Shown here: piece after piece, positions 1-64,000 of the stretch | How positions within the stretch are numbered: the stretch's first letter is position 1 | Layout of the letters: every line of letters starts with the position of its first letter | NCBI RefSeq assembly: GCF_014268275.3 | Contig: NZ_CP077084.1 | Span: 2,480,001 to 2,544,000, forward strand | Direction: 5' to 3' | Length of the DNA stretch: 64,000 nt | Source: Pseudomonas tritici | GTDB lineage: Bacteria; Pseudomonadota; Gammaproteobacteria; Pseudomonadales; Pseudomonadaceae | Position numbers and translations under genes: made by a program | Notes under the pieces: generated by a model | Seen by the model: only the letters and a program-made list of their open reading frames with translations | Told to the model about the DNA's origin: nothing | Database searches by the model: none

Positions 1-67
1 CTTGTTGCCAACGCTCCCGATCCGGGAGACGTCTCGATAATGCAAGGACAAAAACGTTACGTCAACG

Positions 68-101
68 ATTATGTAGTGATTATTTTTGGTCACTACATAA
101 T
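68..101. promoter_or_regulatory. Perfect 12-bp inverted repeat, operator-like
   Basis: The arms ATTATGTAGTGA and TCACTACATAAT are exact reverse complements around a 10-nt AT-rich spacer. The spacing and length fit a dimeric repressor operator better than a terminator, because no T run follows. The gene it would control probably lies left of the window. The rest of bases 1-250 holds no convincing gene, only the REP palindrome listed next. Confidence 0.5.
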
Positions 102-201
102 TTGTTGTGGGGGCAGGGGAATGCGGAGAAACGTGACTTGGGCGTCATTTTTTGGAGGGGTGGGTCGTAAGGGCGCGATGGGCAATCCAACACCGAACCC
201 T

Positions 202-230
202 TGTGGGAGCTGGCAAGCCAGCTCCCACAT
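202..230. repeat. REP-like palindrome
   Basis: Short palindrome with arms TGTGGGAGCTGGC and its complement around a 3-nt loop. The same core recurs near 3.7, 8.2, 21.8 and 31.9 kb, always between genes, as expected for the REP elements of P. fluorescens. It lies just after the stop of the Sir2 gene. Confidence 0.8.
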
Positions 231-250
231 TTTGATTTGTGGCGTTCTTT

Positions 251-1096
251 CTATCCTAGCCGCTCAACCAGCAACGGCAACAAACGCTCGCAGGACGCCT
301 CGATCTTCACCTGCAGCAGCTCATCCCCCCGAGTCTTGCCCAGGTTGATGGCGATCACCGGTTTGCCTTGCTCGACCATCGCTTTGCACAGACGAAACGC
401 CGAATAGGCCATGAGCGACGAACCCACTACCAGCAAACCTTCCGCATGCTCCACCGCAGCCATTGCCTTGGACGCTGTCGGTGGGGCTACGTTTTCGCCA
501 AAAAACACCACGTCCGGCTTCAGGCGTTCGCCGTTGCAATGGGGGCAGCGGGGGACCTGGAAGCGCTCTTCGAACGCCGGGTCCAGCAAGGTGTCGCCAT
601 CGGGCGCTTGCACGGCATCGACGCCGGCCAGGTAGGGGTTTTCGATTTCCATCACGTGCTGGATCACGTCACGCTCGCTGCGCTGCAGGCAATCCAGGCA
701 CAGCACCCGGTGCAGGCTGCCGTGCAGTTCGATCACTTCATCGCTTCCGGCTTGATCATGCAGCGTATCGACGTTTTGTGTGATCAGCCCGCTGATGCGC
801 TCGCGATGCTGCAGTGTCGCCAGCGCCAGGTGGGCCTTGTTCGGTTGCGCAATGCGTACCCTCGGCCACCCGAGCATCGCCCGCGCCCAATAACGGCGCC
901 GCGCCTGCGGGGTAGCAAGGAACTCTTGATACATCATTGGCGCTTTACCTCGACGCACGCCTTCGCTGTCGCGGTAGTCGGGGATGCCCGACGACGTGCT
1001 GATCCCCGCACCGGTCAGCACCACAAAGCGCCGTTCGGCCATGGCTCGGTGCAGGGTGTCGAGGTGATCCTCTTGATGTTCCAGCGTGTCGAGCAT
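251..1096 (-). CDS. Sir2-family NAD-dependent protein deacetylase
   Basis: A 281-residue sirtuin that would remove acyl groups from lysines using NAD+, releasing nicotinamide and O-acetyl-ADP-ribose. The family signature is complete: GAGIS near residue 30 for NAD+ binding, TQNVD near 107, a catalytic HG just after it, and two zinc-ligand pairs (CLDC and CPHC). The VVGSSL stretch near the C-terminus is also typical. The length matches bacterial class II-like sirtuins. The ATG follows a GGGGAA ribosome-binding site. The CBS-pair gene lies 8 nt upstream on the same strand, so the two may be co-transcribed. The substrate cannot be told from sequence. Confidence 0.93.
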   Translation of the reverse strand: MLDTLEHQEDHLDTLHRAMAERRFVVLTGAGISTSSGIPDYRDSEGVRRGKAPMMYQEFLATPQARRRYWARAMLGWPRVRIAQPNKAHLALATLQHRERISGLITQNVDTLHDQAGSDEVIELHGSLHRVLCLDCLQRSERDVIQHVMEIENPYLAGVDAVQAPDGDTLLDPAFEERFQVPRCPHCNGERLKPDVVFFGENVAPPTASKAMAAVEHAEGLLVVGSSLMAYSAFRLCKAMVEQGKPVIAINLGKTRGDELLQVKIEASCERLLPLLVERLG

Positions 1097-1104
1097 GGGT
1101 TCCC

Positions 1105-1545
1105 CTATTCGCCGCGGATGTATTGCTCCAGCTGCTTGATCAGGTCAGCCTGTTCGGCAATGGCTTCTTTCACCAAGTCACCGATGGACAGCAGGCCCAG
1201 CAGTTTGCCTTCTTCCACTACAGGCAAGTGGCGCAGGTGACTGTCGGTCATGATGTTCATGCATTCATCGACGCTCTTGTGGGTGTCGACGGTTATCACC
1301 GGAGAGCTCATCACCTCATGGACTTTTGTGGTGACCGACGATAGTCCCTTAAGCATGATTTTGCGTGCGTAATCACGTTCACTGATGATGCCTACCACCG
1401 CGCCATCCTGGACGACCGGCAAGGCCCCGACGTTTTTCTCCGACATCCGGACCAGTGCTTCAAACACGGTATGGTCATGTTTGATGGTATGGACGTCCTG
1501 GTTTTTCTGGTCCTTGGCTTTGAGCAGTTGTGCAACGGTTTTCAT
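1105..1545 (-). CDS. Tandem CBS-domain protein
   Basis: A 146-residue soluble protein made almost entirely of two CBS motifs, about residues 18-75 and 83-140, which form a Bateman module that usually binds adenosyl nucleotides. No catalytic domain is attached, so it is probably a stand-alone energy or redox sensor acting on partner proteins. The ATG at 1545 is preferred over a GTG nine bases upstream, because GGAG sits at good spacing before it. It precedes the sirtuin gene by 8 nt. Shared use of adenine nucleotides or NAD is suggestive, but a functional link is inference only. Confidence 0.88.
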   Translation of the reverse strand: MKTVAQLLKAKDQKNQDVHTIKHDHTVFEALVRMSEKNVGALPVVQDGAVVGIISERDYARKIMLKGLSSVTTKVHEVMSSPVITVDTHKSVDECMNIMTDSHLRHLPVVEEGKLLGLLSIGDLVKEAIAEQADLIKQLEQYIRGE

Positions 1546-1675
1546 GACGGCCACTCCGGTGTTGTTGTTAGGTAGTCGAGCTCCCCTACAGAATCCTAGA
1601 CGGCCCGCGCCGGAGCAAGGACCAAAGCGGCGTTAAAACCGTCGAAAAACGTCATCCGCTGGATTTTTTCAGTGT

Positions 1676-3625
1676 TTACCCGGCATTTGTCGGCTTTTTA
1701 GCTCGCTTGGGGCTGGCGGTTGTCTTGCGTGGCGCGCTCTTGCGTTTCTTTTTCCACGGCGCGGCGCCTTGACCCGCCGGGCTGGCCGGGCCGGTGATGG
1801 TCATGCGCATACCATTGCAGCGCGCCACTTGCTTGCTCATCCAGGCTGCTTGTTTGGCGACGAATTCCTCCAGGCTCATCTCGCCGCTTTGCACCATATC
1901 CAGGGCCTGCTCCCAGATTGCGGTGGTGCCCGGATCTGCGATGGCACGTGGCACCGCGTCAATCAGGCTGAATGCCGCCGGGGTAGCCGACAGCGACTTG
2001 CCATTCTTCACCAGGTAACCACGGTCCAGCAGCCCCTGGATAATCCCGGCGCGGGTGGCTTCGGTGCCAATACCGGTAGTGTCCTTGAGCTTTTGCTTGA
2101 GCAGCGGGTCCTCCACCAGCTTGGCGACGTTTTTCATTGCCTTGATCAGGTCGCCTTCGGTAAAGGGCTTGGGCGGTTGGGTCCACAAGTCCTTGAGGTT
2201 GACCTTGGCCACCGCGTAATCCTGGCCCTGCACCAATGTCGGCAGCGCTTGGGGGACTGGCGCCTCACGCCCCTTGGCTGGCGCGAGCGCTTCGGGCAAG
2301 GCGCGTTTCCAGCCCGGTTCGATCACCACTTTGCCCACTGCGCGCAACGCTTGGCCGGCACATTCAAAATCCGCCTGGGTACGATCGTATTCATGGTTGG
2401 GCAGAAACTGCGCCAGGTAACGTGCGCGAATCAAGGTGTAGACCGCACGATGCTTGCCGGTGAGTTGCCCGACATCCTTGCCGGCGCCGGTAGGAATGAT
2501 GCCGTGGTGGGCGCTCACCTTGGCGTCGTTCCAGGCCCGCGAGCGCCGCTGGGCATCGATATGCGGCATCAACTCGTCCACCGCTGCATCGGCGCGCCCC
2601 AGTGCCGCAAGGATCTTCGGTGCTTCACTGTGCTGACTCACCGGCAGGTAGCCGCAATCGCTGCGCGGATAAGTGATGACTTTGTGCGTCTCATACAGTG
2701 ACTGAGCGATATCCAGGGTTTCCTGCGCGCCGAGCCCGAGTTTCTTGGAGCAGATTTCCTGCAGGGTGCCGAGGTCGAAGGGCAGGGGTGCCACTTCGCG
2801 CATGCGCTCGGTACGCAACTTCACCAACCGTGCGGTGGCGGCATTGCGCATGGCATCAGCCGCGTCCCGCGCCAGTTGCGGGTTGAGGCAGCGGCCGTGG
2901 TCATCACAGGCGTCCTCGGCCGCGCGCCATTGGGCGGTGAAGGTCATGCGCTCATGGTGCAGGTCGACATCGATGGCCCAATAAGCCACCGGCACGAAGT
3001 CAGCGATGCTGCGGTCGCGGTCCACCACCAGGCGCAAGGTCGGTGTTTGCACGCGGCCAACTGGCAGCACGCCTTGATAACCCGACTGGCGCCCAAGCAA
3101 TGTAAACAGACGGCTCATGTTCATGCCGATCAGCCAGTCGGCGCGGGAACGGCCCAGGGCCGAGTGATACAGGCTGAAAGTCTCGGCGCCTGGCTTGAGT
3201 GCCGCCAGGGCCTTGCGAATGGAGGCATCATCCAGCGCAGACAGCCACAGCCGCTGGATCGGCCCGCGATAGCGGCAATGCTCCACCAGCTCGCGCGCAA
3301 TCATCTCGCCTTCACGGTCGGCGTCGGTCGCAATTACCAACTCCTGCGCTTCCCCCAGTAGACGCTTGACCGCCTTGAATTGGCTGGCGGTCTTGGGCTT
3401 GACCCGCATCTTCCATTTTTCCGGGACGATCGGCAGGTCGGCCAGCACCCAGCGCTTGTACTTGGCGTCGTAGGCATCCGGCGGGGCGGTTTCCAGAAGG
3501 TGGCCGATGCACCAGGTGACGGTGACCCCATTGCCCAGCCAGCACCCATCGCCGCGCCGGCTGGCGCCGAGCACAGCCGCAATATCCTTGGCCTGGGAGG
3601 GTTTTTCACAGAGGTACAGCCGCAT
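1676..3625 (-). CDS. topB: DNA topoisomerase III
   Basis: A 649-residue type IA topoisomerase that passes single strands through transient 5'-phosphotyrosine breaks and decatenates replication intermediates. It starts MRLYLCEKPSQA, the TopB N-terminus that opens the Toprim domain, and DADREGE near residue 100 is the metal-binding Toprim motif. The active-site tyrosine lies in the VITYPRSD stretch near residue 315. The C-terminal tail is basic (KKKRKSAPRKT and lysines beyond), as in many Pseudomonas TopB proteins. I chose the ATG at 3625 because a GTG three codons earlier adds nothing conserved. The flanking REP pair lies upstream. Confidence 0.95.
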   Translation of the reverse strand: MRLYLCEKPSQAKDIAAVLGASRRGDGCWLGNGVTVTWCIGHLLETAPPDAYDAKYKRWVLADLPIVPEKWKMRVKPKTASQFKAVKRLLGEAQELVIATDADREGEMIARELVEHCRYRGPIQRLWLSALDDASIRKALAALKPGAETFSLYHSALGRSRADWLIGMNMSRLFTLLGRQSGYQGVLPVGRVQTPTLRLVVDRDRSIADFVPVAYWAIDVDLHHERMTFTAQWRAAEDACDDHGRCLNPQLARDAADAMRNAATARLVKLRTERMREVAPLPFDLGTLQEICSKKLGLGAQETLDIAQSLYETHKVITYPRSDCGYLPVSQHSEAPKILAALGRADAAVDELMPHIDAQRRSRAWNDAKVSAHHGIIPTGAGKDVGQLTGKHRAVYTLIRARYLAQFLPNHEYDRTQADFECAGQALRAVGKVVIEPGWKRALPEALAPAKGREAPVPQALPTLVQGQDYAVAKVNLKDLWTQPPKPFTEGDLIKAMKNVAKLVEDPLLKQKLKDTTGIGTEATRAGIIQGLLDRGYLVKNGKSLSATPAAFSLIDAVPRAIADPGTTAIWEQALDMVQSGEMSLEEFVAKQAAWMSKQVARCNGMRMTITGPASPAGQGAAPWKKKRKSAPRKTTASPKRAKKPTNAG

Positions 3626-3736
3626 GGTCGTCACATCAGATCGGGTTGATGCTGTGCAGGATGCTTAGTCAGCGGCGTTCAGGCAACCATTATCTGTATG
3701 GATGTACAGCAAATTGTGTGGGCAGCACAAAACAAA

Positions 3737-3820
3737 TGTGGGCTTGCTCGCGAAGACGGTGGATCAGTCAATTCAACTGTGACTGATCCACCGCATTCGC
3801 GAGCAAGCCCGCTCCCACAG
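3737..3820. repeat. REP doublet (long inverted repeat)
   Basis: Two oppositely oriented REP units, GGGCTTGCTCGCGAA and its complement, enclose a second complementary stretch (GGATCAGTC / GACTGATCC). The whole 84 nt can fold into one long hairpin. It lies between topB and the MHS transporter, so it could also stop transcription or stabilise transcript ends. REP doublets of this kind are mobilised by RAYT transposases elsewhere in the genome, and none is present in this window. Confidence 0.8.
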
Positions 3821-3842
3821 GGGATCTTCGGCGTGTTGTAGA

Positions 3843-5468
3843 TCAGTTGTTATCGATATCCACGTGCCGCGTTTCCTTGAGGCAGATCATCCCCACAATC
3901 AGGCTCACCCCGGTCACCACCACCGGGTACCACAGGCCGTAGAAGATATCGCCGGTGTACACCACCAGGGCAAACGACACGGTCGGCAGGAACCCGCCAA
4001 ACCAGCCGTTACCGATGTGGTAGGGCAGCGACATCGAGGTGTAGCGGATACGCGTCGGGAACAGTTCCACCATCAGCGCTGCCAGCGGGCCGTAGCACAT
4101 GGCGGCGATCAGGATCAGCGCCACGATCAGCACCACCACCATGGTCTTGTTGACCTGGGCCACATCCGCCGAAGACGGGTAGCCGGCCAGGGTCACGGCG
4201 CCACGCAGGGCTTTTTCGTCAAACCCGTCGATACGCACGTCACCCACGCTTACCTGCACCGGGCTGCCGGCAGGTGCCACGGCGCTGCTGTAGGGCAGGC
4301 CTTGCTTGACCAGGAAGGTCTTGACCTTGTCGCATGGGCTGTCAAATTTCGCCTTGCCCACCGGGTCGAACTGGAAGGTGCAGGTCGCCGGATCGGCCAG
4401 TACGGTGATCGGTGCCTGGCGACTGGCCTGGTCCATCGCCGGGTTGGTGTAGTGCGCCAGGCTCTTGAAGATCGGGAAGTACAGCACGGTGGCCAGCAGC
4501 AGGCCGAGCATCAGCACCGGCTTGCGGCCCACTTTGTCCGAGAGCCAGCCAAAGAAGATAAAGAACGGTGCGCCGATCACCACGCTGATGATCAACAGCA
4601 TGTTGGCCAGGGCAGGGTCCATTTTCAGGAACTGCGTGAGGAAGAACAGCACATAGAATTGCGCCGCGTAGAAGGTCACCGCCTGGCCGCCGTTGATGCT
4701 GAACAGGGCGATCAGCACGATCTTGAGGTTCTCCCATTTGCCGAAGGACTCGCGGATCGGCGCCTTGCTGACCTTGCCTTCCTCTTTCATTTTCAGGAAC
4801 GCCGGCGACTCATGCAGGCTCATGCGGATCCAAGTGGAAATACCCAGCAGCACAATGGAAAACAGGAACGGAATCCGCCAGCCCCACACTTCGAACTGGT
4901 CACCGGTAAAGTAACGGCAGGCCAGCACCACCAGCAGCGACAGCAGCAAGCCGATGGTCGCGGTGGATTGAATCCAACTGGTGTGGAAGCCACGTTTGCC
5001 GGCGGGTGCATGCTCGGCCACATAAGTCGCCGCGCCGCCGTATTCGCCGCCCAGTGCCAGGCCTTGCAGCATGCGCAGCACGATCAGAATGATCGGTGCC
5101 GCAATGCCAATGCTGGCGTAAGTCGGCAGCAGCCCGACGCAGAAGGTCGCCACGCCCATCAAAATAATGGTGACGAGGAAGGTATATTTACGCCCGATCA
5201 TGTCGCCCAACCGGCCAAATACCAACGCACCAAACGGCCGCACCACAAAGCCGGCCGCAAAGGCCATCAAGGCAAAGATGAACGCCGTGGTGTCGTTGAC
5301 CCCGGCAAAGAACTGCTTGCTGATCACCGCCGCCAGGGCGCCGTAGAGGAAAAAGTCATACCACTCGAACACCGTCCCAAGGGACGAGGCGAAGATGACT
5401 TTCTTTGAGTCGTTGCTGGTGCTGGCGGTGGTGACCGCCGAGCCCAGGGGTTGAGCACGTTCTGACAT
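3843..5468 (-). CDS. MFS transporter, metabolite:H+ symporter (MHS) family
   Basis: A 541-residue inner-membrane carrier. The N-terminus has the MHS hallmark VFEWYDFFLYG in the first helix and GRLGDMIGRK in the loop between helices 2 and 3. It would import an organic acid or compatible solute by proton symport. The protein is about 100 residues longer than usual family members. The extra length is a hydrophilic stretch (about residues 340-435) holding two cysteines, between the second-half helices. A GMC alcohol dehydrogenase-like gene lies 65 nt upstream on the same strand, so transport and oxidation of one substrate is plausible. The substrate is not identifiable. Confidence 0.88.
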   Translation of the reverse strand: MSERAQPLGSAVTTASTSNDSKKVIFASSLGTVFEWYDFFLYGALAAVISKQFFAGVNDTTAFIFALMAFAAGFVVRPFGALVFGRLGDMIGRKYTFLVTIILMGVATFCVGLLPTYASIGIAAPIILIVLRMLQGLALGGEYGGAATYVAEHAPAGKRGFHTSWIQSTATIGLLLSLLVVLACRYFTGDQFEVWGWRIPFLFSIVLLGISTWIRMSLHESPAFLKMKEEGKVSKAPIRESFGKWENLKIVLIALFSINGGQAVTFYAAQFYVLFFLTQFLKMDPALANMLLIISVVIGAPFFIFFGWLSDKVGRKPVLMLGLLLATVLYFPIFKSLAHYTNPAMDQASRQAPITVLADPATCTFQFDPVGKAKFDSPCDKVKTFLVKQGLPYSSAVAPAGSPVQVSVGDVRIDGFDEKALRGAVTLAGYPSSADVAQVNKTMVVVLIVALILIAAMCYGPLAALMVELFPTRIRYTSMSLPYHIGNGWFGGFLPTVSFALVVYTGDIFYGLWYPVVVTGVSLIVGMICLKETRHVDIDNN

Positions 5469-5533
5469 CGGGTAGCCCTCACAGTGATTATTTATTGTTG
5501 TTCCACTGTCGGCGCCAGTTTCAGCGCCGCTAT

Positions 5534-7180
5534 TCAGATTGCATGAACCAGTTCTTTCTCCGGGGCGAGACTCCTTGTATTCGGCGAAAGGATCAGCTGA
5601 GCGGCCTTCTCCGCGATCATCAGCGTAGGTGAACAGGTGTTGCCGGACGTAATGCGCGGCATGATCGACGCATCGGCAATGCGCAATCCAGGCACGCCAT
5701 GCACGCGCAGCTGGGCATCGACCACCGCGTCTTTATCGCTGCCCATGCGACAGGTGCCAACCGGGTGGAAGATAGTCGTGCCGATGCGCGCGGCGGCTTC
5801 GTGCAGTTCGTCCTCGGTTTGCAGTGAATCGCCCGGCAGGTATTCCACTGGCTTGAATTGGCTCAGGGCCGGGGCTGCGACGATGCGACGCGTCAGGCGG
5901 ATGGCATCGGCGGCCACGCGCAAATCTTGCGGATGGCTGAGGTAGTTAGGGCGGATCAGCGGTGCGTCCGCCGGGTTGGCCGAGCGAATGTCGATACGTC
6001 CGCGACTTTGCGGGCGCAGGTCGCAGACCGACGCGGTAAACGCCGGGAACGCGTGCAGCGGTTCGCCAAAGCGCTCAAGCGACAGCGGTTGCACATGGTA
6101 TTCAAGGTTGGCCGAGGTTTGCTCCGGCCCCGAGCGGGCAAATGCGCCGAGCTGGCTGGGCGCCATCGACAGTGGGCCGCTGCGGTCGTACAGGTAGCGC
6201 AGGCCCATGCCCATCTTGCCCCATACGGTGCCAGCGATCTGGTTGAGGGTGCGGGCGTTTTCCAGCTTGTAGATCAGCCGTAATTGCAGGTGATCCTGCA
6301 GGTTACCGCCCACGCCCGGCAGTTCATGCAGCACGTCGATGCCCAGCGGCTTGAGCACGCTGGAAGGCCCTATTCCCGAGCGCTGCAAAATCCCCGGCGA
6401 GCCGACGGAGCCGGCGCACAGCACAATCTCTTTGCGCGCCTTCCAGCTCACCTGCTGGCCCTGCTGACGACCAACCACCTGTGAGGCCCGGCCGTTTTCC
6501 AGCAGCACGCGGTCTACTTCCACTTCGGTCAGCACGGTGAGATTGGGGCGCTGACGGATCGGCTTGAGAAATGCCTTGGCCGCGTTCCAGCGCACACCGG
6601 CCTTCTGGTTGACCTGGAAATAGCCGCAGCCTTCGTTGTCGCCCTGATTGAAGTCGCTGATCGGCGCGATGCCACTTTGCGCCGCCGCGTCACGGAAGGC
6701 GTCTAGGATCGGCCAGTGCAGGCGCTGTTGTTCGACTCGCCACTCGCCCCCATTGCTATGGAATTCGGAGCCACCGGCAAAATGATTTTCGCTCTGCTTG
6801 AACAACGGCAGCACGTCTTTCCAGGCCCAGCCGGCGTTGCCTTCTGCCGCCCAGCCGTCGTAATCCTGGGCCTGGCCGCGCATGTAGATCATGCCGTTGA
6901 TCGATGAGCAGCCGCCCAGCACCTTGCCGCGTGGATAGCTCAGTGCACGGCCTTGCAGGCCTTCCTGGGCTTCGGTCTTGAAGCACCAGTCGGTGCGCGG
7001 GTTGCCGATGCAGAACAGGTAGCCGACGGGGATATGGATCCAGGGGTAATTGTCGCGGCCGCCGGCTTCAAGCAGCAGCACGCGGTGAGCGGGGTTGGCG
7101 GACAGACGATTGGCGAGCAGACAGCCCGCGGGGCCGGCGCCTACGACGATGTAATCGTATTCAGCAGTTGCAATGGGCAT
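5534..7180 (-). CDS. GMC-family FAD-dependent oxidoreductase (choline/alcohol dehydrogenase-like)
   Basis: A 548-residue flavoprotein with the N-terminal FAD-binding motif VVGAGPAGCLLANRL and E39-like acidic residue, GGCSSINGMIYMRG (GMC signature 1), and GSVGSPGILQRSGIG (signature 2). The C-terminal FHPVGTCRMG and SGNTCSPTLMIAEKAA stretches carry the catalytic histidine/asparagine region. It resembles BetA choline dehydrogenase and other primary-alcohol dehydrogenases feeding the electron chain. No BetB or BetI is adjacent, so I do not call it betA. The MHS transporter follows on the same strand and a LysR regulator is divergent, which together suggest a small catabolic unit for an alcohol. 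Confidence 0.9.
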   Translation of the reverse strand: MPIATAEYDYIVVGAGPAGCLLANRLSANPAHRVLLLEAGGRDNYPWIHIPVGYLFCIGNPRTDWCFKTEAQEGLQGRALSYPRGKVLGGCSSINGMIYMRGQAQDYDGWAAEGNAGWAWKDVLPLFKQSENHFAGGSEFHSNGGEWRVEQQRLHWPILDAFRDAAAQSGIAPISDFNQGDNEGCGYFQVNQKAGVRWNAAKAFLKPIRQRPNLTVLTEVEVDRVLLENGRASQVVGRQQGQQVSWKARKEIVLCAGSVGSPGILQRSGIGPSSVLKPLGIDVLHELPGVGGNLQDHLQLRLIYKLENARTLNQIAGTVWGKMGMGLRYLYDRSGPLSMAPSQLGAFARSGPEQTSANLEYHVQPLSLERFGEPLHAFPAFTASVCDLRPQSRGRIDIRSANPADAPLIRPNYLSHPQDLRVAADAIRLTRRIVAAPALSQFKPVEYLPGDSLQTEDELHEAAARIGTTIFHPVGTCRMGSDKDAVVDAQLRVHGVPGLRIADASIMPRITSGNTCSPTLMIAEKAAQLILSPNTRSLAPEKELVHAI

Positions 7181-7221
7181 CTGAAGGTCTCGCTTGTTTT
7201 TCTTATTGGTTCCATCCTAGT

Positions 7222-7252
7222 TGTTAGTTTTCGTCTTAAAAATGTTAGTTTT
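7222..7252. promoter_or_regulatory. Direct repeat TGTTAGTTTT, possible LysR site
   Basis: TGTTAGTTTT occurs at 7222 and again at 7243, exactly 21 bp apart, which is two helical turns. Both copies lie in the intergenic region between the divergent GMC oxidoreductase and LysR genes. This placement suits a regulator controlling both promoters, but the motif lacks the T-N11-A dyad usually found for LysR proteins. Confidence 0.35.
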
Positions 7253-7310
7253 TACCCAGCTGCTGTGCGTTTTTAAACAGCACGACCCAGGGGCACGGAA
7301 TGGAGGCGTC

Positions 7311-8204
7311 ATGTTCGATTGGAATGACCTGCGGTACTTTCTCGAGTTGCAGCGTAGCGGCCGCCTGCTCACCGCCGCGCAACGCCTGAAAACCACGCAC
7401 GCTACTGTGGCCCGGCATATCGAGGCGATCGAGAAAAGCCTCGGCACCGCGCTGTTTGTGCAGCATGCCCAGGGCTACGAACTGACCCCTGCCGGCGAAG
7501 CCTTGCTCAAACACGCCGAAGCCATGGAAAACGTCGCGCTGCTGGCCGAGGACGAACTGACCCACTCCGCCGCGCCTTTGGGCAAGATCCGCCTGGGCGT
7601 CGCCGAAGGGTTGGGCGTGATGTTCCTGGCCAGCCGCATGGGCGGGCTGTTCGAACGCTACCCCGGGCTGGAAGTGGAGCTGGTGGCCGTGCCGCGCTTT
7701 GTCAGCATCCTCAACCGCGAGGCGGAAATCAGCATCCACCTTGAACGGCCCAGCGTCGATCAATTGGTCACGCGCAAACTCACCGACTACCGCCTGGCCC
7801 TCTACGCCAGCCGCGCCTACCTGGACCGTAACCCGCCGGTCGAAAAGCGCGAAGACCTTGCGGTGCATGCGTGGATCGATTACGTCGACGACCTGCTGTT
7901 CAGCCAGGAGCTGAAATTCCTCAGCAGCTTCTGCCGCAACCCCAAAGTGGTGTTCCACAGCACCAGCGTGATCGCCCAGCACCAGGCGGCACGCTCAGGG
8001 TTGGGCATTGCGGTGTTGCCGTGTTTCATGGCCTCGGCTGATCCGGAGCTGGTGGCGTTGCTGCCGGGGGAGGGGATTCAGCGCAGCTACTGGATCAGTT
8101 CGCGGCGGGAGTTGCACAAGTCAGTGCGGCTGCGGGTGTTGTGGGATTACGTGGTGGAGTTGTGCGCGCGGGAGCAGGGGTTACTCCTCGGTGAATCCAG
8201 CTGA
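7311..8204 (+). CDS. LysR-family transcriptional regulator
   Basis: A 297-residue regulator. Residues 1-60 form the winged helix-turn-helix (LLTAAQRLKTTHATVARHIEAIE), followed by a linker helix and a periplasmic-binding-like effector domain. I place the start at 7311, where the family N-terminus MFDWNDLRYF begins and GGAGG precedes the ATG. An open frame continues 90 bases upstream but adds no conserved residues. The gene is divergent from the GMC oxidoreductase and MHS transporter genes, its most likely targets. The effector is unknown. Confidence 0.92.
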   Translation: MFDWNDLRYFLELQRSGRLLTAAQRLKTTHATVARHIEAIEKSLGTALFVQHAQGYELTPAGEALLKHAEAMENVALLAEDELTHSAAPLGKIRLGVAEGLGVMFLASRMGGLFERYPGLEVELVAVPRFVSILNREAEISIHLERPSVDQLVTRKLTDYRLALYASRAYLDRNPPVEKREDLAVHAWIDYVDDLLFSQELKFLSSFCRNPKVVFHSTSVIAQHQAARSGLGIAVLPCFMASADPELVALLPGEGIQRSYWISSRRELHKSVRLRVLWDYVVELCAREQGLLLGESS

Positions 8205-8219
8205 AACCGGATTAACTAG

Positions 8220-8244
8220 GTGGGAGAGGCAAGCCAGCTCCCAC
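8220..8244. repeat. REP-like palindrome
   Basis: Imperfect single REP unit (GTGGGAGAGGC and CCAGCTCCCAC) in the gap between the convergent LysR and alkylation-repair genes. It is the same family as the other REP units in this window. Confidence 0.7.
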
Positions 8245-8273
8245 ATTGAATCTACGGTATTTCTGAAACCAAG

Positions 8274-9371
8274 TCAGGCGCGCAATTCGAACTCCGCGCT
8301 GCCCAACCGCTCTCCATTCACCAACACGTGCACGCTATGCCTGCCGGGGTAATGCCTGCGCGTGGTCAGCTCGCGGATATGTTGCTCGCGCCGGATGCTG
8401 AGATGTTCCCCCGCGCCGAGAGTAAACGCCTTGAGCTTGAACACCTTTGCCGCGCTGTGCCCGGCACTTTTCACATAGTCGATGGCGTAATCCACCACCA
8501 GTTTTTGCGCAGTGTCGGCGGTAGATTCCAGGCTGAAGGACAACTCGATCCGTTCCCCCAGGTTGATCACCGCCGGCGTCACCTTAAGGTCATGGATCGT
8601 CACCTCGGCCCTGGCCCCGGCGCCCATGATCGTCAGCGCCCGGGTATTGCCTTGCTTGATCAGGCTGCGCAAGGCGTGGCGGGCGATCCAGGCGGTGTGC
8701 GGGTTGTCCAGGTTCCAGCCCTCGATCAGGCTGAGCACCCACTCCGGGTGGTCCTTGGTGATGTCGTTGAGGTGGTTGGCCACGGACTTGCGCACATAAA
8801 GGCTGCCGTCAGCCTTGAGGTTGTCGAGGATTGACGCGCACAGTTCGGGGTTCGCCTGGACTTCGGCCAGGCGGAACGACCACGGCAGACGCGGCCGCGA
8901 GCCTTCGCTGGCGAGGCGGCGCACGTGTTCGTTGTCATCCAGCGACCATGCCTGCATCACCGCCAACGTGCGTTGGAAGTCATCCAGCAGGAAGTGGCGG
9001 ATGGCGAATTCGGCGGAGCCAAAGGTGGTGAAGTATTTGAGTGCAGCCATGGAGCGCTTGAAGTCATCCCGCCCGTAATTCGCCACGAAGTGCGGCAGGA
9101 ACAGGCTGACGAACGCGCTGTTCAGGCGCGGGGCGAGGGCGTAAAGCAGCTTGAGGGTTTGCGCATAATCCAGCGGGATCACTGCATGCAGGCTCTCGCT
9201 GACCCGCGCCATGCGCTGCATCACCGACAACTCCGTCAGCCCGGACTTGGCGTGCTGGAGGAAGCCCTTGGCGTCGAACGCCGGGTACACCGCCGTCATT
9301 TCCGTGGCGATGTGGTGCAGGCGTTCGAGGTTGAAGATTTCCTTGAGCGCCGGGGCGCTTTGTTCGGTCAT
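8274..9371 (-). CDS. HEAT-like DNA alkylation repair protein (AlkC/AlkD type)
   Basis: A 365-residue helical protein of the AlkC/AlkD superfamily, whose members excise positively charged alkylated bases such as 3- and 7-methylpurines using a HEAT-repeat scaffold. Helical repeats fill residues 1-240, with family-like stretches such as LRRLASEGSRPRLPW and VANHLNDITKDHP. The last 110 residues form a separate, beta-rich domain (VTPAVINLGERIELSFSLES), as seen in AlkC-like proteins. The ATG at 9371 has GGAA six bases upstream. An ATG four codons earlier has no visible ribosome-binding site. The gene stands between a LysR gene and a glutamine synthetase gene, with no obvious functional partner. Confidence 0.85.
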   Translation of the reverse strand: MTEQSAPALKEIFNLERLHHIATEMTAVYPAFDAKGFLQHAKSGLTELSVMQRMARVSESLHAVIPLDYAQTLKLLYALAPRLNSAFVSLFLPHFVANYGRDDFKRSMAALKYFTTFGSAEFAIRHFLLDDFQRTLAVMQAWSLDDNEHVRRLASEGSRPRLPWSFRLAEVQANPELCASILDNLKADGSLYVRKSVANHLNDITKDHPEWVLSLIEGWNLDNPHTAWIARHALRSLIKQGNTRALTIMGAGARAEVTIHDLKVTPAVINLGERIELSFSLESTADTAQKLVVDYAIDYVKSAGHSAAKVFKLKAFTLGAGEHLSIRREQHIRELTTRRHYPGRHSVHVLVNGERLGSAEFELRA

Positions 9372-9401
9372 CGGTGATTCCATGCAGGTGTATGGGCAGA
9401 T

Positions 9402-10748
9402 TCAGAGAAACCAGCGGTATTCCCGCGCAGGGATCTCCTGCTGGAAAGCCAAGTGGTCCTGGCGTTTGTTCTCGCAGTACACGTCGATAAATTCGGCGCC
9501 CAGCTTATCGCGCAATACCGGTTGATGCTGCATGGCGCGCACGGCGTCGAGCATTTCCACGGGGAAGTCGGTGCCGCTGTTGCGGTCCTCGTTCAATGGG
9601 GCGATGGGTTCGCGCTTGGCTTCCAGGCCGTGCTCCAAGCCCACCAAAATCGCCGCCAGCACCAGGTACGGGTTGGCATCCGCACTGGCTAGGCGGTGCT
9701 CAATGCGCAGGTTGCGCGGGTCGGACTCGGGAATGCGCACGCACGCATCACGGTCTTCAAAGCCCCAACTGGCGTGCGTTGCCGCGTTGACCGCGCCGCC
9801 CAGGCGGCGAAAGGCGTTGTGGTTGGGCGAAAAGATCGGCATGCAGTGCGGCAGCAATTCCAGGCAACCCGCCACGGCGTGGCGCAGCGGTTGTTGCTGG
9901 TGCGCCGCCAGCAAATTATTGCCCGCGCCGTCATACAGGCTGACATGCACGTGCATGCCGCTACCGGGGAATTGAAGATAGGGTTTGGCCATGAAGCTCG
10001 CACGGTAACCGTGCTTGAGCGCTACGCCGCGGGTGCTGCGACAGAACAGGGCGGCCCAGTCGGCGGCGCGCATACCGTCGTCGAGGTGACCGAAGTTGAT
10101 TTCGAACTGGCCGGGGCCGATTTCGGCGGTGATCACTGTGATGTCGATGCCTTGGTCCTTGGCGGATTGCGCCATGTCGTCGAGCACTTCGCTGAAGCGT
10201 GACAGCCGTTCGATATGCAGGTTGGGTTGGTCGTCAGGGTCATCACTCAGTGGGTCGCGGGCGCATTGCGGCAGGCCATTGTCGAGTTTCTTATCGAACA
10301 GGTAGAACTCCAACTCGAACGCTACCACCGGGTGAATGCCCTTGTCTTGCAGGCGTTCCAGCACCCTCGCCAGCACTTCACGGGGTTCGAATTCGATGGG
10401 GGCTTCGGTGCCGTCTGAGGTGATCAGCATCTGGCCCAGCGGCTGCGACTCCCAGCTCACCGGCTTGAGCGTGCCCGGCACCAGACGGCGGTTGGCATCC
10501 GGGTCGCCGTCGTTGAAGCAATAGTCACCAATCTTGAACAGCCCTCCCTGAACCCCCAGCAGCACGGCGTTCTGCGGCAGCTTCAGCGGGCTGCCGGCGG
10601 CGACTTTTTCCAGCATCTCGATGGGGTAACGCTTGCCGTAGAAGTGCCCTGGAATGTCCAAGGCGATCAGGTCTACGTACCGCACGTCGGGATGGTTCTG
10701 GCGAAAGGTCCGTACTTCGGCCAGTAACGTGGTGGCATGGCTTTTCAC
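9402..10748 (-). CDS. Glutamine synthetase-family gamma-glutamylpolyamine synthetase (PuuA-like)
   Basis: A 448-residue class I-fold glutamate ligase that would join glutamate to an amine such as putrescine, using ATP. It shows the C-terminal catalytic stretches KPYLQFPGSGMHVHVSL and RIEHRLASADANPYLVLAA, and a GQFEINF metal-binding segment near residue 210. It lacks the adenylylation tyrosine region of true GlnA. I start it at the GTG at 10748, which has AGGAG upstream and clears the preceding gene's stop by 11 nt. The longer frame would run into that gene. The XRE-cupin regulator immediately upstream matches the PuuR-PuuA style of polyamine catabolism, which supports the assignment. The exact amine is unproven. 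Confidence 0.88.
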   Translation of the reverse strand: MKSHATTLLAEVRTFRQNHPDVRYVDLIALDIPGHFYGKRYPIEMLEKVAAGSPLKLPQNAVLLGVQGGLFKIGDYCFNDGDPDANRRLVPGTLKPVSWESQPLGQMLITSDGTEAPIEFEPREVLARVLERLQDKGIHPVVAFELEFYLFDKKLDNGLPQCARDPLSDDPDDQPNLHIERLSRFSEVLDDMAQSAKDQGIDITVITAEIGPGQFEINFGHLDDGMRAADWAALFCRSTRGVALKHGYRASFMAKPYLQFPGSGMHVHVSLYDGAGNNLLAAHQQQPLRHAVAGCLELLPHCMPIFSPNHNAFRRLGGAVNAATHASWGFEDRDACVRIPESDPRNLRIEHRLASADANPYLVLAAILVGLEHGLEAKREPIAPLNEDRNSGTDFPVEMLDAVRAMQHQPVLRDKLGAEFIDVYCENKRQDHLAFQQEIPAREYRWFL

Positions 10749-10759
10749 GGGTGCAGCTC

Positions 10760-11317
10760 CTAGTTGTAAACCCACAACACGCGGGCGGGCAGGTCGGTCA
10801 GATTGGCGTAGCGGCAATGGGCGAAGCTGGCCAGGTGGAAGCTGTCGCCGGGGCCGAGGGTGACCGGATCGGTCTCACCTTCGACCCACAGCGTCAATTC
10901 GCCCTCCAGTACAAAACCGGCCTGCTCGGCGCGGTCGCTCATGGTTTGTTCACCGCTGTTGGCGCCGGGAGCCAACAGACTGTCGAGCATCGAAAAGGCG
11001 CCGTTCATGCTTGGCGAGACGAGGATGTCGGTGATGCCATTGGCGTAATACACCGTGCGCCGCTCGTTGGGCCGGGTGATCCAGTCCACCGCCTTGGGTT
11101 TAGGTTGGCTGTAGAAGTACGTGGTGGGGACGTCGAGGGCATGGCTGATGGCGGTCAAATCGGCCACGGTCGGGCGTGACAGACCGCGTTCGACCTGGGA
11201 CAGGAAACCCACGGAACGCTCGATTTTTTGCGCGAGCTGGGCGAGGGTGAGCTTCTTGTGCTTGCGCAGGTCGTGGATCAGTGCGGCCAGGGTGGCGAGT
11301 TCTTCTTGTGGAGTCAT
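10760..11317 (-). CDS. XRE-family regulator with C-terminal cupin domain (PuuR-like)
   Basis: A 185-residue repressor-type protein. Residues about 8-65 are a Cro/CI helix-turn-helix (LTLAQLAQKIERSVGFLSQVERG), and residues about 110-180 are a cupin barrel (GEQTMSDRAEQAGFVLEGELTLWVEGE) likely to sense a small molecule. The architecture matches PuuR and related regulators of amine catabolism. It is the first gene of an operon with the PuuA-like synthetase. The start is uncertain: ATG at 11317 fits the family, while ATG at 11341 would add eight residues. Neither has a clear ribosome-binding site. A perfect palindrome overlaps this region and is probably its own operator. Confidence 0.88.
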   Translation of the reverse strand: MTPQEELATLAALIHDLRKHKKLTLAQLAQKIERSVGFLSQVERGLSRPTVADLTAISHALDVPTTYFYSQPKPKAVDWITRPNERRTVYYANGITDILVSPSMNGAFSMLDSLLAPGANSGEQTMSDRAEQAGFVLEGELTLWVEGETDPVTLGPGDSFHLASFAHCRYANLTDLPARVLWVYN

Positions 11318-11341
11318 GAAATTTATTTCGATAAATTTCAT
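11316..11341. promoter_or_regulatory. Perfect palindrome at the XRE-cupin gene start
   Basis: ATGAAATTTAT and ATAAATTTCAT are exact 11-bp complements separated by TTCG. The site sits on the start of the XRE-cupin gene, where a bound repressor would block its own expression. No T run follows, so it is not a terminator. A second related site lies 18 bp away. Confidence 0.6.
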
Positions 11342-11358
11342 GAAAAATTACAGGATTT

Positions 11359-11379
11359 ATTTCATGGAGGCAATGAAAT
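11359..11379. promoter_or_regulatory. Second operator-like inverted repeat
   Basis: ATTTCAT and ATGAAAT flank a 7-nt spacer that contains the GGAGG ribosome-binding site of the NTF2-like gene. The half-sites equal those of the palindrome at 11316-11341. The pair lies between divergent genes, which suggests that one regulator controls both directions. Confidence 0.45.
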
Positions 11380-11731
11380 GGATTTAGGCGCGCACTTGTT
11401 TGAGCTTGAACAGGAGCTACAGCAAACGGCTACCCGTTCGAATGCGGCCCGGTTGGCGCAGCTGTTGGCGGATGATTTTGTTGAGTTTGGTGCCAGTGGA
11501 AATGTATGGGGCAGTAAGGCAGAGGTGATTTCCGGACTGCAGGATGAGGTGTTTTCTGCGCGCCGTATAACTGATTTCACGGTGAAAAGGCTGACTGAAG
11601 GTGTGGCTCTTGTGACCTATCGCTCTCATCGGGACGCAGGTGGGGCTTCGCTGCGCAGCTCGGTATGGCGAGTAGAAGAAGGGCAGTGGCGGATGGTGTT
11701 CCATCAAGGCACACCTGTGGCAGTTGCCTAG
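11378..11731 (+). CDS. NTF2/SnoaL-like small protein (DUF4440-type)
   Basis: A 117-residue protein with the cone-shaped NTF2-like fold expected from its pattern: LARLLADDFVEFGASGNVWGSKAEVISGL, then strands ending in WRMVFHQGTP. The tail motif W-R-M-V-F-H-Q-G-T is characteristic of DUF4440-type proteins. These are usually enzymes or binding proteins of unknown substrate. The ATG at 11378 has GGAGG at 7 nt. It is divergent from the XRE-cupin gene and shares palindromic sites with it, so it may belong to the same regulon. Confidence 0.82.
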   Translation: MDLGAHLFELEQELQQTATRSNAARLAQLLADDFVEFGASGNVWGSKAEVISGLQDEVFSARRITDFTVKRLTEGVALVTYRSHRDAGGASLRSSVWRVEEGQWRMVFHQGTPVAVA

Positions 11732-11816
11732 CTCACTCCGAGGCAAGGCTTGATTGAATGATCAGACGCGCCAGCGGTCCGAACCTGGGTAAGCGCCATT
11801 AATTGAAGGAGCACCC

Positions 11817-12125
11817 ATGAAGTCCAAGTCCCTAATCGCCTGCCTGTTGGTTGCCGCCAGCCTGTCCACCGCCAGCTTTGTCGTGCAAGCCGGTGATACC
11901 CCCCAGGAAACCGTGCAGCCTTCGACTATCAACGCCCGTGACTTGAAAGAGGGCGACCGCGCGCCGGATATGTTGATGCGCAAGGAATCAGCCGTCAGCG
12001 ACTGGAAAAAACGCGGCCTCAAGCAGCCTGAAGAAGACAGCCAGTGGGCGCGGGTGGGCGATAAATTCGTCCTGCTCAAGACCACCAACGGCACCATCCT
12101 TGAGATCACTCCCGTCAAGAAATGA
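11817..12125 (+). CDS. RcnB-like periplasmic protein
   Basis: A 102-residue secreted protein. Residues 1-25 are a signal peptide (a lysine, then hydrophobic LIACLLVAASLS, cleavage near VQA). The mature part follows the RcnB-family pattern: GDRAPDMLMRKE, then VSDWKKRGLKQP, and W-ARVGDKFVLL ending in G-TILEI. RcnB of E. coli helps periplasmic nickel/cobalt homeostasis, whereas the Pseudomonas paralogues are mostly uncharacterised. A GAAGGAG site precedes the ATG. It is a single gene with no metal exporter beside it, so a metal role here is only family-based. Confidence 0.8.
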   Translation: MKSKSLIACLLVAASLSTASFVVQAGDTPQETVQPSTINARDLKEGDRAPDMLMRKESAVSDWKKRGLKQPEEDSQWARVGDKFVLLKTTNGTILEITPVKK

Positions 12126-12202
12126 CCTTGCATTTTTGCCCTGTTCCTGAGTTAAGGTAGCCGGCCGTAATGGCCGCGTTACCTTCCAGGAAAGAGAGCA
12201 GG

Positions 12203-13396
12203 ATGCTTGCCACAATAAGAAATTACCCCCGCACCGTTAACCTGTTGCTGTCCGCCACGCTGATGCTCACGTTGGCCAAGGCGATCACATTTCCGTACCT
12301 GGTGATCTACCTCACCAGCCACTTTGCCCTCGATATCACTCAGGTCGGCCTGGTGATCGGCAGTTCGCTGATTGTCGGCTCGCTGCTCAGTGTGTATGGC
12401 GGCTTTCTGGTCGACCGTATCAACAGCTACCGACTGTTGCTCGGCATGAGCGTGCTGTTTGTACTGGGCTTTATCGGCACGCTGCTCGCGCAGGATATCT
12501 GGACGTTCTACAGCTGCCTGATCCTGATCAACCTGGCTTACGCGGTGATCGATATTGCGGTCAAAGCCGGTTTTGCCAGCTTGTTGCCCGAAGAGGCACG
12601 CAGCGAAGTGTTTTCCATCAAGTACACCCTGACCAATATCGGTTATGCCGTAGGGCCTTTTTTCGGGGCGATGATTGCCAAGCTGGACATCAGCTTGCCG
12701 TTTATCCTTTCGGCGCTATTGGGGGTAGGGTTTTTCCTGCTGTATTGGCGTTGGGGTGACCGTACGCTGGCGACCGTCGATGCCACGCAAAAGCCGGTGC
12801 CCTTTCTTGCCGTTGGCCGCGTGCTGTTGCGCGATCGTCGCCTGGTCTGCTTCACCGTTGGCGGCGTGCTCAGTGCCGTGGTATTTGGTCAGTTCACCGC
12901 ATGGCTGTCACAATATTTGGTCACCACCACCACCGCCGAATACACCTACACCGTGGTCAGCGCCGTGCTGACCACCAACGCCGTGTTGGTGATTGCCCTG
13001 CAGTATGTGATTGGTCGGCGCATCTCGCATCGCTACTTGGGCCAGTGGCTGATCGCAGGACTGGGCATGTTCATGCTGGGGATCATTGGTTTTGCGCTGT
13101 CCACCAGCGTGCTGTGGTGGGTATTGGCAATGGCGGTGTTCACGGTGGGGGAGATCATCGTGTTTCCGGCCGAGTACATGTTTATCGACCGCATCGCTCC
13201 GGACCACCTGCGCGGCATGTACTACGGGGCGCAGAACCTGTCCAATCTGGGGGCCGCCCTGGGGCCGGTGTTGTGTGGGCTGGTGCTGGCCAGCCTGCCG
13301 GCCCACTACATGTTTTACATGCTGGGGGCGTTTATCGTTGGGGGCGGGGTGTTCTATTTCATTGGTGCGTCGCTGAAGGCAAGTCATCCAGCGTGA
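12203..13396 (+). CDS. MFS transporter (MdtH/YdeE-like drug exporter type)
   Basis: A 397-residue inner-membrane protein with about 12 hydrophobic helices in two similar halves. The family loop motif between helices 2 and 3 reads GGFLVDRINSYRLL, degenerate relative to the G-x-L-x-D-R-x-GRR consensus. It resembles proton-driven small-molecule exporters. I start it at 12203, where GAGAGCAGG precedes the ATG. An in-frame ATG 33 bases upstream has no ribosome-binding site. Its last 38 bases overlap the convergent DUF1652-type gene. Confidence 0.85.
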   Translation: MLATIRNYPRTVNLLLSATLMLTLAKAITFPYLVIYLTSHFALDITQVGLVIGSSLIVGSLLSVYGGFLVDRINSYRLLLGMSVLFVLGFIGTLLAQDIWTFYSCLILINLAYAVIDIAVKAGFASLLPEEARSEVFSIKYTLTNIGYAVGPFFGAMIAKLDISLPFILSALLGVGFFLLYWRWGDRTLATVDATQKPVPFLAVGRVLLRDRRLVCFTVGGVLSAVVFGQFTAWLSQYLVTTTTAEYTYTVVSAVLTTNAVLVIALQYVIGRRISHRYLGQWLIAGLGMFMLGIIGFALSTSVLWWVLAMAVFTVGEIIVFPAEYMFIDRIAPDHLRGMYYGAQNLSNLGAALGPVLCGLVLASLPAHYMFYMLGAFIVGGGVFYFIGASLKASHPA

Positions 13397-13631
13397 GCTT
13401 GCCGACGGTGTTGCATTGCAGTTCGTAACGCAGCTCTTCCACCATTTTTTCAACTTCTTGCGGGGTCTGCAGCCGGTTCGTGCTGATCCCGGTGACGACC
13501 AGATCAACCCGGCCGGTCTCCGCGTCGTAGACCTTGAGGGTCAGCGAAGCGTCCCGGCACAGGGTGAATTCGCACGTCAGTGGCGACAGACCTTCTTCGA
13601 TGCAATTGCGCAGTTGAGAGAGGGTAAACAT
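13359..13631 (-). CDS. DUF1652-type small protein
   Basis: A 90-residue cytoplasmic protein beginning MFTLSQLRNCIEEGLSPL, the form of the Pseudomonas-restricted DUF1652 family. Typical stretches are LTCEFTLCRDASLTLKVYD and VEELRYELQ. No function is established for the family. The ATG at 13631 has GGAAC just upstream. Its 3' end overlaps the end of the convergent MFS gene by 38 bp, so mutual transcriptional interference is possible. Confidence 0.8.
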   Translation of the reverse strand: MFTLSQLRNCIEEGLSPLTCEFTLCRDASLTLKVYDAETGRVDLVVTGISTNRLQTPQEVEKMVEELRYELQCNTVGKLTLDDLPSATHQ

Positions 13632-13763
13632 GGGGGTTCCTTCAGGGTGTAAATGCGGTGGCACACGATCAAAGCCTTGTGCCCACGCCCTGAAGGTTAG
13701 GGTTTACTTGCCCGCGTCATAAGTTGAATTCGCACTAGCCGCACTAGTGCATTTGCACCGCGT

Positions 13764-15257
13764 TCACTTGTTCTTGAGCCGCAACTCGCCGGCAAACAGT
13801 CCGCGTTCGCGGGCCCAAACGATCGCTGCACTACGACTATGCACCCCCAGCTTGGAGTACACCGTGGCCACATGGTTACGCACCGTGTTGGGCGCCAGTT
13901 TGAGGCGCGAGGCAATTTCCTTGTCAGCCAGCCCTTCGCAGATCAACCCCAAAACATCCCGTTCGCGGGCCGTGAGGTCGGTGAACGCGACATTCGGCAG
14001 GTTCGGGCTGTTGACGCTTTTGGCGTTCGCCAGTTTCTCGATCAGTGTCTGGCTGAACCATGAAGCGTCTTGCATGACTTCCTCGATGGCGGCCACCAGT
14101 TCCAGCTCCGAGCGCTTGCGTTCGGTGATGTTCATCAGCACCAGCAGGTAGCAGGGCACATCCTGAATGATCACGGTGTCCGCGGACACGACACAGTCGA
14201 TAACCTCATCGCCTTTCTTGCGCACCTTCAAATCCTGGCCGTCAAAGCTTCCGGCTTTTTCCAGGGTGGTGAACAACAGGGCGCCAGCCGGTGCGCTGTC
14301 GATAAAGCCAATTTCTTCGATGGCCTTGCCGATCAATTCTTCGCTGGTGTACCCCGTGATCGTCATGAACGCCTCATTCACATCCACCACTTGACGGTTC
14401 GCGGCGCTGCAGACCAACGTCGGCACCGGGGTCAGGCGAAATGATTTGGCAAACCGTTCTTCACTCTGGCGCAGCGCGGTTTCGGCCTTGCGCCGAGGCT
14501 CCAGGTCCGTGAAGGAGAACAGCATGCAGGCCTCTTCGTTCATGTCCAGCGGCTGGCCGGCGACGATCACCAGTTTGCTGCCGCCTTCGGGCAATCTCAG
14601 TTCGGCCTGCATCTGCGGTATGGTCGCGCCATCGCCCAGGCGCTGGATCGCCAGGTCCTTGCGCTCGGCCTGCTCCAGCACGTCCAGCTCATAGACGGAC
14701 TTGCCGATGACTTGGTCGCGGTTGTAACCGGTCATCTCCAGAAAGCCTTGGTTGACCTTGATATAGCGCAAGTCGCTCAGACGGCAGATCACCGCAGGCG
14801 CCGGGTTGGCATTGAAGGTTTTCTCGAAGCGCTGCTCGGCACTGGCCCATTCGGTGGCGTCGCTGAGGATCAGTACCAGCAGCTCCGGTTCGCCACGCGA
14901 GTCGGTGATCACCAGACTGCGCAGGCGGTGCACCCAGGTTTTGTCCGAATCGGCGTTTGGAATCACCTCCACCACGACGTCGCTGAATTCGTCGCCAGCA
15001 GCAGCACGGGCCAGGGGATAGTTTTCCAGCGTCAGTGGGTGATTGTTGCGATAGCGCAGCGTGAAGCGCTCGGCATACTCCTGCGCATTCGCGCCTAGCC
15101 CCATCACGTCGCCCACGCCGTGCATGTTCAGTGCGGCTTCGTTGGCCCACAGGATGGTCTGGTCGACCTCGGCGAGAATGATCCCATCGGATAGTCCGGA
15201 AATGATCTGCTGCAGTTGGCGGCGGTTGGTTTCTTTGGCGAGGACGTCCTGGCTCAT
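13764..15257 (-). CDS. PAS-domain LuxR-type transcriptional regulator
   Basis: A 497-residue cytoplasmic protein with three PAS modules (about residues 15-135, 145-260 and 275-395). A helical segment and a C-terminal LuxR/NarL helix-turn-helix follow (LTARERDVLGLICEGLADKEIASRL, about 432-490). There is no receiver or kinase domain, so a ligand or redox signal is probably read directly by the PAS domains. The ATG at 15257 has GGAG at correct spacing. The frame stays open for 200 more bases but lacks conserved sequence. It is divergent from the membrane protein at 15454. Motifs related to GTGCATTTGC lie at both ends of the gene and could be its binding sites. Confidence 0.88.
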   Translation of the reverse strand: MSQDVLAKETNRRQLQQIISGLSDGIILAEVDQTILWANEAALNMHGVGDVMGLGANAQEYAERFTLRYRNNHPLTLENYPLARAAAGDEFSDVVVEVIPNADSDKTWVHRLRSLVITDSRGEPELLVLILSDATEWASAEQRFEKTFNANPAPAVICRLSDLRYIKVNQGFLEMTGYNRDQVIGKSVYELDVLEQAERKDLAIQRLGDGATIPQMQAELRLPEGGSKLVIVAGQPLDMNEEACMLFSFTDLEPRRKAETALRQSEERFAKSFRLTPVPTLVCSAANRQVVDVNEAFMTITGYTSEELIGKAIEEIGFIDSAPAGALLFTTLEKAGSFDGQDLKVRKKGDEVIDCVVSADTVIIQDVPCYLLVLMNITERKRSELELVAAIEEVMQDASWFSQTLIEKLANAKSVNSPNLPNVAFTDLTARERDVLGLICEGLADKEIASRLKLAPNTVRNHVATVYSKLGVHSRSAAIVWARERGLFAGELRLKNK

Positions 15258-15337
15258 GATTTCTCCGGATAAAAGCGTATAAAAACTCCGACATCCACGC
15301 TTCAGGATAGTGCAGAGAATGTGAGGGGGCCCAAGTG

Positions 15338-15370
15338 CGAATGCATCAGGCGATCTGGTGCATTTGCGCC
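15338..15370. promoter_or_regulatory. Imperfect inverted repeat in divergent promoter region
   Basis: AATGCATCAG and CTGGTGCATT pair at 9 of 10 positions around a 5-nt spacer. The site lies between the PAS-LuxR gene and the divergent membrane-protein gene. GTGCATTTGC(A/G)CC is repeated at 13747, just past the stop of the PAS-LuxR gene. A LuxR-type dimer site is plausible but unproven. Confidence 0.35.
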
Positions 15371-15453
15371 ACGACCGAACGGATGTCGTTTCGCCACACT
15401 CCCACTCAACAAGGCACATTGCCTTGCTCCCATAACTTGTGAAGGACCTCTGT

Positions 15454-16422
15454 ATGACCACTGTCTATGAAACCAATCGCTCGCTGTTTCGCGTGTCCTG
15501 GAGCTCGGTATTGGCCGGTAGTGCAATTGCCCTGGTGACCTACCTGGTCCTCAGCGTGCTCGGCACTGCCATTGGCGCCAGTGCAGTTGAACCAATGGAA
15601 GCGGGCAACCCATTGAGCGGTTTCGGCACGGGCGCGGGCATCTGGCTGTTTGTCTCCACCCTTGTAGCGATCGGCGTCGGCGCCTTTGTCGCCGGCCGTA
15701 CTGCACCGGATCGCGGTGGCCTGCACGGCGTGTTGACCTGGACCGTCACCACCTTGCTCACCACTTGGCTACTCGCGGGTCTGGCTGCCAGTGTGGTTGG
15801 CACCGCCGGCAACATGGTGGGTAAAGGCTTGTCGGCTGCCGGTAGCGGTATTGCCGCGGCGGCGCCTGGCATTGGCGACAGCGTCAAGCAGCAACTGAAC
15901 GAACAAGGTATTCAACTGGACTGGAACAGCCTGCAGGGCGAACTCGATACGTTGCTCAAGCAGAGCGGAAAACCAGAATTGGACCCTGCGAACGTCGAGC
16001 AAAAAGCTGACCAAGCCAGCGCTGATGGCAAGCAAGCCGCGACGGATGCAGCGACCAATCCCGCACAGGCTGGCGACCAGTTGAAGCAGTGGTTTGAACG
16101 CGTGAAAGCGTCCGGTGAACCTGCGCTGAACGCGGCGGATAAAGAAGCACTGGTCAACATCGTGGCGGCGCGTACCGGCAAGAGCAAGGAAGAGGCCACG
16201 CAGATCGTCGATAACTACGCCCAGGCTTATCAGCAAGCCATGCAGAAGGTCGAAGAGCTGAAGCAACAGGCTGAACAGAAAGCCCGTGAAGCGTCTGAAG
16301 TGGCTGCCAAGCAGATTTCCCGTGCGGCCTGGAGCGCCTTGGCGATGCTGCTGTTGGGTGCGGCGCTGAGCTTCTTTGTGGGTCGTATGGCGCTGACTAA
16401 TCGTCGTGTGCCGTTGGCCTGA
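15454..16422 (+). CDS. Membrane protein with long helical soluble segment
   Basis: A 322-residue protein that I cannot name. Three hydrophobic helices lie at about residues 13-35, 60-80 and 87-112, with glycine-rich packing motifs such as GTGAGIWLF. A region of about 150 residues follows, rich in Ala, Gln, Glu and Lys and likely helical (KQQAEQKAREASEVAAKQIS). A fourth helix near 290-312 ends in a short basic tail. Similar Pseudomonas proteins are sometimes annotated as PhnA-like or stress-related, without evidence. AGGACC precedes the ATG. The gene is divergent from a PAS-LuxR regulator, which may control it, and ends at a strong hairpin terminator. Confidence 0.72.
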   Translation: MTTVYETNRSLFRVSWSSVLAGSAIALVTYLVLSVLGTAIGASAVEPMEAGNPLSGFGTGAGIWLFVSTLVAIGVGAFVAGRTAPDRGGLHGVLTWTVTTLLTTWLLAGLAASVVGTAGNMVGKGLSAAGSGIAAAAPGIGDSVKQQLNEQGIQLDWNSLQGELDTLLKQSGKPELDPANVEQKADQASADGKQAATDAATNPAQAGDQLKQWFERVKASGEPALNAADKEALVNIVAARTGKSKEEATQIVDNYAQAYQQAMQKVEELKQQAEQKAREASEVAAKQISRAAWSALAMLLLGAALSFFVGRMALTNRRVPLA

Positions 16423-16437
16423 CTTCTTGTGATGAGG

Positions 16438-16468
16438 GTGGTGAGAGGGGGACCTCTCACCACGCTTT
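16438..16468 (+). terminator. Rho-independent-like terminator
   Basis: A perfect 11-bp stem (GTGGTGAGAGG with its complement, loop GGGA) is followed by GCTTTTGCT. It lies between two convergent genes and reads best on the plus strand, though the hairpin could act in both directions. Confidence 0.7.
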
Positions 16469-16470
16469 TG

Positions 16471-17634
16471 CTAAACCACTAACCCTCCCACGACTGGCAC
16501 GATGATCAGCGTACTCAACGCCATAGAAAGCACGTTACCGATGTAGGGGTGGAAGTGAGCCGGCAACTTTCCCGCGATGGCGCACGCTAAAGGCGGAGCA
16601 ATCAATGCACCGAGCAGCGCACTTGAACCCATCACCATCCAACTTCCTCCATGGGTCAACACGGCAGCCGGTACCACTGACACCAAGGGAACATAGGTGG
16701 GATACCATCCTCGCTTGATCCACTCATGTCGCCAGATGACCACGCCCAGCGCAGACGTCAATGCTTGCGCGCCTATCAGGTGCAATATGAGGCCTGAGCC
16801 GTACGCCGGGCTCACGGGATTCAGGGCGTACGCCAATAGGACTCCCGCCAACAGACCCAGACTGGCTAGCTCGTTGCCGAAAAAAGGGGCTTCGGAGAAA
16901 TCTGCCAGCACCCGGCGCAGGCTCCAAGTCACGCCATAAGTGGGAAGAGCGGCAGGCTTCGGTTTGGCCGGTGGGGTAAAGTCCGAGCGCACCATAGAGG
17001 GCATCCAACGACATAGCATAAACGCGATCACGCTACCGATAGCCATGCCCATCACGTTGCCAATCACCGCCGGCAACCCCAGCGGCACGCAGACGACGTT
17101 GACGATCAACAGGCACATCGGCGTAACCAGCACTGCGCCGAGTGCTGCGCCAGTGAGGGTGACCTTCCACCCGCCGCCAAACATCAGCACCATGGCTGCC
17201 GGCAACGAGACGAACGCCGCGAACGTCGGTTGCCATGTCTCAGCGGTGACAGCCCATCCCCACAGCAAGTTGCTGAGTAGCAGGCCGAGCAACGAGCTGG
17301 TTATCAGCCAAGGCCATAATCCGGTCCCATAGGAAATGGAGAAACCTTGCCAGGCCTTCCCCTTCCGGCTGGCCCACCAGGCCAGGTAGGCACCTCCCAG
17401 CAGGCCGAGCGACGCCAGTTCATGTTTGTAGAAAGCGACCTCGCTGATATCGCCAAGTACCCAGCGCAGCCAGGCAACGGGGTGTGGAAGGCTTTGCACC
17501 ATATCGGTGTAGCCAGGCCAGGGCTCGGTGAACGCTAACCACACAATGATCAGAGCGCTGGTCAGCGCAATCACAACAACAGTCCTGTCAATGTTGGGCC
17601 AGGGGGTTCGTGGTTTTTCTAAGAGGTTACCCAT
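16471..17634 (-). CDS. Polytopic membrane protein with internal duplication, unknown function
   Basis: A 387-residue membrane protein with about ten hydrophobic helices, built as two similar halves. WLRWVLGDISEVAFYKHELASLGLL (from about residue 57) recurs as a related motif ending LADFSEAPFF-GNELASLGLL near residue 235. Each is followed by the pattern W-x-PT-x8-P-A followed by a GG-W stretch, then P and N-rich helices with VIGNVMGMA or YIGNVLSMA. I recognise no named family. It is the third gene of an operon after the flavoprotein and amidase genes, 14 nt from the amidase stop, with GGAGGG as its ribosome-binding site. Transport of the substrate or product of those enzymes is a natural inference. 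The ATG at 17634 is preferred over a TTG two codons upstream. Confidence 0.7.
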   Translation of the reverse strand: MGNLLEKPRTPWPNIDRTVVVIALTSALIIVWLAFTEPWPGYTDMVQSLPHPVAWLRWVLGDISEVAFYKHELASLGLLGGAYLAWWASRKGKAWQGFSISYGTGLWPWLITSSLLGLLLSNLLWGWAVTAETWQPTFAAFVSLPAAMVLMFGGGWKVTLTGAALGAVLVTPMCLLIVNVVCVPLGLPAVIGNVMGMAIGSVIAFMLCRWMPSMVRSDFTPPAKPKPAALPTYGVTWSLRRVLADFSEAPFFGNELASLGLLAGVLLAYALNPVSPAYGSGLILHLIGAQALTSALGVVIWRHEWIKRGWYPTYVPLVSVVPAAVLTHGGSWMVMGSSALLGALIAPPLACAIAGKLPAHFHPYIGNVLSMALSTLIIVPVVGGLVV

Positions 17635-17648
17635 AGTCAACCCTCCAA

Positions 17649-18536
17649 TCAGCGCGGCAGGGCAGGGTGTTGGGCGTAACCGAGCATTTGATCGTAGAGA
17701 TCATTGCGTCGATCGCGTTGCAGGTCGTTGAGGCTGTTCCAGATCGGTGCACTGCGGGCGCTGGTGATATCAATGTCGGCGAACAAAATCTCCTGGCGAT
17801 TGGCCGAAGCGACAGCGCCAATCGGCCAGCCATTGGTTCCGGCAATCAATGAGCATCCGAGGTAACGGGCGTTTCGCTCCTCGCCAATGCGGCTGGCGGC
17901 AGCGATAAACACGTTGTTGACGTGGGCGGCGGTCATCGTCAGGTATGACGCCATGCATTTGCCCGCTTCATCGAATAGCGGCGGTGGTGTCCACACCCAG
18001 TTGTTCAGGCTACAAATAATATCTGCGCCTTGTTGGCTGAGAATGCGTGGCACCTCCGGGAACCAGATGTCCCAGCAAATCAGCAAGCCAATACGGCCGA
18101 TCGGCGTTTCAAATACCGGAAAGCCTGTATCGCCGGGGGTGAACCAAAGCTTTTCCAGGTTCCACAAATGCGCTTTGCGGTATTTTCCGATGTAGCCTTC
18201 GGGCCCTAACAGCACGGCCGTATTGAATAGCTGCATACCGTCTATTTCACACAGGCCTGCTACCAGATACACCTGGTGCCTGCAGGCAAACTCTATCCAC
18301 GCTTGCACGCTGGTACCGTCTGGCACTCGCTCTGCGTGATCAAAAGCATCCTGGCGGCTGCTGAAGAAATACCCGCAATTGGTGAGCTCGGGCAACACGA
18401 TCAGGTTGGCTCCGCCGCTCGCGGCTTCGGCCGCCAGTGCGAGGCTCTGACTCAGGTTATTGGCGCGGTTGGCCATGCCGACCTGTGGATCAAGTTGAAT
18501 GACCGCTACGCGTGCAGGGCTTACTGGTTCGCTCAT
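17649..18536 (-). CDS. Nitrilase-superfamily carbon-nitrogen hydrolase (amidase)
   Basis: A 295-residue enzyme with the Glu-Lys-Cys triad of the superfamily in place: E50 in LIVLPELTNCGY, K121 in IGKYRKAHLWNLE, and C154 in IGLLICWDIWFPE. The pattern around the cysteine (CWDIWFPE) resembles N-carbamoyl or aliphatic amidases rather than true nitrilases. The upstream gene is an amino-acid 2-monooxygenase-like flavoprotein whose family makes an amide from an amino acid. This protein would then release ammonia and the free acid, as DavA does after DavB in lysine breakdown. The order of function is inferred from context, and the substrate is unknown. Confidence 0.88.
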   Translation of the reverse strand: MSEPVSPARVAVIQLDPQVGMANRANNLSQSLALAAEAASGGANLIVLPELTNCGYFFSSRQDAFDHAERVPDGTSVQAWIEFACRHQVYLVAGLCEIDGMQLFNTAVLLGPEGYIGKYRKAHLWNLEKLWFTPGDTGFPVFETPIGRIGLLICWDIWFPEVPRILSQQGADIICSLNNWVWTPPPLFDEAGKCMASYLTMTAAHVNNVFIAAASRIGEERNARYLGCSLIAGTNGWPIGAVASANRQEILFADIDITSARSAPIWNSLNDLQRDRRNDLYDQMLGYAQHPALPR

Positions 18537-18648
18537 TGAGGTGACCTCTTATTGTTATACAACCGGAAGATGGTTGGATGTTTATAAGAGGCGACAATAT
18601 GTTTAATTAAAAGTCAGACGGTTCTCGTTGCTACGTAGTCTATTTCCT

Positions 18649-20598
18649 TTATTGCTCGGTTTTGTATTCTGGGTAGTCCTGCATATCAAAGCCGCCGTTG
18701 AAGTTGGCGCGTGTTTTATTGCAGATGTTTATCACTGTGTCGACGGCGCCTCTGAAGCAAGGCTCAGTCCAGCCAGCATCAACGGAAAACGACTCGCCGC
18801 AGAGATAAAGTCCCGACTTATGAGAGAAGTCCCTGTTGTATTTCATTAAGGACACCGCGTGGTAGTAGGTGCCTGCGCGATAGAGCTTTGCACAACCCAG
18901 CGAGTGTTTGTCGTTCATCCAGCGTTGAACGACTGCCTGTTTACGGCCTATATACGGTGAGATTTTTTCTTTGATGTTTGTGGACTTCAAGAGGATTCGG
19001 TCTAGCTCCTTTATGCATTTATCGACCAGTTGTTCGTCGTCAAATACCGATAGCTTGGTAGCGTCGTCTTCCCACGTGTAGCTGAGCAGGATGCAGTCAT
19101 AGGTATTATTATTGTGGTAGCGGTAGGTATATACATCATGTAGCCAGCTGTCCGTAATGATCGCTTGAGGTATGTTTTTGTTATCTGAAAGAAACGACTT
19201 TTTCAGTGGGGCGTAGACTTTGCAGCTGGTTTCCCAGTGGGCGGTTTTATAGGCTTCTATAATGTCGAATGGGAGTGTTTTCTGGTTGAAGTTTTCAATT
19301 GGTATTTGTGTCTCGATCAGCCAGGAGGGGAGTGTCATTACGACAGAGTCACAATCGATAAATACGTTTTCCGTTTGATCTTTTTGTGTGGCGTTCCAGC
19401 TGTAATACACGCGTATTTTTCCGTCCTTGAGTTTTTTCAGTTTTGTCACTGCACTGCGGGTCAGTAAACCGGATGGGCTCTTTAAAAGGTGTTCGTACAA
19501 AGATTCATCAGTCTCGTCGGGCTTTATGAATAGCAGCGATTCCGCCAGCGATCCAAGGCCAATATAGTGTGGTTTGTTAAATTTAAGCCCTCTGGAGTCC
19601 AGGGTCTCTTTAGCATCCAGGTACGGTGCGTCCATGGGGGTACCGTCTGCGTCAACCCGACCGTGAATCAACTGCAGATGACTGCTGAATCCAAATATCG
19701 CCGTGCGCAGAGGGTAAAGCGCGCATACGTCATAGAAGGCGCCCCAACTACCATCACCAATTCCGATGGCGTAGAAAACCGCAGATTCCTGGGCACTCAT
19801 ACCCAGGCCGCCAAAGTTTCCAGGATCACTGTGGTGCCACGTATCAATACTTGGCAGCTTGACCAGGTCCCGAAAGGACATACCTTCGTATTTTCTTACT
19901 ATCGATGCCCACATGTCCTCCCAGCGTTCGGATCCGTAATATTCGGAGACGCACAGCGTCATACGCTCGGCAAATGTCTTCCATTTCGCGAAAACGTTAC
20001 CCAGCGTTTGCCCTGGCGGGGCTGTTTTTCCATCGGCGTTTTTCCATATCAGTAGGGTGGGTTCACTGCTGTTATCTATGCTCCCTTCTCTTAGGAATAT
20101 ACCGGTTGAGCGGACTGCCGGGCTGCCCGGGTTTGGAAAGTCTGAATGGCGCAAATCGAATTCGTTAGCGTAATAGGCCATCAGTGAACGACCGTCTTTG
20201 GGCGGCTCATTTGTCTTGTTGAAGAACGGCATCCTCATTGCACCCATCTCGAAAGGGGGCCTGCCTGGCGTGTTGGTGTGATTGCTCCCAAGGGCGGTAA
20301 GGTGTCGGCCGCCAATACGCTTGGATTTTTCAAGTAAGGTAATGTTTGTGAACCCGCACCTGTAAAGCTCGCGCGCAGTCGTCAGGCCGGTAATGCCAGC
20401 GCCAATAACGCAGATTTTATGATCGGGTTCAGTGGCGTGGGCAATCCCGTTTACCTGTTCAACCAACGCGCGATAGTCAAAGCACAGGTCGGGTGGATTG
20501 GGGAATGTTGCCCTCCATTTGTTCTCGGTAGAGCGCTTTTCTCGATGCTGCCGCTGGGCAATGTCTGCGGGGTAGTTGAAGCCGGAACCGATGGTCAT
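18649..20598 (-). CDS. Flavin amine oxidase-type amino-acid 2-monooxygenase/oxidase
   Basis: A 649-residue FAD enzyme. GAGITGLTTAREL (66-78) with E90 forms the Rossmann fingerprint, RIGGR follows (94-98), and the C-terminal GLYLCGESFS-VDAGWTEPCF segment closes the FAD site as in L-amino-acid oxidases. The N-terminal 60 residues precede the FAD motif, as in phenylalanine and lysine 2-monooxygenases. Length and layout fit that group, which converts amino acids to amides by oxidative decarboxylation, although a simple oxidase is possible. Base composition is clearly more AT-rich than in neighbouring genes, with many AT-ending codons, which suggests recent transfer. It is first in an operon with an amidase and a duplicated membrane protein. 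Confidence 0.85.
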   Translation of the reverse strand: MTIGSGFNYPADIAQRQHREKRSTENKWRATFPNPPDLCFDYRALVEQVNGIAHATEPDHKICVIGAGITGLTTARELYRCGFTNITLLEKSKRIGGRHLTALGSNHTNTPGRPPFEMGAMRMPFFNKTNEPPKDGRSLMAYYANEFDLRHSDFPNPGSPAVRSTGIFLREGSIDNSSEPTLLIWKNADGKTAPPGQTLGNVFAKWKTFAERMTLCVSEYYGSERWEDMWASIVRKYEGMSFRDLVKLPSIDTWHHSDPGNFGGLGMSAQESAVFYAIGIGDGSWGAFYDVCALYPLRTAIFGFSSHLQLIHGRVDADGTPMDAPYLDAKETLDSRGLKFNKPHYIGLGSLAESLLFIKPDETDESLYEHLLKSPSGLLTRSAVTKLKKLKDGKIRVYYSWNATQKDQTENVFIDCDSVVMTLPSWLIETQIPIENFNQKTLPFDIIEAYKTAHWETSCKVYAPLKKSFLSDNKNIPQAIITDSWLHDVYTYRYHNNNTYDCILLSYTWEDDATKLSVFDDEQLVDKCIKELDRILLKSTNIKEKISPYIGRKQAVVQRWMNDKHSLGCAKLYRAGTYYHAVSLMKYNRDFSHKSGLYLCGESFSVDAGWTEPCFRGAVDTVINICNKTRANFNGGFDMQDYPEYKTEQ

Positions 20599-20859
20599 TC
20601 TGATATTCCCTATTCAGAGTAATGAACGCTTCATAGGTTGAGCGTTGGCACTGGACGCGAGAAATAGTCTGAAGGTGTTTTTGGGGGAGGGAGCGTCGTG
20701 TTTTTTTGTAAGTGCATTTCAAGCAGCAAGCGCAGAGAGAACCCTCTCCCCCTGAAAGGCGCTGCGGCGTGTCGCAACTATCAGTGTTGCGTTTGAAGCT
20801 TGCCAAACCCGTTTGATTCTGGGAAAAACGCCATCCTTTGCGTCCTAATGAGACCCCCC

Positions 20860-21204
20860 ATGAGCCACGACGAACTCCAGATCACCGACATCCGCCTCGG
20901 CACCGGCAAAGCCGTGGTCAAGGGCGCGTTGATTAACACCCAATACACCGGCACCCTGGAGGACGGCACGGTATTCGATTCGTCCTGGGAGCGCGGCAAG
21001 CCGTTCCAGTGTGTGATCGGCACCGGGCGGGTGATCAAGGGCTGGGACCAGGGTTTGATGGGTATGCAGGTGGGCGGTGTTCGCACCTTGTTCGTGCCGG
21101 CGCATCTGGCGTATGGCGAACGGTCGATGGGCGCGCATATCAAGCCCAACAGCAACCTGCGTTTTGAGATTGAGTTGTTGGAAGTGCTGACGCGAGATGA
21201 TTGA
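20860..21204 (+). CDS. FKBP-type peptidyl-prolyl cis-trans isomerase
   Basis: A 114-residue single FKBP domain without signal peptide, so cytoplasmic. Hallmarks are INTQYTGTLEDGTVFDSSWERGKPF, VIKGWDQGLMGMQVGG and YGERSMGAHIKPNSNLRFEIELLEV. They cover the active-site Tyr, Phe, Asp, Trp and terminal strand of the fold. It would catalyse prolyl isomerisation during protein folding. The ATG at 20860 matches the family start. A GNAT gene begins 6 nt after its stop, so the two are probably co-transcribed. About 215 nt upstream without a gene separate it from the divergent flavoprotein gene. Confidence 0.92.
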   Translation: MSHDELQITDIRLGTGKAVVKGALINTQYTGTLEDGTVFDSSWERGKPFQCVIGTGRVIKGWDQGLMGMQVGGVRTLFVPAHLAYGERSMGAHIKPNSNLRFEIELLEVLTRDD

Positions 21205-21210
21205 GGGCGG

Positions 21211-21816
21211 ATGAACATGGATGTTGATGAGCACGTGTTGCCCGCTTGCTCTGTTGCAGGTATTCGGGTGGTTGAGCTGTGCGCTAGCGACGAGGCCGAT
21301 CTGCAACGGTTTTTCGAGCGAGCGCCGGATTATTTCATTGCGGTGAACGGCGAGCCGGCCACGCCGACTGAGGCGTGCGAGGAGTTGCACGGGCAACTGC
21401 CCACAGGATGGACCTGCCGCCGGATGTATTGGCTGGGTTATCGCGATGCTGACGACCGATTGGTCGCGGTGGTGAACATTGCCGCTGACTTGCTGGCGAG
21501 CGGGGTGTGGCATATCGGGCTGCTGCTGGTCGATTCGTGCCTGCATGGCACTGGCCTTGCGCAACGACTGCATGCGGACCTTGAAGTATGGGCTGCGAAG
21601 AAGGGCGCCCAATGGCTGCGGTTGACGGTGGTTATCGGCAATATCAAAGCCGAGCGTTTCTGGCCCAGGCTTGGGTATGTGCAGGTACGTACGCGGGAGG
21701 GCGTGACGATGGGACGGCAGGTGAACCGGGTGTCGATTCAGGTCAAGGCGCTGGCGGGTGGGGCGGTTGAGGATTACTTGAGGCGGGTGGCGAGGGATCG
21801 ACCGGGTACGCCATAG
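21211..21816 (+). CDS. GNAT-family N-acetyltransferase
   Basis: A 201-residue acetyltransferase. The acetyl-CoA pocket shows as WHIGLLLVDSCLHGTGLAQRLHADLEVWA near residues 95-125, a variant of the Q/R-x-x-G-x-G/A loop. The strand LRLTVVIGNIKAERFWPRLGYVQV follows, typical of motif B. The 3' part (MGRQVNRVSIQVKAL) is usual for GNAT enzymes of Pseudomonas. The acceptor amine is unknown. It lies 6 nt after the FKBP isomerase gene. Confidence 0.85.
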   Translation: MNMDVDEHVLPACSVAGIRVVELCASDEADLQRFFERAPDYFIAVNGEPATPTEACEELHGQLPTGWTCRRMYWLGYRDADDRLVAVVNIAADLLASGVWHIGLLLVDSCLHGTGLAQRLHADLEVWAAKKGAQWLRLTVVIGNIKAERFWPRLGYVQVRTREGVTMGRQVNRVSIQVKALAGGAVEDYLRRVARDRPGTP

Positions 21817-21837
21817 CAACGGATGTACGCCAATCGG

Positions 21838-21925
21838 TGTGGGAGCTGGCTTGCCTGCGATGGCGGCCTTTCAGCATAGCCCCATTGCCTGACACTGCGC
21901 CATCGCAGGCAAGCCAGCTCCCACA
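21838..21925. repeat. REP doublet
   Basis: Two inverted REP units (TGTGGGAGCTGGCTTGCC and its complement), with GCGATGGC/GCCATCGC paired inside, span 88 nt directly after the GNAT gene. It may also end transcription there. Confidence 0.85.
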
Positions 21926-22059
21926 TTTGATCTTCAGCGTATCCGGGAAAACGGCTTTCCTGAACCCACCCTGAAGAATCTTCTCATTCCCCATCGGGAA
22001 ACTTTCCTACGGTTTACTCTCCTGAAGTCGGGGCGTAAGCTTCGCGCGTTTTCATCAAT

Positions 22060-22372
22060 AGCGGAGACCCTCAGTGGGTACTTGTTCGAGTGACAGTAGT
22101 CGGCCGGTTCTGGTAACCGGCACAGGCTTGGCAAGGTAACGCGCATTCTTCCGATGCCGTTGTCTCGCCAATAAAAGCGAGAAGCGGCATCCCGGCAGTA
22201 GCCAGTCCTGGCGCCTGCCCGAATCCCTCTCATCGACGCTGACCAGCACCTGACTCACCTCGGGATGCTACGGACGCGCCTGCCTTTACGGTGGGCGGGC
22301 CAAGCTGACTGTGCCTGTAAAATGGCGCGGGGCAGACGGCCGTACCTGCACGAGTGTTTCCTCGCGCAGGAG
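22060..22372 (+). promoter_or_regulatory. Structured mgtA leader, candidate riboswitch or cation-sensing RNA
   Basis: The roughly 300 nt before mgtA hold no gene but several strong hairpins. ACCC/GGGT lies at 22067-22079. GCCGGTT/AACCGGC lies at 22103-22121. A two-part stem GATGCCG + CTCGC / GCGAG + CGGCATC lies at 22153-22191. The last hairpin (22345-22370, CCTGC-CGAG with CTCG-GCAGG around one mismatch) pairs with the AGG of the AGGAG ribosome-binding site of mgtA. This layout fits ligand-controlled translation. I could not match it to the M-box consensus from memory. The promoter is not clear. Confidence 0.5.
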
Positions 22373-22379
22373 TAACACC

Positions 22380-25085
22380 ATGAACTTCACGCTGCTCAAA
22401 GAGTTCTTCGCCGGCTTCCTGCGGACCCGGCATATTGCCCGGCATTTCCGCCGCCTGGCGATGCTCGAAACCGTGACCGACGCCAGTGTCAGCCGCGAAG
22501 TACCACCGACCCTGGCACAAACCCTGGTGGTCTCGGCCAACAACAGCGCCGTGCAATTGCTAGGCACGCTAGGCAGTCATTCCGAAGGTTTGAACACCCA
22601 AGAGGCCGATGCCCTGCGCGTGCAATACGGCTTCAACGAAGTCGAGCATGAGCAGCCGCTGCCCTGGTGGGTGCACCTGTGGCACTGCTACAAGAACCCG
22701 TTCAACCTCTTGCTGACCCTGTTGGCAGTCATCTCCTGGCTGACCGAAGACATGAAGGCCGCCACGGTGATTTTCTCCATGGTAGTGCTGTCGACGCTGC
22801 TGCGTTTCTGGCAGGAGGCCAAATCCAACAAGGCCGCCGATGCACTGAAGGCCATGGTGAGCAACACCGCCACGGTGCTGCGTCGCGATGAGGCCAAGCG
22901 CATCGAGTTACCGATCAAGCAGTTGGTGCCCGGCGACCTCATTGTGCTTTCGGCCGGCGACATGATCCCGGCCGACTGCCGTGTGCTCAGCGCAAAGGAC
23001 CTGTTCGTCAGCCAAGCGGCGATGACCGGGGAATCGATGCCGGTGGAGAAGTTCGCCCAGCAGCAGGACGCCAACACCCGCAACCCGCTGGACCTGGAGA
23101 ATATTCTGTTCATGGGCACCAACGTGGTGTCCGGCGCGGCGACGGCGGTGATCCTGACCACCGGTAACAGCACCTATTTCGGCGCGTTGGCCCAGCGTGT
23201 GACGGCCACCGACCGCGCGACCACGTCGTTCCAGCACGGCGTTAACAAAGTCAGCTGGTTGCTCATTCGGTTCATGTTCGTGATGGCGCCACTGGTGCTG
23301 TTCATCAACGGTTTCACCAAGGGTGACTGGACTGAGGCGCTGCTGTTTGCATTGTCGATTGCCGTGGGCCTCACCCCGGAAATGTTGCCGATGATCGTCA
23401 CCTCCACCCTGGCCAAGGGCGCGGTGTTTCTGTCGCGCAAAAAGGTCATCGTCAAGCGCCTGGACGCGATCCAGAATTTCGGCGCCATGGATGTGCTGTG
23501 CACCGACAAGACCGGCACGCTGACCCAGGACAGGATTTTCCTGGCGCGCCATGTGGACGTGTGGGGCGAAGAGTCCGACGATGTGCTGGAAATGGCCTAC
23601 CTCAACAGCTACTACCAGACGGGTCTGAAAAACCTGCTGGACGTGGCGGTGCTGGAGCACGTGGAGGTGCATCGCGAGCTGAAAGTCGGCACCGCGTTCC
23701 ACAAGGTCGATGAGATCCCGTTCGATTTCAATCGTCGCCGCATGTCGGTGGTAGTGGCCGAGGAAGGCTTGCCGCACCTGTTAATTTGCAAGGGTGCCGT
23801 GGAGGAAATCCTCTCGGTGTGCAACAACGTGCGCCATGGCGACACCAACGAGGCGCTGACCGATGAACTGCTGGCACGTATTCGCCAGGTCACCGCTGCG
23901 TTCAACGAAGAAGGCTTGCGCGTGGTGGCCGTGGCCGCGCAACCGATGGCACCGGGGCGCGACACCTACAGCCTGGCGGATGAGCAAAACCTCACGCTGA
24001 TCGGCTACGTGGCTTTCCTCGACCCACCGAAGGAAAGCACCGCACCCGCCCTCAAGGCGCTCAAAGCCCATGGCGTCGCGGTAAAAGTGCTGACCGGTGA
24101 CAACGAGCTGGTCACCGCCAAAATCTGCCGCGAAGTGGGCCTGGAGCAACAAGGCCTGCTGATGGGCAACGACATCGAGGACATGACCGACGCCGAGCTG
24201 GCAGAGGCTGTGGAAACCACCAACGTGTTCGCCAAGCTGACGCCGAGCCACAAGGAGCGCATCGTGCGCCTGCTCAAGGCTAACGGACATGTGGTGGGCT
24301 TTATGGGCGATGGCATCAACGATGCGCCGGCGTTGCGTACCGCTGACATCGGTATTTCGGTGGACAGCGCGGTGGATATTGCCAAGGAAGCCGCCGACAT
24401 CATCCTGCTGGAAAAGAGCCTGATGATCCTGGAGGAGGGCGTGCTGGAGGGGCGGCGTACCTTCGCCAACATGCTCAAGTACATCAAGATGACCGCCAGT
24501 TCCAACTTTGGCAACGTGTTCTCGGTGCTGGTGGCCAGTGCATTTATCCCGTTCCTGCCGATGCTGCCGATGCATTTGCTGGTGCAGAACCTGCTGTATG
24601 ACATTTCGCAGATCGCGATTCCGTTCGATAACGTCGATGAAGAAATGCTCGCCAAGCCACAACGCTGGCAACCGGGCGATGTCGGCCGTTTCATGCTGTT
24701 TTTCGGGCCGATCAGTTCGATCTTTGACATCACCACGTTTGCACTCATGTGGTATGTCTTCGATGCCAACACCCCCGACCACCAGACCCTGTTCCAGTCC
24801 GGCTGGTTTGTGGTGGGGCTGCTGACCCAGACGCTGATCGTGCACATGATCCGCACCCCGAAAATCCCCTTCCTGCAAAGCCGTGCGGCGATGCCGTTGA
24901 TGGTGATGACCGGCGTGATCATGGCCGTGGGGATTTTCCTGCCGATGGGACCGTTGGCGCATTACTTTAAATTGCAGGCGCTGCCATCGCTGTACTTTGT
25001 GTTCCTGCCCGTGATCCTGCTGGCGTACATGGCCCTGACCCAGGCGGTGAAGGGTTACTACATCCGTAAGTTTGGCTGGCAATAA
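22380..25085 (+). CDS. mgtA: Magnesium-transporting P-type ATPase
   Basis: A 901-residue P3B-type ATPase that imports Mg2+ across the inner membrane. DKTGTLTQD holds the phosphorylated aspartate. AAMTGES lies in the actuator domain, KVLTGDNELVT and GFMGDGINDAPALR in the nucleotide and phosphorylation domains, and the cation-site helix contains GLTPEMLPMIVT. Ten transmembrane helices are arranged as 2-2-6. The length matches MgtA. The ATG at 22380 follows AGGAG, which is partly sequestered in a hairpin. mgtC follows 16 nt later, a classic Mg2+-starvation pair. PhoPQ control is likely by analogy, but I saw no clear PhoP box. Confidence 0.96.
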   Translation: MNFTLLKEFFAGFLRTRHIARHFRRLAMLETVTDASVSREVPPTLAQTLVVSANNSAVQLLGTLGSHSEGLNTQEADALRVQYGFNEVEHEQPLPWWVHLWHCYKNPFNLLLTLLAVISWLTEDMKAATVIFSMVVLSTLLRFWQEAKSNKAADALKAMVSNTATVLRRDEAKRIELPIKQLVPGDLIVLSAGDMIPADCRVLSAKDLFVSQAAMTGESMPVEKFAQQQDANTRNPLDLENILFMGTNVVSGAATAVILTTGNSTYFGALAQRVTATDRATTSFQHGVNKVSWLLIRFMFVMAPLVLFINGFTKGDWTEALLFALSIAVGLTPEMLPMIVTSTLAKGAVFLSRKKVIVKRLDAIQNFGAMDVLCTDKTGTLTQDRIFLARHVDVWGEESDDVLEMAYLNSYYQTGLKNLLDVAVLEHVEVHRELKVGTAFHKVDEIPFDFNRRRMSVVVAEEGLPHLLICKGAVEEILSVCNNVRHGDTNEALTDELLARIRQVTAAFNEEGLRVVAVAAQPMAPGRDTYSLADEQNLTLIGYVAFLDPPKESTAPALKALKAHGVAVKVLTGDNELVTAKICREVGLEQQGLLMGNDIEDMTDAELAEAVETTNVFAKLTPSHKERIVRLLKANGHVVGFMGDGINDAPALRTADIGISVDSAVDIAKEAADIILLEKSLMILEEGVLEGRRTFANMLKYIKMTASSNFGNVFSVLVASAFIPFLPMLPMHLLVQNLLYDISQIAIPFDNVDEEMLAKPQRWQPGDVGRFMLFFGPISSIFDITTFALMWYVFDANTPDHQTLFQSGWFVVGLLTQTLIVHMIRTPKIPFLQSRAAMPLMVMTGVIMAVGIFLPMGPLAHYFKLQALPSLYFVFLPVILLAYMALTQAVKGYYIRKFGWQ

Positions 25086-25101
25086 ACAGGGACGATTTCC
25101 T

Positions 25102-25818
25102 ATGCAAGCAATCAATAATATCAACCTCAATTCCCTGATCGACACCCTGGTCAGCCTCACTGCGGCATTCATCCTCGGTGGCCTGATCGGTTTCGAACGT
25201 CAATACCGCCAGCGCACCGCAGGTCTGCGCACCAACGTGCTGGTGGCGGTGGGCGCGGCGATTTTCGTCGACATGGCCAACCGTCTCGGCGGTGCAGAAG
25301 GCGCGGTGCGCGTAGTGGCGTATGTCGTGTCGGGTATCGGCTTTCTCGGCGCCGGTGTGATCATGCGTGAAGAGGGCAATGTGCGCGGGCTCAACACCGC
25401 CGCCACGCTCTGGGCGTCGGCGGCGGTGGGGGCTTGCGCGGGTGCCGACCTGATCCTCGAAGCGCTGCTGGGCACGCTGTTCGTGCTGGCGGCCAACACC
25501 TTGCTGCGGCCGATCGTCAACAATATCAACCGCCAGCCGCTGGATGTGGTGTCGGCAGAGGTGACCAATATCTTGTATGTGATCGCCCGGCGTACCCAGC
25601 AGAAAGCCGTGCTGGCGTTGCTGGAGGCCGAGCTGGCGCGTTGCAATTACCCAGCCAGCGATGTTGACGTGCGCCCCTTTGGCACGGAGGAAGTAGAAAT
25701 CGAAGCTACCCTGGCCGTGACATCGGTCGACGGTGACGAGTTGGACGCCCTGGTGGCAAGGATATCGATGTCGACTCTGGTGGTGCAGGCGTTCTGGAGT
25801 CCGAGTACCACCGAGTAA
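25102..25818 (+). CDS. mgtC: MgtC/SapB-family membrane protein
   Basis: A 238-residue inner-membrane protein. The N-terminal half has four or five helices with the MgtC signature LGGLIGFERQYRQRTAGLRTNVLVAVGAA and GIGFLGAGVIMREEGNVRGLNTAATLWASAAVG. The C-terminal soluble part is an ACT-like domain (VSAEVTNILYVIARRTQQ through ATLAVTSVDGDELDALV). MgtC supports growth at low Mg2+, and in pathogens supports survival in macrophages by affecting the F-type ATPase. The pairing with mgtA supports the Mg2+ role. The ATG at 25102 is preferred because it opens with a family-like N-terminus, after GGGACG. Confidence 0.92.
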   Translation: MQAINNINLNSLIDTLVSLTAAFILGGLIGFERQYRQRTAGLRTNVLVAVGAAIFVDMANRLGGAEGAVRVVAYVVSGIGFLGAGVIMREEGNVRGLNTAATLWASAAVGACAGADLILEALLGTLFVLAANTLLRPIVNNINRQPLDVVSAEVTNILYVIARRTQQKAVLALLEAELARCNYPASDVDVRPFGTEEVEIEATLAVTSVDGDELDALVARISMSTLVVQAFWSPSTTE

Positions 25819-26111
25819 TCTCCAGCTGTAGGGATTTATCCCGCGCAAAGTTGACTATGCTAGGAAAAGTCCCACAAGCAATCAGGACTATCCCTTCATT
25901 TGATAAGGCGCCACGTTGCTAAGGTTGCGCGCTTGCGCCTCAGGAACAAGGGCGCGGTTCGACGTGTTTACTGTGCTTTATCAAAAGGAGGGGGTCTGTA
26001 CTGCCTGAAGTGTCATGCAGAGTAATCAGCACCGTTTGTCGGAACTGTTACTTTTCACAGGTAGATAGGTCCCGTGTGATATGTAAGCGTACCGATCCCT
26101 CGGGGAGTCTT

Positions 26112-26738
26112 ATGAGCAAAGCTTTAATTGTGGATGATCACCCTTTCATACGCTCAACCGTGAAGTTTCTGTTGAAGCAGGAAGGCTTCGACAAAATATT
26201 TGAAGCAGGCAACGGTGCTGACGCCATGCAGATTGCGCGTGAGGAACGCCCCGATCTGGTCATCCTCGACTTGGCAATGCCCAAGCTCGGCGGCCTGGAG
26301 GTGATCAGCCGGATCAAGGCACTGGAACTGCCTTGCAAAATTCTGGTGCTGACTTCGTACTTGGCAGTGTTCTTCTCTACCCGCTGCATGCGCGCCGGAG
26401 CCATGGGCTTTGTTGCCAAGACGGGTGAACTCGACGAGTTGCAAAAGGCTATCAGGGCGATCAGGTCCGGTTACAGCTGCTTCCCCAGCGTGGCCACCAG
26501 TTCGGTGCGCCGTGATGATTTGCAGACCACCGAGCAAGAACTGGTGGACGCGCTGTCGGATCGCGAATTGACGGTATTGCAAAAACTGGCGCTGGGCCTG
26601 GGCAACAAGGAAATCGCTGAGGACATGTTGTTGAGCCACAAGACCATCAGCACCTATAAGACGCGACTCAAGGAGAAGCTGCGTATGTCCTCGGTGGTGC
26701 ACCTGTCCAAGTTCGCCCAGCGCAATCATCTGATCTGA
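26112..26738 (+). CDS. NarL/BvgA-type response regulator
   Basis: A 208-residue DNA-binding response regulator. Residues 1-120 are the receiver (ALIVDDHPFIRSTVKFLLKQEGF, phospho-acceptor D53 in VILDLAMP, conserved T in LVLTSY, K in AKTGE). Residues 145-208 are a LuxR-type helix-turn-helix (LSDRELTVLQKLALGLGNKEIAEDM). Its closest characterised analogue is BvgA. It precedes a BvgS-like hybrid kinase by one base, so the two form an operon and almost certainly a signalling pair. The ATG at 26112 has GGGGAG at proper spacing. The 293 nt before it show no gene. Confidence 0.92.
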   Translation: MSKALIVDDHPFIRSTVKFLLKQEGFDKIFEAGNGADAMQIAREERPDLVILDLAMPKLGGLEVISRIKALELPCKILVLTSYLAVFFSTRCMRAGAMGFVAKTGELDELQKAIRAIRSGYSCFPSVATSSVRRDDLQTTEQELVDALSDRELTVLQKLALGLGNKEIAEDMLLSHKTISTYKTRLKEKLRMSSVVHLSKFAQRNHLI

Positions 26739-26739
26739 A

Positions 26740-29700
26740 ATGACCATCTCCCGGCTGTTGATATTCACGGCCTTCCTGCTGATGGGGCTGTTGCCCTGCG
26801 CGGCGATGGCCCTGGATGAGCCACATACACTGCGACTGTTCGGCCATTCCACGCTTGAAAACCCACGCCTGGAACTTGAGGAAAGTGACTGGCGTTGGCT
26901 GCGCGAGCGACGGGTGTTGGTGATGGGAGTGTCAGCGCCCGACTACATACCTTTCGACCAATCCAACGAAAACGACTTTGAAGGCATCACGGCTGACTAT
27001 ACGTGGCTGATCAGCCTTATTTTAAACATACCTATCGAGGTTCGACGCTACGACACCCGTGATGAAGTCATCGAAGCGCTCAAACGGGGCGAGGTGGATT
27101 TAGTCGGGTCTGCCAACGGTTACGAAGCGGCCGATAAGGAACTGATACTGTCGCGTTCCTACGCCAATGATCAACCCGTGTTGGTGACTCGCACGGGTGA
27201 CAGCCATTCATTGAGCGTCGACCTGGCTGGCAAGCGCGTAGCGATGCTTTACCACTATATGCAGCCTGACGCTGTCCAGGCCTTTTATCCCCAGGCGCAA
27301 CTGCAGCTGTACGGCTCGACTCACCAGGCGATCGGTGCCGTGGCGTTCGGTCAGGCGGATGTCTACTTGGGCGACGCCATCAGCACTCGCTATCTGATCA
27401 ACAAGAACCACCTCAATAACGTCCGCATGGCAGATTTTTCCGCACTGGAGGTCAACCCGTTCGGGTTCGCTTTCAACCAGGACAACATCCGTCTGCTGAA
27501 CATCATCAATGCAGCGCTGGGCATTATCACGCCCAGCCAGCAGATGGAAATCCTGCGCCGCTGGAGTGCAGGCGACAGCGGTTCCCTGGCCGCTGACCGG
27601 TTGCGTTTGAGTGAGAGTGAGCAGCGCTGGCTGATAAAGCACCCACGCGTAACAGTGGCTGTGCTCGACAAGTTCATGCCGCTGTCATTTTTCAATGAGC
27701 AAGGCCAACCGGTGGGTTTGAGCGACGAGGTGTTGTCGCGGATCAGCTTGCGTACGGGTTTGAAGTTCGAAGTGGTGCAAGGCAGCTCGTTGCCTCAGCA
27801 AGTTGACGACGTCAGCACCGGCAAAGTGGACATGCTGGCGGTGATCACGCCCAGCGTCGAGCGTGCCGAAAAGCTGCGCTTTACCCGACCCTATCTGTCC
27901 AATCCTTATGTATTGGTGGCGCGCGCCGGCGACGAACGTTTGGTTACGCTCGAAGACATGCCCGGAAAACGCCTGGCGTTTATTGGCGGCAACAGCCTCG
28001 CCGCGCAAATTGCCCGCGACTATCCAGGTATCGAATTTGTCGACGTCGCAAACCCGGAGGACGCCATGGATTTGGTCGCCAAGGGCAGTGTCGATGCGAC
28101 CGTTATTTCGCTGATCAGTGCACGCTACATGATTGCGCGCCATTACCGTGATCGCTTGCGTATCACCAGCACCGTCGGTACGGAGCCAGCGCGGATTGCT
28201 TTCGGTGTCAATCGCAGCCAACTGGAGCTGTATTCGATCCTCGAGAAGGCGCTGTTGAGTATCACGCCTGAAGAAATGGACGAGCTGACCAACCGTTGGC
28301 GCAGTGAGATCATCATCGAAGACAGCTATTGGATCAGTCATCGCAACGTGATTATCCAAGGATTTGGCGTGGCCGCGTTGCTGCTGCTGATCACCCTGGG
28401 CTGGGTGCTCTACCTGCGCAACCTGATTCACAAGCGAACACAGGCCGAACGGGCCCTGAGCGACCAGATGCGGTTCATGAGCGTTCTGATCGACGGCACT
28501 CCGCACCCAATTTACGTGCGCGATCGCCAGGGCCGGTTAATGGCCTGCAATAACGCTTACCTCGATGTATTTGGCTTTAAGTTGGAGGATGTGATCGGCA
28601 AGACCGTGGTGCAAACCGATACGGGCAACCCGCCCCAGGCACAGTCGTTCCACGCCGAATACTTGAGCTTGATGGCGCGGGGTGAGCCGCAGATCCAGGA
28701 TCGCGTACTCAAGGTTCCCGATGGCAGTGTGCTAACCATCTACCAATGGATGCTGCCGTACCGAGATAGCAATAGCCACGTTGTAGGCATGATTGCGGGT
28801 TGGGTGGATGTGAGCGAGCGCCAGCGGCTGTTGAGCCAGTTGCAGGCAGCCAAGGAGGACGCAGACTCGGCAAACCGCGCCAAGACCACATTCCTCGCGA
28901 CCATGAGCCATGAGATCCGCACGCCGATGAATGCCGTGATCGGCATGATCGAATTGGCCCAGAAAAACGCCGAGCAGGGCCGCGTCGATCAGGATGCGCT
29001 GGAGGTGGCGTCGATGGCCTCGCGAAGCATGCTGGAATTGATCGGCGATATTCTGGACATTGCGAAGATAGAATCCGGCCACCTGTCCCTGACCTTGGCG
29101 CCGGCCAATCTCCACGAGTTGTTGGCATCTGTGGCGCGTGTGTTTGAGGGGCTGGCGCGGGACAAAGGCTTGCAGCTGCGAGTGGAGCTCGATCCGATGA
29201 CTGCCCGCTCGGTGCTCATCGACCCTTTGCGCTTCAAGCAAGTGGTGTCCAATCTGCTGGGGAATGCCATCAAGTTTACCGCCACCGGTCAGGTTCGCCT
29301 GGGTGCACAGTGCGCCCCGGCGTTGGCCGGTGACCACTTGAACCTACGGTTGTATGTCGAAGACACGGGGGTTGGCATCAGTGCTGAAGATCAGCAGCGT
29401 TTGTTCAACCCATTTATCCAAGGGAGTAATAACGAACAGTCGGCGCGCAGTGGTTCCGGCCTCGGGTTAGTGATCAGTCGCAACCTGTGCGAGATGATGG
29501 GCGGTCAACTGCGCTTGAGCAGTGTGCTGGGCAAGGGGACGCGGGTGGACGTGACGTTGGCGCTGGCGTTGACCAGCGCAGCACAGGTTTCGACTCCCGT
29601 CGCACGTGTTCCACCGACGCAGGCGTTGAACCTCCTGGTGGTCGACGACTACCCGGCCAACCGCTTGTTGCTGACTCGTCAGCTGAGCTTCCTTGGGCAT

Positions 29701-30354
29701 CACATCGTCACGGCCGAAGATGGCGCCGAGGGCTTTGCACTGTGGCAGGCCGAGCATTTTGATGGCGTCATCACGGATAGCAACATGCCGGTTATGGACG
29801 GTTACACGCTGGCACGTAATATCCGTGCCCAAGAGCGTCAGCGTGGTCTGGTGCCGTGCCTGCTGCTGGGGTTCACTGCCAACGCCCAGCCGGAGGAAAC
29901 CGAACGCTGCAGGCAGGCGGGCATGGATGGTTGCCTGTTCAAACCGACCGGCCTTGATGATTTGCGTGCGGCGCTGGCACCTCGCAGCGCAGCAGCCGTG
30001 ACGGGTGAGGTCGAGCCGGCGTACGACCTCAGTACGCTGACTACGCTGACAGGCGGTGACACTGCCGCGCTTAACGAGTTACTCGTGCCATTGCTCATCA
30101 GTCTTGCAGAAGATCGCCTGCTGCTGCCGACGCTGCAAAATCACGCGGATATCGCCAAGTTGCATGACCTGGCTCATCGCGTGAAAGGGGGCGCTCGCAT
30201 GGTCAAGGCCCACAGGTTGGTCGCCTGTTGCGAAACCTTGGAAGGGGTGTGTGAAAGACATGACCACCAGGCATTGGCGGCCGCGATACAGGCGCTGGAC
30301 GCGGCCATCGATGGTTTGCATCACAGCCTGAGCCGGCACAGCAAGCAGGCTTGA
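26740..30354 (+). CDS. BvgS-like unorthodox hybrid sensor histidine kinase
   Basis: A 1204-residue inner-membrane sensor. In order it has a signal peptide (1-25), two periplasmic Venus-flytrap (SBP_bac_3) domains (about 50-275 and 300-525), a transmembrane helix (about 540-562) and a PAS domain (about 580-695). A HisKA domain with H724 (MSHEIRTP), an HATPase domain ending GSGLGLVISR, a receiver with D1013 (GVITDSNMP) and an HPt domain with H1146 (LAHRVKGGA) follow. All four phosphorelay residues are present, so a full His-Asp-His-Asp relay to the adjacent BvgA-type regulator is expected. The stimulus is unknown. Flytrap domains may bind a small molecule or act as a fold-based switch as in BvgS. 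Confidence 0.94.
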   Translation: MTISRLLIFTAFLLMGLLPCAAMALDEPHTLRLFGHSTLENPRLELEESDWRWLRERRVLVMGVSAPDYIPFDQSNENDFEGITADYTWLISLILNIPIEVRRYDTRDEVIEALKRGEVDLVGSANGYEAADKELILSRSYANDQPVLVTRTGDSHSLSVDLAGKRVAMLYHYMQPDAVQAFYPQAQLQLYGSTHQAIGAVAFGQADVYLGDAISTRYLINKNHLNNVRMADFSALEVNPFGFAFNQDNIRLLNIINAALGIITPSQQMEILRRWSAGDSGSLAADRLRLSESEQRWLIKHPRVTVAVLDKFMPLSFFNEQGQPVGLSDEVLSRISLRTGLKFEVVQGSSLPQQVDDVSTGKVDMLAVITPSVERAEKLRFTRPYLSNPYVLVARAGDERLVTLEDMPGKRLAFIGGNSLAAQIARDYPGIEFVDVANPEDAMDLVAKGSVDATVISLISARYMIARHYRDRLRITSTVGTEPARIAFGVNRSQLELYSILEKALLSITPEEMDELTNRWRSEIIIEDSYWISHRNVIIQGFGVAALLLLITLGWVLYLRNLIHKRTQAERALSDQMRFMSVLIDGTPHPIYVRDRQGRLMACNNAYLDVFGFKLEDVIGKTVVQTDTGNPPQAQSFHAEYLSLMARGEPQIQDRVLKVPDGSVLTIYQWMLPYRDSNSHVVGMIAGWVDVSERQRLLSQLQAAKEDADSANRAKTTFLATMSHEIRTPMNAVIGMIELAQKNAEQGRVDQDALEVASMASRSMLELIGDILDIAKIESGHLSLTLAPANLHELLASVARVFEGLARDKGLQLRVELDPMTARSVLIDPLRFKQVVSNLLGNAIKFTATGQVRLGAQCAPALAGDHLNLRLYVEDTGVGISAEDQQRLFNPFIQGSNNEQSARSGSGLGLVISRNLCEMMGGQLRLSSVLGKGTRVDVTLALALTSAAQVSTPVARVPPTQALNLLVVDDYPANRLLLTRQLSFLGHHIVTAEDGAEGFALWQAEHFDGVITDSNMPVMDGYTLARNIRAQERQRGLVPCLLLGFTANAQPEETERCRQAGMDGCLFKPTGLDDLRAALAPRSAAAVTGEVEPAYDLSTLTTLTGGDTAALNELLVPLLISLAEDRLLLPTLQNHADIAKLHDLAHRVKGGARMVKAHRLVACCETLEGVCERHDHQALAAAIQALDAAIDGLHHSLSRHSKQA

Positions 30355-30488
30355 CTGAGGTGGATAGCCATTCGGCGGATTTGGGAGAACTCCTACATGG
30401 AAGGGGAACAAGCCTGATTTTGTCTTCGGCATATGTCTGGAAAATGGGCCTCGCTCACTGACGAGCACTGCCTGCCCAGGGGTTTGCC

Positions 30489-30923
30489 ATGCCAAACAAA
30501 GCACTGACTATCCTGATTGCCGATGAGCAACACCTGCAACGCCTGTACATCGAGAAAATGCTCAACAAGCTGGGGTATCACCGGATCGTACCGGTGCAAA
30601 CCTTCGAAGAGGTCCAGCTACTCACTGCTATCCCGGCCCAACCCTTTGACGTGCTGATCATCAATGCGGGGCTGGCGGTCCACGCTTGCGGGCTTCAACC
30701 TCAGGCGCATCATGTGCTGGTCTACGATCACCAGGACCTGAGCCTGGATATGGACGCCACCGCCGACGCAACGCCGGCGGTGCTGGTGCGGCTGCCCGGC
30801 GTGCCGGATAGCGTCAACCTCGAACACTTCATGGACATCATCGACCCACCCGCAGCCACCACCGGCCTGCGGGTTTTACCGTGGCTGCGGGAGTTATCGC
30901 GCGCGCCCGTGGCCGGGGCCTAG
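30489..30923 (+). CDS. Degenerate receiver-domain protein
   Basis: A 144-residue protein with the start of a CheY-like receiver: [25 protein letters not shown] keeps the acidic pair (D12, E13) and first helix. At the phospho-acceptor position the strand FDVLIIN carries N59 instead of aspartate, and the later Thr and Lys are not recognisable. The last 70 residues do not resemble a receiver. It is therefore probably phosphorylation-independent, acting by binding. It follows the BvgS-like kinase by 134 nt on the same strand and could modulate that relay, for example by competing at the HPt domain. This is inference. Confidence 0.65.
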
Positions 30924-31738
30924 TCCCACTCTGGTGCGATACCTTTCGGGCTGGTCAGGCGGTGGCCGCGCTCCAGCTCGGCAATCTGCGCCATGTCGGC
31001 AGCACTCAAGGTCAGTTGCAGGGCCCTGAGGTTGCTTTCCAGGTTGGCACGTTTGGTCGACGATGGGATGACCGCGTAGCCCAGTTGCATGGCCCAAGCC
31101 AGCGTCACTTGCGCCGGGGTAGCCTGATGGCGCTCGGCGATTTGCTCGATCACCGGGTCTTTGAGCACTTCGCCGTAGGCCAGGGTCATGTAGGAGGTGA
31201 TCTGGATACCGTGAGCGGTGGCAAAATCCACGACCTTGCGATTTTGCAGGTAGGGGTGCAGTTCGATCTGGTTAGTGGCGATGTTCTCGGCACCAACGGC
31301 AGCAATCGCTTGCTTCATCAGGTCGACGGTGAAGTTGGAGATGCCGATCTGGCGGGTCAGGCCCAGGCGTTTGGCTTCCAGCAGTTGGCCCATGAATTCG
31401 GTGACAGATACCTGGTCTTCCGGCGATGGCCAGTGGATCAGGGTGAGGTCCAGATAGTCGGTTTTCAGTTTGCTCAGGCTTTCGCGCAGGCTTGGGATCA
31501 ACTGGCCTCTGGCGAAATTGGCGATCCAGATTTTGCTGGTGATAAACAGCTCATCGCGCGGGATGCCGCTGGCGGCAATGGCTTGGCCGACGTCTGCTTC
31601 GTTCTCATAGATCTGCGCGGTGTCGATGACGCGGTAGCCCAGTTCCAGGCCGGTGCTGACAGAATCGATCACCACCTGGCCTTGCAAGCGGAAGGTGCCT
31701 AGGCCGAAGGCCGGAACGTTTTGCGTTGGGATAGACAT
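30920..31738 (-). CDS. dkgB: Aldo/keto reductase, DkgB-like
   Basis: A 272-residue NADPH-dependent reductase of the AKR fold. Present are [26 protein letters not shown] (catalytic Asp and Tyr), TSKIW (catalytic Lys), LTLIHWPSP (catalytic His), [11 protein letters not shown] and [15 protein letters not shown] for NADPH binding. The pattern is closest to 2,5-diketo-D-gluconate reductase B, which also reduces methylglyoxal and other small aldehydes. I start at 31738 because GGAG precedes that ATG. Its end overlaps the convergent degenerate receiver gene by 4 bp. Confidence 0.9.
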
Positions 31739-31849
31739 CAGTAACTCCAGAAGGGGTGTAAACAATGGAGTCGAGTATCCGCTCGTCGTTCCTCTGGAAA
31801 AACCGCCGAATCCGAAAAGGACTTTTTACCCCACGTCACGAATAGCGCC

Positions 31850-31934
31850 TGGGAGCTGGCTTGCCTGCGATGGCGGCGTGTCAGGCTACAAGTCTGTAGC
31901 TGATGTACCGCGATCGCAGGCAAGCCAGCTCCCA
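31850..31934. repeat. REP doublet
   Basis: Inverted REP units (TGGGAGCTGGCTTGCCTGCG and complement) with a loop of about 45 nt lie between the divergently oriented aldo/keto reductase start and the end of the DAHP synthase gene. This is the same family as the other REP elements here. Confidence 0.8.
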
Positions 31935-31952
31935 CATTTTTATCTCCATCCG

Positions 31953-33032
31953 TCAGTTGGCTTTGTGTTGTTCGCGCAACCGCTCCGCCGCACTGCGCAG
32001 CAGTTGCTCGGTGCCGCTCCAGCCCAGGCAGCCATCGGTCACCGACACACCGTACTTCATCGACGCGCTCAACGGCTGGCAACCTTCGAACAGATGACTT
32101 TCGAGCATCATGCCGATCAGCGCGGTGTCGCCCTGCAGGCGTTGCTCCAGTACGTCGTTGAATACGGCCGGTTGACGCAACGGGTCCTTGCCGCTGTTGG
32201 CATGGCTGCAGTCGACCATGATCCGCGCCGCCACCTTGGATTTGGCCAAGTCGTGCTTCACCTGCGCCACGCTTTGCGCATCGTAGTTCGGCCCACGGTG
32301 ACCGCCGCGCAGTACCAAATGAGTATCGGGGTTGCCCGGGGTCTGGATGATCGCCGGGTGGCCCTGGCTGTCGACGCCGAAATGGCGGTGCGGGTGTGAA
32401 GCCGAGCGCATCGCGTCACAGGCAATCGCCACACCGCCGTCGGTGCCGTTCTTGAAACCCACGGGCATGCCCAGGCCACTGGCCATTTCGCGGTGGATCT
32501 GCGATTCGGTGGTGCGCGCGCCAATCGCGACCCAACTGAGCAGGTCATCGAAGTAGCCGGCGGCCATGGGTTGCAGCAACTCGGTGGCTACCGGCAGGCC
32601 CAGGCGCAGCATTTCGCGCATCAGTTCGCGCGACAGCGTGAGGCCGGCAGCCATGTCATCGCTGCCATCCAAATGGGGGTCGTAGGCCAGTCCTTTCCAG
32701 CCGATGGTGGTGCGCGGTTTTTCGACGTAGGCGCGGATCACCAGCAGCATCTGGTCGCTGACTTCAAGCGCGAGCTTCTTCAGGTTGCGCGCGTATTCCA
32801 TGGCCGATTTCGGATCGTGGATCGAGCACGGGCCGACAATCACCAGCAACCGTGAATCGTCGCCATTGAGGATGGCGCGCACAGCTTGGCGATGGGCGTG
32901 GACTTGCTCGTTGAGGAACGGGCTGAGCGGCAGCTTGTGTTTCAACTCAAGCGCACTGGGCAGGCGCTGGGTCAGGGCTTCATTGGCGCTGGTCAGGGCA
33001 GAGAGGGGCAGGGCGGCGGTGGCAGTGTTCAT
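31953..33032 (-). CDS. 3-deoxy-7-phosphoheptulonate (DAHP) synthase, class I
   Basis: A 359-residue enzyme that joins phosphoenolpyruvate and erythrose 4-phosphate in the first step of aromatic amino-acid synthesis. Diagnostic stretches are VIVGPCSIHDPKSAMEY, RAYVEKPRTTIGWKGLAYDPHLDGS, ATELLQP and VDCSHANSGKDP. It is of the AroF/AroG/AroH type. Which aromatic amino acid inhibits it cannot be read from sequence, so no symbol is given. The ATG at 33032 has AGGAAG at 8 nt, and a TTG six bases earlier is less likely. Upstream lie a Tyr-rich 50-codon ORF, a strong terminator and an aromatic leader peptide, so expression is very likely controlled by attenuation. Confidence 0.95.
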   Translation of the reverse strand: MNTATAALPLSALTSANEALTQRLPSALELKHKLPLSPFLNEQVHAHRQAVRAILNGDDSRLLVIVGPCSIHDPKSAMEYARNLKKLALEVSDQMLLVIRAYVEKPRTTIGWKGLAYDPHLDGSDDMAAGLTLSRELMREMLRLGLPVATELLQPMAAGYFDDLLSWVAIGARTTESQIHREMASGLGMPVGFKNGTDGGVAIACDAMRSASHPHRHFGVDSQGHPAIIQTPGNPDTHLVLRGGHRGPNYDAQSVAQVKHDLAKSKVAARIMVDCSHANSGKDPLRQPAVFNDVLEQRLQGDTALIGMMLESHLFEGCQPLSASMKYGVSVTDGCLGWSGTEQLLRSAAERLREQHKAN

Positions 33033-33080
33033 ATTCAAGGCTTCCTGGGCAAGCGGCGGGCTATTCCCGCGCGCTCTGCC

Positions 33081-33233
33081 CTACTGGGGTGTTCGACAAT
33101 TGGCCGTATCGGCTACGTGTGCTGGTGTGCCACCAATAGGTGACCGATCGGAGGCGGCAGGCTGTCCCGAGCGGAGCTTGCTAAATCGCCATGCAGTGGA
33201 AGTGTCGTAGCGGTAATAGGTGGCGTAGTTCAT
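33081..33233 (-). CDS. Small Tyr-rich ORF before DAHP synthase
   Basis: A 50-codon frame starting MNYATYYRYDTSTAWRF, with AAAGGA eight bases upstream of the ATG. Four tyrosines lie in the first nine codons, then Trp and Phe, whereas the rest is unremarkable. It lies between the attenuator terminator and the DAHP synthase gene (48 nt gap). It may be a second regulatory leader responding to tyrosine supply through translation, or simply a small protein. I recognise no family. Confidence 0.45.
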   Translation of the reverse strand: MNYATYYRYDTSTAWRFSKLRSGQPAASDRSPIGGTPAHVADTANCRTPQ

Positions 33234-33276
33234 GTCATGAGTCCTTTAAGTGTTCTTGCAAAATTGATGGAGGCCT

Positions 33277-33316
33277 GAAAAAACAAAACCCCCGGTCGGG
33301 GAGCCGACCGGGGGTT
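33277..33316 (-). terminator. Attenuator terminator upstream of DAHP synthase
   Basis: A perfect 13-bp GC-rich stem (AACCCCCGGTCGG with its complement, 4-nt loop) is followed on the minus strand by TTTTGTTTTTT. It lies 50 nt after the stop of the aromatic leader peptide and before the DAHP synthase gene. A GGGGT segment near 33336 could pair with ACCCC of the left arm as an antiterminator. Confidence 0.9.
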
Positions 33317-33366
33317 AGATTTCTCTGGTAGGCGACCCCTTGAGTAGTGGGCGCCGATTTCAGGTA

Positions 33367-33501
33367 TCAGGCGCGCCAGTGGCTAAACCAATACCCAAAA
33401 TAAAAGCATGCCGCTGCGCTCGAACCGTTCACGCGGGTAGCCGATACCAGGCGCGGGGCGCTGGCAGCAGGGCAAACCTGAGTGTGGGTGAGTTGCAACA
33501 C
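33367..33501 (-). CDS. Aromatic amino-acid leader peptide (attenuator)
   Basis: A 44-codon ORF starting with GTG, with GGAG seven bases before it. Its last 13 residues are CFYFGYWFSHWRA, so Phe, Tyr and Trp fill seven of the twelve positions from Phe33 to Ala44. The stop is followed after 50 nt by a strong rho-independent terminator and then the DAHP synthase gene. This is the layout of ribosome-mediated attenuation as in trp and phe leaders. A ribosome stalled for lack of charged Phe, Tyr or Trp tRNA would favour the antiterminator. The first 30 residues show no special bias. No annotation pipeline is likely to call it. Confidence 0.8.
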   Translation of the reverse strand: MLQLTHTQVCPAASAPRLVSATRVNGSSAAACFYFGYWFSHWRA

Positions 33502-33640
33502 GGTATGTCTCCAAATGATGGGGGCAGCTTACTAGAGGCACGCGGGGGGATTCAATCAGAAATTTCTATCGTGCCGGGGTACTTACTGCTATCGGCCGGG
33601 ATATGCTTGTAACACTTCAACAATTTGCTTGGACGCGACC

Positions 33641-34390
33641 ATGACTGCCCTGACCCTTGCTGCGGCTCAATCCATTTCCATTGCGGGTGATGTGCCGGCC
33701 AATATCGAACGGCACGTGGCGTTCATGCACGTGGCGGCCGAACATAATGTGCAATTACTTGTATTTCCCGAGCTGTCGTTGACCGGGTACGAGCCGTCAT
33801 TGGCTGCCGGTTTGGCGATTACGCCAGATGACCCAGTCTTGGCGCCGCTGCGTGAAATAGCCCGGGTGTTGCGATTGACGGCGGTAGTGGGAATGCCTGT
33901 CCGCCTCGCACCCGATGCCGGTGTGTTGATTGGCGCGCTGGTATTGGGCGCGGATGGCTCCCTGGCGCTCTATACCAAGCAGCATTTGCACCCAGGCGAA
34001 GAGGTTGCGTTCGTCCCGGGCCAGGGCGGTGCGGCCCTCGAGTGGGAGGATGAGCAGATAGCATTGGCCGTGTGCGCGGACTTCTCCCACGCCAGTCATC
34101 CGCGCCTGGCGGCGGAGGCGGGCGCCACTGTCTACGCCGCTGGCGTGCTGGTGAGCGAGGGCGGCTACGCAACGGACAGCGCGTTACTCCAGGGCTATGC
34201 GGCTGAGCATGGCCTGCTGGTGTTGATGGCCAACCATGGCGGTCCGTCCGGTGGCTATGTTTGCGCCGGTCGCAGCGCCATCTGGGCGGCTGATGGCGGT
34301 TTGCTGGCCGCCGCTCCCGGTGTTGGCGACGCGCTGGTGATTGCCCGTCGTGTTGACGACGTGTGGGCTGGCCAAGTGGTTGCTCTCTAA
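33641..34390 (+). CDS. Carbon-nitrogen hydrolase (nitrilase superfamily)
   Basis: A 249-residue amidase-like enzyme with E44 (LLVFPELSLTGYEP), K113 (YTKQHLHPGEE) and C145 (ALAVCADFSH) at the catalytic-triad positions. It falls in the short aliphatic amidase/omega-amidase-like group, but the sequence around the cysteine (CADFSHASHP) is not diagnostic. The substrate is unknown. The ATG at 33641 matches the family start. The next gene, a GNAT acetyltransferase, begins at the very next base after the stop, so the two are translationally linked. Confidence 0.87.
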   Translation: MTALTLAAAQSISIAGDVPANIERHVAFMHVAAEHNVQLLVFPELSLTGYEPSLAAGLAITPDDPVLAPLREIARVLRLTAVVGMPVRLAPDAGVLIGALVLGADGSLALYTKQHLHPGEEVAFVPGQGGAALEWEDEQIALAVCADFSHASHPRLAAEAGATVYAAGVLVSEGGYATDSALLQGYAAEHGLLVLMANHGGPSGGYVCAGRSAIWAADGGLLAAAPGVGDALVIARRVDDVWAGQVVAL

Positions 34391-34822
34391 ATGGCGTTCC
34401 ACTTGCGCGCGGCGACGGACCACGACCTGGCGTTCGCGCGGACGTTGACTTTCGAAGCCATGAGCCGCTACTACGTGCAATACGGCCTGGTGTGGTCCAA
34501 CGATGGCTTTGATGTTGCCTGGGCGGGCCGTGAAAACTGGCTGATCTGCAATGATGACGTCGTGCTGGGTTTTATCAGCCTGAGCCGCGACAGTCGCGCG
34601 CTCTATATCCGTGAGTTGCATATGCTCGAGGCGTGTCGCGGGCTGGGCGCGGGCAGTTGGGTATTGGAGCAGATGGCAATCAAGGCTCAAGCCTTGGGTT
34701 TGTTACGCTTGACGGTGTTCAAGGGTAATCCTGCCAGGCAGCTCTATCAGCGCAGTGGGCTGAACGTTGTGGGTGAAGAGGATTGCTTCTGGCGCATGGA
34801 GCGTGCCTGTCAATCGAGCTAA
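34391..34822 (+). CDS. GNAT-family N-acetyltransferase
   Basis: A 143-residue acetyltransferase whose ATG directly follows the stop of the carbon-nitrogen hydrolase. The acetyl-CoA loop is EACRGLGAGSWVLEQMAIKAQ (residues about 78-98). The strand LRLTVFKGNPARQLYQRSGLNVVGEEDCFWRMER is typical of motif B and the C-terminus. Its acceptor is unknown. Tight coupling suggests it acts in the same small pathway as the hydrolase. Confidence 0.87.
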   Translation: MAFHLRAATDHDLAFARTLTFEAMSRYYVQYGLVWSNDGFDVAWAGRENWLICNDDVVLGFISLSRDSRALYIRELHMLEACRGLGAGSWVLEQMAIKAQALGLLRLTVFKGNPARQLYQRSGLNVVGEEDCFWRMERACQSS

Positions 34823-34914
34823 TCCCTGTGGTCCATTCTAATAAGCGCATACTGGGTACAGCAGGCGACTTTCTTGTTGTCGCTTCAACGTGTCAAACAG
34901 GAATATGCATTCAA

Positions 34915-35265
34915 ATGAGTGGAATTGGTTCGCGTTTGAGACAAGAAAGGGAGCGACTTGGCCTGTCGCAAAAAGTGTTTGGTGAAATTGGCGGTGTTGA
35001 AGCCAACGCACAGGGTAAGTACGAAAGCGGAGGGCGAGCGCCCAAGGCCGACTACTTGTCGCGTGTCGCCGAAAGAGGTGTAGACGTGTTGTACGTGCTG
35101 ACCGGTGAAACCACGCCGCTTCAACTGGAGAATCTCAGCCAGATTGAAGAAAAAGTACTGGGGGACTACCGCGCGATGTTCAAGGAAGACCAGGCTGCAA
35201 TCCGTCGTTTGACGTCTAGCCTTGCCGAGCATTGTGTGACGCATAACGGTAAAACCATGCCGTAG
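34915..35265 (+). CDS. XRE-family DNA-binding protein
   Basis: A 116-residue protein with an N-terminal Cro/CI-type helix-turn-helix (SRLRQERERLGLSQKVFGEIGGVEANAQGKYESGGRAPKADYLSRVAERGVDVLYVLTG). This form is common in prophage-type and stress regulators of Pseudomonas. The C-terminal 45 residues are helical and lack a known sensor domain. The ATG at 34915 has AGGA upstream at slightly long spacing. It stands alone before gacA, and its targets are unknown. Confidence 0.8.
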   Translation: MSGIGSRLRQERERLGLSQKVFGEIGGVEANAQGKYESGGRAPKADYLSRVAERGVDVLYVLTGETTPLQLENLSQIEEKVLGDYRAMFKEDQAAIRRLTSSLAEHCVTHNGKTMP

Positions 35266-35431
35266 CCCCGGGATTCCTGACCTGTTGCCCAGAAAATTGA
35301 GCCGTCCGGCCCGCACTGGGCGGCTACTGTGTGTGCTAACGCTATATATATGACGCTTGCAGCTAGGTCTGCGCCTAGGTTTTTTGCTAAGGTGTTCAGC
35401 AACCTATAAGACCATATCGCGAGGTGTCTGC

Positions 35432-36073
35432 TTGATTAGGGTGCTAGTAGTCGATGACCATGATCTCGTTCGTACAGGCATTACACGAATGCTGGCTGAC
35501 ATCGATGGCCTGCAAGTAGTCGGCCAGGCCGAGTCCGGGGAAGAGTCCCTGATCAAGGCCCGGGAGTTGAAACCCGATGTGGTGCTGATGGACGTCAAGA
35601 TGCCTGGTATCGGTGGTCTTGGCGCCACGACCAAGTTGTTGCGCAGCCACCCGGACATCAAAGTCGTGGTGGTGACCGTGTGTGAAGAGGACCCGTTCCC
35701 GACACGCCTGTTGCAGGCGGGTGCGGCCGGTTACCTGACCAAGGGCGCAGGCCTGGCGGAGATGGTGCAAGCGATTCGCCTGGTATTTGCGGGCCAGCGT
35801 TACATCAGTCCGCAGATTGCCCAGCAACTGGCCATCAAATCCTTCCAGCCCACCAGCGACTCGCCATTTGATGCGCTGTCGGAACGGGAAATCCAGATCG
35901 CCTTGATGATTGTCGGTTGCCAGAAGGTGCAGACGATTTCAGACAAGCTGTGCCTGTCGCCCAAGACCGTCAACACCTACCGCTATCGCATTTTCGAGAA
36001 GCTCGCCATCAGCAGTGATGTTGAATTGACCCTGCTCGCGGTGCGCCACGGCATGGTGGACGCCAGCGCCTGA
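35432..36073 (+). CDS. gacA: GacA/UvrY response regulator
   Basis: A 213-residue global regulator, partner of sensor GacS. It activates the RsmX/Y/Z small RNAs and so secondary metabolism and biofilm traits. The receiver starts [20 protein letters not shown] with D54-like phospho-acceptor in [10 protein letters not shown], and the C-terminal LuxR-type helix-turn-helix is [37 protein letters not shown]. The start is TTG at 35432, as known for P. fluorescens gacA. It yields the exact family N-terminus, with CGAGGTG upstream. uvrC begins 1 nt after its stop, the conserved gacA-uvrC arrangement. Confidence 0.97.
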
Positions 36074-36074
36074 C

Positions 36075-37898
36075 ATGACCACATTGTTTGATCCAAGTGC
36101 TTTCCTCTCGACCTGCAGTGGCCGCCCCGGCGTGTACCGCATGTTCGACAGTGAGGCGCGCCTGCTGTATGTCGGCAAAGCCAAGAACCTGAAGAACCGT
36201 TTGGCGAGCTACTTTCGCAAGAGCGGTCTTGCGCCCAAGACCGCTGCGCTGGTGGCGCGTATCGCCCAGGTCGAAACCACCATCACCGCCAATGAAACCG
36301 AGGCGTTGCTGCTCGAGCAGACGCTGATCAAGGAATGGCGGCCGCCGTACAACATTCTGCTGCGTGACGATAAATCCTACCCCTACGTGTATTTATCCGA
36401 CGGTAATTTCCCACGCCTGAGCATTCATCGTGGCGCGAAGAAGTCGAAGGGCAAGTATTTCGGACCCTATCCCAGCGCCGGCGCGATCCGCGAAAGCCTG
36501 AGCCTGCTGCAAAAGACCTTTTTTGTGCGCCAGTGCGAAGACAGCTTCTACAAGAACCGCACCCGGCCGTGTCTGCAGTACCAGATCAAACGCTGCAAGG
36601 CACCCTGCGTGGGACTGGTTGAGCCGGCCGAGTACGCCGAGGATGTGCGCCATTCGGTGATGTTCCTCGAAGGACGCAGCAATGCGCTCACCGACGAACT
36701 CTCCAGCGCCATGGAGCAAGCTGCCAGCACCCTGGATTTCGAGAAGGCCGCCGAACTGCGCGATCAGATCTCCCTGCTGCGTCGCGTGCAGGACCAGCAG
36801 AGCATGGAAGGCGGCACCGGCGACGTCGACGTGATCGCAGCCTTCGTTAACCCGGGTGGTGCGTGTGTGCACCTGATCAGCGTGCGTGGCGGGCGGGTGT
36901 TGGGCAGTAAGAATTTCTTCCCGCAGACCGGTATCGACGAGGAGGTCGCCGAAGTCATGGCGGCATTCCTTGGCCAGTACTACGTCAGCAGCCCCGAGCG
37001 CGACCTGCCAGCGGAGCTGATCGTCAACGTGGTGCATGAAGACTTCCCCACGCTGATCGAGGCGATCCACGAACTGCGCGGCCGCGAGCTGGATATCAGC
37101 CACCGCGTACGCGGCACCCGCGCGCGCTGGCAGCAATTGGCCGTGACCAATGCCGAACAGGCCCTGGGAGCGCGCCTGGCCAATCGACAGCATGTCGCAG
37201 CACGCTTCGATGCCCTGGCCGAAGTCCTCAACCTGGACGAGCCGCCACAGCGTCTTGAGTGCTACGACATCAGCCACTCCAGCGGCGAGGCCACCGTGGC
37301 GTCCTGCGTGGTGTTCGGGCCGGAAGGGCCGATCAAATCCGATTACCGGCGCTATAACATTGAAGGTGTCACCGCTGGCGATGACTATGCGGCCATGCAC
37401 CAGGCCCTTACGCGACGGTTCAGCAAGCTGAAGGAAGGCGAGGGCAAACTGCCCGATATCCTGCTGGTGGACGGTGGCAAAGGCCAGCTGTCCATGGCTC
37501 GCGATGTGCTCAACGAACTGGCCGTGCCCGACCTGATCCTGCTCGGCGTCGCCAAGGGCGCCACACGCAAAGCCGGTTTCGAAACGTTGTACTTGAATGA
37601 TGCCGCCCACGAGTTCACCTTGAAGGGCGACTCGCCTGCGTTGCATTTGATTCAGCAGATCCGCGACGAAGCCCACCGTTTCGCCATTACCGGCCACCGT
37701 GCCCGCCGAGGTAAAACCCGGCGAACGTCAACCCTGGAAGGGGTGGCGGGGGTTGGGCCGACACGGCGTCGCGACTTGCTAAAACATTTTGGTGGCTTGC
37801 AGGAGCTGTCCCGTGCCAGCATTGACGAAATAGCCAAAGCACCCGGTATCAGTAAAAAGCTCGCTGAGTTGATTTATGCGAACCTGCATAGCGAATAG
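36075..37898 (+). CDS. uvrC: UvrABC excinuclease subunit C
   Basis: A 607-residue nuclease of nucleotide-excision repair that cuts on both sides of a lesion held by UvrB. An N-terminal GIY-YIG domain ([25 protein letters not shown], residues 15-40) makes the 3' cut. A UVR motif near 210-240 binds UvrB. The RNase H-like domain with [10 protein letters not shown] makes the 5' cut. Tandem helix-hairpin-helix motifs end the protein ([16 protein letters not shown]). It is co-transcribed with gacA and followed by pgsA. Confidence 0.97.
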
Positions 37899-37931
37899 AA
37901 TGCCCTTTCCACCTCGTAGCCAGTTGTGCCG

Positions 37932-38492
37932 ATGAATATCCCTAATCTGATCACCGTTCTACGCGTCCTGCTTATCCCTATTTTCATTCTGTTGTTCTAT
38001 TTGCCGTACGAATGGAGCTATATGGCCTCCAGCTCGGTGTTTGCGTTTGCCGCCGCCACCGACTGGCTCGACGGCTACCTGGCACGTCGCCTGGAGCAGA
38101 GCACCCCGTTCGGCGCGTTCCTCGACCCCGTGGCCGACAAGCTCATGGTGGCCGTCGCCCTGGTCCTGCTGGTGCAGGAACACGGCAACCTGTGGCTGAC
38201 CCTGCCGGCTGCGGTGATCATCGGCCGCGAGATCGTGGTGTCGGCCCTACGCGAATGGATGGCTGAAATCGGCGCCCGCGCCCACGTGGCCGTCTCCAAC
38301 ATGGGCAAATGGAAAACCGCCGCGCAAATGCTCGCATTGGTGATTCTGCTGGCCAACCCGTCGGATTTCTCTTTCTGGGTCCTGACCGGCTATGCCTTGC
38401 TGCTCATCGCCGCCGGCCTGACCTTGTGGTCCATGCTCCAGTATTTGCGCGCCGCCTGGCCGCATCTGCGTACCACTGTTGAAAAGAAATAA
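37932..38492 (+). CDS. pgsA: CDP-diacylglycerol--glycerol-3-phosphate 3-phosphatidyltransferase
   Basis: A 186-residue inner-membrane enzyme that makes phosphatidylglycerol phosphate, the precursor of phosphatidylglycerol and cardiolipin. The CDP-alcohol phosphatidyltransferase motif D-G-x2-A-R-x8-G-x3-D-x3-D is intact as [28 protein letters not shown], and four to five helices follow. The ATG at 37932 gives the conserved start [18 protein letters not shown]. The gene lies between uvrC and tRNA-Gly, the usual order in Pseudomonas. Confidence 0.97.
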
Positions 38493-38512
38493 AACTTTTT
38501 TGAATCAAGGGG

Positions 38513-38540
38513 TTGACGGGTTCTGATATTTCTATAGAAT
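38513..38540 (+). promoter_or_regulatory. Sigma-70 promoter of tRNA-Gly
   Basis: TTGACG (-35, 38513-38518) and TAGAAT (-10, 38535-38540) are separated by 16 bp. The tRNA begins 15 nt after the -10 box. Confidence 0.75.
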
Positions 38541-38555
38541 GCGCACCACCAAGAC

Positions 38556-38632
<77 letters not shown>

Positions 38633-38640
38633 CATTCAGA

Positions 38641-38669
38641 AAAAGCCACTCAAATGAGTGGCTTTTTTT
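38641..38669 (+). terminator. Terminator after tRNA-Gly
   Basis: AAAAGCCACTC and GAGTGGCTTTT pair around AAAT and are followed by further T residues. It ends tRNA-Gly transcription, and may also act on the minus strand because the stem is preceded by a run of A. It would have come with the island. Confidence 0.85.
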
Positions 38670-38809
38670 GTGCCTGAGAAATACCCGCACTCATTTCGAT
38701 AGGATGCTTTTGGCCAAAAAACGGACCCTGTCTTGGACGTTCAGTTTCCAAGAAGGACACCCTCAAGGGCTGGAGTTCGATTGAGGTCAAGGCGCCTGTA
38801 GTTAGCGGT

Positions 38810-40168
38810 TCATTTATGAAGTGTCTTTTGCTGAGCAGTAATTGTTTCTACGCCCGGCTCGGAAATATTCGTTTCTTTAAGTGGGACTTCGCCTACCGAA
38901 AGCGCACGCTCTATGAGTAACTCGCTGCCTTTGTCTTTCAATAAGTCCTGCAGTCGCTGGAATTCGCCGCACCAGATGGTTTCAATGTCGCGATCCCGTG
39001 CCCTATCGCGATCGCTGCTGAGGGCTACAGCGCGAACCTGCAGGCGGCCATTGTCGGCTTTTCCACCCACTTCCACTCCATAACCGGGGGTAGCGGCTTT
39101 GCGCAGTACGATCTTGCCGGTTTCTGCCCAGGCAGTCGCCATGCCTTCGCGCACTTCGTAGCCGAGGCTGGCCAAGCCGCTGAGCACGGCTTCGCGGCGG
39201 GCGAGGGCGGCCTGGTCCTGTAAGTGGGAAGCGATAAGCGCTTTACACTGCTCGATCAATCCGGTGGTTATCGAAAGCTCGGTGTCGGTTGTAAAAGCGC
39301 CAATATGATCGAGCAGGGTCGCGTGTTCGATGCCTGTGTAGGTTTTGACTTCGCTGGCCAGATCCTGCAGTTGTTCGAGACACTCGCGTTGGCGTCGGAA
39401 GTTTCGGGTGGACGCGGCGAGGTCGAGTACTAGGCTGTCAAGCAGCAGGTTGCGTCGCTTAGCATCGGTTTGCGTTTCAGCTCTTTCCAGTGCCAAGAGG
39501 AACGGCGCGGCACATTCAGCGCCTTGCAACAGTTGCAGCTCCACGATGTGGCGGTCAATGCGTAGCAGCCGTGCGTCGCGCGTTGCATCCGGTTCCCGGG
39601 CCGCAATCCATTCGCGCAGGGAAACCTCGGGTTCGTCGACCTTGAGTTGCTGCGCCAGGGCGCGTTGGGTATCGCTCAGAGCTGGCTCCTCGCTTGCCTT
39701 GCTCAAGTGGGCGAAACCCTCGGCTAGCAGACGTTCGGCATCTTCCCGACTGGCACCGCTGGCCAGTCGTAAGAGAGACTCCAGCAAGGCCTTATCGACG
39801 TTTTCGGGGTTGGCTTGCAAGGCGTCAAGCAGGGTTTTTGCGTTTTCCTGGACGCGTCGGTCGCGTTGGCGTCGCTCGGCGGCACGAATTATCGCGCGTT
39901 CTTCGCGGTCCTCCAGGTCACGGCGCAGGTGCTCGATTTCCACTGGTACGGCCTTCTGCAGTTCCGCCAATCGGTCTTCTGCCAGCAGAGTGCGAAGGCG
40001 AGTGTGTCGCTCCAGGAAGGCTGAGCGCTCCTGGTCACTAAGTTCGCCCAGCCTTGTGGCCTGTGTCTGCCAGCGGTCCACGGCGCGTTCCAGGCGTTGC
40101 ATGTGGCCCTCACAAATGGCGATGATTTCTTCGCGGGTAACAATGCGAACGACCTTGGGACCACTCAT
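38810..40168 (-). CDS. Coiled-coil protein of the island operon, unknown
   Basis: A 452-residue soluble protein that I cannot assign. Residues about 15-340 are almost wholly charged and helical (for example LRRDLEDREERAIIRAAERRQRDRR), consistent with long coiled coils. The C-terminal 110 residues include strand-like stretches (KIVLRKAATPGYGVEVGGKADNGRLQVRAVALS), suggesting a small globular domain. It is the last gene of the operon. Its ATG overlaps the stop of the giant helicase gene by 4 bp, so the two are translationally coupled and probably act in one complex. It may be a scaffold or clamp-like partner, by inference only. Confidence 0.8.
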   Translation of the reverse strand: MSGPKVVRIVTREEIIAICEGHMQRLERAVDRWQTQATRLGELSDQERSAFLERHTRLRTLLAEDRLAELQKAVPVEIEHLRRDLEDREERAIIRAAERRQRDRRVQENAKTLLDALQANPENVDKALLESLLRLASGASREDAERLLAEGFAHLSKASEEPALSDTQRALAQQLKVDEPEVSLREWIAAREPDATRDARLLRIDRHIVELQLLQGAECAAPFLLALERAETQTDAKRRNLLLDSLVLDLAASTRNFRRQRECLEQLQDLASEVKTYTGIEHATLLDHIGAFTTDTELSITTGLIEQCKALIASHLQDQAALARREAVLSGLASLGYEVREGMATAWAETGKIVLRKAATPGYGVEVGGKADNGRLQVRAVALSSDRDRARDRDIETIWCGEFQRLQDLLKDKGSELLIERALSVGEVPLKETNISEPGVETITAQQKTLHK

Positions 40169-43100
40169 TGGCAGATTTCCGTATCAACTGAAGTAGGGCT
40201 GGGTTGCGGCGGTTGCTCGGCTTGCATGGCGTATTCGATTGCTTCACGCAGTCGTGAGCGTTCGCTGTCGCCGCTGTGATACCAGGCTTGCGACGACACA
40301 CGATGGATGTGCGGGATGGCGCGGTGCAGCACGGACGGGCGCCAAATTTCCCGGGCGCGGGCACGTTCCAACAGATTATGGCAAGGCGCATCGCACTCGA
40401 TGCCTATTGCGTACAGGCCCGTGCTTGGATTCTCGATGGCGAAATCGAGCCCGAAAGCGTCGCCTTCACTGGCGGGAGCCGCCTGCCATCCCAGGGAATG
40501 AATGAATTCACCGACCAGCCTGACAAAACCATCACTTTGCTGACCTTGCTCACGACGCTGGCTGCTGCTGCGGTCGGTCTGCAGGCGCTCCAGCAACTTG
40601 GTGCTGTTGCTGAACTCGCCCGAGGAGAGCGCGCGAGCATATTCCAGATAGCCTTGCAGATAGTCTCTCGGGCTGTTGGGCGCGCGGTGCGTGTTTAGCA
40701 TGTCCGAGATATCGGCGATTGGCATCGACGTGATCATCACCACCTTGCGACGCGCGCGGGTCACCGCCACGTTCAGGCGTCGTTCGCCCCCCGTCTGCCC
40801 CAGTACGCCGAAGCTACGGCGGAATGTGCCTTGGCTGTTGCGCCCAAAGGTGGAGGAGAAGACGATGATGTCGCGTTCATCCCCCTGCACGTTCTCCACG
40901 TTCTTGACGAACACCGACATATCCTCGCCGTCTTCGCTGCGCTCGCGCTCCTGGGCGTAGGCGGCGCGGAACAGTTCATCCTGCTCTGCACGCTGCTCCA
41001 AGTGCTCCTCGATGAGGTCAGCCTGCTTGCGGTTGAAGGTGACGACACCCACCGAAGGGCGCTGGTCGTAGGGCTTCTGCCACAATTCGCTCAGGTACTC
41101 GACGACCCGTTCGGCTTCCTGGGCGTTACTCTGGTTCTGATACAGCCCGCCGACCTGGATCAGCTCCAGCGGCTTAATGCGTTGGATGTTCGCCTGCGGG
41201 TGACGGACCGGAACGTTCAGGCGATTGCCATAGAACGAAGCGTTGGAAAAGCCGATCAGTTCACGGTAGGCCGAACGGTAGTGGATCTGCAATGTGGTGC
41301 TGGGCAGGGCGTTGCGCGCCAGCTGCAGCAGGTCGGGACAATCCTTGATCTCACGACGGTTCCAAGTGTCTTCGAACGCTTCGCGCTGTTCCTCATCCGC
41401 GTCGTCGTCAGGTTCGTCGCCGTCAAACACTTCGGCTTCGTCGCTTTCGATGCGACTGGAAAAGAATGCCGTCGGCGGCATTTGCTTTTCATCGCCGCTG
41501 ACAACAGTGACCTGACCGCGGAACAGGGTCGGCAGGGCGAACTCAACCGGCATCTGCGAGGCTTCGTCATAGATGACTGTATCGAACAGGCCTGCCTTGA
41601 GCGGCAGTACACGACTGGCGACGTCCGGGTTCATCAGCCACACCGGACGCAGGCTCATCAAACCGAGGTTACTACCCAGTTCGATGAATTCACGCAGGCG
41701 CCGCGAGCGTTTGCCAGTCAGGCGGGTAACATCCTCCCATTGTTTGCGATTGCCCAGGTTATCGAGGTTGATGCCTTTGGCCAGCAGCTCACGATTGAGC
41801 AGCCGCATCTGTGCGTCGGCTTGCGCGAGGCTGCCGACTTTGGCGCGGGCTTCGTCCTGGCTGAGCAGCAGTTCGGGATTGGTTTGCTCTACGCGGTGTT
41901 TCCAGCCCAGTCGGGCTTCGCGGTTGAGCAGGCGCCGCACTTCGGCTTCAAGTTGCTCGGGCGCAATGTTGTCCAACTGTTCCTGGCGTTGGCGCAGCAA
42001 TGCGAGCAGCTCCAGGTCGGCTGCTGTCAACTGAGCGGCGCGCCCGCGGAATGCCTGGTAGGCGGCCAGGAAGGGCAGCGCTTCATGCAGCCGATCAAGA
42101 GACAGTTGATTGCTCAGATTGTGCTCGATGGCGTGCTGCAGTTGCTGCACCAGTTCTTCGCCCAGCCAGTCGCCGAGTATCTTGAGTTGCTCGAGGCTGG
42201 ATTGGCGAACGCCATGGCGCATCAGCGAAGCATCGAGATCGCTGAGCAGCGCCTCGAGATGGTGTTTGTCGCCGGCGAGGGCGGCCTCGTCGGCCTGCCG
42301 AGCGCGAGGCGATTGCGCCAGCGCCATGGCCAGAGCCTGGATTTCCAGCAGGTGGCGGATGTCGCTCTTCACGAAGCTGATCAATTCCAGGCAGGCTTGC
42401 TGACTCACAGCTTCCAGTTCCAACGCCTGGTGCAGCGTACTCAACTCGGCGCGCAATGGTCGCCACTGGCTTTCAAGGCGGATGGCTGCCTGTAGGGTTG
42501 GTAGTGCTTCAATAACACGGCTTTCTCCCTGGCCCTGAAGGAAATTGCGCAGTCGGTTGCGCCGCAACAGATTCATCGGGTTGATGTTCGCCAACCAGGA
42601 CCGGGTTGCCATGACCTTGGTGCAGTCTTGATCCAGATGCCTGAGGGCCTTGTTTTCGAGCAGGCAGAGGGCCGGTGACAAGGCGGGGGCGTAGTGGTCC
42701 TGATCCAGTTGGCCGAGTTGCTGATCCAGTTGCTGTAGTTCACCGAGAATCGACTCTCCCCGTGGAGGTTGGTCCGCTTCGCGGCTGCGGAAAAGCGGTA
42801 GCCAGCGCGCAAGGCGCAGACGTTGCTCTTGCTTCAGGTCGAGCAGGGCAGCGACATGGGCCGCTATCCAGTTACGGTACGGCGCCGGGTCGTCGATTTC
42901 GAAGCTGGCAGGGTGTGCTTGCAGCGTGGCCTGACGGTTGTGTTCGGCTTGGGTGAAACTGTGCAGATTGTCGGTGAAAGCCTGCAAAGTCGCCCGGTCG
43001 GCGGCGAACGACTGCAACTGGGCCAATGGGCTGCCTTCGTAGCGTGCGGGTAACCACAGGCGAATCAGAGGGGCGCAGCTTTCTTCCAAGCGTGTCAGGC

Positions 43101-46100
43101 TGGCGAGGTCCAAGGAGGCCAGGCGTTGGCGCAGGGCCGGAAACTCGAGCGGGGCCGGGCCGGATTCCAATTCAATTAACTCGCCGAGCAGCCTGCGATA
43201 GCTGAGGCCGGTATTCTCATCCAGGCGATGCAGGCTCTGGTGGAAGCGGTCGAGCTCGCCCTCCAGGGCCTCGATGCGGGCCGCGACCTGCTCGCGCTGG
43301 CGCTGCCAGCCCTGAGCCTGGCTGCCGTTCGTGAACAGGCTTTCCAGTTGTTCGCGAATACCGCGGATGACGGGCTCGCGGTCTCGGTTCACGTCATTGA
43401 GCATGACGATGCGTTGGCCAAGGCCCTCGGCGACCAGGCGTTTGTACACCACCTCGAGCGCCGCATGCTTCTGGCAGACGATAAGCAAGCTGCGCTGGCG
43501 GCCGATGGCGTCGGCGACCATGTTGACGATGGTCTGGCTCTTGCCGGTTCCAGGCGGCCCCTCGACCAGCAGTCCCGGGCTTTGTCGGGCCTGGATCACG
43601 GCCGCTTCCTGGGAGGGGTCGCTGGCCACGGTGAAATAGCGTTGCAGCTCGCCTGGAGGTGTCTCGTGCGTGGTTTCATCGGCGGTCTTGAGGCGCAACG
43701 CCGTTTCCAGGCCGGTACCGGCGGGCGACAGGGTTTTCAGTTGGCGCAGGTCCTCCCCGATGGCTTGTCCCATGAAGGTCACGTGAAACAGCACCGCCGC
43801 GCAGTCCAGCTCGTCTTGGTAGGGCGCGATCTCCACGCTGCTGGCGGGCAGGTTGCCAAGGGCGCGTGAGCGAATGGTGGCGAGCATGCCGAAGGCGTCC
43901 ATCACATCCGTCGCACGAATTGACGAGCGGCCCAGCAGTTCATCGACGGTCTTGCGCCAACGTTTGCAGGTTTCGGCGCCGAGCACGCTTTCCAACGCGG
44001 GGTTGAGCCGCACTTCCTCGCGCTCACTGTCAAACGCCAAGGCGGCGTGACCACGAGAACCCAGTTCCAGCAGCAGCTTCACTGGCCATAGCAGCAGCGG
44101 GATAATCCGTGTGCGCGTGGTGCCGCGAGGGTCGCGATTGAGCAGGAAAGGGAAGCCCAGGTACAGGCCGTCGATGCCGGTGTCGCGTTTGTACAGCGCG
44201 CTTTGCCGGTACAGGGCATGCAGGCGCGATTCCAGCTGGCCGTTGAGCTGAAAACTCTCTGGGTCGAGGCTCACTGCCCGGGCATTACGTTGCAGCAGGT
44301 GATCGAGCAAAGCCGCGGCCGGACTGCGCTCGCTGTTCAGTTCACTGATGTCGACCCGTGCGGTGGTCTTGCCGATGCTCATACGCACCAGTGGCCCGCG
44401 CATCACTGCGGTCACCACCTTCTTCTCGAAGAAGTCGAGGATCTGTGAGACGTACTGCTGTTTCTGTGGTTCCAGCCAATGACTGGACGGGATGGCCAGC
44501 AACACCAGTGCCTGGGCCAACGGCATACGTCGCTCCAGGCGGAACTGCTCGGCCCACTCGTCCACTGCCGGCACGCCACACCGGGCAAAGCCTTGGATGC
44601 GTTCATCGACACTGCGGTACAGCTCAAGTCGCGAATGCAACAGCAGTTGGGTTGCCGCTTCGGAGTCGAACCAACCGACATCGGCAGCCCTGGCGAGCTC
44701 GGCGGCGGCCTCTACGATTGAGGCCCCCGAACGGAACTGACTGATCGCCGCGCTGAGCAGCACGATCAGGTCTTCTTCGGCGATCACCCGGCGCTCCGAC
44801 AGAGAGCTCAGTCCCGGATGGTCGGTGTCTGGAAACAGGCGTTGGCGCTCTTGCCATTGCGTGGACAGCTTGGCTCGCGAGGTCGATAGCAGGAATATCC
44901 GCAGTTGTTCTTCGACCAACTCGATGTGTTGGTGCAGGGCACGCTGACGTACGTTTTCGGCGCGGGATTTGAGACGCGACAGCCAGTTGTCGGTCTGCAA
45001 TTGCTCAAGCAGGTCCGGGACCGACCCGCTGATCAGACGATAGCCTTCCAGTGGGTGCTCCAGTAGCCATCCTGGTGTGACGATGTCGCCACGATGAATC
45101 AACGGGATTTCCGGATTGAGGATTCTCAGCGCCAGCATTAGACGGAAATCGTCCTCGATCCCTTCGTGCTGAACGACCTGACGCAAGCCGGCGACTAGAG
45201 AGGGGGCGAGACTGACCTGCTCGGCCCAGGTCACGATCACACCGCGCAGCAAATGGTCCAGAGCCTGTTGCCAGTTATCCGCCTGGGCTGCCGCCAGGGC
45301 GAATACGCCGGGCTTGTGGAAGCGGCGCTCGCCCAGCAGCAGGGTCGCACCTTCACCTTCGTCCGTTTGCTGGACGGAAGAGGCCGGAGCCTCGACCGTA
45401 ATACCGTTGAGCCAGCCTTCGACCTGTGGCCATTGCCAGCGTTGATGACGGTCGCGCGCCAACAGACCTCGCAGCAGCAGGTGCAGGCGCGGGTCGAGGT
45501 CGTTGGGGATCGGTACTCCGTTGGCCAGCACGTGAATAAGAAATGCATTGGCATTGATGCCGTCGAAGCAGGCGCCCTGGGTCAGTTGCTCAAGCAGGAT
45601 CATGCCCAGGCTCCACCAGTCCGAGGCAGCCGCAACGCCGCCTGCGATGGCTTCGGGCGCCATGTAGCGGCTGGTTTCCAGTGGCGATACGATGTCCAGG
45701 TCGAACTCGGACAGGCGTGCCGAGCCGAAGCCGCTGATGACCAGGTCCAGCGGTTCGCGGGAACGTACCAGCAGGCTGGCTGGGCGCAGGTCACGATGGC
45801 GCAGGCCAGCCTCGTTGAAAGCGTGCAGCGCCAGGCCCAGTTCGTTGACCACATGGTGCACGCTGTCGCTGTCGCGGATCACGCTGCCAAGTTCTGCCAG
45901 GCTCCCGCCGGTGAGTTCTTCAATGACCTCATAGGCACGGTCATCCCAGCGGCCGGTGGCAATGATTTCGGGGACGTGCTCGCGTGGCAGTCGGCGGATC
46001 ACATCATAGATCGCCGGGTCCGGTTCGGCGCCAGGTCGATACAGGGTCAGGACCGCTTGTTGCGCGGTTTCCTCGTGCTTGGCGAGGTATCGTTCTCGCA

Positions 46101-46476
46101 CGCCGTCGGTACTGCTGATCTGACGAATCAGCCGCCAACCATCGATCAGGGTCTGGGCGATGCCCTCTGGTTCGCTGCTGTCTGGCTGGGCGTCGTAGGA
46201 CGTTACTTGCGCAAGTGAGCTGCCACATTCAAGGCACATCAGGTCGCCATCGACCATCGGGTGACCATTTTCGCAGAGCAGGTCAGGGACATTCCCTTGA
46301 GCCGGACTGACTGGCGGGAGGGTTTCCTCAGTGAAGACGGCTTGCGGCCGCCAGCCGGCGGCACGAATGGGTTCGCCAGCGAGGTCCCAGCCGCAGGGTT
46401 GTTCCTGAATGAGCCCTTCGCAGAACATTTCCTGGAGGGCGCGCTCGGTTTTGCAGTTAGGGCAGAAACGTATCAT
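40165..46476 (-). CDS. Giant zinc-ribbon / pseudokinase / SF1 helicase / endonuclease protein
   Basis: A 2103-residue protein. Cysteine pairs at 5/8, 19/28, 69 and 81/84 form zinc-ribbon-like units. Residues about 113-345 are a protein-kinase fold with HRDLRPAS (227-234), GFG for DFG (249-251) and MAPEAI (272-277). The ATP-binding lysine and DFG aspartate are missing, so it is probably a pseudokinase. The SF1 helicase core has Walker A GPPGTGKS at 973-980, DEAS at 1637-1640, and late motifs in NVQGDERDIIVFSS and NVAVTRARRKV. The C-terminal 120 residues match MTES_1575-type PD-(D/E)XK nucleases, with D2011, E2027 and D2029 (GIECD). It probably senses and cuts foreign nucleic acid. Confidence 0.88.
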   Translation of the reverse strand: MIRFCPNCKTERALQEMFCEGLIQEQPCGWDLAGEPIRAAGWRPQAVFTEETLPPVSPAQGNVPDLLCENGHPMVDGDLMCLECGSSLAQVTSYDAQPDSSEPEGIAQTLIDGWRLIRQISSTDGVRERYLAKHEETAQQAVLTLYRPGAEPDPAIYDVIRRLPREHVPEIIATGRWDDRAYEVIEELTGGSLAELGSVIRDSDSVHHVVNELGLALHAFNEAGLRHRDLRPASLLVRSREPLDLVISGFGSARLSEFDLDIVSPLETSRYMAPEAIAGGVAAASDWWSLGMILLEQLTQGACFDGINANAFLIHVLANGVPIPNDLDPRLHLLLRGLLARDRHQRWQWPQVEGWLNGITVEAPASSVQQTDEGEGATLLLGERRFHKPGVFALAAAQADNWQQALDHLLRGVIVTWAEQVSLAPSLVAGLRQVVQHEGIEDDFRLMLALRILNPEIPLIHRGDIVTPGWLLEHPLEGYRLISGSVPDLLEQLQTDNWLSRLKSRAENVRQRALHQHIELVEEQLRIFLLSTSRAKLSTQWQERQRLFPDTDHPGLSSLSERRVIAEEDLIVLLSAAISQFRSGASIVEAAAELARAADVGWFDSEAATQLLLHSRLELYRSVDERIQGFARCGVPAVDEWAEQFRLERRMPLAQALVLLAIPSSHWLEPQKQQYVSQILDFFEKKVVTAVMRGPLVRMSIGKTTARVDISELNSERSPAAALLDHLLQRNARAVSLDPESFQLNGQLESRLHALYRQSALYKRDTGIDGLYLGFPFLLNRDPRGTTRTRIIPLLLWPVKLLLELGSRGHAALAFDSEREEVRLNPALESVLGAETCKRWRKTVDELLGRSSIRATDVMDAFGMLATIRSRALGNLPASSVEIAPYQDELDCAAVLFHVTFMGQAIGEDLRQLKTLSPAGTGLETALRLKTADETTHETPPGELQRYFTVASDPSQEAAVIQARQSPGLLVEGPPGTGKSQTIVNMVADAIGRQRSLLIVCQKHAALEVVYKRLVAEGLGQRIVMLNDVNRDREPVIRGIREQLESLFTNGSQAQGWQRQREQVAARIEALEGELDRFHQSLHRLDENTGLSYRRLLGELIELESGPAPLEFPALRQRLASLDLASLTRLEESCAPLIRLWLPARYEGSPLAQLQSFAADRATLQAFTDNLHSFTQAEHNRQATLQAHPASFEIDDPAPYRNWIAAHVAALLDLKQEQRLRLARWLPLFRSREADQPPRGESILGELQQLDQQLGQLDQDHYAPALSPALCLLENKALRHLDQDCTKVMATRSWLANINPMNLLRRNRLRNFLQGQGESRVIEALPTLQAAIRLESQWRPLRAELSTLHQALELEAVSQQACLELISFVKSDIRHLLEIQALAMALAQSPRARQADEAALAGDKHHLEALLSDLDASLMRHGVRQSSLEQLKILGDWLGEELVQQLQHAIEHNLSNQLSLDRLHEALPFLAAYQAFRGRAAQLTAADLELLALLRQRQEQLDNIAPEQLEAEVRRLLNREARLGWKHRVEQTNPELLLSQDEARAKVGSLAQADAQMRLLNRELLAKGINLDNLGNRKQWEDVTRLTGKRSRRLREFIELGSNLGLMSLRPVWLMNPDVASRVLPLKAGLFDTVIYDEASQMPVEFALPTLFRGQVTVVSGDEKQMPPTAFFSSRIESDEAEVFDGDEPDDDADEEQREAFEDTWNRREIKDCPDLLQLARNALPSTTLQIHYRSAYRELIGFSNASFYGNRLNVPVRHPQANIQRIKPLELIQVGGLYQNQSNAQEAERVVEYLSELWQKPYDQRPSVGVVTFNRKQADLIEEHLEQRAEQDELFRAAYAQERERSEDGEDMSVFVKNVENVQGDERDIIVFSSTFGRNSQGTFRRSFGVLGQTGGERRLNVAVTRARRKVVMITSMPIADISDMLNTHRAPNSPRDYLQGYLEYARALSSGEFSNSTKLLERLQTDRSSSQRREQGQQSDGFVRLVGEFIHSLGWQAAPASEGDAFGLDFAIENPSTGLYAIGIECDAPCHNLLERARAREIWRPSVLHRAIPHIHRVSSQAWYHSGDSERSRLREAIEYAMQAEQPPQPSPTSVDTEICQ

Positions 46477-46490
46477 GGGGTGTGCTCCAC

Positions 46491-47135
46491 TCAGCGGCGT
46501 CGCGACGCGTGTGCGCTGATCTGTAAATGATGGCCTTGTTCATGCAGCAGATCGCGTAAGCGCAATAGATCGTCACGTCGTGGGATGCCGGCCATCCAGA
46601 CGCTGCCACTTTCGTCAAACATCAGGTCGAGCGCCTTGTCGGCGGGTTCGAGCGGGCGTTCGTAATGACCCAGGCGTGCCCGGCCCAGTGGCGTGAGCAG
46701 GCTCAGGCGTTGATTGTCACTGCCGCGCAAGGCCATGGTCTGACTGAGTGCTTCGATATAAGGGTCGCTGATCAAGGCATCTATCAAGCCCTTGGTCTGG
46801 AGCAACGACTCATTGAGTTGCTCCAGGGAGTAGCCACTGTAGACCAGGATGTCGAGCTCGCTGAGCCGACGCAGGCCTTCGAGCAGTGATCGCAGGGCGT
46901 CGAACTGGTCAAACGGTTCCCCTCCGGAAATGGTGATTCCTTCGGCCTCGTGCAGCCAGGGGGTTATCTGTTCAAGCAGTTGCTCCAGCGACAAGCGTCT
47001 GTGCCCTGGCCCCCAGGTATCGGCAGAGATGCATCCTGGACAGCGGATGCTGCAGCCCTGGAACCAGATACCAATACGCCGCCCCGGGCCGAGGGTAGTG
47101 ACCGGAAAATGCATGCGCGACAGGCTAAGGTCCAT
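46491..47135 (-). CDS. Radical-SAM 4Fe-4S protein, NrdG/PflA-like
   Basis: A 214-residue protein with the radical-SAM cluster motif CSIRCPGC (C28, C32, C35) and ITISGGEPFDQ, the SAM-binding GGE motif. The size and the start, MHFPVTTLGPGRRIGIWFQGC, resemble activases of glycyl-radical enzymes such as NrdG and PflA. No glycyl-radical enzyme is nearby, so the target is probably another product of this operon or a nucleotide. It lies 2 nt after the Clp-like ATPase gene and 14 nt before the giant helicase gene, so it is clearly part of the operon. Its role here is unknown. Confidence 0.85.
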   Translation of the reverse strand: MDLSLSRMHFPVTTLGPGRRIGIWFQGCSIRCPGCISADTWGPGHRRLSLEQLLEQITPWLHEAEGITISGGEPFDQFDALRSLLEGLRRLSELDILVYSGYSLEQLNESLLQTKGLIDALISDPYIEALSQTMALRGSDNQRLSLLTPLGRARLGHYERPLEPADKALDLMFDESGSVWMAGIPRRDDLLRLRDLLHEQGHHLQISAHASRRR

Positions 47136-47137
47136 GT

Positions 47138-48970
47138 TCAGCGACGTTCCATCTTCAGTCCAGTGATGTCCAACTCGGTGATCGTGAAGTGCTCGCCCGG
47201 TTGCGCGTCCTGATCGAACAGTGCCCGCGATAGGGGATTGAGCAGGCGTGCCTCTAACTGGTTGCGGATGCCCCGGCCACCGTTGGACAGGTCCTGCAGA
47301 CAGAGGCTGTGCAGTGTCTGGCGTGCCTGGGGGGCCAATTCGATAAACAGGTTCTGTCCCTGCAGGTCGTCGAAGGTGGCGTTGACCATTTGTTCGAAGA
47401 TCTGCACTGCAACGCCTTCGCGAATGAAGTCGAAGACGATGATGTTTTCGCCGATTCGATTGAGGATTTCTGGACGATTGAGCACGAGCTTGAAATACCG
47501 GTCGATCTCGCTGTGCACCTTCTCCTGGACTTGCTCGAAGGCTTCGTCAGGCAGGACGTTGGCAACGCGTTCGCCATTGTCGCCCTGGCGATAGATTCCC
47601 AGGTTGGAAGTGAACACGATCAGGGCCTCCGAAAAGTACACCCGATCACCGCGGCCTGAAGTCAGCACCCCGTCGTCGAGGATCTGCAGGAACTTGTCGA
47701 GAATCCGTGGGTGGGCTTTTTCGATTTCATCGAATAACACCACGCTGAACGGTTTCTCGCGGATAGCATTGGTCAGCTCACCGCCGACGTCATAGCCGAC
47801 GTAGCCGGGCGGTGCGCCGATAAGGCGTTGATCGGCATGCTCGGCGCTGAACTCCGACATGTCGAAGCGGATATATGCACTTTCGTCGCCGAACAGCAGG
47901 CTGGTAATCGTTTTGGCGAGTTCGGTCTTGCCTACGCCGGTCGGTCCCGCGAGAAAGGCTACGCCCCGTGGACGGTTGCCCTTGCGACTGGCGCCGACGC
48001 CTGTCATCGCACGCTTGACGATGTCGAGCATGTGCGTCACCGCATGCTCCTGGCCTTTGACACGCTGATGGACGACCGCGTCCGCATGCCGGATACGCTG
48101 ACGGTCGATCTTCAGCCACGGGTCCTCGGTGACACCGATCTTGTAGCGGCGCACCGCATCGGCAATCTGTTCCATGGCTACACCCTCGACCCGCGCCAGT
48201 TGCGCAATGGCGCTGAGATCGAGCAGCAGCAATCCCTCGGTGTTCTGGACGAAGGCTTCTACAGCCTGATGCATGACCACTTCGCTGGCGCCCTGGCTGC
48301 CACTGAGCCCTTTGAGCAACGCCGGTGCCAATGCACGGCGGGACAATTGATCAGGTTTGGACACGGGGATGTGGCGCAGGCGTGGGTTGTCGACCAGCAA
48401 CCAGTCGGGCAAATCGCCTTCTTTTTCCACCAGCCATAGCAGGGTATTGAAGAACGGTTTGCGCAGCTCCGTGGCCGGACGGCTGCGAGCCTGATGGGAT
48501 TGCACCAGGGCCTGGGTGAAGAGCTGGTGTTCAGCCGCGCTGAGGGAGTCGTTGCGAACCACCAGGCGCGAGGCGAAGTCGATGATCAGCGCGATAGGTT
48601 CGCCAGCACGACCCACCAGTCGTGGCAGGGTGGCGCCCAGCAGATCGATACCTGCGGGTGCTACGCCATTTACCGGAGTCAGGCCAAGTTCCTGAAGCAA
48701 CGTCTTGCCGGCTTCAGGGGCGGAACCGGGTTTGTCGACTACCCGGAAACCCGACACGGGATCCCAGGCGATGACCTGGGTGTAGCCAGCATCGAGTAGG
48801 GCATTACAGAGGGTTTGGTTGAAGCTCTGCGCGGTCACCGTGCCGGGCGTCACTTCACTGGCCTGCAGGTCGCGGATGTTGCCGGACAGGACGAATTGGC
48901 TCTTCAGCGGCAAGAAGCGGAGAAGATCTCGTAGCCAACGTGGGCTTTCAAATATGGCAATCCCTGACAT
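47138..48970 (-). CDS. Clp/Hsp100-like AAA+ ATPase
   Basis: A 610-residue ATPase and first gene of the four-gene operon. The C-terminal half (about 290-605) is a ClpB-D2-like AAA+ module with Walker A GPTGVGKT (342-349), Walker B VVLFDEIEKAHP (410-421), a GYVGYDVGG pore-like loop (389-397), a sensor-1 TSN (454-456) and a D2-small domain at the end. Residues 1-280 look like a second AAA-type fold without Walker A (QFVLSGNIRDL, then PIALIIDFASRL and LLVDNPRL), so probably non-catalytic. It lacks the Clp N-domain and ClpP loop. Remodelling of a partner protein by threading is the likely activity. Confidence 0.88.
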   Translation of the reverse strand: MSGIAIFESPRWLRDLLRFLPLKSQFVLSGNIRDLQASEVTPGTVTAQSFNQTLCNALLDAGYTQVIAWDPVSGFRVVDKPGSAPEAGKTLLQELGLTPVNGVAPAGIDLLGATLPRLVGRAGEPIALIIDFASRLVVRNDSLSAAEHQLFTQALVQSHQARSRPATELRKPFFNTLLWLVEKEGDLPDWLLVDNPRLRHIPVSKPDQLSRRALAPALLKGLSGSQGASEVVMHQAVEAFVQNTEGLLLLDLSAIAQLARVEGVAMEQIADAVRRYKIGVTEDPWLKIDRQRIRHADAVVHQRVKGQEHAVTHMLDIVKRAMTGVGASRKGNRPRGVAFLAGPTGVGKTELAKTITSLLFGDESAYIRFDMSEFSAEHADQRLIGAPPGYVGYDVGGELTNAIREKPFSVVLFDEIEKAHPRILDKFLQILDDGVLTSGRGDRVYFSEALIVFTSNLGIYRQGDNGERVANVLPDEAFEQVQEKVHSEIDRYFKLVLNRPEILNRIGENIIVFDFIREGVAVQIFEQMVNATFDDLQGQNLFIELAPQARQTLHSLCLQDLSNGGRGIRNQLEARLLNPLSRALFDQDAQPGEHFTITELDITGLKMERR

Positions 48971-49371
48971 GTTTCAGCTCGTAACGTTGGGGCGGTACGG
49001 GCAGGGTATTGCTCAATGCGCCCATTTGCCAGTGCGCTGTTACGAAAAGTTGTGTTGAGAGAGCGCGTCTGACGAGGCGCTTGTTTCACTGGGTGCTTTA
49101 TGCAACTTGATCGAGAGTCCGTCGGCGTACGAGCTGGGCGGGAAGGGTATCGACCCCCGCGATCAGCGTTGACTCGTGCGCAATGCCTGTTGCCCGGAAA
49201 AGCATCTTTCGCCTTTGATACTTGGAGGCGCCTACGAACTAAGGGCGAGCTACGCTGTATTATCGCTTCGGGGCTTCTTTTAACGCGTTTAACGTTCGAA
49301 CTCACGCTGGAGCCCGGCCTACTGAGCGTGAGTGTTTTGATGCAGTGCATACACTCCAATTCGTGTGCAAG
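48971..49371. other. Intergenic region with operon promoter and inverted repeat
   Basis: 400 nt without a convincing gene between the TIR gene and the Clp-like ATPase gene, which both read on the minus strand. A 9-bp perfect inverted repeat (ACTCACGCT ... AGCGTGAGT) at 49300-49333 could be a terminator for the TIR transcript or an operator. The four-gene operon must start here, but I saw no strong sigma-70 boxes. Confidence 0.5.
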
Positions 49372-50319
49372 TTACCGCTGCAGCGGTCCGATGAGTATTG
49401 ACCAAAACAGTTCTGCACCGCCTTCCTGAGTCAGTTTTTGTGAGCGTGAGACATGCATAGCCATACCCAGTGACTTAAGAAATAGTGATTGATCATCATG
49501 ATCCACCGAAAGCATCTCGTTAAAGCCACCACGAGCAGATGCACTGCTGGAGAATTCAATACTTCGTCCGCCCATGCCGCCAAGTGTTACGGAACATTCG
49601 CTGGCTTTGTTGCCCTGGCGATAGATCGCGCCGGTGAAGGTATTGCCGTCGATGCGGCGAAACTGACAGCTGATCCCGTCATTGCGAGCTTCCAGCTCCT
49701 GCAGCGAACCTTCGAAAAAGCGTGAGATGAAGTCAAACGATTCCTGCAAGTACCTATCAGCATCCAATTCACTGAACGTCTTTTTAAGGGCGAGGTTGCT
49801 GGAGCGAGAGGGGGCAACTACCGACGCTGGGAAAGAGGGCGCAGTTGGAACGGCAAGCGGGGTAGGCGAGTTCACTGACGGTGACATGCGTGTCACCACA
49901 GCTCGGATCTGCCTCGCGACATCGGTGTAGGCCTCGTCGTAATTCGGCCACGTCGTGATGGCTTTGCCATCCTTGGGTGCAGCGAGCAGATTGCCCAGCG
50001 GGGTTGAATGCCAATCGCAGGGTCGGACGATCACCGGGATGATCTGTGCTTCTCCTGCGGCATTTCGCTCCAAGGCTCGTGCCATTTCGATGGAGTAGCA
50101 GTAGCGAGAATCGAGAAAGCTTGAGCTGACGAGCAACAGGATGACGTCGGCCGCATTGATTTGTTGGTCTATTTCATTTCCAAGATGCTGTCCAGCCAGA
50201 ATTCGCCTGTCGTGCCATGATTCGATGAGCCTTTCATGGCGTAACGATGCCAGGTGTTTTTCTAACTGATCACGGTATTGCTCGTCATCGTGAGAATACG
50301 AAAAAAAGACCTTTGCCAT
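49372..50319 (-). CDS. TIR-domain protein with unknown C-terminal domain
   Basis: A 315-residue protein. Residues 1-140 are a TIR domain (KVFFSYSHDDEQYRDQLEKHL, then ADVILLLVSSSFLDSRYC). The glutamate in YSIEMARALE lies at the catalytic position of NAD+-cleaving bacterial TIRs. A Ser/Pro-rich linker near 150-180 leads to a C-terminal domain of about 130 residues that I do not recognise (FRRIDGNTFTGAIYRQGNKASECSVTLGG). Bacterial TIR proteins usually deplete NAD+ or make signal nucleotides in anti-phage defence. The ATG at 50319 follows AGGAG. It is upstream of the four-gene operon but 400 nt away, so it may be separate cargo. Confidence 0.87.
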   Translation of the reverse strand: MAKVFFSYSHDDEQYRDQLEKHLASLRHERLIESWHDRRILAGQHLGNEIDQQINAADVILLLVSSSFLDSRYCYSIEMARALERNAAGEAQIIPVIVRPCDWHSTPLGNLLAAPKDGKAITTWPNYDEAYTDVARQIRAVVTRMSPSVNSPTPLAVPTAPSFPASVVAPSRSSNLALKKTFSELDADRYLQESFDFISRFFEGSLQELEARNDGISCQFRRIDGNTFTGAIYRQGNKASECSVTLGGMGGRSIEFSSSASARGGFNEMLSVDHDDQSLFLKSLGMAMHVSRSQKLTQEGGAELFWSILIGPLQR

Positions 50320-50325
50320 TGTCAC

Positions 50326-50936
50326 TCCTAACCTGCCCGTTGATGAATATGCGCTTCCGAATTGTCGTGTCGAAATAGATCATGTGACTTGTGACGACTC
50401 AAGGCATATTCGCACAAGGCTGCGCCGGGCGCTCATACGCTTAACACATCAAGGTGGTGACTGGAAGGCGAAACAACGGCAGCGTATGCCAGTAGCTGTC
50501 TTGACACCCGAAATTTCGGTTATGCCACTTGAGCTGAGCACTCTGCCGGCTTTCGACCCAAGCTGGAGCTGCTGTGCTGTACCCTGTGCGGGAAGCCCTG
50601 TCGGGGAGGCGGATGGAAGTAAGCGTCAGGTTAGTTTATATGTTCATGGCTTCTGACAGAGTTTGACGCGCCCAGCCTTGGTCATTGAGTATCCGGCCAG
50701 GCAGTTCATCCAAGACCTCAGAGCCTCGCGGGGGCGCCTGCCCCACCAATAAATCATCTGCCCATCGACGTTACCTGGTTCATCTCTGGTGATTGGCAGA
50801 AGGCGCGAATCCCTCAGCTTGGAATAAACTCCCTCTTGACCTTTGAAACACTTCAAAAACAAGTCCAGGATTAAGTCCTTTCCTGCATCGGAAAGAAAAT
50901 AAAACCTTTAGATTTCAATGGGTCGGACGCTAGATA
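50326..50936. other. Right end of island without clear genes
   Basis: About 600 nt between the TIR gene and the right attachment copy. Open frames of 72 and 90 codons exist (50644-50862 minus, 50384-50656 plus), but neither shows a family motif or good ribosome-binding site. A decayed integrase would be expected here, but none is recognisable. Confidence 0.5.
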
Positions 50937-50958
50937 CGAGTTTCGTTTCCCGCTCCAA
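50937..50958 (+). repeat. attR: copy of tRNA-Gly 3' end
   Basis: 22 bases identical to 38611-38632 except for one C/T change. No complete tRNA precedes it, so it is a remnant left by integration rather than a second gene. The change falls in the T-arm stem and is a sign of drift after integration. Confidence 0.8.
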
Positions 50959-51002
50959 AATTTGATCTGCGGATGTCCATTGGGCACTGGGATCCACGAA
51001 AT

Positions 51003-51023
51003 AGACGCTTAGGCGTCTTTTTT
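51003..51023 (+). terminator. Hairpin terminator after attR
   Basis: AGACGC and GCGTCT pair around a 4-nt loop and are followed by T residues. Its position 45 nt past the tRNA-end copy suggests it terminated tRNA-Gly before the island arrived. Confidence 0.8.
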
Positions 51024-51389
51024 CGTTTCTGCGGGAAAACACTGAAATCCAGGGCAATCCAATCCGGTACGTTTAAGTATCGTTTTAAGTACTGTCTAAC
51101 GGACAGGCTCAAATTTGTATTGTTGCTGGGTCCTCTCAGGTCTTCAGACGAGTGTCCATCGACGACTCCTGCGATATCCTCCCGTGCCAAGACGGCTAAA
51201 ACGCCTATCGCTGCTGTAGCTCCCCAGAAAAAACAACCGCTGATCACGCCGGCCTCCAGCAGGGGTGCAGGCTTACGACCTTGATGCATTGCCGCGCCCA
51301 TAATCCGCATGTTGCTGGGGCCGGAGCTCGCCGCTCTAGCGATACTTGCGAGTCGTCTGTCGCGCTTGCTGGCGCGCGTTGGGTTGCTG
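51024..51389. other. Gap between island and iron locus, no clear gene
   Basis: About 365 nt with open frames on both strands, but no recognisable protein motif and no good ribosome-binding site. One minus frame (50930-51310) has a hydrophobic stretch (GCFFWGATAAIGVLAVLA) but runs through the tRNA-derived repeat and the terminator, so I do not accept it as a gene. Confidence 0.5.
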
Positions 51390-52145
51390 TCAAGTTATCC
51401 CATCGATCAAAATATGTCGTTGCCCACGGCTGCATTGCTCAATCCGCGCCTCAACCTGGTACACCTCGCGAAGCATGTGTTCGGTGATCACCTCATGACT
51501 CGCGCCGCTGCCCTGCGCGGTGCCGTCGGCAATCACCAATACCTGGTCGGCAAAGCGCAACGCCTGGTTCAGGTCATGCAGGGCAATAAACACGATCACC
51601 TTCTGTTTGCGGGCCAGTGCGCTCATGAAGTTCAACACTTGCACCTGACGATGCATATCGAGGGCGCTGGTGGGCTCGTCCATCAGCAGGATTTCCGGCT
51701 CGCGCACCAAGGTCTGGGCGATTGACACCAGTTGCTGCTGGCCGCCGCTGAGTTCGCCGAGGTTGCGAAAGGACAAGTCACTGATGCCAAGGGCCTCGAG
51801 CATTTCGTCCACCAGATTCAGTTCGTCATCGTGGACGGTCCATTGCGGCGACAGTTGCTTGCGGGCCAGGAGCACCGATTCATAGACCGTCAACCGTGCA
51901 CTGGCATTCAAGCCCTGGGGCATGTAGCAGATGCCTTGCTGGCCCTTTTTCGAGTCCTGCAGGATCACCTGTCCAGGCCCATCGATCAGCCCGGCCATGC
52001 GTTTAAACAAGGTGGATTTGCCCGCGGCATTGGGGCCCACCACGGCGACCACCTGGCCGCCGTTGAACGCGGCAGTGGTAACGCCGCGGATGATCGTGCG
52101 CTGGCCATAGCGGGCACCCAGGTCTTGCAGCTGAATCTTCACCAT
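51390..52145 (-). CDS. Iron-siderophore ABC transporter, ATP-binding protein
   Basis: A 251-residue ATPase of the FecE/FepC type energising uptake of a ferric siderophore through the inner membrane. Walker A is GPNAAGKST, the signature LSGGQQQ, Walker B ILLMDEPTSALD, and the H-loop histidine lies in FIALHDLNQA. Its start overlaps the permease gene by 7 bp. It is the last gene of the uptake unit. Confidence 0.93.
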   Translation of the reverse strand: MVKIQLQDLGARYGQRTIIRGVTTAAFNGGQVVAVVGPNAAGKSTLFKRMAGLIDGPGQVILQDSKKGQQGICYMPQGLNASARLTVYESVLLARKQLSPQWTVHDDELNLVDEMLEALGISDLSFRNLGELSGGQQQLVSIAQTLVREPEILLMDEPTSALDMHRQVQVLNFMSALARKQKVIVFIALHDLNQALRFADQVLVIADGTAQGSGASHEVITEHMLREVYQVEARIEQCSRGQRHILIDGIT

Positions 52146-53185
52146 GAGTTTTTCTTCCCGCTGAGGATCAGAGATATGAAGAACGGCACGCCGATCAGTG
52201 AAGTGACCACCCCGATCGGGAAGATGGCGCCGGGGATCAGGGTTTTGCTCACCACTGAACTGGCGGACAGAATCAGTGCGCCGGTCAGCAGCGAGGCCGG
52301 CAGGAAGAAGCGCTGGTCCTCGCCGATCAACATCCGCGCAATATGCGGGCCGACCAGCCCGATAAAGCCGATGGTGCCAACAAAGGCCACGGGGAACGAG
52401 GCGAGCAGGCTGACCATGATCAGCGTCTGGAAGCGCAGGCTGCGCACGTTGATCCCGAAACTGGCGGCCTTGTCGTCGCCCAGTCGCAGCGCGGTCAGGG
52501 CCCAGGCTCGTTTGGCAAAGATCGGCAGGGTGATCACGATCACCAGGCAGATCACCCCCAGTTTGGGCCAGGTGGCTTTGGTCAGGCTGCCCATGGTCCA
52601 GAACACCACGGCCGCTACGGCTTGCTCGGTGGCGAAAAACTGCACCAGAGCCAATAACGCGTTAAACGTGAACACCAGGGCGATACCCAGCAGCACGATG
52701 GTTTCTGCGGTGACTCCGCGACGCATGCTCAGAAAGTGAATCAGCAGCGCCGAAAGCATGGCCATGATGAACGCGTTGACCGGCACCATGTACTGCGCCG
52801 CTAATGGAAACAGCGCCACACCAAACGCCAGCCCCATGGCCGCACCAAAACTGGCGGCGGCGGAAATGCCCAGGGTGAAGGGGCTGGCCAGCGGGTTATT
52901 GAGGATGGTCTGCATCTGCGCGCCGGCCAGTGACAACGCCGCACCCACGGCAACCGCCATCAGGGCGATCGGTAGGCGGATGTCCCACATCACCACGCGA
53001 ACCTGTGCCGGCGCACTGTCCGGCGCAAAGAGTGCACCGAGCACCTCATTGAAGCTGTAGCTCGCCGGCCCCAGAGCCAGGTCAAGCAGCACACTGCACG
53101 ACAGCAGCAGGGCCAGGCCCGCGAGGATCAGGCGCTTGCGCAGCACCAGGCGCCGGTAGGTGTCGCGTTGAATCACGGCGCTCAT
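52139..53185 (-). CDS. FecCD-type iron-siderophore ABC permease
   Basis: A 348-residue inner-membrane permease with about ten helices. The BtuC/FecCD core is clear in LSLAGAQMQTILNNPLASPFTLGISAAASFGAA and in GFIGLVGPHIARMLIG. Only one permease gene is present, so it probably works as a homodimer. It overlaps its neighbours by 4 bp (binding protein) and 7 bp (ATPase), showing a tightly coupled importer operon. Confidence 0.93.
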   Translation of the reverse strand: MSAVIQRDTYRRLVLRKRLILAGLALLLSCSVLLDLALGPASYSFNEVLGALFAPDSAPAQVRVVMWDIRLPIALMAVAVGAALSLAGAQMQTILNNPLASPFTLGISAAASFGAAMGLAFGVALFPLAAQYMVPVNAFIMAMLSALLIHFLSMRRGVTAETIVLLGIALVFTFNALLALVQFFATEQAVAAVVFWTMGSLTKATWPKLGVICLVIVITLPIFAKRAWALTALRLGDDKAASFGINVRSLRFQTLIMVSLLASFPVAFVGTIGFIGLVGPHIARMLIGEDQRFFLPASLLTGALILSASSVVSKTLIPGAIFPIGVVTSLIGVPFFISLILSGKKNSW

Positions 53186-54336
53186 GGCTTGAGGCTCACG
53201 AAGTACCCAGGCTCATAGGGCACCGGCAGGAATCGCTCGTGCAATTCGCGAAACGAGGCTTCAGGGTCCAGGTCGGTAAACAATGTCGGATGAAACCACT
53301 TGGCCAACTGCTGGATGGCCACGAACTGATAAGGGCTGTTGTAGAACTGATGCCAGATCGCATGGAACGCCTGGTCATCCTGCGCCTTGATCCCGGCATA
53401 GGCCGGGCGCTGGGTGTACCAGGCCAATTTGCGCCGGGCTTGCGCCATGTCGGCACCGGGGCCCACACCGACCCAATGGCCACCGGGGGCAAAGGCTTCC
53501 CAGTTGGCACTGGTGACCACCACCTGCTCCGGGTTGGCGACGATCACTTGCTCGGGGTTCAACTGGCCGAAGGTGGTGGGAATTATGTCTCTGGCGATAT
53601 TGTTGCCGCCTGCCATATCGACGAAAAGCCCAAAGTTTTCATTGCCGAAACTCAGGCAGCAATCGTCGGTGTAGCCGCCGATGCGCTCGATGAATACGGC
53701 GGGGCGCGAAGGGTGCTGCGCTTTGATCACGTCGGTGACACGACGGATCTGCTGGTTACGAAAGTCGATAAAGGCTTCTGCACGTGCTTCTTTGCCGAAT
53801 AACTGGCCGAACAGGCGCATGGTCGGTTCGGTGTTTTGCATCGGGTGGTTGCGAAAGTCGACGTACACCACCGGAATCCCCAGGGCGTCGAGCTTCTCGA
53901 TGTATCGCGCATCCTCGGTAGCATGTTGGGCCTCGATATTGAGGATGATCACATCGGGATGCTGGGAGATGGCCTGCTCGATATCGAAGGTGCCATCTTC
54001 AAAGCCGCCGAAGGTGGGGATTTTGGCGATGTCGGGAAATTTACGCAGGTAAGCGCCATAGGTGTCCGGGTCGGACTGGATCAGGTCCTTGCGCCAGCCG
54101 ACGATTCGCTCGATCGGGTTTTGCGTATCCAGCGCGGCAACCAGGTACAACTGACGACCTTCCCCCAGAATGACGCGCCTGACCGGCAGGTGCACCTTGA
54201 CCTGACGTCCGAGCAAGTCGGTGACGGTGCTGCGTGTTGCCTGCGGCTCGGCCGCCGCTGACGGCAGTGCCCACCCCAACAAACCAGCAAACAGCAACCC
54301 GGCGAAGGCGTGGCTGCGTCGAACAATGGTAACCAT
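53182..54336 (-). CDS. Periplasmic iron-siderophore binding protein
   Basis: A 384-residue exported protein. A signal peptide spans about residues 1-29 (basic start, hydrophobic FAGLLFAGLLGWAL, AAA cleavage region). The mature part is a BtuF/FhuD-type two-lobe fold with HPDVIILNIEAQ and VVYVDFRNHP in lobe 1. It delivers the ferric complex to the permease. I start at 54336, where the signal peptide begins, and an upstream extension of the frame lacks one. The stop overlaps the permease start by 4 bp. Confidence 0.9.
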   Translation of the reverse strand: MVTIVRRSHAFAGLLFAGLLGWALPSAAAEPQATRSTVTDLLGRQVKVHLPVRRVILGEGRQLYLVAALDTQNPIERIVGWRKDLIQSDPDTYGAYLRKFPDIAKIPTFGGFEDGTFDIEQAISQHPDVIILNIEAQHATEDARYIEKLDALGIPVVYVDFRNHPMQNTEPTMRLFGQLFGKEARAEAFIDFRNQQIRRVTDVIKAQHPSRPAVFIERIGGYTDDCCLSFGNENFGLFVDMAGGNNIARDIIPTTFGQLNPEQVIVANPEQVVVTSANWEAFAPGGHWVGVGPGADMAQARRKLAWYTQRPAYAGIKAQDDQAFHAIWHQFYNSPYQFVAIQQLAKWFHPTLFTDLDPEASFRELHERFLPVPYEPGYFVSLKP

Positions 54337-54400
54337 GGTTAAAGCCTTTGCAGTGGTCGGGCCGGATGGCGGTGCAGCTAGCCGTGCCGGGCCGAAGGTT

Positions 54401-56815
54401 TCAGAAATCGACCGTGGTCGACAGTAGAAGGGTGCGTGGCGAGCCTTGAGAGAACGCACCATAGGAAGCGACGCCCGACCAATACTCACGGTCGAACACG
54501 TTCTGTACCGTGGCGCGGAAGGTCGTCGGCCGCTGGGCGATACGCGTGCTGTAGCGCACGCCCATGTCGAAGCGAGTCCAGGGGTCCAACTGCTGGGTGT
54601 TGGCCTGGTTCACATATTGGCTGGCGGTGTACAGCGCCCCGCTGGTCAGCGTCAGCCCCTCGACCCAGGGCACGTCCCACTCGGCCCAGAGATTGGCTTG
54701 CACCTTGGGCACCCCCACCGGGGTATTGCCCCGGTTGGCGGCAACCGCGCTTTTGGTCAGTTGTGCATCCAGCAGCGTCACCCCGCCGAGCAGGCGTGTA
54801 CCTCGGCCGGCCTCGCCGGATACGTTGAGTTCGAGGCCCCGGTTGCGCTGTTCACCCTGTACCGCAAAGGTTGTGCCTGACAGTTCGCCGCTGGGTTTGG
54901 TGATCTGGAACAGCGCGAGTGTGGACATAACCGTGCCGTAGTCGAGCTTGACCCCGACCTCATGCTGGCGTGAGACGTAGGGGGCAAAGATCTGGCCCGC
55001 ATTCGAGGCTGTGGCGGGAGCGATATCGCCTTTGCTCAAGCCTTCCAGGTAGTTGTAGTAGAACGACACATGATCCCAGGGGCGGACGACTGCCCCGAAC
55101 AGCGGCGTCGTCTTGCCATCGTCGTAAGCCGTGGTCACCGCACCTGCCGCATCATAGTTGTTGGAGCGGATGGTCTGTTTGCGCAGGCCGACAGTCACCT
55201 GCAGGCGCTGATCGAGCATCGACAAGGTGTCGGCAACCGCGACGCCGGACAATTCGGTCGCCGAGACTTTCGGCGTGGCAGGCGTTGGAATGTCTACCTC
55301 CGGCCGGGAGATAGGGTGGTAAATGTTCGACAGGATCGGCGGGCCGGAAATAATGCCGCGCGACAACTCATCGCGATAGCGCGTGACTTGCAGCGTGGTG
55401 CTGTGGCTGATCGGCCCGGTGTCGAAGCGCAGTCTGGCGCCGGTGTCGACCGTGTAGCGCCGGACCTTGAATTTGTAATAGCCGGGAATCGACGAGGTGT
55501 CCCCGGCGGTGTTGACGATGGTCGGGGTCTGGTCGGAAAGGCGTGCCACGTTCGACTTCCCACCGCCGGCATGGGCGAACAGGGTCAGTGCGTCGTTCAC
55601 GTCATACTCGCCACCCAGCAATGCCGACTCGTCGCGGGTTTTGGACCAGCCCCACGCCTGGCTGACGTTGGTACGCCCGTTGGCGGCGTGGGGAATCGGC
55701 ACACCGGGAGCGATCAGAAATGGCCGTGAAGCCGCGTCAAATTGCTCTTGCTGGGCGATCAGGTCCAGGCTGGTGCGCAGGCGATCACCCTGGTAATCCA
55801 GGGAGATGGCACTCACCCCGACGTCTCGCGATTGCTTGTCGATGACGGTGTCACCCTGCTGCGCGCGGCCGTTGACGCGCACGCCGAATCGCCGGTCCTC
55901 GCCAAACCGCCGACTCAGGTCGATGTGGGTGCCCAGTTGCAGGTCTTGGCCATAGGTGGCCGTGACGCGGGTCAGGTCCTCGTCCAGGGAGCGCTTGGGG
56001 ACCACGTTGATCACGCCACCGACGGCGCTGTTCGGGGACATGCCGTAGAGGAGGGCGCCGGGGCCTTTGACCACTTCGATGCGTTCGGCATAGTCGGTGA
56101 AGACCCGGTAATTGGAGGCCACGCCGTACACGCCGTCGAACGCCAGTTCCCCAAGGTTGCCTTCGCCCACCGGAAAACCACGAATAAAGAATGAATCGAC
56201 GATACCCCCCGTCTGGCCGGTGGAGCGGACCGAGGAGTCGCGCTCCAGCACGTCGCCTACGGTTGTCGCCTGCTGGTCTTTGATCAATGACGCGGTATAG
56301 GTGCTGATGCTGAAGGGCGCGTCCATCACATCCGTATTGCCCAGTAGGCCGAGACGCCCGCCCTCGGCTACCTGGCCGCCCGGGTACACCGGCGGCAGGC
56401 TATCGGTATGTTTTTGCGCCGCCTCCACCGTGGTCGCCGACAACGTTAGCCGGCGCGGTACCAGGGTGTAGCTGCCATCGCTGCGCAACACCATCTCCAG
56501 GCCGCTGCCTTCGAGCAAACGCGTGACAGCCTCCTGGGTGGAGTAGGTCCCGCGCAGTTCGGGGCTGATCAGTCCCTCCGTGAGCGACGGCTGGAACGAC
56601 AGGGCAATGCCGGCGTCCACGGCAAAGCTTGAGAGCGTTGCGCCGAGCGGGCCGGGGGCAATGTGGTAGGCCTGCAAAGCGACCGCGTCCAATTGGGCCG
56701 GTTCGCCCGCCAATGCTGCCGGGCAGACGGCACCGGCCAGTAGCAGGCTGAGCACGACGCCGTGCACCATCGGTTTGAACGGACGAGCCGGACGCAGGGG
56801 CCGTGCTACAGGCAT
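54401..56815 (-). CDS. TonB-dependent siderophore receptor with signalling domain
   Basis: An 804-residue outer-membrane receptor. After a signal peptide (to about residue 40) comes an STN signalling domain (LGATLSSFAVDAGIALSFQPSLTEGLI, about 50-115), then a plug domain (about 150-265) with LERDSSVRSTGQTGG and VEVVKGPGALLYG-like elements. A 22-strand barrel ends in the terminal phenylalanine of LLLSTTVDF. The STN domain passes binding information to FecR. Just upstream are fecR- and fecI-like genes, so the receptor is expected to be induced by its own ligand. The start is uncertain within about five codons. Confidence 0.93.
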   Translation of the reverse strand: MPVARPLRPARPFKPMVHGVVLSLLLAGAVCPAALAGEPAQLDAVALQAYHIAPGPLGATLSSFAVDAGIALSFQPSLTEGLISPELRGTYSTQEAVTRLLEGSGLEMVLRSDGSYTLVPRRLTLSATTVEAAQKHTDSLPPVYPGGQVAEGGRLGLLGNTDVMDAPFSISTYTASLIKDQQATTVGDVLERDSSVRSTGQTGGIVDSFFIRGFPVGEGNLGELAFDGVYGVASNYRVFTDYAERIEVVKGPGALLYGMSPNSAVGGVINVVPKRSLDEDLTRVTATYGQDLQLGTHIDLSRRFGEDRRFGVRVNGRAQQGDTVIDKQSRDVGVSAISLDYQGDRLRTSLDLIAQQEQFDAASRPFLIAPGVPIPHAANGRTNVSQAWGWSKTRDESALLGGEYDVNDALTLFAHAGGGKSNVARLSDQTPTIVNTAGDTSSIPGYYKFKVRRYTVDTGARLRFDTGPISHSTTLQVTRYRDELSRGIISGPPILSNIYHPISRPEVDIPTPATPKVSATELSGVAVADTLSMLDQRLQVTVGLRKQTIRSNNYDAAGAVTTAYDDGKTTPLFGAVVRPWDHVSFYYNYLEGLSKGDIAPATASNAGQIFAPYVSRQHEVGVKLDYGTVMSTLALFQITKPSGELSGTTFAVQGEQRNRGLELNVSGEAGRGTRLLGGVTLLDAQLTKSAVAANRGNTPVGVPKVQANLWAEWDVPWVEGLTLTSGALYTASQYVNQANTQQLDPWTRFDMGVRYSTRIAQRPTTFRATVQNVFDREYWSGVASYGAFSQGSPRTLLLSTTVDF

Positions 56816-56916
56816 GAAAGGAGGACCCAATGGACGAGAGGAAAAGGCTGTTCCTGTCTTTGCCAGCCGAGATCGAAAAAAGTATCACCCCGACCGCCGT
56901 TTATTTTTGCGTGAAA

Positions 56917-57894
56917 TCAGGCAGGCGACAGGGTGACCCAATAACCGCGCAAATGACTGTTCGCCAGCACGGGGTAGGTGTGCACCAGCATACTCAAAGT
57001 GCGATCGGTATCACCGACCGGAAAGGCCCCGGAAATGCGCAGGTCGGCGATGGCCGGATCACAGCGCAGGAAGCCTCGGCGGTAGCGCGTCAGTTCCGCG
57101 ACGAAATCCGCCAGGCGCATCTTGTCGGCCATCAACATGCCTTGGGTCCATGAGCCGATATAGCGATCGGTCGGCGCCAGCTCACCAAAGGTCTGTGAGG
57201 AGAAGTCGGTGCGCTGCCCGGCGTTGACGATCAACGGTGGGGTCTGGCGGTTATCGGCCAATATCACGCTCACCGCGCCGTCGATCACGGCGAGGTGCGT
57301 GCGTGGGCTTACTTCTCGTACGGTAAAACGTGTGCCCAGCGCCTGCATGCGCCCCTGGCGGGTGCTGATCAGGAACGGCCGGGGCTGAGGGGCGTTGTCC
57401 ACGGCGGTCTGCACCAGGATTTCGCCTTCGCGCAGGTGAATAAGGCGTTGGCGGTCGTCGAATACGACGTCGATAGCGGTATCGGTGTTCAGGGTGATAC
57501 GCGAGCCATCGGCCAGGGTCAGTTCGCGGCGCTGGCCAACGTCGGTGCGGTAGTCTGCTGACCATTGCTGCGATTGCGCCAGCTTCCAGCTTCCCCAACC
57601 CACAGGCATCACCGCCAGCAGGATCGCCAGCTTGCCCAGTGCTGCACGACGTTCCGGGCTGTTTGGCCGGTCCAGCGCCGACATCGCCAGGGAGGGTGGC
57701 AGGCCGCCGAACTTGCTCTGCAGCAATTGAGCACGCGACCAGGCACGATCACGCTCCGGGCTGCTGACCTTCCAGCGCTCCCATTCGGCACGCTCGTGCT
57801 CGCTCAGTTCGCGTTCGTTCAAGCGCATCAGCCACTCGGCGGCTTCTTCGAGTACCTGCGGGTCCAGCGGTGGCTCCCTGCGCAGACCGAGCAT
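56917..57894 (-). CDS. FecR-family sigma regulator
   Basis: A 325-residue inner-membrane regulator. The N-terminal cytoplasmic domain (EEAAEWLMRLNERELSEHERAEWERW, DUF4880) binds the sigma factor. A transmembrane helix lies near 88-103. The periplasmic FecR domain (RTDVGQRRELTLADGSRITLNTDTAIDV) and a C-terminal STN-like segment meet the receptor. It transmits the ligand-bound state of the TonB receptor to the sigma factor. The ATG follows directly on the stop of the sigma gene. Confidence 0.93.
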   Translation of the reverse strand: MLGLRREPPLDPQVLEEAAEWLMRLNERELSEHERAEWERWKVSSPERDRAWSRAQLLQSKFGGLPPSLAMSALDRPNSPERRAALGKLAILLAVMPVGWGSWKLAQSQQWSADYRTDVGQRRELTLADGSRITLNTDTAIDVVFDDRQRLIHLREGEILVQTAVDNAPQPRPFLISTRQGRMQALGTRFTVREVSPRTHLAVIDGAVSVILADNRQTPPLIVNAGQRTDFSSQTFGELAPTDRYIGSWTQGMLMADKMRLADFVAELTRYRRGFLRCDPAIADLRISGAFPVGDTDRTLSMLVHTYPVLANSHLRGYWVTLSPA

Positions 57895-58410
57895 TCATTC
57901 CACCAGCATCAGGCATTGTACGAAGGCCTGTTTCATGTAGCGCTTGACGGTGATCAGCGATACACCCAGCTGCTCGGCGATGTCGTCGTACTTGAGGCCG
58001 TTGATCTGCGACAGCAGGAAGGCCCGCTTGACCAGCGGCGCAAGGCTATCGAGCATGACGTCGATTTCGTACAGGGTTTCCAGCACCATGAAGTGCGCCT
58101 CGGGCGACGGCGCTTCGTGGGTGGGCACGTTCGCCAGTGCATCCAGGTAGGCGCGCTCCAGTGCCTTGCGCTGGTACCAGTTGACCAGAATGCCCTTGGC
58201 CACGCAGCTCAAGTACGCCCGTGGCTGGTCAATCACCGTGACTTGTGAGGCGAGGATCCGGGTGAAGGTGTCCTGGGCCAGATCCGCCGCATCCATGGCG
58301 TTACCCAGTTTTCTCTTCAGCGTGGCGTACAGCCAGCCGTGATGCCCGCTGTATAGGGCCTCGATGGCACGCAGGTGATTGAGATGATTCGCGGAAGAGG
58401 TTTCGCTCAT
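57895..58410 (-). CDS. FecI-type ECF sigma factor
   Basis: A 171-residue extracytoplasmic-function sigma factor. Region 2 is HHGWLYATLKRKLGNAMDAADLAQDTFTRIL and region 4 is FLLSQINGLKYDDIAEQLGVSLITVKRYMKQAF. It would direct transcription of the receptor and uptake genes when iron is scarce and the siderophore is bound. A Fur-box-like sequence lies 20 nt upstream of the start. It is adjacent to its fecR partner, with no gap. Confidence 0.94.
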   Translation of the reverse strand: MSETSSANHLNHLRAIEALYSGHHGWLYATLKRKLGNAMDAADLAQDTFTRILASQVTVIDQPRAYLSCVAKGILVNWYQRKALERAYLDALANVPTHEAPSPEAHFMVLETLYEIDVMLDSLAPLVKRAFLLSQINGLKYDDIAEQLGVSLITVKRYMKQAFVQCLMLVE

Positions 58411-58429
58411 GGCGGCAGATTTGTTTGTA

Positions 58430-58448
58430 ATTGAGAAGTATTCCCAAT
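58430..58448. promoter_or_regulatory. Fur-box-like site
   Basis: ATTGAGAAGTATTCCCAAT is a near-palindrome resembling the Pseudomonas Fur pattern AATGAGAAT-n-ATTCTCATT, with four visible differences. It sits just upstream of the FecI-type gene, the expected place for iron repression. Confidence 0.55.
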
Positions 58449-58495
58449 GCTAGTTGACAACCCGACTTGAGCGCAAGCGCGATTGTCTCCCGTGA

Positions 58496-59680
58496 TCAGG
58501 CATGTGACAGGCGTATCAAGGCGTCAATCAATGAATCGATTTCGGCTTCGGTGTTGTAGGCATGAACTGACGCACGGCTGACCTCACGCAAGCCCCGATG
58601 TTGCATGTCGAGCAGGGTGGAGCCTGCGTTAGAGGTGCTCACGTTGATACGTTTGGGTTGCGTGGCGAGCCACTGCTGCACCTGTGGGGCGCTGCTGTAC
58701 CGATGACTGAACGTTACGATGCCGGACTTTACAGGTCCCAGGTCCTGGGGAGTGATAGCCGTCACTTCCGTCAGTCGATGGCGTAAGTAGCCTGCCAGGT
58801 GCTGGATGCGCTGCCACATCGGTTCGATGCCCTGCGCCAGCGCATACTCCGTCGCTGCCCCCAGGCCCAGCTTGGCCGCGACGTTGCATTCCCAATTTTC
58901 AAAACGTCGGGCATCAGTGCGAATTTTAAAGCTATCCGCCGTGAGCAACGAGGCCGCGTGCAGGTCAAGAAAAACCGGCTCCAAGCGCTGGCACAGGGAC
59001 GGCTCGATGTACAGGAACCCCATGCCCCTGGGCCCGCGCAGATATTTTCGACTGGTGGCGGTGAGCATATGGCAGCCGATCTTTTGCACATCGATCGGTA
59101 CCTGCCCCACCCCCTGGCAAGCGTCCAGCAGGAACAATACGCCCGCCGCCCGGGCGAGGGCACCGATCTGCTCGACGGGTTGCACAGGCCCGCCATTGGT
59201 GGCGATCATCGGCAGCGATACCAGGGCGACGCGCTCGTCTTCAAGCAGGGTCGCCAAGGCCGCGAGGCACACCTGGCCGTGTTCATCGTTGGGGATGATC
59301 CGGATCTCGATCCCGCGCTGCTGCCTCAATTGCAGGTATGGGATGTAGTTGCCGGCGTATTCGGTCATTGATGTCAGCACGGTATCGCCGGGCTTGAGCG
59401 CCAGTGAATAGAACGCCATGTCCCAGGCCCGGGTGGCGTTTTCGACCACTGCGATTTCATTGGGACGCGCATTGATCAGGCGCCCGATGGCGGCGTAGAC
59501 ATTTTCCAGTTCAGCCGCGCATTGGGCGGCCGCTTCATACCCGCCGAGGCGCGCTTCCTGTTGCAAGTGCCCAGTGATGACCTGGACCACCGGCTCAGGC
59601 ATCAGCGCCGCACCGGCATTATTGAAATGGATCAAATGCTCGACACCCGGTGTGTCGGCACGCAGTTGTTCAACGTTCAC
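58496..59680 (-). CDS. PLP-dependent class-V aminotransferase-fold enzyme
   Basis: A 394-residue enzyme of the cysteine desulfurase/isopenicillin epimerase group. The start HLIHFNNAGAALMPEPV is the family substrate loop. D186 in LLDACQGVGQ contacts the PLP ring, and K212 in TATSRKYLRGPRGMGF forms the Schiff base. The desulfurase catalytic Cys loop is not visible, so a lyase, racemase or aminotransferase role is likelier. It follows the MFS gene by 15 nt in the siderophore operon and may make or adapt an amino-acid building block such as a diamine. The reaction is not identifiable. Confidence 0.85.
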   Translation of the reverse strand: MNVEQLRADTPGVEHLIHFNNAGAALMPEPVVQVITGHLQQEARLGGYEAAAQCAAELENVYAAIGRLINARPNEIAVVENATRAWDMAFYSLALKPGDTVLTSMTEYAGNYIPYLQLRQQRGIEIRIIPNDEHGQVCLAALATLLEDERVALVSLPMIATNGGPVQPVEQIGALARAAGVLFLLDACQGVGQVPIDVQKIGCHMLTATSRKYLRGPRGMGFLYIEPSLCQRLEPVFLDLHAASLLTADSFKIRTDARRFENWECNVAAKLGLGAATEYALAQGIEPMWQRIQHLAGYLRHRLTEVTAITPQDLGPVKSGIVTFSHRYSSAPQVQQWLATQPKRINVSTSNAGSTLLDMQHRGLREVSRASVHAYNTEAEIDSLIDALIRLSHA

Positions 59681-59695
59681 ACCCTCACTCCTTGT

Positions 59696-60940
59696 TCAGT
59701 CGCCGTCCGCAACGCGATTGGAAGGCGCGGACACCGACCAGTACCGCAACGCGATCATGGGAATCAGCGCCACTGCATAGGCCAGGCACACGAAAAGATA
59801 GGTGTATTGCAGGCCATAGACCTGGCTCAGCAAGCCACCAATGGAGATGCCGGCAATCGAGGCGAACTGCGCCGTACTTTGAGCAATACCCAGTACGTAG
59901 CCTTGTCGCGAGCTGTCGGCGGTTTTCGAGACCAATGCCATCAGTACAGGGGTGGTCGCCCCCAGCAGCACCCCCCAAATGAAGTAGGCAACGATAAATA
60001 CCACGGGGCTGCGCGTTACGCCTGCCACGGCAGTCAAGGCAATGCAGCCCATGACGATATACGTGATGCGTTGCAGGGTTTCTGCCTGGGAACGATGCTC
60101 GAAGTAGCGCGACCACGCCGTTGCCGACAGGATAAAGCCCAGGGCCAGCAACCCATAGCACAGGCCGACGACTGAGTTGCTGACCTCGAACGTCGAGCTC
60201 ACGTACAGCGAAAAGGATGTCTGCGGCAACATGCGCGCCAGCAGCAGGATCCCCATGACACACAGCAGCGACAGCAGGGGAGAGCTGCGCCATACGCTGT
60301 CGGTGTCTGCGGCCGGCGTGCGGGTGGCCACCGCCGGTTTTTTCGGTACGGGAGGCACATCCGGCAACGTCACGGCGGCGATGACGGTACAGAGTGCACA
60401 GAGCACTGAGGCGACGATATTGATCCAGAAAAACGTCGCGAAATCGAGGATCAGGCCGCCTACGACCGCGCCCAGCAGTGAGCCGACATTGGTCGATATC
60501 TGCAGGATCGCAAATAACCGGGCCCGTCGCGACGGGGCTTCGATACTGACCCCGTAAGCCTGCGCCGGGGCTATATAGCCAGCAAAGGCGCCCTGCAGAA
60601 AACGCAGGACCAGGATGACCCAGATGTCACTGAAAAACGCCAGCCCGAGCTGGGTCAGGGACAACCCCGCGAGTGCGCGGATCATCATTAATTTGTGGCC
60701 GTAGCGATCGCCGATGCGGCCCCAGAATGCACTGGTCAGCATGATGCCCAGCATCGGCCCGACGTACACGGCGATGCTGGCGAAGCTGAATATCGACTCC
60801 GAAGAGGCCAGCCCGCGCAGGTGCACGGGCCAGAACGGCCCGCTCATTTCCATCGCGCCCATGGAGACCAGTTGGATCGCGAACAGAAGATAAATAAGGA
60901 TTCTCACACTTGAACCCTGGATGGCACCTGCTTGGGACAT
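59696..60940 (-). CDS. MFS exporter, probable siderophore efflux
   Basis: A 414-residue, 12-helix major-facilitator protein with the loop motif SAFWGRIGDRYGHKLMM between helices 2 and 3. Position between the NIS synthetase and PLP-enzyme genes, with gaps of 16 and 15 nt, is the usual place for the inner-membrane exporter of NIS siderophores (as PvsC or similar). The ligand is inferred from context. The C-terminal half holds GVLLGATTPVLMALVSKTADSSRQG, a family-typical loop. Confidence 0.87.
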   Translation of the reverse strand: MSQAGAIQGSSVRILIYLLFAIQLVSMGAMEMSGPFWPVHLRGLASSESIFSFASIAVYVGPMLGIMLTSAFWGRIGDRYGHKLMMIRALAGLSLTQLGLAFFSDIWVILVLRFLQGAFAGYIAPAQAYGVSIEAPSRRARLFAILQISTNVGSLLGAVVGGLILDFATFFWINIVASVLCALCTVIAAVTLPDVPPVPKKPAVATRTPAADTDSVWRSSPLLSLLCVMGILLLARMLPQTSFSLYVSSTFEVSNSVVGLCYGLLALGFILSATAWSRYFEHRSQAETLQRITYIVMGCIALTAVAGVTRSPVVFIVAYFIWGVLLGATTPVLMALVSKTADSSRQGYVLGIAQSTAQFASIAGISIGGLLSQVYGLQYTYLFVCLAYAVALIPMIALRYWSVSAPSNRVADGD

Positions 60941-60956
60941 GAGACGGCCTCGATCG

Positions 60957-62807
60957 TTAAACGGCAGCTAGCGGGTTGGTCAGGGTGTGCTGCAAACGGT
61001 AGTTGGAATACTGCATCAGATGCATGCGCAGCAATGAACGGGTAGGCCAAGGATCCTCGACAAAGGCCTGGCGTTCCACTTCCCACACCTGCGGCGAAAC
61101 CCGATCGCGTACGGCGGCGAAGGCGTTTTCGGTTTCCTCGCGCAATACTGCCCACAAGCGCGTGTTGTCCATGCCGTATTCCTTGGTCAGCCATAGGGCC
61201 ATTTCATGCAGGTGCGTGAGGAACGCGGCGTCCAGTACAAACATGCGCACCGGTTCGATATCACCGGTAAAGACCGTAGGCAGAATGCCAGGCTGCACGT
61301 GTGGCTGTAACGTATAACCGCGTTCCTCCAGCAGCGGGGCGTAGGTCCTGCCATCGCCAAAGTCGCGGATCAGCAGGCTGCGCGGCAAGCCATCGGGTGA
61401 GAACAGCACCATGGTGTTCTGCTGGTGCGCTTCGAGCCCGATACCGTACAGCAGGTAGATTGCCACCACGGGGTGGGTGACGACTTTGGCATAGTGGCGA
61501 AACCACCGTTCTACGCTGGCGGCGTCGGCGCGCTCCCCGTCGCGTTCGATCAGGTCGGTAAACAGCGGCCGACCGCTGCCCGGCAAACGGGTGAACAACG
61601 AAGCTACAGTGATCGGCAGGCGATCATCGTTGCGTTCGAACGCTTGCCGGCTGGCACGAAATACCACGGACAGGTGTTTTCCCGGTACGTCGTCCTGGGT
61701 GATCGCGTGTCGGTAGCGCACGCCGATTTCTTCAGGGAAGATTTCCAGTTGCTGGTCGAAACCGTTTTCGGCTTCCAGGATTTGCGTGATCACCGTGCTG
61801 ATGCGCGGCCCCATATGGATCGACTTGGCTTGCAGGCTGCGCAACTCGCTGGTCATCCACAACGCGATGGGCAATTTGATCAGCGGCGCAGCGTGGTCCA
61901 GTACCGGCATCATCGTGCGGTATGACATGGTCGGCAACGTCTGAATATCCGGCCCCTCGGTGATCAGGAGACCTTCTTCGATTTCTGCGGCAAACGTCTT
62001 GAGCACATAGGCCTGCAAATGCCAGCCATGAATCGGCAGTGGCAGCCATTGTGTTTCATCCAGTCCCTTAGCGTTCAGCGCCGCCTTCCATTGCTCCCAG
62101 TGTGCCGGGAAGTTGCTGGCGAACCAGGCGGGGTAGCTGGTCACGTGGGGCATGCTTTCGCTTTTGGCCATGTCAGCACGCAAGGCGGCAATTCGCAGGG
62201 GTACCTGGGCGTTGAACTCCGGAGACAGTTGCTCGACCTCAGAGTCATTCAGTCCGGGGCGGGCTTTCCAGGTCGGGTAGTAGGGGTGACCTTCCAATGA
62301 GCCCCACTGGTCCAGCAGGATGGCGGCGTCCTTGGTGCTCGAATGCCGGCGTAAGTAATCGGTAAGGCTGATGAGGCCCTGGCGTTGAGCGGCCTGGGCC
62401 AGGCGTGCGTTCCAGTGTTGGCGATACTGGCGTGCATGGGCGTCGTTCAGCAGGCTGTTTTCCATATCCGACTTGAGACCGGCCACGCCTTCGTCGCTGG
62501 GCTCAAAGTCGAAACTGTCGCGCAGTACATCCAGCAAGTCTTGATGGCGGGTGATCGCCTGGCGCACGCCTTCGGCCGTCAGCAGCACCACGTCGCCGTC
62601 ATTGACCAGCGTGTCGGCCGGCCCCAGTGCAATCTCGGAGAAAAACAGCTGCGCGCCGCGCTGCTTGAGCGGGTAGGTGGCCTGGCGGCCGTCAGGGGTA
62701 AACGCCAGCGCCGAACGATCCAGGATATTTTCCGCAAACAAGCAACGAATCAGTCGGCGCAGGGCGTTTTTGCGGGAGTAGGCGATCAAGGTGTTGAGGT
62801 CATCCAT
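60957..62807 (-). CDS. IucA/IucC-family NIS siderophore synthetase
   Basis: A 616-residue ATP-dependent ligase that couples a carboxylic acid (citrate, succinate or oxoglutarate type) to an amine or alcohol through an acyl-adenylate. The ATP-binding segment reads GHPYYPTWKARPG, the family GHPxHPxxKxRxG with the second His changed to Tyr. C-terminal GLEAHQQNTMVLFS and RDFGDGR are typical of the IucA/IucC palm/FhuF-like region. It is the only synthetase in the window, though others may lie beyond the right edge. It sits between the opine dehydrogenase and MFS genes in one operon. Confidence 0.93.
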   Translation of the reverse strand: MDDLNTLIAYSRKNALRRLIRCLFAENILDRSALAFTPDGRQATYPLKQRGAQLFFSEIALGPADTLVNDGDVVLLTAEGVRQAITRHQDLLDVLRDSFDFEPSDEGVAGLKSDMENSLLNDAHARQYRQHWNARLAQAAQRQGLISLTDYLRRHSSTKDAAILLDQWGSLEGHPYYPTWKARPGLNDSEVEQLSPEFNAQVPLRIAALRADMAKSESMPHVTSYPAWFASNFPAHWEQWKAALNAKGLDETQWLPLPIHGWHLQAYVLKTFAAEIEEGLLITEGPDIQTLPTMSYRTMMPVLDHAAPLIKLPIALWMTSELRSLQAKSIHMGPRISTVITQILEAENGFDQQLEIFPEEIGVRYRHAITQDDVPGKHLSVVFRASRQAFERNDDRLPITVASLFTRLPGSGRPLFTDLIERDGERADAASVERWFRHYAKVVTHPVVAIYLLYGIGLEAHQQNTMVLFSPDGLPRSLLIRDFGDGRTYAPLLEERGYTLQPHVQPGILPTVFTGDIEPVRMFVLDAAFLTHLHEMALWLTKEYGMDNTRLWAVLREETENAFAAVRDRVSPQVWEVERQAFVEDPWPTRSLLRMHLMQYSNYRLQHTLTNPLAAV

Positions 62808-62844
62808 ATCAGCTATCTGCTCGTTGAGTCATTCATTAAAAGGG

Positions 62845-63993
62845 TTATGCCGTGCGAGGCCATTGGCTCGGGAAGTAATCCAGCGCCGAGTCGCGCAGGC
62901 CTTGCATGTAGGCAACGCTCCAGTGCAGGACTTCTTCGATATAGGGCACTTTCAGTTCAAACCGCCTGGCCATTTCCACCAGCAACACCAGCCCATAGGC
63001 GACGTCTTCGTTGAACGCGCGGCTCTCACGCTCGATCACATACCCGGCGCGGTTATCGCCGGCCGGCACCATGGGGGCGAGGATGTCGTTGTAGGCCTGG
63101 TTGGTGCGCAGAATCGACAACATGCTGCTCTGGTCGCGAATCTGATCGCCGTACGCCTCGACGATTTCCTGTTTCAAGGATTTGACGGACGACAGATCGA
63201 CGCCCATGCGCTCACTGATGACCGCGCACAGTTCCTGGCTTTCCTGATCCATGCGTTCCAGGAAGTAAGCGCCCAGTTCGGGGCACTCCGTCCACCAGCA
63301 CAGGCGCTGCGGAAAGATCTTGCGGTGCCATTGGCCGTAGGGGCCGATCAACCCGTAGATCACCGAGCTGTGCATGATCGGGTTGCCGGGCGTCAGGGTG
63401 ATTTCCAGGTAGTGATCGAGCAGCGTGACGCAAGGGCCGTAGAGCCGTTTGAGGATGTCGTGCAGGTGCTGGCGCGACGCCTGGGATTCTCGCGAATGGG
63501 TCGCGACATACAACTGGCTTTTGCCGCCGCCCATTTTTATCGACCGGCCGGGTTTGAGTTCGAAGGCGGTATGAGGCACGTCCTTCATGCCCCATATCAC
63601 CAGGTTCGGGTGATTTGCCAGTGTGGCCTCGGCCAGCCAGTCGAACCCGCAGAAGCCCGGAATCGCCCCGATGTACACCGGTTTACTCGTGCTCAGTTGC
63701 GGCGCGATGGCTTGCAGGATTTTGGCGCGGGCATGGGCTGGCACCGTGATGATGACGATATCGGCGTCTTCGACGGCGGGCCTGGCCTCGGCGGTCACCC
63801 GGTCCAGCCGGGCGGTCAGCGTGGATCCGTCCGGCAGCACAGCCTGGAGCGGCACCTGCCGGGCGTGGTGGTCGATGACGTCCAGATTGCTGGTCAGCAG
63901 CGCAACCTGGACGTCGGGCAGTTGTTTGAACAGGATGGCGTTGAGATGACCGGTCCGGCCACCGCCGCAAATGGCGACTTTCAGCGGTTTCAT
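62845..63993 (-). CDS. Opine (octopine/nopaline) dehydrogenase-family enzyme
   Basis: A 382-residue NAD(P)H-dependent enzyme expected to join an amine to a 2-oxo acid by reductive condensation. The N-terminal Rossmann motif is VAICGGGRTGHLNA. The C-terminal octopine-dehydrogenase domain carries TPGNPIMHSSVIYG, with the catalytic histidine, and DQIRDQSSMLSILRTNQAY. CntM, the last enzyme of staphylopine/pseudopaline synthesis, belongs to the same broad superfamily. No nicotianamine synthase-like CntL is visible in the window. It lies 37 nt upstream of the NIS synthetase gene. Its ATG is 7 nt from the window end, so its promoter and earlier genes are not seen. Confidence 0.88.
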   Translation of the reverse strand: MKPLKVAICGGGRTGHLNAILFKQLPDVQVALLTSNLDVIDHHARQVPLQAVLPDGSTLTARLDRVTAEARPAVEDADIVIITVPAHARAKILQAIAPQLSTSKPVYIGAIPGFCGFDWLAEATLANHPNLVIWGMKDVPHTAFELKPGRSIKMGGGKSQLYVATHSRESQASRQHLHDILKRLYGPCVTLLDHYLEITLTPGNPIMHSSVIYGLIGPYGQWHRKIFPQRLCWWTECPELGAYFLERMDQESQELCAVISERMGVDLSSVKSLKQEIVEAYGDQIRDQSSMLSILRTNQAYNDILAPMVPAGDNRAGYVIERESRAFNEDVAYGLVLLVEMARRFELKVPYIEEVLHWSVAYMQGLRDSALDYFPSQWPRTA

Positions 63994-64000
63994 GAGGCGT

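What the first reader, a model, noticed from the sequence alone, without database searches (positions are those of the whole stretch)
38810..48970. Four-gene island operon: Clp-like ATPase, radical-SAM protein, pseudokinase-helicase-nuclease, coiled-coil partner
Seen: four genes with gaps of 2 and 14 nt and a 4-bp overlap, inside a tRNA-bounded island. Known: SF1 helicases with C-terminal MTES_1575-type nucleases, and AAA+ ATPases, are typical of prokaryotic conflict systems, including DNA-processing modules described around Ter stress operons. Inference: this is a complete anti-phage or anti-plasmid system in which the ATPase and radical-SAM protein activate or modify the giant effector. The combination with a NrdG/PflA-like protein is not a named defence system I know.
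Basis: partly seen in the sequence, partly recalled or inferred. Interest (0 to 1): 0.93.

Follow-up and report, generated by a model that had tools for sequence, protein, structure and literature searches.

The report
Conserved unfoldase, radical-SAM and helicase-nuclease operon
A four-gene bacterial operon, nearly always found complete and in the same order, pairs a protein-unfolding machine and an enzyme of the glycyl-radical-activating kind with a giant DNA helicase-nuclease; it may be a defence against foreign DNA, but I found no name for it and its function is untested.

Summary
In detail: AAA (47138-48970), radical-SAM (46491-47135), 2103-aa pseudokinase-helicase-nuclease (40165-46476) and coiled-coil gene (38810-40168), gaps 2 and 14 nt, 4-bp overlap. 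The set is real: of 80 named loci chosen by the coiled-coil gene, 5 are cut by contig ends; 74 of the other 75 hold all four genes in this order and strand, in three proteobacterial classes, Chlamydiota and an Acidobacteriota MAG. No library model covers the set. Here it sits with a TIR gene in a 12.3-kb insert between repeats of a tRNA-Gly end; 7 of 199 genomes of the genus, own included, carry it. But a 2023 paper describes matching genes as the core border of P. aeruginosa defence hotspot cDHS1. The AAA/radical-SAM pair recurs beside helicase-PIN or kinase genes on plasmids. The radical-SAM protein resembles glycyl-radical activases, yet this genome shows no glycyl-radical or NrdD domain, so its target is probably in the operon. 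Best guess: DNA-targeting defence complex; core genome maintenance is the main rival. Mechanism inferred.

The parts
47138..48970 (-). Gene 1, AAA: 610 aa; N-terminal domain (about 1-285), probably a degenerate AAA+ domain, and a Clp/Hsp100 D2 domain with Tyr pore loop GAPPGYVGYD (385-394), Walker A (342-350), Walker B (412-415); no ClpP-docking tripeptide seen
   Evidence: Pfam; PDB profile search: ClpC/ClpB D2 over about 257-598; VCP-like ATPase best stretch 196-257, whole-chain E 5e-7 but no stretch passing 0.001 alone; motifs 75/75; [LIVM]G[FL] in 1 of 75
46491..47135 (-). Gene 2, rSAM: 214 aa NrdG/PflA-like radical-SAM protein; CxxxCxxC (28-35), SGGEPF (70-75), LRGSDNQ (136-142)
   Evidence: Pfam/NCBIfam; pyruvate formate-lyase activating enzyme 1.2e-19; CxxxCxxC, GGE and LRGSDNQ 75/75
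40165..46476 (-). Gene 3, giant effector candidate: 2103 aa; two zinc ribbons (C5,C8,C19,C28; C68,H72,C81,C84), pseudokinase (about 114-352), unassigned 370-740, DUF4011 (745-832), Upf1-like SF1 helicase (about 940-1920), MTES_1575 nuclease (1984-2080; D2011, E2027)
   Evidence: Pfam; residue counts
38810..40168 (-). Gene 4, CC: 452 aa, coiled-coil by composition, N-terminus MSGPK, conserved C-terminal domain (LGYE 335-338, PGYGVE 361-366, C400); starts in a 4-bp overlap with gene 3
   Evidence: alignments, counts; overlap kept in 65 of 74 loci
38804..49063 (-). The transferable unit: this stretch is shared at 95.6% with another species of the genus (G010), about 285 kb from that genome's uvrC-pgsA-tRNA-Gly locus, ending 6 bp beyond gene 4 and 93 bp upstream of gene 1; no TIR gene there
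   Evidence: blastn (L024); places; TIR search
38556..38631 (+). tRNA-Gly(gcc), insertion target; attL-like 3' end 38611-38632
50937..50958 (+). attR-like repeat of the tRNA-Gly 3' end (21/22), right end of the 12.3-kb insert; in relative G004 sequence homologous to 50937-51152 follows the tRNA directly, before an integrase-type ORF
49372..50325 (-). TIR-domain protein (ThsB-like) inside the same insert; probably not part of the system
   Evidence: PADLOC ThsB 1.7e-124; not found in 84 other loci (74 with about 1 kb upstream and up to 10 kb downstream), while the window itself rings

Best explanation
A four-component system against foreign DNA. The giant protein is the effector: its SF1 helicase motor moves along invading or abnormal DNA and its C-terminal MTES_1575/Vsr-type nuclease cuts. 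It is made together with the coiled-coil protein (translational coupling), probably its permanent partner. The Clp-type ATPase threads or remodels a protein without a partner protease, and the radical-SAM enzyme, of the glycyl-radical-activase type in a cell with no glycyl-radical or NrdD domain, acts on a protein presented by it, most simply the giant, the coiled-coil protein or the ATPase itself; this licenses or arms the complex. The pseudokinase and zinc ribbons serve as docking or sensing parts, in place of the separate kinase and zinc-ribbon/FHA proteins in a relative. Shown: gene set, order, coupling, conserved active sites, lost kinase residues, mobility, absence of the two glycyl-radical domains. 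Inferred: defence role, order of action, the rSAM target.
For: 74 of 75 long-enough loci hold all four genes in order; the four-gene unit shared at 95.6% between species at different places; 4-bp overlap in 65/74; giant's C-terminal half related to models of anti-phage proteins (ProA 6.8e-149, Hhe 1.3e-91, PDC-S37 3.3e-147, MkoA 9.8e-48); nuclease E2027 72/73, D2011 73/73; Walker, pore-Tyr and CxxxCxxC motifs 75/75; no Gly_radical or NRDD domain in the complete own genome, both missing in 10 of 13 AAA-bearing genomes; att-bounded insert with a ThsB-like gene; matching position beside cDHS1; nearest downstream genes hit 102 PADLOC families against 9 in a control; AAA-rSAM pair on plasmids next to helicase-PIN or kinase/phosphatase genes.
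Against: Matching genes are described as a core border in every P. aeruginosa isolate and used by those authors as markers, not defence. AAA tree largely follows bacterial classes: 5 label changes, minimum 3. Operon GC is host-like, 0.57-0.64. The PADLOC excess rests on few proteins: no family hits more than 2 of 140, while one family hits 3 of 138 control genes; the 25 Pfam families shown for the same genes are mostly regulators, transporters and enzymes. Giant is far below NCBIfam cut-offs for Hhe (308 of 2000 bits) and ProA (498 of 1500); rSAM and CC hit no PADLOC model, AAA only generic AAA parts of PDC-M37B and DolB. No structure could be predicted. No phenotype data.
Confidence: 0.5

Rival explanations
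1. A core genome-maintenance or stress-response complex: the helicase-nuclease processes the cell's own damaged or stalled DNA, and the ATPase and radical-SAM enzyme recycle or mature it. Its place beside a defence hotspot is incidental.
For: DUF4011 border gene reported in every P. aeruginosa isolate; class-coherent tree; host-like GC; strong conservation (AAA at least 59%, giant at least 43% identity to the window in 74 loci).
Against: Patchy: 7 of 199 genomes of the genus, own included; 3 of 59 in a family draw have the four-gene set (a fourth hit is the helicase-PIN type); att-bounded insertion and near-identical copy elsewhere in another species; on Rhizobium and Caballeronia plasmids.
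Confidence: 0.3
2. An accessory module serving mobile elements themselves (plasmid or island maintenance, exclusion of rivals), with host defence as by-product.
For: Some sets lie on conjugative plasmids, with ArdA and integrases near one and an integrase near another; tRNA-site insertion here.
Against: Described as core border in P. aeruginosa; no room for an integrase in the 12.3-kb insert beside the five genes (38632-38809, 48971-49371 and 50326-50936 are all that is left); only one partial case in the viral-contig scan with the coiled-coil profile.
Confidence: 0.12
3. The radical-SAM gene is an ordinary NrdG or PflA that activates an anaerobic ribonucleotide reductase or another glycyl-radical enzyme.
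For: Sequence family (NrdG 1.5e-21; PFL-AE 1.2e-19); GSxNQ motif, recalled as typical of NrdG. Three of 13 AAA-bearing genomes do have an NRDD domain.
Against: 76.9 bits against NrdG cut-off 126.1; no NRDD and no Gly_radical domain in the complete own genome.
Confidence: 0.02

Closest known systems
ProA, Hhe and PADLOC candidate PDC-S37 (DUF4011 / SF1 helicase / Vsr-like nuclease)
   Same: C-terminal half of the giant aligns over about 1150 residues with ProA and PDC-S37, 720 in the best stretch with Hhe
   Different: Far below the ProA and Hhe cut-offs; that Hhe is a single-gene system is recalled; no obligatory AAA, radical-SAM and coiled-coil genes known to me
Mokosh (MkoA, MkoC)
   Same: Upf1-like SF1 helicase matches MkoA at 9.8e-48; a kinase-helicase combination in type I Mokosh is recalled, not checked
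   Different: Recalled Mokosh nuclease is PLD-type; no AAA/radical-SAM pair; kinase here lacks catalytic residues
cDHS1 right-flank genes of Pseudomonas aeruginosa (PMC10250203)
   Same: Small hypothetical, large DUF4011 and radical SAM in the same order; P. aeruginosa PA7 and P. otitidis carry all four genes, and in P. otitidis tRNA-Pro, a MerR-like gene, ihfA and pheT lie across a 7-kb gap
   Different: The paper uses them as border markers, assigns no function in the section read and does not name the AAA gene there; here the operon is in a tRNA-Gly insert
NrdG and pyruvate formate-lyase activating enzyme
   Same: CxxxCxxC, GGE and sequence family
   Different: No glycyl-radical or NrdD domain in this genome; operon partners are an unfoldase and a helicase-nuclease
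ClpB/ClpC D2 domain
   Same: About residues 257-598 match D2 of solved ClpB/ClpC
   Different: No active D1, no ClpP loop; a different N-terminal domain, probably a degenerate AAA domain

Membership tests
Hhe (NF042953) | Score above curated cut-off 2000 bits | tested here: not met
   307.9 bits
Hhe (NF042953) | DUF4011 + SF1 helicase + Vsr/MTES-type nuclease in one chain (recalled definition) | tested here: met
   Pfam DUF4011 3.2e-9, AAA_12 4e-23, MTES_1575 1.9e-16
Hhe (NF042953) | Single-gene system (recalled) | tested here: not met
   74 of 75 loci have four genes
ProA (NF058533) | Score above curated cut-off 1500 bits | tested here: not met
   497.9 bits
PDC-S37 (PADLOC) | Match over the whole model | tested here: inconclusive
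   490.5 bits, best stretch model 276-1350 of 1550; no cut-off given
Mokosh | MkoA helicase plus PLD nuclease (recalled) | tested here: not met
   MkoA match partial; no PLD domain in the Pfam scan of the four proteins
Ter / TerY-P system | TerY vWA, PP2C and kinase-zinc ribbon triad (PMC11090510 passage) | tested here: not met
   No vWA or PP2C in operon; kinase lacks Lys and DFG Asp
NrdG / anaerobic RNR | NrdD partner in genome; NrdG cut-off | tested here: not met
   No NRDD in G000; 76.9 of 126.1 bits
Radical SAM superfamily | CxxxCxxC | tested here: met
   75 of 75 rows
Clp/Hsp100 | D2 with Walker A/B and Tyr pore loop | tested here: met
   75 of 75 for GPTGVGKT, FDE and Y390; D2 alignment
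Anti-phage defence | Protection against phage or plasmid | not testable with these tools
   Needs plating and conjugation assays

The most novel reading that the evidence does not exclude
A new kind of immune complex built on a Clp unfoldase that presents a protein to a glycyl-radical-activase-type radical-SAM enzyme: the first such activase (to my knowledge) whose target is not a glycyl-radical enzyme but part of a DNA-attacking machine. The same AAA/radical-SAM core would arm several effectors in different bacteria (helicase-nuclease here, helicase plus PIN protein on plasmids, kinase/FHA/phosphatase in Aristaeella, GTPases in a cyanobacterium).
Probability: 0.2. Interest if true: 0.88.

Novelty: new variant of a known kind. 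Interest (0 to 1): 0.68.

Why it matters
The operon occurs across three proteobacterial classes and beyond, its DUF4011 gene is reported at the border of the main P. aeruginosa defence hotspot in every isolate, and I found no name or assigned function for the set (libraries; paper searches). It poses a clean biochemical puzzle: a glycyl-radical-activase relative, invariant at its active-site motifs, in a cell with no glycyl-radical domain found, locked to an unfoldase and a 2100-residue helicase-nuclease. If it is a defence system, radical chemistry on a protein would be a new control step in bacterial immunity; if not, a widely kept DNA-processing complex has been overlooked. Either outcome follows from a few deletions in harmless strains.

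Tried and rejected
Rejected: Ter/TerY-P membership; NrdG role; the TIR gene as fifth component; a glycyl-radical loop in the coiled-coil protein: the tempting PGYGVE stretch lacks the usual Arg (recalled motif) and its G362 is D in 10 of 75 rows, though G364 is kept in 73.

Led nowhere: ten paper searches: their listings showed no functional study of these genes; the 2012 Ter paper is not held. Radical-SAM scan of viral contigs: none. Simple promoter and terminator scan: no more than chance. Pairwise profile comparison of the coiled-coil protein with its type B and C counterparts gave no reliable score; their kinship is suggested only by place, an MSG-type N-terminus in three of them and similar C-terminal ends, by eye.

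Weak spots: the flank test used 140 of 143 selected genes (two dropped for length, one a fragment of gene 4), downstream side only, and a control of 138 genes (140 sampled of 301, the two longest dropped) from 5 genomes, four of them unnamed relatives, not matched by taxon; only family counts were returned. Genus and phylum counts scored only the top candidates per genome (at most 6 and 3), so they may be low. The tree is a quick one with warnings about long branches at the root.
Full report
What is there. The window lies in a complete one-contig genome of 6.24 Mb; a Pseudomonas sRNA (P15) and a named relative (P. brassicacearum, 98% for the AAA protein) place it in Pseudomonas.

Domains. Pfam finds AAA_2 and ClpB_D2-small in the AAA protein, Fer4_12 and (just under cut-off) Radical_SAM in the rSAM, Pkinase, DUF4011, AAA_11/AAA_12 and MTES_1575 in the giant, nothing above cut-off in CC. 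A profile of 53 AAA relatives matches the D2 ring of solved ClpB and ClpC over about 257-598. In front of it lies a domain that I take for a degenerate AAA domain: VCP-like ATPases match best at 196-257, with a whole-chain E of 5e-7 but no single stretch passing 0.001, so this is weak. No ClpP-docking tripeptide is seen in 74 of 75 rows, so it is probably a remodeller without protease. The rSAM is closest in sequence to pyruvate formate-lyase activating enzyme among solved structures (1.2e-19) and to NrdG among NCBIfam models, below cut-off (76.9 of 126.1 bits).

Co-occurrence. A scan of one genome per species (84,980 species) with the CC alignment found 131 relatives; the best 80 were kept. 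Five of the 80 are cut by contig ends (L071, L080, L088, L089, L097) and one has a CC fragment with none of the other genes within 10 kb (L108). The other 74 all carry AAA, rSAM, giant and CC in this order on one strand: 36 Gammaproteobacteria, 19 Beta-, 14 Alphaproteobacteria, 1 Pseudomonadota of unnamed class, 3 Chlamydiota, 1 Acidobacteriota (ranks follow record titles, several are MAGs). Among the 74, the giant is split in L076, L096 and L109, CC is split in L099 and the AAA gene of L041 is cut by the contig end. Because the scan was by CC, I also selected by AAA: 7 of 199 genomes of the genus, 4 of 59 in a family draw and 7 of 398 in a phylum draw, the own genome counted in each. Of these 16 distinct genomes 11 have the four-gene set; G241 has the helicase-PIN type (PIN and hypothetical genes seen; the fetched stretch ends there); G272 has AAA, rSAM and a kinase; G455 has AAA, rSAM, a short giant and no CC found; G264 and G433 show only the AAA gene on contigs of 10.3 and 8.4 kb.

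Constraint. In the alignment of the 74 loci with the window (75 rows), Walker A, Walker B (LFDE), the pore Tyr, CxxxCxxC and LRGSDNQ are invariant; the nuclease keeps D2011 in 73 of 73 and E2027 in 72 of 73. The pseudokinase has no Lys at 142-147 and no DFG Asp in 74 of 74, but keeps the HRD Asp in 69 of 74. The eight zinc-ribbon ligands are kept in 73 or 74 of 75 rows, one row being a gap. CC begins MSGPK in 75 of 75 (one of the two search patterns held these letters, so this is biased) and keeps C400 in 75 of 75. The start of CC overlaps the giant's stop by 4 bp in 65 of 74 loci, so the two are probably made in a fixed ratio.

Island and mobility. The 3' end of tRNA-Gly (38611-38632) is repeated at 50937-50958 with one mismatch; the 20-mer used is expected 0.00 times by chance. 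In relative G004 the tRNA is followed directly by sequence homologous (83%) to window 50937-51152 and then by a 268-aa integrase-type ORF (Phage_int_M, Arm-DNA-bind_3). So 12.3 kb, holding only the operon and a TIR gene, were inserted at the tRNA. In G010, another species of the genus, 38804-49063 is present at 95.6% identity about 285 kb from that genome's tRNA-Gly locus (a remnant of the tRNA end lies near it), and no TIR gene is found there: this defines the unit as the four genes plus about 93 bp upstream. A second repeat of the tRNA end lies 6.7 kb beyond the window (G000:C1:2550738-2550805), so islands are probably stacked here. The operon's GC is host-like (0.57-0.64), the TIR region's lower (0.53). 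A tRNA beside the operon is not the rule: of 60 related loci two have one, and one of those two lies inside the giant gene.

Core elsewhere. A study of P. aeruginosa defence hotspots (PMC10250203; [quoted passage not shown] aeruginosa isolate, and at least one known immune system in 83.7% of cDHS1 loci. That this DUF4011 gene is the giant is my identification from order and domains. P. aeruginosa PA7 (L043) and P. otitidis (L075) carry the four genes. In P. otitidis a tRNA-Pro, a MerR-like gene, ihfA and pheT lie on the far side of a 7-kb gap from CC, the other border of cDHS1. The operon thus seems fixed in that group and is patchy in the window's genus. The AAA tree is mostly class-coherent, with 5 changes of class label against a minimum of 3; Legionella groups with Chlamydiota, and two Stenotrophomonas and a Moraxellaceae genome lie inside Pseudomonas.

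A wider family. A plasmid search with the AAA protein (20 records; nine read) shows the AAA/rSAM pair in other company: helicase, PIN protein, hypothetical, AAA, rSAM in Moellerella, Acinetobacter, Polaromonas, Leisingera and Photobacterium; a DUF4011 giant, separate kinase, MSGPK protein, FHA/zinc-ribbon, rSAM, AAA and phosphatase in Aristaeella; and in Geminocystis an AAA gene preceded, two small genes away, by an MSGSPK protein, with a double-GTPase gene and an rSAM gene about 9 kb from the AAA gene. Rhizobium and Caballeronia plasmids carry the four-gene set. The Aristaeella kinase keeps its catalytic motifs, by eye, and aligns with the window's pseudokinase region about 110 residues beyond the kinase domain. 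So the window's giant looks like a fusion of parts that are separate there, and AAA plus rSAM are the constant core. rSAM relatives on actinobacterial and Paenibacillus plasmids sit with a different AAA protein and DUF2997 (plus DUF1257 in Paenibacillus).

Orphan activase. The complete own genome has no Gly_radical domain (PF01228) and no NRDD domain (PF13597). Of 13 AAA-bearing genomes tested (of the 16), 12 lack the first, 10 the second and 10 lack both. Here the rSAM is therefore unlikely to activate a usual glycyl-radical enzyme; the obligatory neighbours are the likeliest targets.

Defence or not. For defence: the giant's relatives ProA, Hhe, PDC-S37 and MkoA; the TIR neighbour, a full-length ThsB match; the cDHS1 border; mobility; and a flank test in which 140 nearest downstream genes hit 102 PADLOC families at 1e-10, including Wadjet JetC/JetD and type II restriction-modification, against 9 for 138 control genes. 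Against: that excess rests on few proteins (no family in more than 2 of 140, while mad2 hits 3 of 138 controls); the 25 of 97 Pfam families shown for the same genes are mostly regulators, transporters and enzymes, with 3 integrases and 2 AbiEii proteins; rSAM and CC hit no PADLOC model, and the AAA protein only AAA parts of PDC-M37B and DolB; and core status in P. aeruginosa would be unusual for defence. I hold defence at about 0.5, genome maintenance at 0.3.

How it most likely works. The giant is the DNA-acting effector; CC is its coupled partner; AAA threads or remodels a protein and rSAM modifies it; the pseudokinase and zinc ribbons dock or sense. Only the parts list, their conservation and coupling are shown; the sequence of events is inference.

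Noticed in passing
window 49372-50325 (-): TIR-domain gene matching a full-length PADLOC ThsB model (1.7e-124); no ThsA-like gene seen beside it (neighbours read by eye). The only SIR2_2 domain found in the genome is about 760 kb away at C1:3290818.
   Followed up: partly
G000:C1:2550738-2550805 (window coordinate about 70738): Second repeat of the tRNA-Gly 3' end beyond the window, suggesting a further island that would hold the ABC-transporter-like genes starting near 51390 (named by eye; repeat).
   Followed up: partly
L267, L268, L269, L271: Plasmid cassettes AAA - (DUF1257 or hypothetical) - DUF2997 - (helix-hairpin-helix, hypothetical or nothing) - NrdG-like rSAM in Paenarthrobacter, Rhodococcus and Paenibacillus; another AAA/rSAM pairing of unknown role.
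   Followed up: partly
L018 and L270 (Geminocystis, Calothrix plasmids): Proteins starting MSGSPK or MSGEK near AAA and rSAM genes, and in Calothrix a 272-aa protein with a C..CxWDL zinc ribbon like the giant's N-terminus (by eye).
   Followed up: partly
PMC4918941 (passages), PMC3697988 (passage): Papers list substitutions or indels in PA2727 (and PA2727+PA2728 as one gene) in P. aeruginosa isolates, with labels such as DNA helicase, repair or histidine kinase; that these tags are the giant is recalled, not checked.
   Followed up: no
L100, L095, L102, L105, L107: Legionella quateirensis, three Chlamydiota and one unplaced Proteobacteria MAG form one AAA clade (SH-aLRT 100, quick tree with a long-branch warning), which suggests exchange between groups recalled to live in amoebae.
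   Followed up: no
L076, L096, L097, L109, L108, L180: Broken or partial copies: giant split into two frames in four loci, a CC-only fragment in Lysobacter soli, and a short giant without a detected CC gene in G455.
   Followed up: no
L266 (IMG/VR contig): One viral-collection contig carries the CC gene and a partial giant but no AAA or rSAM hit; whether it is a provirus was not examined.
   Followed up: partly
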